From: an uncultured Ruminococcus sp.
GTDB lineage: Bacteria; Bacillota; Clostridia; Oscillospirales; Ruminococcaceae
Direction of reading: 5' to 3'
Assembly (NCBI GenBank): GCA_902787365.1
Contig: CADAGC010000039.1
Location: 1,533 to 33,779, forward strand
Length of the DNA: 32,247 bases
Positions 1 through 32,247 of the stretch are shown piece by piece. The notes below the pieces were generated by a model. It was not told where the DNA came from, searched no databases, and saw only the letters and a program-made list of their open reading frames with translations. The position numbers and the translations under genes were made by a program. Position 1 is the stretch's first letter. The number at the start of each line of letters is the position of its first letter.

Positions 1-837
1 CTCGGGCCTAACGGCGCAGGTAAGACCACCACTATCAAGTGTGCGGTAGGCCTTATCTCAATTGACGACGGCACTATCGAGATATGCGGTCACAACGTCA
101 ATAAGGAATTCGAGGCCGCTATGGCAAACGTGGGCGGCATTGTCGAAAACCCCGAGATGTATAAATACCTCACCGCAAGGCAGAACTTAGAGCAGTATGC
201 AAGAATGCGTGACGGCGTTACTCCCGAGAGGATAGACAAGGTGGTAGAGCTTGTAGGCCTTACCAACAGAATGAACGAGAAGATAATGAAATACTCCCTC
301 GGTATGAGACAGAGGATAGGTGTTGCGCAGGCACTTCTGCATAACCCCAAGCTTCTCATACTCGACGAGCCCACCAACGGTCTTGACCCTGCGGGCATCA
401 AGGAACTTCGTGACATTCTCAAAAAGCTTGCTCACGAAGAGGGCGTGTGCGTTATCGTATCATCTCACCTTATGAGCGAAATGGAGCTTATGTGCGACCG
501 AGTAGGCATTATCGCAAACGGCCATATGCTGGGCGTTTATACTCTTGAAGAAATGATAAGCTCAAACAACGGCGCTACTACCGACTACCTCATCAACTGC
601 TCTGATGTAAACAAGGCATTCGAGCTTGTAAACATCGAGGGCGTTGAAAAGAAGATAGTAAACGAACAGCTTGAAATAATCGTTCCAAACGATCAGGCTC
701 ACGAGCTTATCTCGGCAGTCAACAAGACTATCGTTATGAACGACATAGGCCTCTTTGAAGTAACAATGAGAGAGAAGAAGAAGCTCGAAGAGGTATTCAT
801 CGAAATGACAGGAAACGGAGGTGGCCAGATTGAGTAA
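1..837 (+). CDS. ABC transporter ATP-binding protein (5' end outside window)
   Basis: The reading frame is open from base 1, so the N-terminus lies outside the window; 278 codons are visible. It starts inside the Walker A loop (LGPNGAGKTTT). Then come an ABC signature variant (YSLGMRQR), Walker B with catalytic Glu (LLILDEPTNGLDP) and the switch His (SSHLMSE). The C-terminal ~80 residues are the variable tail usual in ATPases of ABC-2 drug, lantibiotic or lipid exporters. The ATPase powers the permease that follows, and the two overlap by 8 bases, as expected for one operon. The substrate cannot be read from the sequence. The internal ATG at 121 is not the true start, because Walker A lies upstream of it. 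Confidence 0.93.
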   Translation, partial: LGPNGAGKTTTIKCAVGLISIDDGTIEICGHNVNKEFEAAMANVGGIVENPEMYKYLTARQNLEQYARMRDGVTPERIDKVVELVGLTNRMNEKIMKYSLGMRQRIGVAQALLHNPKLLILDEPTNGLDPAGIKELRDILKKLAHEEGVCVIVSSHLMSEMELMCDRVGIIANGHMLGVYTLEEMISSNNGATTDYLINCSDVNKAFELVNIEGVEKKIVNEQLEIIVPNDQAHELISAVNKTIVMNDIGLFEVTMREKKKLEEVFIEMTGNGGGQIE

Positions 838-2224
838 GTTTATGGGGCTTTTGAAAAACGAATACATAAAGCAGCTCAAAAAGAAGTCCACCCTGTTCAT
901 ATTCATACTGGTGGCAGTTTTCGCATTCGGTCTTGCAGGTCTTGTCAAGCTGTCATTGATGATCGGCGGCGACATTGACGAGATAAAGGAAAAATTCACA
1001 AGCTACGACTATTCTGAAGATATAGACAGAGAAAAGGAAGCAGGAAATGACGACCTTGTGGAATACTACACATATCTTCAGGATAACAAGATAAACCGCA
1101 CCAACTGGAAAAACGACCTTGCTACCGTGATGTTCAATATGGGCGGCGACAGAAACGCTGTCGCTTATGTTGCAACAGTCGGCTATGAGGGCGATGTCAA
1201 GGAGCTGTATGGCGGCTTTATCAAGAACAACGACTGGAAGGGCTACTATGAGTTCTTAAAGACAAGAACTGATGACAAAGACCTTATCTGGGGCATTGAC
1301 TACAGGCTCGATAATGATATAGCGCCCGAAGAGAACAGCTATGCTGATGACGCTGACTGGAGAAACAGCGTGCTCGATTCATACATAATGTATACCATTC
1401 GTGCAAAGAACTCATTCAGCGAGGAGCAGAAGCAGGGCTTAAAGGACGAAGCGCTCACAGCAAAATACAGGCTCGAAAATGACGTCAGCGTAAATATCGC
1501 AGGCTCGTCTATGACAGAAATGATGTCAGGGCAGGACGGCACTTACGAATCAGGCGGCATTGAAAAGCAGACGCTCTGGACTTCGTTTGCATCAAGCACC
1601 AGCGTTGTTTCGTTCATCGGTATGCTCATTATCGTAATAGCAGGCGGCATAATCGCTTCCGAGTTCTCAAACGGAACTATCAAGTTCCTGCTGATAAACC
1701 CCCGCACAAGGGGCAAGATACTCCTTTCAAAGTATGTAACGGTAATATCTATCGGCTACATCATGATGATACTCTGCTACATATTCTCACTCATATCGTC
1801 GATAATCTTCTTCGGCACATCTGATATGGGCGCTATGTATATAAAGACCTCGGCAGGCGTTACAAAGGCGATTTCCGGCTTTACCTACATCTTTGAGCAG
1901 TATCTGCTCTCGAGCATCTATGTGGTAGTTATGGCGACATTCGCATTTGCTATATCGTCGGTAGTCAAGAGCTCGTCACTCGCCATTGGCCTTGGCATCT
2001 TTGCTATGAGCATGGGCGAGAATGCCGTTCAGATACTCAAAATGGCATTCAACGTTGACGCAGGCAGATACACGATATTTGCAAACGCAGATCTCCAGAC
2101 CATAGCACAGGGTCAGACCCTTTTCCCCGGCCAGACCTTAGGCTTTGCGATAGCAGTAATTGCTATCCATATGGTAGTGTTCCTGCTCACCGCTTGGGAC
2201 GGTTTTGTAAGAAGAGATATCTAA
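830..2224 (+). CDS. ABC-2 type transporter permease
   Basis: Membrane partner of the upstream ATPase. One hydrophobic segment lies near the N-terminus (about residues 18-45). A hydrophilic, probably extracellular, region of about 200 residues follows, then five or six membrane helices in the C-terminal half. This is the layout of ABC-2 permeases such as the BcrB/NatB/YhgE type. I place the start at TTG 830, because GGAGG at 817-821 sits 8 bases before it. The alternative GTG at 821 overlaps that ribosome site and is unlikely. The start lies inside the last codons of the ATPase gene, so translation is probably coupled. A strong terminator follows at once. Confidence 0.88.
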   Translation: MSKFMGLLKNEYIKQLKKKSTLFIFILVAVFAFGLAGLVKLSLMIGGDIDEIKEKFTSYDYSEDIDREKEAGNDDLVEYYTYLQDNKINRTNWKNDLATVMFNMGGDRNAVAYVATVGYEGDVKELYGGFIKNNDWKGYYEFLKTRTDDKDLIWGIDYRLDNDIAPEENSYADDADWRNSVLDSYIMYTIRAKNSFSEEQKQGLKDEALTAKYRLENDVSVNIAGSSMTEMMSGQDGTYESGGIEKQTLWTSFASSTSVVSFIGMLIIVIAGGIIASEFSNGTIKFLLINPRTRGKILLSKYVTVISIGYIMMILCYIFSLISSIIFFGTSDMGAMYIKTSAGVTKAISGFTYIFEQYLLSSIYVVVMATFAFAISSVVKSSSLAIGLGIFAMSMGENAVQILKMAFNVDAGRYTIFANADLQTIAQGQTLFPGQTLGFAIAVIAIHMVVFLLTAWDGFVRRDI

Positions 2225-2238
2225 GCTAATACAAGCAA

Positions 2239-2275
2239 CCCCCGTGAGAGTTTCGGCTCTCACGGGGGTTTTTCT
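2239..2275 (+). terminator. Rho-independent terminator of the ABC operon
   Basis: A 12-bp perfect stem (2239-2250 with 2257-2268), loop TTTCGG, followed by a T run. It lies 14 bases after the permease stop. The convergent relE-like gene ends at its right flank. Confidence 0.93.
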
Positions 2276-2570
2276 ATTTTATATCCATAGCACCATACAG
2301 CATTGCCTGCACATAAACAGTCTTTTCATTATCATCTGTATAGTAGAAAACTACATAATTCCCGACCGTAAAAAAACGGCTGTTTTTATACTTTGTCCTG
2401 CCATAGAACGGGAACATATCAGGAAACTGCGAGACTGACAAAAGCTGCTGTTTGACCCTGTGATAAAGATTCTTTGCTGCTATCGGAGAAGAAAGCGTGT
2501 TTATGATATAATCAAGTATAGAATCAAGGTCTTGTTCAAAGCTTTCCGTCAGATATATCTTATAGGTCAT
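2274..2570 (-). CDS. RelE/ParE family toxin
   Basis: A 98-residue protein starting MTYKIYLTESFEQDL, with the compact layout of ParE/RelE toxins: a long N-terminal helical hairpin (SFEQDLDSILDYI), then strands carrying RFFTVGNYVVFYY and a C-terminal VYVQAMLYG strand. Relatives either cleave mRNA on the ribosome (RelE) or inhibit gyrase (ParE); the sequence alone does not decide which. The start is the ATG at 2570. It overlaps the end of the antitoxin gene by 11 bases and is therefore translationally coupled. A longer frame from 2600 would overlap the antitoxin further without reason. Its end meets the terminator of the convergent ABC operon. Confidence 0.87.
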   Translation of the reverse strand: MTYKIYLTESFEQDLDSILDYIINTLSSPIAAKNLYHRVKQQLLSVSQFPDMFPFYGRTKYKNSRFFTVGNYVVFYYTDDNEKTVYVQAMLYGAMDIK

Positions 2571-2859
2571 ACTTTTTCTCCAGTCTGCCAAACACTTCAT
2601 CTGCGGGCTTTACCCTGCCCTCGGAAATATCCTCCTGTGCTTTATCAAGCTTTTCTTCAAGTTCCTTCCTTGTGTTTACTCTTACCCTTTCGGGCACAGG
2701 GAGTCTGACATCAAACGGCAGCCCGCCCACAAGACTGACCTGACATAAAAACATATTTATCGCCTCGGATATTGATATGCCCAAAGCGTCAAGTGTTGCC
2801 TCTGCGCTGTCTTTTACTTTTTCATTTACCCTTACGTGAATGGTTTCATTCTTTGTCAT
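2560..2859 (-). CDS. RelB/DinJ family antitoxin
   Basis: A 99-residue protein. The N-terminal half is a ribbon-helix-helix DNA-binding domain (IHVRVNEKVKDSAEATLDALG, then ISISEAINMFL) of the RelB/DinJ family. The charged C-terminal half (KELEEKLDKAQEDISEGRVK) is expected to wrap the toxin. It precedes the toxin and overlaps it by 11 bases, the normal order for this class. The ribosome site is a G-rich run (AAGGGGG) before TATATATG. Autoregulation by the RHH domain at its own promoter is family knowledge, not shown here. Confidence 0.9.
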   Translation of the reverse strand: MTKNETIHVRVNEKVKDSAEATLDALGISISEAINMFLCQVSLVGGLPFDVRLPVPERVRVNTRKELEEKLDKAQEDISEGRVKPADEVFGRLEKKYDL

Positions 2860-2889
2860 ATATATACCCCCTTTTTAGGTTCTGTATAT

Positions 2890-2918
2890 ATTATAACACA
2901 TTTAATACGCAAATGCAA
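2890..2918 (-). promoter_or_regulatory. Sigma-A promoter of the relBE-like operon
   Basis: On the minus strand: -35 TTGCAT (2913-2918), 17-base spacer, -10 TATAAT (2890-2895), about 30 bases before the antitoxin start. The -35 begins 9 bases after the tsaD stop, so the pair has its own promoter. Confidence 0.85.
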
Positions 2919-2926
2919 TACATTTG

Positions 2927-3949
2927 TTACACATTTTCGCTTATCATATCGAGCGACAGCGTCGCCACGCCGTTGAGATCCATTCCCGCACGCTTGCCCG
3001 AGATAAAGTCGTAATACCCCTGACTTGCTATCATCGCCGCATTGTCGCCGCAGTATTTAAGCTCGGGAACGTAAAGCCTGAATCCCCGCTCGTCACAGGC
3101 CGCCTGCATCGCAGAGCGAAGCCCCGAGTTTGCCGACACGCCGCCTGCCACGGCAATAGTCTTGTAGCCGCCTGCCTCGGCAGCCTTTATGGTGTTGCCT
3201 ACCAGTATCTCGCATACTGTGCGCTGGAATGTCGCCGCAACGTCATCTCTGTTAAGCTCGGTGCCCTTTTGCGATGCGTTGTGAACTAAGTTTATCACCG
3301 CCGTTTTAAGCCCTGAGAACGAGAAATCATACTCGCTGCCCTGTACCCTCGGGTGCGGCAGTTCAAAGGCGTGTGCGTTGCCACGCTTTGCGGCTTCGTC
3401 AATAAACTTTCCGCCTGGGTATTCAAAGCCAAGGGTGCGTGCTGCCTTGTCAAAGCATTCGCCTGCCGCATCATCTCTTGTGCGGCCTATGACCTTGTAG
3501 CGTGTGTAGTCGCTGACCTCTATTATGTGCGAGTGCCCGCCCGATGCCACAAGGCAGAGATAGGGCGGCTCAAGCTCTTTGTGCGAAATGTAGTTGGAAG
3601 CTATATGCCCCGCTATGTGGTGAACATTCACAAGCGGCACGCCCGATGTCATCGACAGCCCCTTTGCAAAGCTGACCCCCACAAGCAGCGCCCCGATAAG
3701 CCCCGGGGCGTAGGTAACGCCTATCGCATCAATATCAGAAAGTTTCATCTGCGCATCATCAAGGGCTTTCTGCACCACCTGATAGATGTTCTCGCAGTGC
3801 CTGCGTGAAGCTATCTCGGGCACAACGCCGCCGTAGAGCCTGTGCTCTGCTATCTGCGTGGCCACCACGTTTGATATAACCTCACGCCCGTCCTTTACAA
3901 CTGCCGCCGCAGTCTCGTCACACGAGCTTTCTATTCCGAGAATATACAT
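2927..3949 (-). CDS. tsaD: tRNA threonylcarbamoyladenosine transferase TsaD
   Basis: A 340-residue TsaD/Kae1/Gcp protein. It transfers the threonylcarbamoyl group from TC-AMP to A37 of ANN-decoding tRNAs, together with TsaB and TsaE. Visible hallmarks are the opening MYILGIESSCDETAAAV, the metal site HHIAGH (residues 110-115), the SGGHS nucleotide loop and the late VAGGVSAN loop. Length is normal for the family. The start at ATG 3949 follows AAAGGAGAG at good spacing; an upstream in-frame start at 3976 is not needed. TsaB and TsaE are not in this window, and rimI, often beside tsaD, lies 2 kb away in another operon. Confidence 0.97.
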   Translation of the reverse strand: MYILGIESSCDETAAAVVKDGREVISNVVATQIAEHRLYGGVVPEIASRRHCENIYQVVQKALDDAQMKLSDIDAIGVTYAPGLIGALLVGVSFAKGLSMTSGVPLVNVHHIAGHIASNYISHKELEPPYLCLVASGGHSHIIEVSDYTRYKVIGRTRDDAAGECFDKAARTLGFEYPGGKFIDEAAKRGNAHAFELPHPRVQGSEYDFSFSGLKTAVINLVHNASQKGTELNRDDVAATFQRTVCEILVGNTIKAAEAGGYKTIAVAGGVSANSGLRSAMQAACDERGFRLYVPELKYCGDNAAMIASQGYYDFISGKRAGMDLNGVATLSLDMISENV

Positions 3950-4001
3950 TTTTCTCTCTCCTTTATTGTATTTCATCTTTTTCGTTGTAGCCTGTTTGGT
4001 G

Positions 4002-4338
4002 CCCCCTCCGTCAGCTACGCTGACACCTCCCCCGTTTTACGGGGGAGAGGGTATCGCCATCGCTGCGCGACGGCTCTTGCCGCCTTCGGCGGCGGTGCCG
4101 CAAAACGGTCTCGGCGCTAAGGCGCCTCGACATTTGCGGCGGGGGCGGCGAACATTGTTCGTTCCTCGGACGTTGTTAGTATCATTACACCGTGCGGTTT
4201 AGGTTACGTGGTTCGCCGCCCTTGCGCCTGCGGCGGTGGGACTCTGTCCCACACCCTGCTGGGGCTCTGCCCCCGTCCCTGCAAGCCCTTTTTGAGGAAA
4301 AGGGCTTGACCCCAAAACCTTTTTGGTTTTTGTTCTCC
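4002..4338 (+). repeat. Mosaic dispersed repeat, copy A
   Basis: This fills the 400-base gap between tsaD and the trmN6-like gene. Modules in order: a palindromic CTCCC/GGGAG block (4002-4050); a GC-rich block; GGCGGCGAAC (4144-4153) and its inverse GTTCGCCGCC (4211-4220) bracketing ~57 bases; small GGGACTCTGTCCC and GGGGCTCTGCCCC hairpins; and a terminal hairpin at 4282-4308 (11-bp stem, loop TGAGG) followed by AACCTTTTTGG. Copy B at 16,747-17,075 has the same order, inverted. The last hairpin lies beyond the 3' end of the trmN6-like gene and could help end its transcription. No coding function is seen. Confidence 0.8.
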
Positions 4339-4355
4339 TCAAAATATCTATTTTC

Positions 4356-5072
4356 CTAATTACAGAATCCATATATCCTCTGCATTTCCGCTGACGGCTC
4401 GCTGCCCTCGCCGCAGACGTAAAGGGGTTTTTCTATCGTCAGAAAAGGCTTTGCGCCCTTTTTCCCCTCAACGAGTACAAGCCACGGCGCACCCTCGGGG
4501 TTTTTGTGTACCGTGCGCAGACGCTTCGGCTCAAGCCCTGCCGCACGCATCGCCGAGAAGATGTCCGCAAGCCGCTCGGGGCGCTGGCATATGCAAAGCC
4601 GCCCGCCGAATTTGAGATTTTTAGCCGCCGCTTTGCATACATCATCTATCGTACACATCACCTCGTGGCGTGCTATGCTAACCGCCGCTTCATCGTTCTT
4701 AGCCCCCGTGCCGCTTATCTTGTAGGGCGGGTTGCAGGTTATAAGGTCAAGCTCTTTCTCCGAGCGGTAGTCCTTTAAATCACTAAGAATGGGTGTCAGA
4801 CAGTCAAGCTTGTTGCTCTGAACCGTCATTTTCAAAAGCTCGTGGGCTTTTTCCTGTATCTCAACTGCGTCAATGTGCGCAGGCCTGAAATTTTTGTAGG
4901 TAAGCAGCGCCACAATTCCGCTGCCCGTGCAGAAATCGCACACGTAGTCTTTGTGCCGCCCGCCCGCAAAGTCAGAAAGCAAAAAAGCGTCCGTCCCGAA
5001 GCGGTGCTCCGAGCTTATGTATATCGAAAGCTCGCTGCCGAGCATTTCAGTCGTTATGTCATCATACTGCAT
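4356..5072 (-). CDS. tRNA1(Val) (adenine-N6)-methyltransferase-like protein (TrmN6/YfiC family)
   Basis: A 238-residue class I SAM-dependent methyltransferase. The SAM loop is CDFCTGSGIVAL (about residues 45-56), an acidic ribose contact lies in DAVEIQEKA, and the catalytic motif IV is NPPY, typical of adenine-N6 methylases acting on RNA or DNA. The N-terminus (GSELSIYISSEHRFGTDAFLLSDF) matches the TrmN6/YfiC/YabB pattern. Family members methylate A37 of tRNA1(Val) in Gammaproteobacteria; the substrate in Clostridia is less certain. It is the last gene of a leftward operon, 4 bases after the GNAT gene. Linkage to rsmI is common in Firmicutes (yabB-yazA-rsmI). The start follows AAAAGGTGA. Confidence 0.9.
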   Translation of the reverse strand: MQYDDITTEMLGSELSIYISSEHRFGTDAFLLSDFAGGRHKDYVCDFCTGSGIVALLTYKNFRPAHIDAVEIQEKAHELLKMTVQSNKLDCLTPILSDLKDYRSEKELDLITCNPPYKISGTGAKNDEAAVSIARHEVMCTIDDVCKAAAKNLKFGGRLCICQRPERLADIFSAMRAAGLEPKRLRTVHKNPEGAPWLVLVEGKKGAKPFLTIEKPLYVCGEGSEPSAEMQRIYGFCN

Positions 5073-5076
5073 TGTA

Positions 5077-5640
5077 TCACCTTTTGTCAGTCAAAGATAT
5101 ATCCCATGTCGTTATCCAGAATCGTTTCATCTTGCAGCCGTCAACTTCTATTATGTTTTCAAGCTGGCCGCCGTTTGCGATTATCGTCTTTTCGCTTGGG
5201 GTGTTATCTGCATCACATACCAAAAGCATTTTCTCAATTCCCATTTTGCCTGCATTTATCACAGCCAGCCGCAGCATTTGCGCACCATACCCTTTTCCTC
5301 GCTCAGAGGGTCTTACAGAGTAGCCGCAATGCCCGCCCCAAGTGCTTAAGATAGGGTGATCTATGTGGTGGCGCAGATCTATTACCCCCACAAGCCGCCC
5401 GTCTTGCTCTCTTACTGCAAAATAAGTAGTTGACGGCACTTTAGCACCGACCTGCTCACAGGTGTCAGCCGAGCTTCGCTGCTTGCATAAATCTATCCAT
5501 TCTTTTAGATCAGAGCATTCCCTTAGCCCCATGCAGCCTGCAAACTGGTCGTCATTGTCATTGTCGGCCGTAAGCACTTCGTCTTTGAAGCTTTTAAGCT
5601 CATCTATGTATTTTTCATCTGCTTGTGTTAGAAAAATCAT
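5077..5640 (-). CDS. GNAT family N-acetyltransferase, substrate unknown
   Basis: About 187 residues. The acetyl-CoA binding motif A is clear (VRPSERGKGYGAQML), followed by the motif B region (MLLVCDADNTPSEKTIIANGG), where N-x-x-S/A-x-x..NGG is the usual GNAT ending. The N-terminal ~80 residues resemble predicted GNAT proteins of Firmicutes that carry a DLKEWI segment. The substrate is not predictable. I chose ATG 5640, preceded by a weak CGGTG; GTG 5649 is in frame but has no ribosome site. It lies between rimI (12 bases upstream) and the methyltransferase gene (4 bases downstream), so it is probably co-transcribed. Confidence 0.85.
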   Translation of the reverse strand: MIFLTQADEKYIDELKSFKDEVLTADNDNDDQFAGCMGLRECSDLKEWIDLCKQRSSADTCEQVGAKVPSTTYFAVREQDGRLVGVIDLRHHIDHPILSTWGGHCGYSVRPSERGKGYGAQMLRLAVINAGKMGIEKMLLVCDADNTPSEKTIIANGGQLENIIEVDGCKMKRFWITTWDISLTDKR

Positions 5641-5652
5641 TTTGCACACCGT

Positions 5653-6087
5653 TTACAGAACTTTCTTGAACATCGCCGCATCTTCTGTCGGCTTTTCGTA
5701 AAACGCCCGCCTGTAGCCTACCAGCTTGAAGCCGTTGTTTTCGTAAAACGCCACCGCCGCCGTGTTTGACGGGCGCACCTCTAAGGTGATGACGCTGCAC
5801 CCCTCGCACTCACGCAGCCCGTGGGTCAGAAGCTGCTGCCCTATCTTCATTCTGCGGTATTTTTGTAATACAGCTATGTTGTTAAGGTCGGCCTCGCCGC
5901 TTATGAGCCATATGTTTATAAAGCCCACTATGTCGCCGCCCGTTTCGGCTATCAGCGTGCGTGAGAATTTCGTATCAAGCTCACGCCCGAATTCCGCCTC
6001 ACTCATCGGCTGAGTGAAAGCCTGCGCCGAGATAGCCGCAAGCGCCTTGCAGTCTTTTTTCTCGGCTCTTCTTATGTTAATATTCAT
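5653..6087 (-). CDS. rimI: Ribosomal protein S18-alanine N-acetyltransferase RimI
   Basis: A 144-residue GNAT protein. It carries the RimI pattern: IRRAEKKDCKALAAISAQAF at the start, IVGFINIW in the middle, the acetyl-CoA motif LQKYRRMKIGQQLL, LEVRPSNTAAVAFYENNGF, and a final RRAFYEKP.EDAAMF block that is characteristic of RimI. RimI acetylates the N-terminal Ala of ribosomal protein S18; some relatives are more general. The start ATG (6087) overlaps the rsmI stop as ATGA, so translation is coupled. The longer frame from 6159 would lie inside rsmI and is rejected. Confidence 0.92.
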   Translation of the reverse strand: MNINIRRAEKKDCKALAAISAQAFTQPMSEAEFGRELDTKFSRTLIAETGGDIVGFINIWLISGEADLNNIAVLQKYRRMKIGQQLLTHGLRECEGCSVITLEVRPSNTAAVAFYENNGFKLVGYRRAFYEKPTEDAAMFKKVL

Positions 6088-6917
6088 TTTCTGACCTCTA
6101 AGTATTTTGAATAAAGCTCGCCCTTTGAGTAAGGCGTTACCTTTGCTATCTCCCTGCAAGCATCTGCCGCACGCATACCGTTTGTCACAAGGGCTTCGAC
6201 CTGCGAAAGTGCATCATCAATGGTGGCCGCACCCTCCTGCGCCTGCTCTGCTGCCCCCTCTATAACGAGCACGAACTCGCCCTTTGGCGAGTTAGCCTTG
6301 TAATGCTCTGCCGCCGCCGAAATCGTGGTGCGGAAGACCTCTTCGTGAATCTTTGTAAGCTCTCTGCAAAGCGATATCTTCCTGTCACCAAAGTATGTGA
6401 GCATATCTTCAAGCGTGGTTATCAGCTTGTGGGGGGCTTCGTAGAAAATGAGGGTGTTTTCATACCTTGCCGCCCTTGCAAGCTGCGCCTGCCGCTCACG
6501 CTTTTCAACGGGTAAAAACCCCTCGAATGAAAAGTGCCTTGTGTCAAGCCCGCTTATGGCTAAAGCCGATGCGCAGGCCACCGCCCCCGGCACGACTGTT
6601 ACCTTGACCCCAAGCTCGTAGCAAAGCTTTACAAGCCCCTCGCCCGGGTCGGATATGCAGGGCATACCCGCATCTGTGACTATCGCCGCACTCTCGCCTG
6701 CAAGTATGCGCTCGCAGATGCTCCTTGCCGCCCTCTCGCCGCTGTGCTCGTGGTAGGAGACAAGGGGCTTTTTTATGTCAAAGTGATTTAAAAGCTTCGC
6801 CGTGACCCTTGTGTCCTCGGCGCAGATAAAGTCAACGCTTTTGAGCGTCTCGACCGCTCTGTATGTTATGTCCGACAAATTGCCTATCGGTGTGCCAACT
6901 ATGTAAAGTACACTCAT
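6084..6917 (-). CDS. rsmI: 16S rRNA (cytidine(1402)-2'-O)-methyltransferase RsmI
   Basis: A 277-residue tetrapyrrole-methylase-fold enzyme that 2'-O-methylates C1402 of 16S rRNA. Diagnostic segments are LYIVGTPIGNLSDIT at the N-terminus, ICAEDTRVTAKLL, the SAM loop AAIVTDAGMPCISDPG, VPGAVACASALAISG and FYEAPHKLITTL, all near-invariant in RsmI. Length is typical. The start ATG 6917 follows AGAGGA; the upstream frame to 6968 runs into repeat-derived DNA. It overlaps rimI by 4 bases. dusB ends 103 bases upstream, and the gap is a repeat fragment. Confidence 0.97.
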   Translation of the reverse strand: MSVLYIVGTPIGNLSDITYRAVETLKSVDFICAEDTRVTAKLLNHFDIKKPLVSYHEHSGERAARSICERILAGESAAIVTDAGMPCISDPGEGLVKLCYELGVKVTVVPGAVACASALAISGLDTRHFSFEGFLPVEKRERQAQLARAARYENTLIFYEAPHKLITTLEDMLTYFGDRKISLCRELTKIHEEVFRTTISAAAEHYKANSPKGEFVLVIEGAAEQAQEGAATIDDALSQVEALVTNGMRAADACREIAKVTPYSKGELYSKYLEVRK

Positions 6918-6945
6918 TTTGTTCCTCTTTTCATTGGAGAATTGG

Positions 6946-7014
6946 AAAGTTGTGGGAACCAAAAACACAAAAAGGTTTTCGGAGGGGCCCTTTGCCGCAA
7001 ATGTTGAGGCGATA
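6946..7014 (-). repeat. Fragment of the mosaic repeat (inverted)
   Basis: In the dusB-rsmI gap. On the minus strand it reads GCCTCAACATTTGCGGC, GGGCCCCTCCGAAAACC and TTTTTGTGTTTTTGGTTCC, pieces shared with copies A and B and with the fragment at 28,950-29,010. It lacks the hairpin and GGCGGCGAAC modules. Confidence 0.7.
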
Positions 7015-7020
7015 CCTTGG

Positions 7021-7989
7021 TTACGAATTATTCATTATATCCGCAATCATTTCCAGATCGCTGTACTTAAACAGCTTGTCCGTGTTCCCTCTTATCTTTG
7101 CGCTGTTGGGCAAACCCTTGACGTACCACGCAACATTCTTGCGCATCTCTTTTATGCCCTGCTCCTCGCCTTTGAGCTCGCAAAGCAAACGCCCGTGCTC
7201 GAGCATTATGCGGGCTTTCTCGGCAGTCTCGGGCTCCGGCAGTATCTCGCCCGTCTCAAAGTATCTTCTCACCTGCTCAAAGACCCACGGCCGCCCGTAT
7301 GACCCTCTGCCAATCATCACAAGATCGCAGCCCGTGCGCTCGTACATCACCTTGCACTCCTGCGGCGTCTTGATGTCGCCGTTGCCTATCACGGGTATGC
7401 TCACGGCCTCTTTTACCTGCCTGATTATCTCCCAGTCGGCACGGCCTGTATACATCTGCGTTTTCGTCCTCGGGTGAACGGTTATCGCCGCCGCCCCCGC
7501 CTGTTCAAGAATTTTTGCAAACTCTACAGCGTTTATGCTGTCCTTGTCCCACCCCGAGCGTATCTTGACGGTCACGGGGCATTTTGCATTGTCAACGACC
7601 GCCGCTACTATCGCCGCCGCACGGTCGGGGTCTTTCATCAGAGCCGAGCCGCTGCCGTTGCCTGCTATCTTAGGCACGGGGCAGCCCATGTTTATGTCGA
7701 TTATGTCGGGGTGATAGTCGTTAAGAATAGCCGCCGCCTTGCCCATAAATTCAGCTTCCTCGCCGAAAATCTGTAATGCGCAGGGGCGCTCCTCGTCAAG
7801 TATCGTGCAGAGCTTGCCCGTGTTCTTGTCGCCGTATGCAAGCCCTTTTGAGGATATCATCTCGCTTGTAAGATACGCCGCCCCGAATCGCTTGCACATC
7901 AGTCTGTAGGCCGCATCTGCCACCGACGCCATAGGCGCCAGGCAGGCAGTCTTTTCTATTTTAACATCACCTATAGTTATGTATTCCAT
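7021..7989 (-). CDS. dusB: tRNA-dihydrouridine synthase (DusB type)
   Basis: A 322-residue FMN-dependent reductase that converts uridine to dihydrouridine in the D-loop of tRNA. The TIM barrel opens with ACLAPMASVADAAYR. The active-site stretch INMGCPVPKIAGNGSGSALM holds the catalytic Cys. ITVHPRTKTQMYTGRADW and VIGNGDIKTPQE are phosphate and substrate segments, and the helical C-terminal domain ends in the Dus pattern. Length and motifs fit the bacterial DusB subfamily found in Firmicutes. The start follows GGAGGG. It is first in a leftward run dusB-rsmI-rimI-GNAT-trmN6-like with a strong promoter. Confidence 0.95.
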   Translation of the reverse strand: MEYITIGDVKIEKTACLAPMASVADAAYRLMCKRFGAAYLTSEMISSKGLAYGDKNTGKLCTILDEERPCALQIFGEEAEFMGKAAAILNDYHPDIIDINMGCPVPKIAGNGSGSALMKDPDRAAAIVAAVVDNAKCPVTVKIRSGWDKDSINAVEFAKILEQAGAAAITVHPRTKTQMYTGRADWEIIRQVKEAVSIPVIGNGDIKTPQECKVMYERTGCDLVMIGRGSYGRPWVFEQVRRYFETGEILPEPETAEKARIMLEHGRLLCELKGEEQGIKEMRKNVAWYVKGLPNSAKIRGNTDKLFKYSDLEMIADIMNNS

Positions 7990-8021
7990 AATGCGCCCTC
8001 CAAGCTTGCATACTTATACTT

Positions 8022-8050
8022 ATTATAACACATTTCGGCAAAAAGGGCAA
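8022..8050 (-). promoter_or_regulatory. Sigma-A promoter before dusB
   Basis: Minus strand: -35 TTGCCC (8045-8050), 17-base spacer, -10 TATAAT (8022-8027), 32 bases before the dusB start. It probably drives the whole RNA/ribosome modification operon down to 4356. Confidence 0.83.
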
Positions 8051-8145
8051 CAGATTTTTTACCCCATTCCTCAAAATCCCGTTTTTATTTTATTAAATAT
8101 TTGACTACTTTCACAATTGAGCCATTATAACTTAATATTATCTTG

Positions 8146-8174
8146 TTGACCTTTACCATACCGTGTGCTATAAT
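8146..8174 (+). promoter_or_regulatory. Sigma-A promoter of the CAP-domain gene
   Basis: -35 TTGACC (8146-8151), 17-base spacer, -10 TATAAT (8169-8174). The predicted transcript begins near 8181 and has an ~80-base leader holding a large hairpin. It diverges from the dusB promoter. Confidence 0.87.
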
Positions 8175-8200
8175 GTAAGTTAGATTATTATACGCATTTT

Positions 8201-8239
8201 AGGCAATATCGCACAGCCTTTGTATGTGCGGTATTGCCT
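8201..8239 (+). promoter_or_regulatory. 15-bp leader hairpin upstream of the CAP-domain gene
   Basis: 8201-8215 pairs with 8225-8239 (15 bp, one G-U pair) around a 9-base loop. It lies in the 5' leader, ending 11 bases before the GGGAGG ribosome site. No T run follows, so it is not a standard terminator. It may protect the mRNA, bind a regulator or affect translation. Confidence 0.7.
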
Positions 8240-8261
8240 TAAAGGTCAGGGAGGTGTTGTT

Positions 8262-10019
8262 ATGGGCGCAAAGCAGTTTTTCACAATGGGTCTTGCTGTG
8301 TGCTTTGCAGCTGTCGGCGTGTCTGCTAACTATATGCCCGATATAACACATATCCTCGATAAGCAGTCGGGCGTGGTTTTTGAAGACGCTAAGGACGAGT
8401 ATGTCCCCGAAGCCGTGGTAAACCGTGTGGCCGAGCTTGACCGTATCGCACTTCCCGCTTATAACGGGCAGGAGGGCGCTGTAATATTTGCCGAGAATAA
8501 CGGCTACATTCTCCGTCAAGGTGATAACGAAATAAGCAGCTATACCTTTGTGACCGACGACGGCGAGGAGCTGACCGCTGCTACAGAAAACGGCACTCTC
8601 ACATTCACTAACTCCTACGGCGCAGCAGTTACGAATTTCGATATCAACTATGAGCATATCGTCTATGATACCTACGGCGATATCCATACCCCAAACGGCG
8701 TGCTTCGCCGTACCTCCGAGCGCCCGCAGGAACAGTCGGTAGAAGAGCTGGTATCATTGATAAATAAAGATACCGAGTGCTTTAAGGCGCTTGATGAATA
8801 TATCTCGGGCGGCTCTCTTCCCGATGACTATTCCACACCCAATGAGCTTGTTGACGAAATAAACGCCCTCTACCTCGAAATAGACGGCTATATGGGCTAT
8901 GTCAACAGCTATGAAGACGATGAGATAAAGGATAAGCTGAAAGCCGTTATCGAGCAGCTCGAAGAGATGACCGTGACCGTCAATACATCTTCCCCCACCC
9001 AGGGCGGCGATGTAGAGCTTAATATGAATAAGCTTATCATCTTAGACAGTGTGCTGACTAACTCCCTCGAGCAAAAGGGCATAAGCGTTTCACAAAGCGG
9101 CGATGACAGCAGCTCGCCTGATGATGATGACAGCGACGAAACAACTGCCACCACAAAGAAAACAACAACCACTACCAAGAAAAAAGCAACCACCACAACT
9201 ACTAAAAAGACCACAAAGAAAAAGAAAACTACTACCACAACAACAGCACAGCAGACACAGCCTCAGCAAACTCAGGTTCAGACTCAGGCACAGACGCAGG
9301 CGCCCGCAACTACAACCACGCAGCGCCCTGTTGTCACAGTGACGACTACTACTCAGCCGAGGTATACTGTTTCCGAGTTCAGCAAGACTATATATGCGCT
9401 TAATGACGGCGTTTTCTATGAGCAGCCCGCCCTTACCTCAACAGTAAGGGGCAATTTCCAGAAGTATTATAACGCCGCCTGCACCGGCCTTACCAGCAAC
9501 GGCTATTACAGGATACTCATAGACGGCTATACCCTCTATGCGCCTAAGTCTGATTTCTCGGAAGACCCCAACACTACCGTAATAACCACAAAAGCCCCCA
9601 CTATCAAAACGGGCAGTATCAATAAATACACCAAGGAAATGCTCACCTATATTAATGCTCTTAGAAAAGAGCACGGCGTAGCACCCCTTGAGGGTCTTGA
9701 ACTGCTTGATACGGCTGCGGATATAAGGGCTAAGGAGCTTAAGACGCTCTTTGACCATAACCGCCCTGATACCTCGAAGTATAAGACCGTCTATGACCAG
9801 GTAGGCCTTAGCTGGCACTCGATAGCCGAGAATATCACCTACGGCATGAACACCACCTATAAGGTAGAAGACGCCTTCAATAACTGGAAGAACTCGCAGG
9901 GGCATCTTAACAATATGCTCAACCCCGACTTCAAGTATATGGCGATAGGCTACTATTCATATACCGATAAGAGCGGCAACGACTTCAATTACTGGGAGCA
10001 GCTGTTCTATACGCCGTAA
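8262..10019 (+). CDS. Secreted protein with Thr/Lys linker, SH3-like and CAP (SCP/PR1) domains
   Basis: A 585-residue exported protein. Residues 1-22 form a signal peptide (hydrophobic core MGLAVCFAAVGV, likely cut after VSA). About 250 residues of unrecognised, acidic N-terminal region follow. A very Thr/Lys/Gln-rich linker spans about 290-365. Next is an SH3b-like segment (KTIYALNDGVFYEQPALTS...YRILIDGYTLYAP), and the last ~135 residues are a CAP domain with HNRPDTSKY, IAENITYG and NSQGHLNNMLNPDF. Bacterial CAP proteins are extracellular; their activity is mostly unknown, with protease or lipid-binding roles proposed. The start ATG 8262 follows GGGAGGTG; an in-frame start at 8220 lies inside the leader hairpin. 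Confidence 0.9.
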   Translation: MGAKQFFTMGLAVCFAAVGVSANYMPDITHILDKQSGVVFEDAKDEYVPEAVVNRVAELDRIALPAYNGQEGAVIFAENNGYILRQGDNEISSYTFVTDDGEELTAATENGTLTFTNSYGAAVTNFDINYEHIVYDTYGDIHTPNGVLRRTSERPQEQSVEELVSLINKDTECFKALDEYISGGSLPDDYSTPNELVDEINALYLEIDGYMGYVNSYEDDEIKDKLKAVIEQLEEMTVTVNTSSPTQGGDVELNMNKLIILDSVLTNSLEQKGISVSQSGDDSSSPDDDDSDETTATTKKTTTTTKKKATTTTTKKTTKKKKTTTTTTAQQTQPQQTQVQTQAQTQAPATTTTQRPVVTVTTTTQPRYTVSEFSKTIYALNDGVFYEQPALTSTVRGNFQKYYNAACTGLTSNGYYRILIDGYTLYAPKSDFSEDPNTTVITTKAPTIKTGSINKYTKEMLTYINALRKEHGVAPLEGLELLDTAADIRAKELKTLFDHNRPDTSKYKTVYDQVGLSWHSIAENITYGMNTTYKVEDAFNNWKNSQGHLNNMLNPDFKYMAIGYYSYTDKSGNDFNYWEQLFYTP

Positions 10020-10032
10020 ACAGACAAAACAA

Positions 10033-10061
10033 GCTATTCCCCGTATTATGCGGGGAATAGC
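10033..10061 (+). terminator. Hairpin between the CAP gene and hisC, possible weak terminator
   Basis: An 11-bp perfect stem (10033-10043 with 10051-10061), followed by ATACTTTATTT rather than a clean T run. It lies 14 bases after the CAP stop and 30 before hisC. It could be a leaky terminator or an mRNA processing stem that lets hisC be co-transcribed. Confidence 0.6.
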
Positions 10062-10091
10062 ATACTTTATTTATAAGGAGACAAACAGAAT

Positions 10092-11153
10092 ATGGAAAAC
10101 CAAGGCTTTCGTAAAAATCTTATAAACATCGAGCCCTATGTGGCAGGCGAGCAGCCGAAAAATGATAATATCATCAAGCTAAACGCTAACGAAAACGCCT
10201 ATCCCCCCTCGCCCGAGGTGCAAAAGGCTATTTCTGGCTTTGATGCGGCCAAGCTCCGCCTTTACCCCGATTTTTCAGGCGAGCCGCTTAAATCCACCCT
10301 CGCTGAGTATTACGGCCTTAAGCCTGCTCAGGTGTTTGTGGGCAACGGCTCTGACGATGTGCTCGCAGCGGCGTTCAGGGCGTTTTTCAATTCCGATATG
10401 CCGATTCTCTACCCCGATGTTACCTACTCGTTCTACCCCGTGTGGTGCGATATTCTGCGTATCCCCTATAAGACTATCCCCCTTAAGGAGGATTTCACTA
10501 TTGATGTGAATGACTATGCACAGCCTAACGGCGGTATCATCTTCCCAAACCCCAACGCCCCCACAAGCATAGCCCTTGAAAAGAGCGAGATAGTTAAGCT
10601 TCTTGATGCTAACCGTGATGTTGTGGTAGTTATAGATGAAACATATATCGACTTCGGCGGCGAGAGCTGTGTTGACCTGCTTGATAAGTATGATAATCTT
10701 GTCCTCACCCGCACATTCTCAAAATCCCGCTCGCTTGCAGGTATGAGACTCGGCTTTGCTATGGCGAGCGAGGAACTTATAAGTTACATGAACGCCGTTA
10801 AGGATTCCTATAATTCTTACCCCGTTGATGCCGTGGCGATAGCCGCAGGAGTTTCAGCAGTAAATGACGATAAGTATTTTAAAGACACCCTCGCAAAAGT
10901 GATATCCACCCGTGAGCGCTTAGCAAAAGCGCTGGAGGATATGGGCTTTACAGTTGCAAAGAGTGCAGCAAACTTCCTCTTTGCCGAGCATAATAAATTC
11001 ACCGCACAAGAGATTTTTAACTTCCTGCGTGATAAGGGCATTTTCGTGCGCTATTTCAACAAACCCCGGATAGATAACCGCCTGCGCATAACCGTCGGCA
11101 CCGACGAGCAGACCGACAAAATGATTTCAGCACTTAAAGAGCTTATCGGATAA
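10092..11153 (+). CDS. hisC: Histidinol-phosphate aminotransferase
   Basis: A 353-residue fold-type I PLP aminotransferase. Visible elements are KLNANENAYPPSPEV near the N-terminus, VGNGSDDVLAAAFRAF (cofactor phosphate contact), FPNPNAPTSIAL, VVIDETYIDFGG with the Asp that holds the pyridine ring, and TFSKSRSLAGMRLGF with the Schiff-base Lys. This is the HisC pattern; it makes L-histidinol phosphate from imidazole acetol phosphate in histidine synthesis. Some HisC relatives also act on aromatic amino acids. No other his gene is in the window, so it is detached from any his operon. AAGGAG lies 11 bases upstream of the ATG. Confidence 0.93.
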   Translation: MENQGFRKNLINIEPYVAGEQPKNDNIIKLNANENAYPPSPEVQKAISGFDAAKLRLYPDFSGEPLKSTLAEYYGLKPAQVFVGNGSDDVLAAAFRAFFNSDMPILYPDVTYSFYPVWCDILRIPYKTIPLKEDFTIDVNDYAQPNGGIIFPNPNAPTSIALEKSEIVKLLDANRDVVVVIDETYIDFGGESCVDLLDKYDNLVLTRTFSKSRSLAGMRLGFAMASEELISYMNAVKDSYNSYPVDAVAIAAGVSAVNDDKYFKDTLAKVISTRERLAKALEDMGFTVAKSAANFLFAEHNKFTAQEIFNFLRDKGIFVRYFNKPRIDNRLRITVGTDEQTDKMISALKELIG

Positions 11154-11160
11154 AACATAT

Positions 11161-11426
11161 CCCCCGAAAGTTTAAAGCGGGTAATGATACAGAATATCTA
11201 TGACGATCCATTGAGGGAAACCCTTTTGAAAAAGGGTTCTCCCTCAAACTCCCTTCCTAAAACTTCTGTTTTTGTTTTTGCGTGGGATAGCTTGACTTTT
11301 AAAGTTTCAGCTGTCCCACGCAAAGTCTTTGGAAAGGGGTCTGGGGAAGAACCTTTCTTCAGAAAGGTTTTCCCCAGTGAACGTCATAAATATTTTATAA
11401 CAGCACCCGCTTTAAACTTTCGGGGG
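11161..11426. repeat. Element with 22-bp terminal inverted repeats and three inner hairpins
   Basis: A perfect 22-bp inverted repeat, 11161-11182 with 11405-11426, encloses 222 bases. Inside are three hairpins: 11211-11247 (long stem, one bulge), 11280-11321 (13-bp stem, one G-U pair, 16-base loop) and 11341-11377 (about 17-bp stem, one bulge). TTTT follows the right arm, so the outer stem could end the hisC transcript. The whole could be a MITE-like element or a branched 3' RNA structure. It has no coding capacity. An AACTTCTGTTTTTGTTTTT stretch resembles the tails of the mosaic repeat. Confidence 0.82.
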
Positions 11427-11436
11427 TTTTCTTATG

Positions 11437-11468
11437 ACAAAAAAACAGAGCGCCCGAAAGCGCTCTGT
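11437..11468 (-). terminator. Rho-independent terminator of pckA
   Basis: Minus strand: a 9-bp stem (11460-11468 with 11445-11453), 6-base loop, then a run of seven T (11439-11445 on the plus strand as A). It lies 14 bases after the pckA stop, convergent with hisC. Confidence 0.9.
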
Positions 11469-11482
11469 AAGTATACTGTAAA

Positions 11483-13285
11483 TTAACCGAGTCTTGCCTC
11501 GATCTTGTCGAGCTGATCGTAAAGTGCCTGCGGGATGTGTGCGCCCTTAGCCTTAAGATCCTCGTCATAGTAACGACGCATCTCCTTGATCTCAGCCTTC
11601 CAGAGATCCTTGTCGATGTAGAGGAGCTTCTCCATTATCTCGGGAGTAACCTCGTCCTCGATGCCTGTTACGTTGATGTCCTCAGCCTTCGGAACAAAGC
11701 CGATAGGTGTCTCAACAGCGTCAACCTTGCCCTCAACTCTCTTGATGATCCAGTCGAGAACTCTCATGTTGTCGCCGAAGCCGGGCCAGATGAAGTTGCC
11801 GTTCTCGTCCTTCTTGAACCAGTTAACGTTGAAGATCTTGGGAGCCTTGTCGCCGAGCATCTCGCCCATTTCGAGCCAGTGAGCCCAGTAGTCACCAACA
11901 TTGTAGCCGATGAAAGGCTTCATAGCCATAGGATCGTGACGGAGCACGCCTACTGCACCTGTAGCAGCAGCAGTTGTCTCAGAAGAAACAGCCGAGCCTA
12001 CATATGTGCCGTGTACCCAGTCAAATGACTGATAAACCAGGGGAGTTGTCTTTTCTCTTCTGCCGCCGAAGATCATAGCAGAAACCGGTACGCCCTGAGG
12101 ATTGTTGAATTCCTTGGAAACGCAGGGGCAGTTCTCAGCAGGTGCTGTGAATCTGGAGTTAGGGTGAGCAAGCTTCTCGCCGTTTGCTGTGTATTCAACG
12201 CCGTTAACCTCAGCGCCCTTCCACTCGATAGCGTTTACAGGCGGGTTCTTGTCAAGACCCTCCCACCAGGGAGTCATGTTGTCCTTGTTTATAGCAACGT
12301 TTGTGAATATTGCATTCTTCTTTGTGGAAGCAAGTGCATTGTAGTTGGACTTAGCGTTTGTGCCGGGTGCAACGCCGAAGAAGCCGTTCTCGGGGTTGAT
12401 AGCATAAAGTCTGCCGTCCGGGCCGGGCTTCATCCAAGCGATATCATCGCCGACTGTCCATACCTTGTAGCCCTGCTCTGTGTAGAACTTCGGGGGTATG
12501 AGCATTGCAAGGTTAGTCTTGCCGCAGGCAGACGGGAATGCAGCTGTGATGTACTTGATCTCACCGTCAGGCTTCTCAACGCCGAGGATAAGCATATGCT
12601 CAGCCATCCAGCCCTCGTTCTTGCCCTGGAATGAAGCGATTCTAAGAGCGAAGCACTTCTTGCCGAGGAGAACGTTGCCGCCGTAAGCGGAGTTGATCGA
12701 GCAGATAGTGTTTCTCTCAGGGAACTGAACGATGTATCTCTTCTCAGGGTCAACGTCAGCCTTGGAGTGAAGACCTCTTACGAAGTCGTCAGATGTGTCG
12801 CCGAGGTTCTCGAAAGCCTGAGCGCCCATTCTTGTCATGATGTCCATGTTGAGTACAACATAGATAGAGTCAGTTACCTCAACGCCTACCTTTGCGAGGG
12901 GTGAACCGATAGGACCCATGGAGTAAGGGATAACATACATTGTTCTGCCCTTCATGACGCCGTCATACATGGGCTTTAACATATTCCACATCTCATCGGG
13001 ATCCATCCAATTATTTGTAGGGCCAGCGCCCTCCTTTGTCTCTGTGCAGATAAATGTTCTGTCCTCAACTCTTGCAACATCGTTGGGGGCAGTTCTGTGA
13101 TACAGACAGCCCGGATACTCGTCCTGATTCATAAGTATCATCTCGCCTGTGCTCAGAGCCTCATCTCTGAGAGCCTGAAGCTGCTCGTCGGAGCCGTCTA
13201 TCCACACTACCTTGTCAGGCTGTGTGAGTGCTACCATTTCGTCTACCCAAGCGTTTACGTTAGGGTTCTTGGTCAAACTTGCCAT
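11483..13285 (-). CDS. pckA: Phosphoenolpyruvate carboxykinase (GTP)
   Basis: A 600-residue GTP-dependent PEPCK (EC 4.1.1.32 type), which interconverts oxaloacetate + GTP and PEP + CO2 + GDP. The length and the P-loop FPSACGKTNLAML set it apart from the ~530-residue ATP-type enzyme. Other family segments are MYVIPYSMGP, ENLGDTSDDFVRGLHS, SAYGGNVLLGKKCFALRI, VGDDIAWMKPGPDGRLYAINPE and MIFGGRREKTTPLV. In rumen and gut Clostridia it can work either in gluconeogenesis or in CO2 fixation towards succinate. The ATG at 13285 follows AAAGGAG; a longer frame to 13351 reaches into the leader. Confidence 0.97.
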   Translation of the reverse strand: MASLTKNPNVNAWVDEMVALTQPDKVVWIDGSDEQLQALRDEALSTGEMILMNQDEYPGCLYHRTAPNDVARVEDRTFICTETKEGAGPTNNWMDPDEMWNMLKPMYDGVMKGRTMYVIPYSMGPIGSPLAKVGVEVTDSIYVVLNMDIMTRMGAQAFENLGDTSDDFVRGLHSKADVDPEKRYIVQFPERNTICSINSAYGGNVLLGKKCFALRIASFQGKNEGWMAEHMLILGVEKPDGEIKYITAAFPSACGKTNLAMLIPPKFYTEQGYKVWTVGDDIAWMKPGPDGRLYAINPENGFFGVAPGTNAKSNYNALASTKKNAIFTNVAINKDNMTPWWEGLDKNPPVNAIEWKGAEVNGVEYTANGEKLAHPNSRFTAPAENCPCVSKEFNNPQGVPVSAMIFGGRREKTTPLVYQSFDWVHGTYVGSAVSSETTAAATGAVGVLRHDPMAMKPFIGYNVGDYWAHWLEMGEMLGDKAPKIFNVNWFKKDENGNFIWPGFGDNMRVLDWIIKRVEGKVDAVETPIGFVPKAEDINVTGIEDEVTPEIMEKLLYIDKDLWKAEIKEMRRYYDEDLKAKGAHIPQALYDQLDKIEARLG

Positions 13286-13366
13286 TGTAAAAACTCCTTT
13301 CAGTCTTTGGTGGTGAAGCTTGCGGTACAGCTTGCGCCATAAAATCCACAAATTCCCCTACATAAC

Positions 13367-13395
13367 ATTATACCCCAACGCCGCCCCTTTGTCAA
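13367..13395 (-). promoter_or_regulatory. Sigma-A promoter of pckA
   Basis: Minus strand: consensus -35 TTGACA (13390-13395), 17-base spacer, consensus -10 TATAAT (13367-13372), leaving a ~75-base leader before the pckA ribosome site. Both hexamers are perfect, so a high basal level is likely. Confidence 0.92.
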
Positions 13396-13601
13396 CAGCA
13401 AATTTGTTAATAAAATCACAGAAGTCCACCCCATTATGCAAGACATTTCTATGCGCCCTGCATAATAGAAGTAAGAGGTTAGAGTTAAGCGGTAAGAGAA
13501 ACAATGTGGGGTGGCAACCCGAAGGGGGCTTGGGGGCGCTGGTTTCAGCAAAGCTAAAACCGAAAGCCCCCCAACCAACCTCCCACGGGGGCAAAGGGGA
13601 C
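13396..13601. other. Intergenic stretch between pckA promoter and ncRNA terminator
   Basis: No gene seen. It holds an 8-bp inverted repeat, ATTATGCA (13433-13440) with TGCATAAT (13459-13466), just upstream of the pckA promoter, and a C/G-rich block of small palindromes (13,550-13,600). The inverted repeat could bind a regulator of pckA; nothing proves this. Confidence 0.5.
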
Positions 13602-13633
13602 AAAAAAGAGCCGCCGCATTCCACGACAGCTCT
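13602..13633 (-). terminator. Rho-independent terminator of the structured RNA gene
   Basis: Minus strand: a fully paired 10-bp stem (13624-13633 with 13607-13616, two G-U pairs), 7-base loop, then six T. It ends the transcript from the promoter at 14,124-14,152. Confidence 0.92.
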
Positions 13634-14117
13634 GTAACTATCAAAGCCGATAAGCTTTTTGGTGACAAACTCGGAATGCTGTAAAAAAGTTTGGGGATCA
13701 AAAGGAAGTCACCGCCCGATCAAGGGCATAAACCGGCATTCCAAACGCTTATCGAAAGGTCGCCGCAGGCTAATTGACGGCTGTGCAGTTCCCTGTCGGA
13801 TTCAGACCTTGCGGCCTGCCAAGAAAGTCAGTAAAAGTAAGCCGCCCGTTAAAGCATTTCTTAACCCCGAAAAGAACTACGCCTGTCGGCATTTGAATGG
13901 GTGCGCATAGCTAATTGACAGCTTCAAACTCGTCTGCACAAAACTTAACCAAGCTAAAAGTATGCTGCCCCAAGGTGCAGGGAACGCTTGCGCATCTCTT
14001 TTGGCAAGCCGAAAGATAACAGACTCACAGCACCGGAATCATAGTAAGACCCCTTTCGGGATCGTTACTCCCAAGAATAAAAGTAGGTTATCACCAAGGG
14101 TGCCTGAACGCTTGCCC
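13602..14117 (-). ncRNA. Large structured non-coding RNA, class not recognised
   Basis: About 515 nt between a near-consensus promoter and a strong terminator, with no conserved ORF on either strand. The RNA strand can be paired extensively. 5' module: 14110-14116 with 14003-14009, 14099-14106 with 14028-14034, 14087-14092 with 14015-14020, and a GAAA-capped hairpin at 14044-14068. 3' module: 13747-13754 with 13648-13655, 13736-13742 with 13673-13679, 13708-13713 with 13661-13666. In both modules the second and third helices cross, giving a pseudoknot inside an outer stem. Two middle modules fit the same plan with shorter helices. A hairpin with a GCAA loop lies near 13,810-13,825. I do not find RNase P, tmRNA (no tRNA-like ends, no T-loop), SRP, 6S or riboswitch hallmarks. 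Size and habitat suggest testing the ROOL and GOLLD classes. Confidence 0.78.
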
Positions 14118-14123
14118 ACAGCT

Positions 14124-14152
14124 ATTATACTATATTTTCGGGGATCAGTCAA
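14124..14152 (-). promoter_or_regulatory. Sigma-A promoter of the structured RNA gene
   Basis: Minus strand: -35 TTGACT (14147-14152), 17-base spacer, -10 TATAAT (14124-14129). The predicted start is near 14,117, just before the first paired segment. This near-consensus promoter fits an abundant stable RNA. Confidence 0.92.
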
Positions 14153-14168
14153 TAGCTTTATTCAGTTA

Positions 14169-14215
14169 ACAGTTAACAGGTTACCTGTTAACTGTTTTGC
14201 GCCAACAGCGCAAAA
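14169..14215. repeat. Two adjacent perfect hairpins
   Basis: Stem 14169-14180 with 14184-14195 (12 bp, 3-base loop) and stem 14195-14202 with 14208-14215 (8 bp, loop CAACA). They sit upstream of the structured-RNA promoter and downstream of the hypothetical gene's terminator, so they may act as an extra transcription barrier. Confidence 0.65.
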
Positions 14216-14248
14216 TAAAAAGCGCCCTCGCTATCCCAGCGAAAACGC
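14216..14248 (-). terminator. Terminator after the coiled-coil gene and small ORF
   Basis: Minus strand: an 11-bp stem (14238-14248 with 14222-14232, including three G-U pairs), 5-base loop, then TTTTTAT. It lies 3 bases after the stop of the small ORF, which supports that ORF belonging to the transcript. Confidence 0.82.
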
Positions 14249-14250
14249 CC

Positions 14251-14391
14251 CTATCTTTTCTTCTTTTTTATGTTTTGTCCAATCGGCCTTTGCAAGCGGC
14301 AAGCTGCTGCCTCTCGTTCTCGGACTTGCTGCCCTACTACTCCCGCATAGCCTGCCCCTGCATCGTTGGCCTTTGAACTCGTTGTCCTCAC
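14251..14391 (-). CDS. Possible small protein, 46 residues
   Basis: A short frame right after the coiled-coil gene. Its GTG start at 14391 lies 9 bases after GAGAGGAG, which itself begins inside the upstream stop codon. The predicted protein has a small-residue segment (SKANDAGAGYAGVVGQQ), an Arg-rich part and ends in KKKKR. The stop lies 3 bases before the terminator. Against it: codon use (AGG, CGA, GGG, TTG) is less typical than in neighbouring genes, and no family is recognised. It could instead be 3' untranslated sequence. Confidence 0.35.
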   Translation of the reverse strand: MRTTSSKANDAGAGYAGVVGQQVREREAAACRLQRPIGQNIKKKKR

Positions 14392-14406
14392 TTCGATCAA
14401 CTCCTC

Positions 14407-14973
14407 TCATTCGAGCTGAACCTCACCTATCTCCTCTGCCTGTATTTCCTCTCCTGCCGTTCCCTCTGTCGCTGCCCCCACCTCAGCGGGTGCTTCGGTA
14501 TCGGGTGATATATCATCCTCCGTTTCCTCATCATCAAGTAGTGTGTCGTATTCCTTACGCTCTTCGAGCTGCTTCATAAGCCCTATCTGCTTGGATATCT
14601 GATAAAGCTTGTCGTCGTACTCCATAAGTGCCCTCTCATCCTGCGAGGGGACTTTGTCGCCGTGCTGCAGCCGCCTTGCTATCTCAAGCATTTTCAGCTT
14701 GTTTTCCGTTTCCTCAGCCTGCGCCTTGCCTGCCTTGCGGCTGTTTTCAAGCTCGGTCTTCATCTGAGATATGCTTACTGAAAGCTCATTTTGCCTGTCA
14801 GTCTCTTTGCCGAGCCGTTCAAGGGTCTTTTTCGCCTGTTCTGATAGTACAAGACTGTCCGTCCTGCCCTCTTTTGCAGCCGCCTGTGTGCCTGTGAGCG
14901 TCGCTTTTACCTTTTCGCCCTGCACAGGCGCTGTTTTGGGGATATTTCCTGCGGTATTTATCTTCATACTCAT
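14407..14973 (-). CDS. Hypothetical coiled-coil protein with FlgM-like N-terminus
   Basis: A 188-residue soluble protein with no signal peptide or membrane segment. Residues 1-55 are Lys/Thr/Gln-rich and end in DSLVLSEQAKKTLERLG, resembling the short DxVxLSxxAK motif at the start of clostridial FlgM-like and other flagellar regulon proteins. Residues ~50-145 are strongly heptad-like (QNELSVSISQMKTELENSRK, AEETENKLKMLEIARRLQ), a likely coiled coil. The last 40 residues are very acidic. The start ATG 14973 follows AAGGAGG with 8 bases between. The function is unknown; the motility link is only suggested by the motif and a sigma-D-like element upstream. Confidence 0.75.
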   Translation of the reverse strand: MSMKINTAGNIPKTAPVQGEKVKATLTGTQAAAKEGRTDSLVLSEQAKKTLERLGKETDRQNELSVSISQMKTELENSRKAGKAQAEETENKLKMLEIARRLQHGDKVPSQDERALMEYDDKLYQISKQIGLMKQLEERKEYDTLLDDEETEDDISPDTEAPAEVGAATEGTAGEEIQAEEIGEVQLE

Positions 14974-15006
14974 CAAGATCTCCTCCTTACGACCCGTTCA
15001 ATGTAT

Positions 15007-15014
15007 ATATCGGC
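15007..15014 (-). promoter_or_regulatory. Sigma-D/sigma-28-like -10 element
   Basis: Minus strand GCCGATAT, identical to the usual sigma-D -10 sequence, 33 bases before the coiled-coil gene. A TAAA lies 13 bases further upstream, a little closer than the usual 15. No good sigma-A promoter is seen in the same stretch. Confidence 0.4.
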
Positions 15015-15188
15015 AGCTTTTTTAGTTTTTAAATAACAATTCGGTTACAATTTTCAGAAAATACGAAACTTTCGTGTAATATTGTCCTTTTGGCTCACTT
15101 TTACGAAATTCCGAAACGCTTTTCTGGGGCTGTTTTGCCTCTCGTGAGGCTGTACTGCTCCCCTTTGGCCTCGCTCACGCTCGGCTCG

Positions 15189-15411
15189 ATTTGAAAATCG
15201 CTGCGCTCTTTCAAATCGGGGGCGGCGAACATTGTTCGTTCCTCAAAGACTGTTTGTATCAAGGCGCTGTACGGTTTTATTACTTAGTTCGCCGCCCTTG
15301 CGCCTACGGCGATTGGGGCTTTGCCCCAAACCCCACAAGGGCCAGCCCTTGACCCGCAAACTTTTTTTGAGGAAAAAAGTTTGACAAAAAACCTTCTTGT
15401 GTTTTTTGTTC
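15189..15411 (+). repeat. Mosaic dispersed repeat, copy C
   Basis: Fills most of the gap 14,974-15,431. Modules: GATTTGAAA...TTTCAAATC hairpin (15189-15217), GGCGGCGAAC (15221-15230) with inverse GTTCGCCGCC (15287-15296), a GGGGCTTTGCCCC hairpin, and a terminal hairpin at 15357-15383 (11-bp stem, loop TGAGG). The stem sequence differs from copy A in both arms and stays paired. Its end lies 21 bases from the GH25 stop and may terminate that gene. Confidence 0.8.
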
Positions 15412-15431
15412 TTTATTACTCTCGCTTTTTC

Positions 15432-16697
15432 TTACTTATATCTGACATCCGCATCAACATCTCCGCTGATACCGTCTATCGTACAAAGTCCCTGCTGCCA
15501 ATAGGTATACCGTCCCTCATAATCCGTCTGCTCGGTATAGTTGGCAAGCCACACCTCACGGCTGTTATCGTCCTCCCAGAACTGTTCAAGGAAGTTCTTG
15601 CTGCTGTAAAGCACCGCCTTATAGCCGTTCTCCTCGACTACCTCACGAAACGCATCATAGCAGAGGTTTAAGTCGTGTATGCTCATACCAAAGCGCTGAA
15701 ATCTCGTGAAATCCTCCCAGTCAAAGGCTATCGGCAGCTGCAATTCTCTGCCGCCCAGCTTGTCTATCACCCACTGTGCGTGCTCTTTTGCCTCCTCGGG
15801 CGATGAGCAGGTGGTGTAGATATATACCCCCACATCAAGCCCTGCCGCCGAAGCGCCGTCTATGTTTTTTGAAAAGTTCTCGTCTGGGTATATGCTGTCA
15901 GAGTGATGCGCCGCCCTTATGAACACAAAGCCGCAGCCTGCCGCCTTGACCCTGTTAAAGTCTATATCCCCCTGCCAGTAGCTCACATCTATCCCCACAT
16001 CTGATTCATCTGACGAGTATGTGGCCTTGAAATCATCAAAGCTCATTCTCCCTGCGTTGCTCTGCACCTGCGGCAGCGTGTCAACAACGCTCACCGTGGC
16101 GGTCTTTGTTGTGGTGTTGCCCGATGCGTCCTTTAGTGTGAGGATAATGTCATAATCCCCGGGCGTCTTGGTGTCGATGTTCCCCTCGTAGCTTATCGTC
16201 GGGGCTTTGTCGTAGTTGTCGCCGAAGCCTGTGTTTATGCTCGGGTCAAACCCCGACCCCGTGTGAACGCTTATCACGCTCGGGCAGTAGATAAACATTG
16301 GCGGCGTGGTGTCAGCCACCGTGTATTTTATCTCCCTCTCCTCGCTGCCGAACTTTACCTTTATCTTCTGACTTCCGAGGGTGTCTGTGGGCAGATAATC
16401 GTCGGCGTTGTCAGGCTTTACCGTCGAGTCTTGCAGCCAGTCGCCAAGCCTTATCTTCTGATATACCTCCACCGTGTCAGCGTAGGTGTATTCAAGCTTT
16501 TGCTCTTTTTTCTTTTTGGTGGTCTTTTTTGTGGTAGTCTCGGTAACGGGCGCAGTCGTGGCAGCGGTGGTCAGCGAGGTAACGCTCGTGGTGGTCGTCG
16601 CCTCCTCCGAACTTGTAATGTCGCCGTTTTTTCCTATCGAGCTGCCGCACCCCGCCAAAACCAGCGGCAAAAGCGCAAGAAGTATCTGTTTTTTCAT
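15432..16697 (-). CDS. GH25 (lysozyme-type) lipoprotein with Thr linker and Ig-like domain
   Basis: A 421-residue exported lipoprotein. The lipobox LAGC places the lipidated Cys at 17. A Thr-rich linker spans about 31-65. Residues ~70-206 look like bacterial Ig-like (DUF5011-type) repeats, ending SGNTTTKTATVSVVD. Residues ~234-421 are a glycoside hydrolase family 25 domain: GIDVSYWQGDIDF, FVFIRA, the catalytic DWED (326-329) and the closing YWQQG...DVDADV. GH25 enzymes cleave the beta-1,4 bond between MurNAc and GlcNAc in peptidoglycan. The probable role is wall remodelling from the outer face of the membrane. It has its own AAGGAG site and stands alone between two mosaic repeats. Confidence 0.93.
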   Translation of the reverse strand: MKKQILLALLPLVLAGCGSSIGKNGDITSSEEATTTTSVTSLTTAATTAPVTETTTKKTTKKKKEQKLEYTYADTVEVYQKIRLGDWLQDSTVKPDNADDYLPTDTLGSQKIKVKFGSEEREIKYTVADTTPPMFIYCPSVISVHTGSGFDPSINTGFGDNYDKAPTISYEGNIDTKTPGDYDIILTLKDASGNTTTKTATVSVVDTLPQVQSNAGRMSFDDFKATYSSDESDVGIDVSYWQGDIDFNRVKAAGCGFVFIRAAHHSDSIYPDENFSKNIDGASAAGLDVGVYIYTTCSSPEEAKEHAQWVIDKLGGRELQLPIAFDWEDFTRFQRFGMSIHDLNLCYDAFREVVEENGYKAVLYSSKNFLEQFWEDDNSREVWLANYTEQTDYEGRYTYWQQGLCTIDGISGDVDADVRYK

Positions 16698-16746
16698 TTT
16701 GGTCTCCTTGTAAAAGTATCGTTATTCCCAAAAACATTTGTGGGGA

Positions 16747-17075
16747 AACAAAAACACAAAAAGGTTTTCGGGTCAAGCCCTTTTCCTCAAAAAGGGCTTG
16801 CAGGTCAAGGGCTGGCCCTTGTGGGGTTTGGGGCAAAGCCCCATTCGCCGAAGGCGCTGGGCGGCGAACTAAGTATATTAAACCGCACAGCGCTGTGGTA
16901 ACAACAGCCCTAAAGGAACAAATAATGTTCGCCGCCCCTTGCCGCAAATGTTGAGGCGCCTTAGCGCCGAGACCGCTTTGCGGCGCCGCCGTTAGGCGGC
17001 AGGAGCCGAGCGATAGCGAGGCGATACATAACCTCCCCTTAAGGGGAGGTGCCGGCTTCGCAGGCGGAGGGGTGT
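16747..17075 (-). repeat. Mosaic dispersed repeat, copy B (inverted)
   Basis: Occupies the gap between the GH25 gene and htrA. Read on the minus strand it has the same module order as copy A: CTCCCC palindrome with GCGAAGCC (17,030-17,075), the GCC-rich block, GGCGGCGAAC (16927-16936) and its inverse (16860-16869), GGGGCTTTGCCCC, and the terminal hairpin at 16774-16800, whose stem is identical to that of copy A. It lies upstream of the GH25 gene, so promoter function within it cannot be excluded. Confidence 0.8.
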
Positions 17076-17096
17076 TTTGCCGCCCCTAACCGCAAA

Positions 17097-17121
17097 TTCC
17101 CCCGAAGCTTTTTCGGGGGAA
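17097..17121 (-). terminator. Hairpin terminator after htrA
   Basis: A 10-bp perfect stem (17112-17121 with 17097-17106), loop of 5, followed on the minus strand by TTTGCGG, so the T run is short. It lies 13 bases after the protease stop and ends the regulator-kinase-protease operon. Confidence 0.72.
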
Positions 17122-17133
17122 CTTACTGCTATA

Positions 17134-18441
17134 TTACATTTTCTTGCCAAGCTCATTCTCAATAAGCCCGCCGTTGTCCTCCATAAGCTTGAAGCTGATG
17201 TCGAATTCCTCGCCGCCGCCTGTTAACGCAGGCCTGTAAACGTGCGCCTTTATCTCGTCACCCGGCTGCCTGTCGTCAAGTAAAGCCTTAAGCTCCTGAA
17301 CATTCGTCACAGGCTCGCCCTCAACGCTCGTTATGATGTCATCGGTCTTAAGCCCGCTGTTTGCTATGTCACAGCCGTCCTCAATGGCAACTATGTAAAG
17401 TCCCGGCTTTAACTCTATCTTGGCGTTTTTCGCCGCCTGCTCGCTTATGCCGTAGAATGTTATTCCTACCTTTACTCTGCCCGCTACAAAGCCGTTTTCC
17501 ATAAGGCTCTCGATTATCGGCTTGGCAGCATTGGTGGTTATGGCAAAGCCTATGCCGTCGTAGTTGGTCGATGCCAGCTTTGATGACGATATGGCTATCA
17601 CCTGCCCGAACATATTGAATACCGCACCGCCCGAGCTTCCCGGGTTTATCGCCGCATCAAGCTGTAGGCATTCCATTTTTACGTCGCCGTTCTGTGCGGC
17701 TATCTGCCTGTCCTTGCCCGAAACTATGCCCTTTGTGACAGAGTTCGCAAAGCCGCCCGGTGCGCCTATTGCGCATACGTCCTCACCGAGACTTACTCCG
17801 TCCGAGTCTGCAAATACAGCGCATTTGAGCCCCGTTTCGTTTATCTTGATAACGGCAATGTCCGTTCTCTCGTCGCTGCCTATTACCACCGCATCATAGA
17901 CCTCTTTGCTCGCCGTTACTACCCTTATCCCAAGGGAAGCATCGCTAACAACGTGGGCATTTGTGACAATGTAGCCGTTCTCTGATATGATTATCCCGCT
18001 GCCCTGACTTGACGGCATAAGGGCGTTGCCCGTCTTGAATATCTGTATCTCAACTACCGTGTCGGCTACTGCTTTAACAAGCCCCTCGGTGGTGTAGCGG
18101 CCGTATTCGTCCTTGTCGGCAATGTCTACATCGGGGTAGTCAGCCATAGGCAGGGTGAATTCAATGTTCTTCCCGCCGAGAATGAGATTTGCAGCCCACC
18201 CTCTGCCCCGTATGTGTACGGTCAGCATGGCTATGCCGAGTATCAGCACGGTGGTTATCATAAAGGTAGATGTTATGAGCTTAAGCCGCCCCGAGCGCCT
18301 GCGCTTTTTTGCAGCATCAAGCCCGCCTGTGCTTTCATAGGCCTGCGCCGATGCGCCGCTCGGCATACTGAAGCTGCCGCTTGCAGGGGTCTGCTTTTCC
18401 CCCTCATCGGCAAAGAAAACTTCCTTGTCAAAATAGCTCAT
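17134..18441 (-). CDS. HtrA/DegP-like S1C serine protease with PDZ domain
   Basis: A 435-residue membrane-anchored protease. There is a cytosolic N-terminus (~50 residues, ending AAKKRRRSGR) and one membrane helix (about 53-77). The trypsin-like domain carries catalytic His163 (TNAHVV), Asp194 (ERTDIAVI) and Ser270 in INPGSSGGA. The C-terminal PDZ domain (about 330-430) has GLYIVAIEDGCDIANSGLKTDDII. This is the usual Firmicutes HtrA/YyxA/YvtA layout, acting on misfolded proteins outside the membrane. It lies 34 bases after the histidine kinase gene, so it is likely a downstream gene of the two-component operon. The start follows GAGGTGAG. Confidence 0.94.
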   Translation of the reverse strand: MSYFDKEVFFADEGEKQTPASGSFSMPSGASAQAYESTGGLDAAKKRRRSGRLKLITSTFMITTVLILGIAMLTVHIRGRGWAANLILGGKNIEFTLPMADYPDVDIADKDEYGRYTTEGLVKAVADTVVEIQIFKTGNALMPSSQGSGIIISENGYIVTNAHVVSDASLGIRVVTASKEVYDAVVIGSDERTDIAVIKINETGLKCAVFADSDGVSLGEDVCAIGAPGGFANSVTKGIVSGKDRQIAAQNGDVKMECLQLDAAINPGSSGGAVFNMFGQVIAISSSKLASTNYDGIGFAITTNAAKPIIESLMENGFVAGRVKVGITFYGISEQAAKNAKIELKPGLYIVAIEDGCDIANSGLKTDDIITSVEGEPVTNVQELKALLDDRQPGDEIKAHVYRPALTGGGEEFDISFKLMEDNGGLIENELGKKM

Positions 18442-18475
18442 AATATCTCACCTCGCTTTGTGAGTGTACGTGCCC

Positions 18476-19888
18476 TTACGGTTCTGCGCTTTCAAGGGTG
18501 AAAATGAACTCCGTGTATTCGCCCTTTACGCTCTTTACCATTATCCTGCCGCCGTGCAGCCTGATTATCGAGCTTACGATGTTAAGGCCTAAGCCTACGC
18601 CCGTTGCATCAAGACCCCTCGATTTGTCGGTCTTGTAAAATCTGTCGAATACCAGCGGCATTTCCTCTTCGCTTAAGCCCTCGCCGCTGTTCTTTATCGA
18701 AATAACAGTCCTGTCGCCTATCGGGTTGAAGCCGAACTCTATGTAGCCGCCCTTGTCAACGAACTTTATGGCGTTCTCTATCAGGTTGTATACTACCTGA
18801 TGAACAAGCCCTTCGTCGGCATACAGCCATACTCTCGGCGCATCAAGGCCACGTATCTCTATCTGCTTTTCCTCTATCCTGTTCTCAAAGGTCATAAGCG
18901 TCTCAACGATTATCTCAATGACCGAGAATTTCTCCATTTTCGGCTCAAGCTCGCCCGCTTCTATCTTTGCAAGATTTAGCATACTGCGCACAAGCCTTGT
19001 CAGCCTGTGTACCTCAGATGATATTATGCGTAGATATTCGTTTCTCTTCGCCTCGGGTATGGTGCCGTCAAGCAACCCGTCAACGAAGCCGCCTATCGAG
19101 GTCATGGGCGTTCTCAGCTCGTGAGAAACGTTCGCCACAAAGCTGTTACGCATGGTGTCGTAGCTTTTGAGCGATGCCGCCATTTCGTTGAAAGCGTTGC
19201 TAAGCTGCTTGAATTCCGCTATGTCGTATTCGGGGAATGTTACTTCAAAGTCGCCCTTACCTATCTTTTTAGATAACGCCGCTATCTCCTTTACAGGCTC
19301 GGTCAGCTTCATAGTCGTAAAGTAAACTATGAAAAGCGCTATAATAAGCACTATTACCGCCGATATGCCGAATACCTCTAAAAGATTGTAGACGTAATCA
19401 TTGTCCTCACTCGTCGCCGCAGAGCTCAGTATGTAGTAGTCAGGCCCGTTTGCCGAGAATTTCACGCCGCATACGTGGCTCGTCTCGTCCGACAAACCGC
19501 CGAAATTGTCGTAAACATAGTAGTCGTTCTCGTTTATGCTTTCAAGCATATCCTCCGATACCTGCGCCCCCACATGGTCAGAGCCGTAGGTCTTTTCGAG
19601 TATCCTGCCGTTTTTGTCGCATAGTATAAAGTGGGCGTTGCAGCCCATAGCATATTCCTTCATGATCTCGCTCGCCTTGTCCTTCCATTCCGAAGGGTCG
19701 TCGAGCATGACCTGCTGTATCTCGTGAGCTGCACCGTCACAGTTCTTTTTCAGCAGCGCCTTCTTGTCATCAATAAAGTACCGTGAAGAAACAAGCAGTA
19801 ATACTGCGCCTAAACAAATAAAGCTTATCAGTATTACTGCTGAACAGATCACAAAATATTTGGAAAATATGCTTCTTCCTTTATTCAT
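18476..19888 (-). CDS. Sensor histidine kinase
   Basis: A 470-residue membrane kinase. It has TM1 (about 11-34), an extracellular sensor region of ~135 residues (35-170), TM2 (about 173-193) and HAMP (TTMKLTEPVKEIAALSKKI). The HisKA domain has phospho-acceptor His256 in NVSHELRTPMTSIGG, and the HATPase_c domain has NLIENAIKF (N box), GEGLSEEE (G1) and GVGLGLNIV (G2). The start ATG 19888 lies inside the last codons of the response-regulator gene, 8 bases overlapping, with no ribosome site of its own, so translation is coupled. The signal is unknown; the protease downstream suggests envelope or secretion stress, as in CssS or WalK systems. Confidence 0.93.
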   Translation of the reverse strand: MNKGRSIFSKYFVICSAVILISFICLGAVLLLVSSRYFIDDKKALLKKNCDGAAHEIQQVMLDDPSEWKDKASEIMKEYAMGCNAHFILCDKNGRILEKTYGSDHVGAQVSEDMLESINENDYYVYDNFGGLSDETSHVCGVKFSANGPDYYILSSAATSEDNDYVYNLLEVFGISAVIVLIIALFIVYFTTMKLTEPVKEIAALSKKIGKGDFEVTFPEYDIAEFKQLSNAFNEMAASLKSYDTMRNSFVANVSHELRTPMTSIGGFVDGLLDGTIPEAKRNEYLRIISSEVHRLTRLVRSMLNLAKIEAGELEPKMEKFSVIEIIVETLMTFENRIEEKQIEIRGLDAPRVWLYADEGLVHQVVYNLIENAIKFVDKGGYIEFGFNPIGDRTVISIKNSGEGLSEEEMPLVFDRFYKTDKSRGLDATGVGLGLNIVSSIIRLHGGRIMVKSVKGEYTEFIFTLESAEP

Positions 19889-20615
19889 TTGCCGGCTGCT
19901 GACCCTGCGCTGCCTGAGCCTGCTTTTCCTCCGCCTCAAACTTGTAGCCTACGCCCCAAACGGTCTTAAGGCTCCACTTGTCCGAAACACCGTCAAGCTT
20001 TTCACGAAGCCTCTTTACGTGAACGTCTATCGTTCTCGAGTCGCCGTAATACTCAAAGCCCCATACCTCATCAAGAAGCTGGTCTCTGGTGTAAACTCTG
20101 TTGGGGTTGGAAGCAAGGTGGAAAAGAAGCTCCAGCTCCTTGGGCGGTGTGTCAACTACAACGCCGTTTACTCTCAGCTCGTATCTTGTCATATTTACCG
20201 AAAGCTTGTCATACTTAACTTCCTTGATCTCATTGTCGCCGCCGCTCTGGCCTGCACGTCTGTAAACAGCCTTTATACGGGCGATAACTTCCTTTGTATC
20301 AAAGGGCTTTGTAACATAGTCATCAGCGCCCAGCTCAAGACCGAGCACCTTGTCAAATGTCTCGCTCTTTGCGGTTATCATTATTATCGGCACGTTTGAT
20401 TTCTTTCTTATCTCTCTGCATACCTGCCAGCCGTCTATACCCGGCAGCATTACATCAAGCAGGATTATGTCAGGCTTCAAGGCGTTGAATTTAACGATAG
20501 CCTCCTCGCCGTCATGTGCGAGCATAACATCATAATTGTCCTTTACAAGATAAAGCCTTAACAGCTCGCAGATGTTCTTGTCATCATCTACTACGAGCAC
20601 TCTTCCCATAGACAT
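19881..20615 (-). CDS. OmpR/PhoB family response regulator
   Basis: A 244-residue regulator. The receiver domain has the acidic pocket VVDDDKN, phospho-acceptor Asp54 (ILLDVMLPG), the switch Thr in IMITAKS and Lys103 (TKPFD). The C-terminal winged helix (about 128-230) has PPKELELLFHLASNPNRVYTRDQLL and the recognition helix YYGDSRTIDVHVKRLREKL. The tail is Gln/Ala-rich. The start ATG 20615 follows AAAGGAAGAG; longer in-frame starts are unsupported. It leads the operon with the kinase and HtrA protease and likely controls its own promoter. Confidence 0.95.
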   Translation of the reverse strand: MSMGRVLVVDDDKNICELLRLYLVKDNYDVMLAHDGEEAIVKFNALKPDIILLDVMLPGIDGWQVCREIRKKSNVPIIMITAKSETFDKVLGLELGADDYVTKPFDTKEVIARIKAVYRRAGQSGGDNEIKEVKYDKLSVNMTRYELRVNGVVVDTPPKELELLFHLASNPNRVYTRDQLLDEVWGFEYYGDSRTIDVHVKRLREKLDGVSDKWSLKTVWGVGYKFEAEEKQAQAAQGQQPANE

Positions 20616-20719
20616 ACTAACTCTTCCTTTCGTATTTGGATTTGGAGCTTTTTGCGCTCCCATTTAACCTCTCCCTCAATTTTAAACAAAATCAAAGACA
20701 AATTCTAATTGATAGTAAA

Positions 20720-20748
20720 ATTATAACAAATTAACAGTCAAAAGTCAA
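20720..20748 (-). promoter_or_regulatory. Promoter of the two-component/HtrA operon
   Basis: Minus strand: -35 TTGACT (20743-20748), 17-base spacer, -10 TATAAT (20720-20725), about 100 bases before the regulator start. TTGACTTTTGACTGTTAA contains a repeated TTGACT 8 bases apart, a possible regulator site in the spacer. Confidence 0.82.
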
Positions 20749-21063
20749 TAGAATTTTTCGGCTATTCTGTGAACTGTTTGTTAACTTACACAATTCGTTA
20801 AAAAACTGTACCTTTAACCGCAATAAAACGACGTCGTAAACAGTTGAGTGAGGTCGATTTTTGACAAAAGTTAAGTTACATGATTTAGCCAAAAATCTCA
20901 CACCATGCCGCATTAACTAATTCATAACCTCACTTTCCGCCGCATATTATACATAATAATGAAATCCCGCCCTAAAAGCTGTGAGTTGTGCATATAACAC
21001 GCTTGCCCAAGGCGAGTCCTTTTGTGCAGTTATACAAAAATTGTGTCAGACACGTGTAATCAC
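20749..21063. other. A+T-rich intergenic region
   Basis: About 315 bases between divergent operons. No gene or RNA hallmark is seen. It contains a near palindrome TATTATACATAATAATG near 20,945-20,962 and a GTGTCAGACAC palindrome near 21,043-21,053, either of which could be a binding site. Nothing more can be supported. Confidence 0.45.
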
Positions 21064-21091
21064 TTGAAATTTCCCGAAAGTGTGATAAAAT
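21064..21091 (+). promoter_or_regulatory. Sigma-A promoter of groESL
   Basis: -35 TTGAAA (21064-21069), 16-base spacer, -10 TAAAAT (21086-21091), directly before the CIRCE element, which therefore covers the transcription start. Confidence 0.85.
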
Positions 21092-21096
21092 AGTAT

Positions 21097-21123
21097 TTAG
21101 CACTCGGGCATAAAGAGTGCTAA
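21097..21123 (+). promoter_or_regulatory. CIRCE operator (HrcA binding site)
   Basis: TTAGCACTC, nine bases, GAGTGCTAA: a perfect match to CIRCE. By family knowledge HrcA represses groESL here and is released under heat or protein-folding stress. hrcA itself is not in the window. Confidence 0.98.
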
Positions 21124-21130
21124 ACAATGA

Positions 21131-21433
<303 letters not shown>

Positions 21434-21468
21434 TATCCCTTTATGAAAAGTATATAAAACGGAGGTAA

Positions 21469-23115
<1,647 letters not shown>

Positions 23116-23134
23116 TTCAAAACCACGCATAGCA

Positions 23135-23164
23135 AAAGCCTTCCCTAATGGGAAGGCTTTTTTG
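23135..23164 (+). terminator. Rho-independent terminator of groESL
   Basis: An 11-bp perfect stem (23135-23145 with 23150-23160), loop TAAT, then a T run. The -35 of the next promoter starts immediately after it. Confidence 0.94.
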
Positions 23165-23193
23165 TTGACATAACAGTAATACTGTGCTATAAT
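23165..23193 (+). promoter_or_regulatory. Sigma-A promoter of dcd with palindromic spacer
   Basis: Perfect -35 TTGACA (23165-23170), 17-base spacer, perfect -10 TATAAT (23188-23193). The spacer holds ACAGTA-A-TACTGT (23173-23185), a palindrome that could be an operator. Confidence 0.9.
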
Positions 23194-23235
23194 TAATGCG
23201 AATACAAATTGGGTATGCATTGAGAGGAGAAAAAA

Positions 23236-23772
23236 ATGATATTATCAGATAAAACGATCATGAAAATGCTTGATGAAGGCACTTTGACGATCAAACCGAT
23301 CATAAAAGAACAAATTCAGCCTGCAAGTGTTGATATACGGTTAGGGAACACATTCAGCGTTGTTGATGATACTCCGTCGGGAATTATCACTCTTGACAGT
23401 AAGATAGCCTATAAAACCATTAAAACCGATACTTACCTGCTTTTACCCGGTCAATTTGTTTTAGCAACAACAATGGAGTATTTTGAACTGCCCGATGATC
23501 TGACGGCATTTGTTGAGGGCAGAAGCTCTCTCGGCAGAATGGGATTGTTTATTCAAAATGCCGGGTGGGTTGATCCCGGCTTCAAAGGTGAGATAACATT
23601 AGAGCTGTATAATGCTAACAGATGCGCTATAGAACTCAAATGCGGGCGTAGGGTAGGACAGTTGGTATTTGCAGGAATGGATGATCATGCACTGAATCCC
23701 TATAATGGAAAGTATCAGGGACAAACAGGTGCAACAGGCTCAAAAGTCTTTATGGATACTGATAAACTCTGA
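23236..23772 (+). CDS. dcd: dCTP deaminase
   Basis: A 178-residue trimeric nucleotide hydrolase of the Dcd/dUTPase fold. Key segments are QIQPASVDIRLGN, PGQFVLATTMEYFELP, the nucleotide loop VEGRSSLGRMGLFIQ, NAGWVDPGFKGEITLELYN with the catalytic Glu, and a C-terminal YQGQTGATGSK that closes over the triphosphate. It makes dUTP (or, in bifunctional relatives, dUMP directly) from dCTP for thymidylate synthesis; the sequence alone does not settle which. It is a single-gene unit with its own promoter and terminator. AGGAG lies 8-9 bases before the ATG. Confidence 0.93.
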   Translation: MILSDKTIMKMLDEGTLTIKPIIKEQIQPASVDIRLGNTFSVVDDTPSGIITLDSKIAYKTIKTDTYLLLPGQFVLATTMEYFELPDDLTAFVEGRSSLGRMGLFIQNAGWVDPGFKGEITLELYNANRCAIELKCGRRVGQLVFAGMDDHALNPYNGKYQGQTGATGSKVFMDTDKL

Positions 23773-23800
23773 TTCTTATTAGCAGCTGAATAAAACAAAC

Positions 23801-23834
23801 TGCCCCTGAGTGCCACGCACTCAGGGGCAATATT
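23801..23834 (+). terminator. Terminator of dcd, possibly bidirectional
   Basis: A 12-bp perfect stem (23801-23812 with 23818-23829), 5-base loop, then ATATTTTTA. On the minus strand the stem is followed by GTTTGTTTTATT, so it may also stop the convergent radical SAM transcript. Confidence 0.9.
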
Positions 23835-23867
23835 TTTATAATCCGTCCTGCAAAGCAGGACACCTCA

Positions 23868-23899
23868 ATTGTGCATTGTGCATTGTGCATTATGCATTG
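23868..23899. repeat. 7-bp tandem repeat at the radical SAM 3' end
   Basis: ATTGTGC three times, then ATTATGC and a partial ATTG. The stop codon and last codon of the radical SAM gene lie in the fourth unit. A GTCCTGC-AAA-GCAGGAC hairpin (23845-23861) is just beyond. Copy-number change could move or keep the stop, since 7 is not a multiple of 3. Confidence 0.75.
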
Positions 23900-24945
23900 A
23901 TAAAGCACACCCTCTGCTCATTCCTGTCATAATCCCAGCTGTGGTATGCCCCGCCCTCGCAGAAATCCCGCTCCTTGCAGTCACGGCATTTTTCATTCTT
24001 TTCCCAAAGGGGCGTTCTGAAAATCTCAAACTTATCATTCCAGACTTTGGTGAAATCATCACGTAAAATGTTTCCCTGAATAGTCTCGGGGCGGCGCTCA
24101 ATGTCAAGACAAGCGGCAATGTTGCCGTTTGCCATAATACTCGCCGTGTATACCCCCGCATTGCAGAGAAAATACCAGTCTCTCACCTCACGCTCGTATT
24201 CAAGCCCTAAGTAGTGCGAGCAGCCGTACATCACAGGCCAGCCCTCGTAGCGCTTTTTGCGTATAAAGTCAAGCATCTGCCGCTGCTCGTCCATTGACAG
24301 CCAGTAGTCCTTAAGCTCTAACGCCCTGCCCATAGGCTCTATGCCTATCACACGCCACGAGTCAACGTCAAGCTCTTTCATCAGCTCAAAAAGCTCGTCA
24401 AGCTGCGATAAGCTCTTCTTTGTTACAACAGTCGTCACCTGAACATTCTGAAAGCCGCCGCCCATAAGAAGCTTTATGCCCCTTACCGCCTTGTCAAAGC
24501 CGCCTTTTGAGCGCCTGAATTCATCGTGCGTTTCTCTTAAGCCGTCAATGCTCACCGAGATAGTCGCCATGCCCGTCCTTTTGAGCATCTCGACCTTTTT
24601 CTCGTCAATAAGTGTTGCGTTGCTCGTCATTCCCCAGTGAAATCCAAGCTTATGTGCGTAGCCCATTATCTGCTCAAATTCTTGCCTTAGCAGCGGCTCG
24701 CCGCCCGTTATGCAAAGCATGGGCTTTTTGGGAAAGTCCTTGGCTATCTTGTCAAGAAACTCGTGATAGACCTCAACAGACAGCTCGTCAGATTTCACGT
24801 CACCGCACCTGCTGCCGCAGTGCAGGCAGTTCTCGTTGCACCTGAGCGTCAGCTCTAAAAACAGCCGCCGCAGCTGTGGGTTTTTGCGAAGCTTCTGCTT
24901 GTATTCAAAAAGCTGCCGCATATGCTCAACTTTTATGCTGTCCAT
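23890..24945 (-). CDS. Radical SAM/SPASM protein, probable peptide-modifying enzyme
   Basis: A 351-residue enzyme. The radical SAM 4Fe-4S motif CNENCLHC uses Cys36, 40 and 43. ITGGEPLL follows (SAM contact), then SISVSIDGL-like strands (ATISVSIDGLRETHDEFR) of the TIM barrel. The C-terminal SPASM region has many Cys: CSHYLGLEY, FLCNAGVYTASIMANGNIAAC, CRDCKERDFCEGG and a final CFINA, enough for two auxiliary clusters. Such enzymes build C-C, C-S or epimerised residues in ribosomal peptides. The start ATG 24945 lies 2 bases after the stop of the YGPP-repeat lipoprotein gene, so the two are coupled and that protein is the natural substrate candidate. No RRE/PqqD-like domain is seen. The family could be the one named FibroRumin; this is from memory and unchecked. 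Confidence 0.88.
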   Translation of the reverse strand: MDSIKVEHMRQLFEYKQKLRKNPQLRRLFLELTLRCNENCLHCGSRCGDVKSDELSVEVYHEFLDKIAKDFPKKPMLCITGGEPLLRQEFEQIMGYAHKLGFHWGMTSNATLIDEKKVEMLKRTGMATISVSIDGLRETHDEFRRSKGGFDKAVRGIKLLMGGGFQNVQVTTVVTKKSLSQLDELFELMKELDVDSWRVIGIEPMGRALELKDYWLSMDEQRQMLDFIRKKRYEGWPVMYGCSHYLGLEYEREVRDWYFLCNAGVYTASIMANGNIAACLDIERRPETIQGNILRDDFTKVWNDKFEIFRTPLWEKNEKCRDCKERDFCEGGAYHSWDYDRNEQRVCFINA

Positions 24946-24947
24946 AC

Positions 24948-25556
24948 TCACTTGCCCTCGCTGCTGCCGTCGAACCACTCGGGCGGTCCGTATACGCAGA
25001 CGTTTGTGTTCTCCTCGGGGGCAAAGTCGCTCTCGGGCGCTTGTGTTTCCTCAGGCTCGTCAGGCTCCTCGTTTCCAAACCACTCGGGCGGCCCGTAAAC
25101 GTCCTCGTTTATGTTGACATCGGGCTTGTATGTTGTGGTGGTAGTGGTCTTTTTCTTTTTATCGGTCTTCTTGCTCACATCGGTCTCCTTTTTCGTGGTG
25201 GTAGTGGTCGTCGTGTCGTCAGCAGGCGGCGGCCCGTAGACGCATTCGTTCTGGTTGTCGTCAGGGTCATACGCCGAAGTCGTTGTGGTCGTGTCCGATG
25301 TCTTTTTTGCAGTAGTCGTGGTAGTGGTTGTTGTCGTAGTTGTTGTGGTAGTAGTTGTCGTGGTAGTGGTGGTGTCGCCGCTTTCCAAAAGATCCGCTTC
25401 CTCCGTTATCCCGGGAGGGCCGTACAGCAAAGGAATCTCATTATCCTCCGGGTCAAACGACGAACTTGACGTTCCGCCGCCGCCGCACGCACCAAGACCC
25501 AACGCCGCCGAAACCACTCCGCCCGCCAGCAGGGCTCTATTTACACGTTTGAACAT
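24948..25556 (-). CDS. Lipoprotein with four YGPP repeats, candidate multi-core RiPP precursor
   Basis: A 202-residue protein. It has a lipoprotein signal with lipobox LGAC (Cys24) and a Gly-rich stretch, then four copies of [FY]-x-P-x-x-N-x4-[LV]-Y-G-P-P at residues 34-48, 96-110, 143-157 and 178-192. The first aromatic and the Tyr of YGPP are always exactly 11 apart. Copies 3 and 4 continue EWF; copies 2 and 4 have Cys just before VYGPP. The copies are separated by Thr runs (21 consecutive Thr at about 62-82) and acidic or Lys-rich linkers. The gene is directly coupled to a radical SAM/SPASM gene. Repeated short cores beside such an enzyme are the pattern of multi-core RiPP precursors, but a lipid anchor is unusual. 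Its function is not known. ATG 25556 follows AAGGAG. Confidence 0.85.
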   Translation of the reverse strand: MFKRVNRALLAGGVVSAALGLGACGGGGTSSSSFDPEDNEIPLLYGPPGITEEADLLESGDTTTTTTTTTTTTTTTTTTTTTAKKTSDTTTTTSAYDPDDNQNECVYGPPPADDTTTTTTTKKETDVSKKTDKKKKTTTTTTYKPDVNINEDVYGPPEWFGNEEPDEPEETQAPESDFAPEENTNVCVYGPPEWFDGSSEGK

Positions 25557-25613
25557 GATATCACTCCTTTTTTATAACAACACTTCCGAAGTTGACTGCC
25601 TGTCGGCGGTGTG

Positions 25614-25799
25614 ATATGAAAATCGCTTCGCTCTTTCAAATCAGGGGCGGCGAACAATTCTGTTTCTCGCAGCGTTGTTGCCGCCCTAACGTTTTGCGAT
25701 TTAGATTACTTAGTTCGCCGCCCTTGCGCCTACGGCGAATAGGGCTCTGCCTGTACTCAATCGAGTTTGCTTGATTGAGTACATCCCCGCAAACTTTTT
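25614..25799 (+). repeat. Mosaic dispersed repeat, copy D (3' end lost)
   Basis: Between the YGPP lipoprotein gene and the NUDIX gene. Modules: GAAAATCGCTTCGCTCTTTC hairpin, GGCGGCGAAC (25646-25655) with its inverse (25713-25722), the GTACTCAATC...GATTGAGTAC hairpin (25754-25783), and only the left arm of the terminal hairpin. The GTACTCAATC hairpin lies downstream of the NUDIX stop and may end that operon. Confidence 0.75.
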
Positions 25800-25806
25800 T
25801 CTTATC

Positions 25807-26352
25807 TTACTTATTTTCGCTCTCCAGCAGCATCTTCGCCTTAAGTATCGCCAGCTGTGTTTTTGAGTCGAGTATCTCCCCGTTCATCACCATTTCAACG
25901 GCTTTCTCAAACGGCACCTTGAAAACATCAAGAAACTCGTCATCATCAAGCTTCCTCTCGCCAAAATCAAGCTCCCTTGCAAGATACATATGAATTACCT
26001 CGCTGTCATAAGCCACCGTCGGGTAAAGCTTGCCTAAGTAGTCGTATCTTCCGCAGACCGCTCCTGCTTCTTCCTTAAGCTCACGCCTGCCGCACTCGGC
26101 AGGGTCTTCGCCGTATTCGAGCTTGCCGGCAGGTATCTCTATCAGCTGTGTCTGAAAGGGGTAGCGAAACTGCTTGACAAGATACACGTTCCCCTCGTCA
26201 TCTATCGGCACAACGCATACGCCGCCCGGGTGCTTTATAAGCTCACGGCTCACGATGCTGCCGTCTTCGAGCTTTGCCTCGTCCTTGTAGAGCTTGACTA
26301 CCTTGCCGTCAAATATCAACTGCGAGTTTACCGTGTCTTCTGTCAGATGCAT
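25807..26352 (-). CDS. NUDIX hydrolase, ADP-ribose pyrophosphatase type
   Basis: A 181-residue protein with a full Nudix box, GKLEYGEDPAECGRRELKEEAG (residues fitting G-x5-E-x7-REUxEExGU). The N-terminal strands (LIFDGKVVKLYKDEAKLEDGS) and HPGGVCVVPIDDEG are typical of ADP-ribose pyrophosphatases (NudF/YqkG), which hydrolyse ADP-ribose to AMP and ribose 5-phosphate. The SEVIHMYLARELDFGE segment also fits. The ATG at 26352 shares one base with the stop of the YfhO gene (TAATG) and follows AAGGAGG. Longer in-frame starts would overlap YfhO by 180 bases and are rejected. Confidence 0.93.
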   Translation of the reverse strand: MHLTEDTVNSQLIFDGKVVKLYKDEAKLEDGSIVSRELIKHPGGVCVVPIDDEGNVYLVKQFRYPFQTQLIEIPAGKLEYGEDPAECGRRELKEEAGAVCGRYDYLGKLYPTVAYDSEVIHMYLARELDFGERKLDDDEFLDVFKVPFEKAVEMVMNGEILDSKTQLAILKAKMLLESENK

Positions 26353-28805
26353 TATGCTTCCTCCTTTTTCTTCTTGGCTGTCGCCTTGCCCTTCTCGGGG
26401 CTTTCCTTTTTCTTTTTGAAGTATATCACGTAGACTATAAGCGTTACCACGCTTATGCCCGTCAGCACAGCGCCGACTCTTATGCCCGGGGTCACGTAGC
26501 TGAAAACTATCTCGTTTTCCCCCGCCTTGCACCTTACCGCCATAAAGCCGTATGATGCCTTTACTATCTCGGCCTCCTCGCCGTTGACCGTCGCACTCCA
26601 GCCCTCGGTGTATGGTACGCTGAAGAACACCAGCCCGTCCTTTTCCTGCTTGTTCTTTGCGGTGAAGCCGTTGGTGTCATATTCAAAGCTGTAGCATGAG
26701 GATTCTTTCTTCTCCTCGCTCATTCTCTCAAAATCGAGCCTTGTGAGCATCTCCGACTTTGTGGAAGATTTTCCCAGTATGTCAGAGTGCTTCTCTATGT
26801 CCTCGTCCTCCAGCACCAAAGCGTGCATGAGTATGTTGGTCTTTTTAAAGGTAGTCAGCTCCTCAAAATCCTCCTGGGTGATGTATTCGTCATACACAAA
26901 GCCCATAGGAATAAAGTTCTCGTTTTTGTAGATGTTAAAGCCGTTCTGTGAGCCGACGTATTTGAAAGAGGGCATATCTTCAAGCTCAGGCTTGGGTTCT
27001 TTCGGCTCCTTGTCCTCGCCGTAGTTGTCCACCTTTTCCTCGAAGTAGTATTTTACCGAGAAAAGCCCTCTGTATGCGTAGTATTTCGGCTCGATACGTG
27101 AAGCCACGTTTCTCTCCTGCCCTGCTGTCTCGTAGAATACCATTATCGACGAGGGCACCACGCTCTGGAAGCACCTCATAGAGCTTAAGCCCCAGAACAT
27201 ACACCAGTTGTCTACATTGGGCGAGGTGTCTATTCGGTAGAAGTTGTTAGCACTTGCCTTTTCCTCGTCCGTCTCAAACTCTGACAGGTCAACGCTCTCT
27301 CTGCCGTTTATTGCGTGCTCGATGTAGTAGTCATTGTAAGGCCCCTGCGTAACACCGTACCATACGCATACAGCCATGCTCACCATGCAGGTCGCCGTCG
27401 TGAAAAGGCACGCTATGCGCATAAAGCTCTCCCGCTTCGAGAATTTGTAAAGTATGATACCCAGCAGCACGACCGACACGACCGCACCGCCTGCCTGAAT
27501 ATAGTACAGATTAATATACTTCGGCACTTTGAGCCATACGACCTTGTCGTCCTCTCTTTTCGGCAATAGTCCGCAGAGGATAAAAAACGCCGTTATCACC
27601 GCCACGGGCGGGAATGCCCTCTTGACCTCCTGCGGGTCTTCTTCGAGTATCTGTGCGGTCATCATAGCCATGATGAGTATGGGCATATAATACCACCTTG
27701 CATAGTAGCTTGCCACCATCATAGAATAAACCGCATTGAGTCCGGGAATTATCATCATTATAAAGCAGGTGTAGATAAGCCGCTTTGCCCAGCTTTTGTT
27801 TTTCGTCCTCACAAAAGCCAGCACGCCCGTCATTGAGAACAGCGGCATATATCCCGCAATAGATGCCCACCTTGCGGTGTCTGAATTGAAGATGTTGTTT
27901 CTTGCAGGCATATCGGGCAGCATAAAGAAGCACTGAATGATCCTCAGTATCCTGAACTTGTCGCCGTAGGCTATAAGGTCTGTGCCCCAGAGGTGTTCGT
28001 TCACTCTCGGGTTGCTTATGGTGTCAAGGCAGGCAGGCAGGAATATCACAGCCGCAAGCATAACGCCCAGCACCGCTTCAAAGGCGAGATTTAGAAGCTT
28101 CTTTATGTCGATATCATAATCGCCGCTCAGAAGCCTTATCATAAAGTAGATGACTACGAACACTACCTCTCCGAAGAAGAAGAAATAGCTGATACAAGCG
28201 CACAGCGCCACCGCAAGTGCGAAAGCCCCACGCTTGTTCTGCTTGATATTGAGTTCAAGCGCCAAAAGCAGAAGCGGGAACACCGCCGTTGCGTCGTGGA
28301 AGTGGTTAAAGAACACATTATACGCCTGAAAGCCCGAAAAGGCATAGAGCATAGCGCCTATAAAGGCGGCGTCCTTATTCTTTACAAAAAGTCTAATATA
28401 TGCATAAGCGCTCATTGCCGCAACGCCCGTCTTGACGCCCAGCATTATGGGTATCATATAGACCTCCCACGAGGGTGGGAAGATAAGCGTGAACCAGAAA
28501 AAGGGCGAGCCTAACAGGTAGAACGAATACGACCCTATAAAGCTCGAGCCGAGGTCTGTGCCCCAGTCCCAGCCGAGGTTACCGCTTTTTATCATCTCAT
28601 TCGAGTGATAGTAAAACATCTCCTGCTGCGAGTTGAAATCGCCATAGTAGAGGAACACGCCCTTATTGACTATCAGCGACGGCAGAAAGCAAAGCAGCAT
28701 TCCCGCCATTGACAGCACAAACAGCAGCAGATATCTTTCCTTATCATATTTTGCAGGGCGCAGGTATTTATTTGTCTGCCTTAGCCCCTGTAGCACCTTT
28801 TGCAT
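26352..28805 (-). CDS. YfhO family integral membrane protein
   Basis: An 817-residue membrane protein with about 13 hydrophobic helices: one after a ~25-residue cytosolic start, a cluster to about residue 470, and one at the C-terminus (ITVVT-type helix near 780-800). A ~270-residue outside domain lies before the last helix. The FLYYGDFNSQQEMFYYHS loop and the GWDWGTDLGSSFIGSYSFYLLGSP stretch are typical of YfhO/GT-C-like proteins. B. subtilis YfhO is implicated in glycosylating lipoteichoic acid, so a polymer or lipid glycosylation role is the best inference. The C-terminus is Lys-rich (cytosolic). AAGGAG lies 13 bases before the ATG, a rather long spacing. Confidence 0.9.
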   Translation of the reverse strand: MQKVLQGLRQTNKYLRPAKYDKERYLLLFVLSMAGMLLCFLPSLIVNKGVFLYYGDFNSQQEMFYYHSNEMIKSGNLGWDWGTDLGSSFIGSYSFYLLGSPFFWFTLIFPPSWEVYMIPIMLGVKTGVAAMSAYAYIRLFVKNKDAAFIGAMLYAFSGFQAYNVFFNHFHDATAVFPLLLLALELNIKQNKRGAFALAVALCACISYFFFFGEVVFVVIYFMIRLLSGDYDIDIKKLLNLAFEAVLGVMLAAVIFLPACLDTISNPRVNEHLWGTDLIAYGDKFRILRIIQCFFMLPDMPARNNIFNSDTARWASIAGYMPLFSMTGVLAFVRTKNKSWAKRLIYTCFIMMIIPGLNAVYSMMVASYYARWYYMPILIMAMMTAQILEEDPQEVKRAFPPVAVITAFFILCGLLPKREDDKVVWLKVPKYINLYYIQAGGAVVSVVLLGIILYKFSKRESFMRIACLFTTATCMVSMAVCVWYGVTQGPYNDYYIEHAINGRESVDLSEFETDEEKASANNFYRIDTSPNVDNWCMFWGLSSMRCFQSVVPSSIMVFYETAGQERNVASRIEPKYYAYRGLFSVKYYFEEKVDNYGEDKEPKEPKPELEDMPSFKYVGSQNGFNIYKNENFIPMGFVYDEYITQEDFEELTTFKKTNILMHALVLEDEDIEKHSDILGKSSTKSEMLTRLDFERMSEEKKESSCYSFEYDTNGFTAKNKQEKDGLVFFSVPYTEGWSATVNGEEAEIVKASYGFMAVRCKAGENEIVFSYVTPGIRVGAVLTGISVVTLIVYVIYFKKKKESPEKGKATAKKKKEEA

Positions 28806-28852
28806 TTTCTTTTGTTATCTCCTTTTTAGATATAAGAGTAAAGATTTATAAT

Positions 28853-28882
28853 TGTTCCACGTGAAATGTTCCACGTGGAACA
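28853..28882. promoter_or_regulatory. parS-type site pair (ParB binding)
   Basis: A 16-bp perfect palindrome TGTTCCACGTGGAACA (28867-28882), overlapped by a second unit, TGTTCCACGTGAAATG (28853-28868), offset by 14 bp. It matches the Firmicutes parS consensus within one or two bases and lies 50 bases before the YfhO gene. Confidence 0.92.
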
Positions 28883-28923
28883 TTTGGGGTTTTCCCATGG
28901 TTTTCGGGGGTTTACGGAGGGTG
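28883..28923. repeat. Conserved parS flank, copy 1
   Basis: A TTTTCCCATGG-TTTTCGGGGG-TTTACGGAGGG stretch always on the right of the perfect parS. It is nearly identical to 30,447-30,487 and 31,464-31,504. No protein or promoter function is apparent. Confidence 0.8.
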
Positions 28924-28949
28924 TGTTTTGGGCTGCCATGGTGTTTTGT

Positions 28950-29010
28950 CCCCGCAAGCCCTTTTTGAGGAAAAGGGCCCCTCCGAAAACCTTTTTATGT
29001 TTATGTTCTT
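28950..29010 (+). repeat. Fragment of the mosaic repeat with broken terminal hairpin
   Basis: The left arm CAAGCCCTTTT (28956-28966) and loop TGAGG are present. The right arm then switches to AAAAGGGCCCCTCCG and AAAACCTTTTTATG. The same GGGCCCCTCCG junction occurs at 6946-7014. It lies just beyond the serS stop. Confidence 0.65.
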
Positions 29011-29011
29011 A

Positions 29012-30304
29012 TTACTTAGTTGTCTTCTCCAGCTTATCCTTACCGCCCATATACATTCTAAGAGGCTCAGGTATTCTTACAGTACCGTCTGCCTGGAGGT
29101 TATTTTCAAGGAATGCGATAAGCATTCTCGGCGGTGCAACAACTGTATTATTAAGTGTATGCGCAAAATACTTCTGGCCGTCAGCGCCTGCAATTCTTAT
29201 CTTAAGGCGTCTTGCCTGTGCGTCGCCTAAGTTCGAGCAGGAACCTACCTCGAAATACTTCTTCTGTCTCGGGCTCCAGGCTTCAACGTCACAGCTCTTT
29301 ACCTTAAGGTCTGCAAGGTCGCCCGAGCAGCATTCAAGTGTTCTTACGGGTATATCAAGTGAGCGGAAGAAGTCAACGCTATTCTGCCACAGCTTATCAT
29401 ACCACTTCATAGAATCCTCGGGCTTACATACAACGATCATTTCCTGCTTTTCAAACTGGTGGATCCTATAAACGCCTCTCTCTTCTATTCCGTGAGCGCC
29501 AACTTCTTTTCTGAAGCAGGGGCTATAGCTTGTAAGGGTCTTAGGAAGCTCTGCCTCGGGGGTGATAGTGTCGATAAACTTACCTATCATCGAATGCTCG
29601 GAAGTACCGATAAGGTAGAGATCCTCGCCCTCGATCTTATACATCATATTCTCCATTTCAGCAAAGCTCATAACGCCTGTAACAACGTCAGAACGTATCA
29701 TAAAGGGCGGCACGTAGTAAGTAAAGCCCCGATCAATCATAAAGTCTCTTGCATAGGAGAGAATTGCCGAGTGAAGTCTTGCGATATCGCCGCTTAAATA
29801 GTAGAAGCCGTTACCGCTTGTTCTTCTTGCAGCGTCGAGGTCGATACCGTTAAGGCTCTCCATAATATCAACGTGGTAGGGCACCTCAAAATCGGGCACA
29901 ACGGGCTCACCGAAGCGCTCTATCTCGACGTTCTCGCTATCGTCCTTACCTATCGGCACGCTATCGTCGATAATGTTAGGGATAACTAGCATTCTCTTTC
30001 TTATCTCAGCCTCATACTCTGTTTCCTTAACTTCGAGTGCTTCAAGCTCTGCGCCGAAAGCCTTTACTTCTTCCTTGACCTTTTCGGCTTCCTCTTTCTG
30101 ACCCTTAGCCATAAGGCCGCCTATCATCTTGCTCTTTGAGTTACGGAGTGCTCTGAGCTCGTCGCAGCGTGTCTTTGCGGCTCTGAACTTTGCGTCAAAG
30201 TCGATTACCTCGTCAACGAGGGGCAGCTTATCGTCCTGAAACTTCTTCTTGATGTTTTCCTTTACAACGTCGGGGTTTGTCCTTAAAAATTTGATGTCTA
30301 ACAT
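29012..30304 (-). CDS. serS: Seryl-tRNA synthetase
   Basis: A 430-residue class II synthetase that charges tRNA-Ser. Residues 1-~105 form the long helical arm coiled coil (FDAKFRAAKTRCDELRALRN...EEAEKVKEEVKAFGAELEALE). The catalytic core has LIGTSEHSMIG, motif 2 CFRKEVGAHGIEERGVYRIHQF and motif 3 TLNNTVVAPPRMLIAFLENNLQADGTVRIPEPLR. Length is normal. AGGAGG precedes the ATG. It sits between two parS clusters. No T-box leader is present in the 70 bases upstream. Confidence 0.98.
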   Translation of the reverse strand: MLDIKFLRTNPDVVKENIKKKFQDDKLPLVDEVIDFDAKFRAAKTRCDELRALRNSKSKMIGGLMAKGQKEEAEKVKEEVKAFGAELEALEVKETEYEAEIRKRMLVIPNIIDDSVPIGKDDSENVEIERFGEPVVPDFEVPYHVDIMESLNGIDLDAARRTSGNGFYYLSGDIARLHSAILSYARDFMIDRGFTYYVPPFMIRSDVVTGVMSFAEMENMMYKIEGEDLYLIGTSEHSMIGKFIDTITPEAELPKTLTSYSPCFRKEVGAHGIEERGVYRIHQFEKQEMIVVCKPEDSMKWYDKLWQNSVDFFRSLDIPVRTLECCSGDLADLKVKSCDVEAWSPRQKKYFEVGSCSNLGDAQARRLKIRIAGADGQKYFAHTLNNTVVAPPRMLIAFLENNLQADGTVRIPEPLRMYMGGKDKLEKTTK

Positions 30305-30374
30305 ATATTTTTCCTCCTAAAAATTATATACTTATATAATAGTGCCCCTGCCGGAGCAGAATTAGCTATTGAAA

Positions 30375-30446
30375 TGATCCACGTAGACTGTTCCACGTGA
30401 AATGTTCCACGTGGGCTGTTCCACGTGAAATGTTCCACGTGGAACA
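30375..30446. promoter_or_regulatory. Tandem array of five parS-like units
   Basis: Units start at 30375 (degenerate), 30389, 30403, 30417 and 30431, an exact 14-bp period. Neighbouring 16-bp units share their TG ends. Only the last unit (30431-30446) is a perfect palindrome TGTTCCACGTGGAACA. The array lies between parB and serS. Confidence 0.93.
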
Positions 30447-30487
30447 ATTTAGGTTTTCCCATGGTTTTCGGGGGTTTACAGAGGGCA
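30447..30487. repeat. Conserved parS flank, copy 2
   Basis: Same sequence family as 28,883-28,923, with TTTACAGAGGG at the right end. It runs to within 6 bases of the parB stop codon. Confidence 0.8.
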
Positions 30488-30492
30488 TATTT

Positions 30493-31410
30493 TTAATCGG
30501 TCAATCTTTTCATCAGCTCTCTGAACTCTTCATCGCTCTTACACTCTATGGTGAGTTTAGTCTTTCCTCCCCTCGCCTGCTCTATCTTGACGGGCTGGCC
30601 GAAAGTCTGTTTAAGCGCAAGCTCGGCCTCAACAAGGAACGTGGGCTTTTTAGGCTTTGGCTTTTTGACGGTTATCTTAGCTCTTTTTTCGGCCTCGATA
30701 AGTGCTGCAAGCTGCTTGACACTAAGCTCGTTCTCTATGACGGTTTTTGCAAGCTCCTCCTGCTTTGCCTCATCAAGCCCTGCTAGCAGTTTTCCGTGGC
30801 CTGATGACAGCTCGCCGCTGGCAAGCATTTCACGCACGCTTGCGCACAGAACGAGCAGGCGCAGGCTATTGGCGATACTCGACCTGGGCTTTCCGACTAT
30901 CTCGGCCACCTCCTGCTGGGTATGGCCGTAGGTATCCATAAGGCTCTGATAGCCCATAGCCTCGTCCATTGGGTTCAGGTCTTCCCTTTGCAGGTTTTCC
31001 ACGAGGGCGAACTGCGCCACCTGCTTATCATCAAGCTCTCTGATGATAACAGGCACTTCCACCATTTCTGCCAGTCTTGCGGCACGCCAGCGGCGCTCGC
31101 CCGCAACAATCTGATAGCCGTTATTAGGTATCGGCCGCACAAGCAGCGGCTGGAGAATCCCGTGTCTTTTCACCGAATCGGCAAGTTCGCCGATAGTTTC
31201 GTCGTCGAAGTCCTTTCTCGGCTGGTCGGGGTTAGGCTCGATAAGTGACAGGCGTATCCACTGAACGCCCTCCTTAACGCCCGTTATCTCCTCGACGGTC
31301 ATCTCGACTGCATTCTCGGCATCGTCGGGCACCTCGTCGCCGTCAAAGAAGTGGTCATTGAACAGGTCATCAAGACCCGACATTTGTTTTTTCGATTTCT
31401 TTCTTCCCAT
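30493..31410 (-). CDS. parB: Chromosome partitioning protein ParB
   Basis: A 305-residue ParB/Spo0J. The N-terminal tail is basic (MGRKKSKKQM) followed by a ParA-contact region. The CTPase domain has IEPNPDQPRKDF, GILQPLLVRP, GERRWRAARLA (CTP-binding motif) and ALVENLQREDLNPMDEA. The helix-turn-helix (YGHTQQEVAEIVGKPRSSIANSLRLL) reads parS. The C-terminal dimer domain ends LMKRLTD. It loads at parS and slides as a CTP-dependent clamp for origin segregation. The ATG at 31410 follows AAAGGAAG; the longer frame (31464) starts inside a parS site and is rejected. Confidence 0.97.
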   Translation of the reverse strand: MGRKKSKKQMSGLDDLFNDHFFDGDEVPDDAENAVEMTVEEITGVKEGVQWIRLSLIEPNPDQPRKDFDDETIGELADSVKRHGILQPLLVRPIPNNGYQIVAGERRWRAARLAEMVEVPVIIRELDDKQVAQFALVENLQREDLNPMDEAMGYQSLMDTYGHTQQEVAEIVGKPRSSIANSLRLLVLCASVREMLASGELSSGHGKLLAGLDEAKQEELAKTVIENELSVKQLAALIEAEKRAKITVKKPKPKKPTFLVEAELALKQTFGQPVKIEQARGGKTKLTIECKSDEEFRELMKRLTD

Positions 31411-31433
31411 GCTTACTTCCTTTCTTTTATATA

Positions 31434-31463
31434 TGTTCCGTGTGAAATGTTCCACGTGGAACA
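31434..31463. promoter_or_regulatory. parS-type site pair between parA and parB
   Basis: Perfect palindrome TGTTCCACGTGGAACA (31448-31463) with an overlapping weaker unit TGTTCCGTGTGAAATG (31434-31449), the same 14-bp offset as in the other two clusters. It is 24 bases before the parB start, so ParB bound there could affect parB expression. Confidence 0.92.
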
Positions 31464-31504
31464 ATTTGAGTTTTCTTATGGTTTTCGGGGGTTTACGGAG
31501 GGTG
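31464..31504. repeat. Conserved parS flank, copy 3
   Basis: Third copy of the flank, with TTTTCTTATGG instead of TTTTCCCATGG, followed by TTTACGGAGGG. Confidence 0.8.
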
Positions 31505-31547
31505 GATTTTTGAAAGTGCGGGTTTTGGCCGCCTTGTCGGCGGCGTG

Positions 31548-31788
31548 ATTTGAAAATCGCTGCGCTCTTTCAAATCAAAGGGCGGCGAACAATTCGTTCT
31601 TCAAAACATTGTTCTTATCATAACTTGGTTTTGCTTTTATTACTTAGTTCGCCGCCCTTAGCGCCTTCGGCGAATGGGACTCTGTCTGTACTCAATCAAG
31701 CTTGCTTGATTGAGTACGACCCTGCCGGGGCCAGCCCCGGACCCCGCAAACTTTTTTTGAGGAAAAAAGTTTGACAAAAAGCCTTTTT
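31548..31788 (+). repeat. Mosaic dispersed repeat, copy E
   Basis: Fills the parA-parB gap. Modules: GATTTGAAA...TTTCAAATC hairpin (31548-31577), GGCGGCGAAC (31581-31590) with inverse (31647-31656), a perfect GTACTCAATC...GATTGAGTAC hairpin (31689-31718), a CCGGGGCCAGCCCCGG hairpin, and the terminal hairpin 31747-31773 with the same stem as copy C. It begins right at the parA stop and may act as its terminator. Confidence 0.8.
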
Positions 31789-32158
31789 ATGATTTATTCT
31801 TCTTTACGTCTTTCTCGCTTACTTCTTTTGCTTTCTTTTTCCTATCCCTTTTAAGCATTTCCTTAGCAAGCTCTTCATAGGCCTTAGCGCCCTTTGAGCG
31901 CTTATCGTAATATATCACCGGCTCGCCATAGCCGGGCGCTTCGGATATTGCAACGTTTCTCGGGATAACGGTATCAAACACCAGTTTACCGAACTTCTTC
32001 CTCACCTGCCCTGTGACCTGTGCGGTAAGTTTATACCTCTCGACATACATTGTAAAGAGTATACCCTCGACCTCGAGTGCAGGGTTATAGGCTTGTCTTA
32101 CCCTCTTGACAGTATCGGAAAGCTCGACAAGACCGTCATCGTAGTTGTGCCGGACCAT
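31787..32158 (-). CDS. parA: ParA/Soj ATPase, C-terminal part only
   Basis: About 116 residues matching the last third of ParA: GLVELSDTVKRVRQAYNPALEVEGILFTMY, then KLVFDTVIPRNVAISEAPGYGEPVIYYD and SKGAKAYEELAKEML, ending in a Lys-rich tail. The Walker A, A' and B motifs and about 150 N-terminal residues are absent. Similarity stops at about 32,134, where ParA should read ..EYYALEGL but the frame reads RHNYDD before GL, and a TGA closes the frame at 32,179-32,181. ParA with ParB and parS segregates the origin; as it stands this copy could not bind ATP. The break is probably an assembly or rearrangement junction. Confidence 0.85.
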   Translation of the reverse strand: MVRHNYDDGLVELSDTVKRVRQAYNPALEVEGILFTMYVERYKLTAQVTGQVRKKFGKLVFDTVIPRNVAISEAPGYGEPVIYYDKRSKGAKAYEELAKEMLKRDRKKKAKEVSEKDVKKNKS

Positions 32159-32247
32159 ATCCCCTACTTCGATGTTGACTCACTTGAAGAGATAACAGGA
32201 ATCAACTATAATTATCAATATTTAAGATCTGCAGCTAATTATTATTA
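32132..32247 (+). other. Foreign-looking right edge with open frame on the plus strand
   Basis: The last ~110 bases are open on the plus strand in frame 2 and give a plausible protein segment (VIVVVPDHIPYFDVDSLEEI, then further residues ending in AANYY at the edge). From about 32,171 the DNA is much richer in A+T than the rest. No protein family is recognised. See the finding on a chimeric junction. Confidence 0.5.

Follow-up and report, generated by a model that had tools for sequence, protein, structure and literature searches.

Related systems

The closest described relatives of the locus analysed here belong to a pair of families that is already named, the radical SAM enzymes of TIGR04133 (rSAM_w_lipo) and the lipoproteins of TIGR04134 (lipo_with_rSAM). 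TIGR04133 stands in NCBIfam of June 2026 as a hypothetical equivalog without an assigned function. A search of open-access papers (Haft and Basu 2011 and Scott et al. 2022 lie outside it) found none on TIGR04133/TIGR04134, or on YGPP together with radical SAM. The enzymes SkfB, SuiB, CteB and PqqE resemble the enzyme studied here in fold, but their reactions and target residues are of other kinds. The splicease PlpXY is reported to excise C8H9NO at XYG, to accept MYG and LYG, and not to require a leader (PMC10533398), and papers that cite Scott et al. 2022 describe spliceotide products as inhibitors of proteases (PMC11117315 and PMC10373908). PlpX has been assigned to IPR026482 (PMC11002830), an entry that is not tied here to TIGR04103. 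Dockerin-borne serpins have been proposed to guard the cellulosome from proteases (PMC5301203).

The locus represents a clostridial branch with a YGPP tag. The best-supported account of our results is a new branch of the named radical SAM/lipoprotein family, in which the tag would direct a splicease-like modification to displayed proteins.

The YGPP locus

The window (the whole stretch of DNA that was analysed, 32,247 nucleotides from an uncultured Ruminococcus sp.) contains the following features.

24948..25556, minus strand: lipoprotein of 202 aa with four YGPP units, the presumed substrate (translation)
25485..25556, minus strand: signal peptide ending in the lipobox LGAC, Cys 24 (read from the translation)
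25413..25457, minus strand: unit 1, FDPEDNEIPLLYGPP (translation)
25227..25271, minus strand: unit 2, YDPDDNQNECVYGPP (translation)
25086..25130, minus strand: unit 3, YKPDVNINEDVYGPP, followed by EWF (translation)
24981..25025, minus strand: unit 4, FAPEENTNVCVYGPP, followed by EWF (translation)
23890..24945, minus strand: radical SAM/SPASM enzyme of 351 aa, placed in a divergent TIGR04133 branch by profile matches, alignment and trees
24817..24840, minus strand: CNENCLHC, enzyme residues 36-43, followed by G44 and S45, which the splicease-type group also has
23974..24165, minus strand: SPASM domain, enzyme residues 261-324 (Pfam match)
23799..23831, minus strand: strong hairpin, possible terminator (z -6.3 for 23785-23850)

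A first, sequence-only reading had pointed to a lipoprotein gene followed after 2 bases by a CxxxCxxC radical SAM/SPASM gene, and the sequence confirms it. The end of the lipoprotein gene is separated from the ATG of the enzyme at 24945 by the two bases 24946-24947; an alternative GTG start at 24978 is possible, and the relatives align from the ATG. The CxxxCxxC motif of the enzyme is read directly and both its radical SAM and SPASM domains have Pfam matches, while the lipoprotein has no Pfam match at E 0.1. The enzyme gene and a dcd-like gene face each other with their 3' ends, and the hairpin lies between these. Among the ORFs listed for positions 20,000-30,000, the neighbours recognised by eye are groES/groEL, the dcd-like gene, a NUDIX-type gene, a gene for a large membrane protein and serS. 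No RRE-like, protease-like or exporter-like gene was seen by eye among these ORFs, in agreement with the earlier reading.

The four copies in the lipoprotein follow the pattern [FY]-x-P-x-x-N-x4-[LV]-Y-G-P-P. Their spacing is fixed, as had been claimed, but the aromatic residue lies 11 positions before the Tyr, with 10 residues in between and not 11. Thr runs do separate copies 1-2 and 2-3, whereas the spacer between copies 3 and 4 is acidic. None of 100,000 shuffles of the lipoprotein contained two or more YGPP, which, with the same-strand bias in the relatives described below, rules out chance or low complexity as the source of the motif. The four units are not a recent DNA duplication, since their codons differ.

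Carrier and enzyme occur together

At least 503 relatives of the enzyme were confirmed in named species genomes, and the best 80 of them, with 59-85% identity, were examined. By their titles, these best 80 come from Ruminococcus, Oscillospiraceae, Lachnospiraceae and other Clostridia, mostly of the rumen or gut, and they include three Ruminococcus flavefaciens isolates (L086, L096 and L107). The pairing of carrier and enzyme is the rule. A same-strand carrier lies nearby in 79 of these best 80 relatives (of at least 503), with YGPP in 76 and YGSP or YGPG in three. Within the same best 80 loci, a YGPP ORF ends no more than 266 bases ahead of the enzyme, on the same strand, in 71 (within 60 bases in 63), follows directly after it in four and lies 1.3 kb after it in one; in three, the direct neighbour of the enzyme is a lipoprotein containing C-AYGPG or C-AYGSPP. 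The sole locus of the 80 with no carrier is L081, where the contig ends 134 bases upstream and none was found in 5.8 kb downstream. Counting YGPP ORFs of at least 40 aa, these 80 loci (of at least 503) hold 111 on the strand of the enzyme and one on the opposite strand.

Within the family of the window, 12 of 197 genomes contain the enzyme (TIGR04133 scores of 268-301 bits), and in 11 of the 12 a carrier adjoins it. The twelfth, G126, has no carrier beside the enzyme within the 8.6 kb examined and has four dockerin-YGPP genes on other contigs. The strict motif YGPPE[WY]F was found in six of the 197 genomes, all six among the 12 with the enzyme (Fisher 1.2e-8), at 12 sites that all adjoin the enzyme; the reversed-motif control gave no match in the 197 genomes. 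The genome sets of the enzyme search and of the motif search agree as far as they are listed. A carrier widespread without the enzyme, which the sequence-only reading had named as evidence against itself, was not encountered, YGPPE[WY]F being present in 0 of the 185 family genomes that lack the enzyme. The observation behind that reading is right, and more general than it had seen: an arrangement considered unusual is the rule in relatives and a sister of the already named TIGR04133/TIGR04134 pair.

This specificity is limited to the longer motif only. The short form V/L-YGPP was tried as a genome-wide marker and discarded, as it matches 23 of 24 genomes (12 with and 12 without the enzyme). 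In the enzyme-less genomes, 15 loci were viewed of 35 matches: five are P-loops (LYGPPG.GKT; RuvB- and other AAA-like) and the other ten lie in other frames and have one match each; none holds several units. Seven of the 15 loci viewed in genomes with the enzyme are P-loops as well (Lon, RuvB).

A Tyr-Gly core in a portable tag

Constancy was counted in 109 distinct carrier ORFs, which had been picked for at least one YGPP; altered copies in the same chains were counted too. At the first position of xGPP these carriers have Tyr 254 times, Asp once and Phe or Trp never, and at the second position of YxPP they have Gly 254 times and Ala twice. The constant core of the tag is Tyr-Gly. In 253 distinct YGPP contexts, the residue before the Tyr is Val in 70% and Leu in 19%, the rest being mostly Ala, Ile, Ser and Thr. 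Position -11 is Phe or Tyr in about 62% of these contexts, position -9 is Pro in 52%, position -6 is Asn in 42% and position +6 is Phe in 36%. Residue +2 is mostly Pro, also Ala, Val, Met or Ser, and it is Ser, Thr or Met in other phyla. The upstream part of the unit may be a recognition aid, outside the shared core.

The multi-core, crosslinked RiPP that the sequence-only reading had proposed is partly supported by these results. The YGPP units are likely to be what the neighbouring radical SAM/SPASM enzyme acts on, with several units per protein, but modification of the Phe/Tyr and Asn positions is not supported, as both are optional, whereas the Tyr of YGPP is never Phe or Trp. Crosslinking of the -11 aromatic and the -6 Asn was likewise rejected as a general rule.

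The domain scan covered 108 of the 109 distinct carriers (L126:5770, a frame overlapping the true carrier, was left out). A type I dockerin is present in 29 of the 108, and one of the 108 is Lgt. DUF805 membrane proteins also carry YGPP units, and a PNP/UDP phosphorylase family protein, whose gene lies away from the enzyme gene, has two at its N terminus; this carrier fits neither a purely outward role nor the guess of protease traps discussed below. A lipobox-like motif, searched with a loose pattern, occurs in 62 of the 109 carriers, the Tyr lying 2 or 3 residues past the Cys in 16. A hydrophobic N-terminal stretch is absent in 15 of the 109. One of these is the L126:5770 frame, and several have a wrong start or run into a contig end. 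A signal seems truly absent in L062:5279, L080:5765, L115:5804 and L128:5274, and the carrier of L078 has its hydrophobic stretch placed later than the N terminus. Overall, a few carriers of small size lack an evident signal peptide. The YGPP unit is a portable tag on unrelated proteins. Display on a lipid anchor, seen earlier as the point of the system, is ruled out as a defining feature by the dockerin, DUF805, Lgt and phosphorylase-family carriers, the same unit being found on dockerin proteins, membrane proteins and even enzymes.

Relationships of the enzyme

The best NCBIfam family of the window enzyme is TIGR04133, at 289.7 bits, below the curated cut-off of 425. The FibroRumin, SCIFF and triceptide maturase models, among which the sequence-only reading had suggested looking, are absent from the best 25 of 76 NCBIfam matches. 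The window lipoprotein has no match to TIGR04134 at E 0.1, and the best place of that model in its own genome (E 0.11) falls outside the lipoprotein. A plasmid search gave TIGR04133 members over the cut-off from Parabacteroides distasonis (607.9 bits), Phocaeicola massiliensis (617.5 bits) and Treponema saccharophilum (451.4 bits), each adjoining a TIGR04134 lipoprotein. In these lipoproteins Y-G-x-P starts 10 (YGSP), 12 (YGTP) and 1 (YGMP) residues after the lipobox Cys, respectively, so that three phyla, with one or two examples each, have Y-G-x-P close to the lipid anchor. On L133, a contig from a viral collection, the enzyme lies beside a protein with two FEPYENI..YGSP units; this contig is likely cellular, because phenylalanyl-tRNA synthetase-like ORFs come next. 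In the search for further examples outside Clostridia, the Bacteroidota enzyme gave none in viral contigs, and there were none in phages and only the three known ones in plasmids.

The first maximum-likelihood tree was built from 36 of 43 prepared sequences, leaving out one that was empty, three from other families or in a wrong frame, two near-duplicates and one other. For the larger tree of 43 enzymes, three more long-branch rows were removed and ten were added. AhbD is not among the samples of the trees, and four outgroup rows of about 460 residues are 'SCIFF-like' by eye. The window enzyme and the over-cut-off TIGR04133 members form one clade (100/99; trees of 36 and 43 enzymes). TIGR04133 joins TIGR04103 (Nostoc), TIGR03913 (Azospirillum) and relatives from Aureibacter, Tropicibacter and Agathobacter (95/92, and 96/89 in the larger set); outside this joint clade in the 43-enzyme tree are MftC, NirJ, NirJ2, TIGR04053, PqqE, ACGX and the four SCIFF-like rows. 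We take TIGR04103 to be the family of the splicease PlpX. Residues G44, S45 and W197 are each present in 20 of 20 enzymes of the TIGR04133 and splicease-type groups, against 0, 4 and 2 of the 23 others. A profile comparison, made with small alignments, ranks the TIGR04133 of Bacteroidota and Treponema first (504), followed by the splicease-type group (337), NirJ/NirJ2 (287) and MftC (262). These profiles, the alignment and the trees place the window enzyme in a divergent clostridial branch of TIGR04133.

TIGR04133 is also the third best family of the Aureibacter (175 bits) and Agathobacter (185 bits) enzymes, after TIGR03913 and TIGR04103. Plain HMM scores do not single out the splicease family for the window enzyme. 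TIGR04103 comes only tenth, at 107.3 bits against a cut-off of 725, with AhbD (146.8 bits), MftC (135.6 bits), several NirJ types, TIGR04053, a pseudo-SAM family and AhbC ahead of it. For the Nostoc TIGR04103 enzyme (853 bits), AhbD at 154.1 bits is slightly ahead of TIGR04133 at 152.0. An AlphaFold model of the window enzyme (pLDDT 88.3, pTM 0.87) has an N-terminal helix ahead of the barrel, without a separate N-terminal domain, and the closest solved folds found by Foldseek are SkfB, SuiB, anSME, CteB and PqqE. PqqE is outside the clade in the 43-enzyme tree, and SkfB, SuiB and CteB are not in the trees.

In the sister group, the Nostoc TIGR04103 member adjoins a Nif11 precursor ending in IALYGLPPELF, close to the VYGPPEWF of the window, and the frame just before the Agathobacter enzyme ends in ..PVMYGTGVRM. 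The DUF1843 peptides beside TIGR03913-like enzymes have a Tyr near the start in eight of eight cases, followed by Gly in four, the others having YM or YA. No precursor was recognised beside the Tropicibacter enzyme. The small number of sister-group precursors, the YM or YA of half of the eight DUF1843 peptides and the lack of a recognised Tropicibacter precursor count against a splicease reading.

The locus shares with the TIGR04133/TIGR04134 pair its enzyme clade, the gene pairing, a lipoprotein partner and a Y-G-x-P motif, which in the three members of the pair examined lies no more than 12 residues from the lipobox Cys. It differs in that the window enzyme scores under the cut-off and its lipoprotein lacks a TIGR04134 match. 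The clostridial carriers often have several YGPP units, where the named pair has one, and they include dockerin, DUF805, Lgt and phosphorylase-family proteins. With the spliceases PlpXY, a sister clade in the trees, the system has in common an x-Y-G target and the possibility of several sites per chain, and with some spliceotide targets a Pro at Tyr+3 (Nostoc LYGLPPELF; LYGLP tags, PMC10533398). Unlike PlpXY, it has no PlpY-type partner and no Nif11 or nitrile-hydratase-type leader recognisable by eye, the substrate starting with a signal peptide; unlike the splicease-type group, the window enzyme lacks a C-terminal extension. The substrates here are whole, mostly secreted proteins, and splicease activity in this branch is putative.

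Proposed reaction and its alternatives

The pairing, the tag, the constancy of its Tyr and the kinship of the enzymes are direct observations. An indispensable Tyr, a nearly indispensable Gly, a small or hydrophobic residue at -1 and no leader suit a splicease reaction better than ring crosslinks. From this we infer a reaction, its timing and its function. It is somewhat probable that displayed proteins undergo a splicease-like excision of tyramine, which would leave alpha-keto-beta-amino acids that may serve as protease traps. The enzyme would remove tyramine from the Tyr of x-Y-G and leave a reactive keto group in the chain. Up to four such sites per window lipoprotein would arise ahead of Sec export and lipidation, and the cell would then present keto-amide residues in an array on its outside. 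In relatives the same tag would have moved onto dockerin proteins, by which it would enter the cellulosome, and onto membrane proteins and some enzymes. Speculatively, keto-amides with Val or Leu in P1, followed by Gly-Pro-Pro, may trap serine or cysteine proteases. As a guess, this would be a small-peptide counterpart of the cellulosomal serpins, which are likewise dockerin-borne; the analogy would be one of function, as a serpin is a folded inhibitor without a radical enzyme.

A cyclophane or another C-C, C-N or C-O crosslink, running from the Tyr ring to residue +2 (triceptide-like), to the upstream aromatic or to the Asn, is unlikely and the weaker idea when set against splicease-like excision. 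SPASM enzymes are described as often performing such chemistry (PMC11002830), the closest folds (SkfB, SuiB, anSME, CteB and PqqE) carry out varied peptide chemistry, and the -11 aromatic, the -9 Pro and the -6 Asn are enriched. The upstream partners are nevertheless optional (62% and 42%), residue +2 varies, and neither Phe nor Trp ever stands in for the Tyr, whereas the cyclophane enzymes XncB, OscB and MscB are reported to use Trp or Phe (PMC11002830). The tree and the profiles also favour the splicease-type group. The YGPP could also stay unmodified and serve as a ligand motif that a partner binds, the enzyme having another substrate, and YGPPE[WY]F does resemble a proline-rich ligand. This we regard as quite improbable, given that the enzyme is present in all six strict-motif genomes and the motif in none of the 185 enzyme-less ones, that motif and enzyme stay together across carriers of unrelated fold, and that three phyla have Y-G-x-P next to the enzyme.

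A reaction of the mycofactocin type, in which the Tyr is oxidised and bonded to the Val before it, seems the least probable of these explanations. MftC is, like the window enzyme, a radical SAM-SPASM enzyme with a Val-Tyr target; Val precedes the Tyr in 70% of sites, MftA ends in GVY, MftC is the third best NCBIfam match, and the AU test does not reject a tree in which TIGR04133 is joined to MftC (p 0.129). On the other hand, the match of 135.6 bits compares with a cut-off of 265, MftC is more distant in the best tree and in the profile scores, and Leu, Ala, Ser and Thr also precede the Tyr. MftC is encoded beside MftB, and no MftB-like ORF was seen by eye in the window. Finally, MftC is described as first decarboxylating the Tyr (PMC8326336), which is the last residue in MftA and is internal here.

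Implications

If splicease-like excision at the YGPP tag is true, bacteria of the gut and rumen would use beta-amino acid splicing as a general way of modifying proteins, beyond small secondary metabolites, on surface lipoproteins and the cellulosome as well, and TIGR04133 would gain a reaction. A natural, leaderless, multi-site tag of this kind would also be a useful tool to put keto groups in proteins. To our knowledge, no such modification of the cellulosome is known, and no paper in the open-access literature searched treats dockerin, radical SAM and R. flavefaciens together. More tentatively, rumen and gut Firmicutes may possess a portable backbone-splicing tag, in which one enzyme, acting also in trans, removes tyramine from x-Y-G-P-P and leaves a reactive keto-beta-amino acid on any protein that bears the tag, be it a lipoprotein, a cellulosomal dockerin protein, a membrane protein, Lgt or the nucleoside phosphorylase-family enzyme; this is a possibility in which we place less confidence than in the excision itself. 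If it is true, the cell surface and the cellulosome of these bacteria would be studded with arrays of such residues, acting as traps for proteases or as binding sites for other partners.

Tagged proteins and associated features

The YGPP unit, the presumed target of the radical SAM/SPASM enzyme, or its YGSP variant, is present on several kinds of protein in loci from relatives.

L058:4509-5558 (+), Lgt (prolipoprotein diacylglyceryl transferase) whose C terminus bears a YGPP tail
L205:1450-2523 (+), PNP/UDP phosphorylase-family protein with two N-terminal YGPP units
L133:3997-6059, enzyme and zinc-ribbon-like protein with two YGSP units, on a contig from a viral collection
L087:7064-8090, L088:7142-8881 and L089:3334-4917, downstream YGPP lipoproteins

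The tagged Lgt gene adjoins a YGPP lipoprotein and the enzyme. The tagged phosphorylase-family protein is presumably a cytosolic enzyme; in that genome the radical SAM enzyme is encoded elsewhere. Although it comes from a viral collection, the L133 contig is probably cellular DNA, since tRNA synthetase-like ORFs follow the enzyme/YGSP-protein pair. Some of the downstream lipoproteins have a larger C-terminal part, and the L087 lipoprotein gave no Pfam match.

At the 3' end of the window enzyme gene, repeats span the stop codon:

23872-23898, three near-tandem TGCATTG repeats

Their 13-base pattern was found in 8 of the 179 loci compared, copies of the window among them.

DUF1843 peptides adjoin TIGR03913-like enzymes, members of the splicease-type sister group in trees:

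L139:2287-2742, L140:2153-2866 and L142:2028-2743, DUF1843 peptides adjoining TIGR03913-like enzymes

All eight such peptides carry a Tyr near the N terminus, with YG in four (4/8), and they may be splicease substrates.
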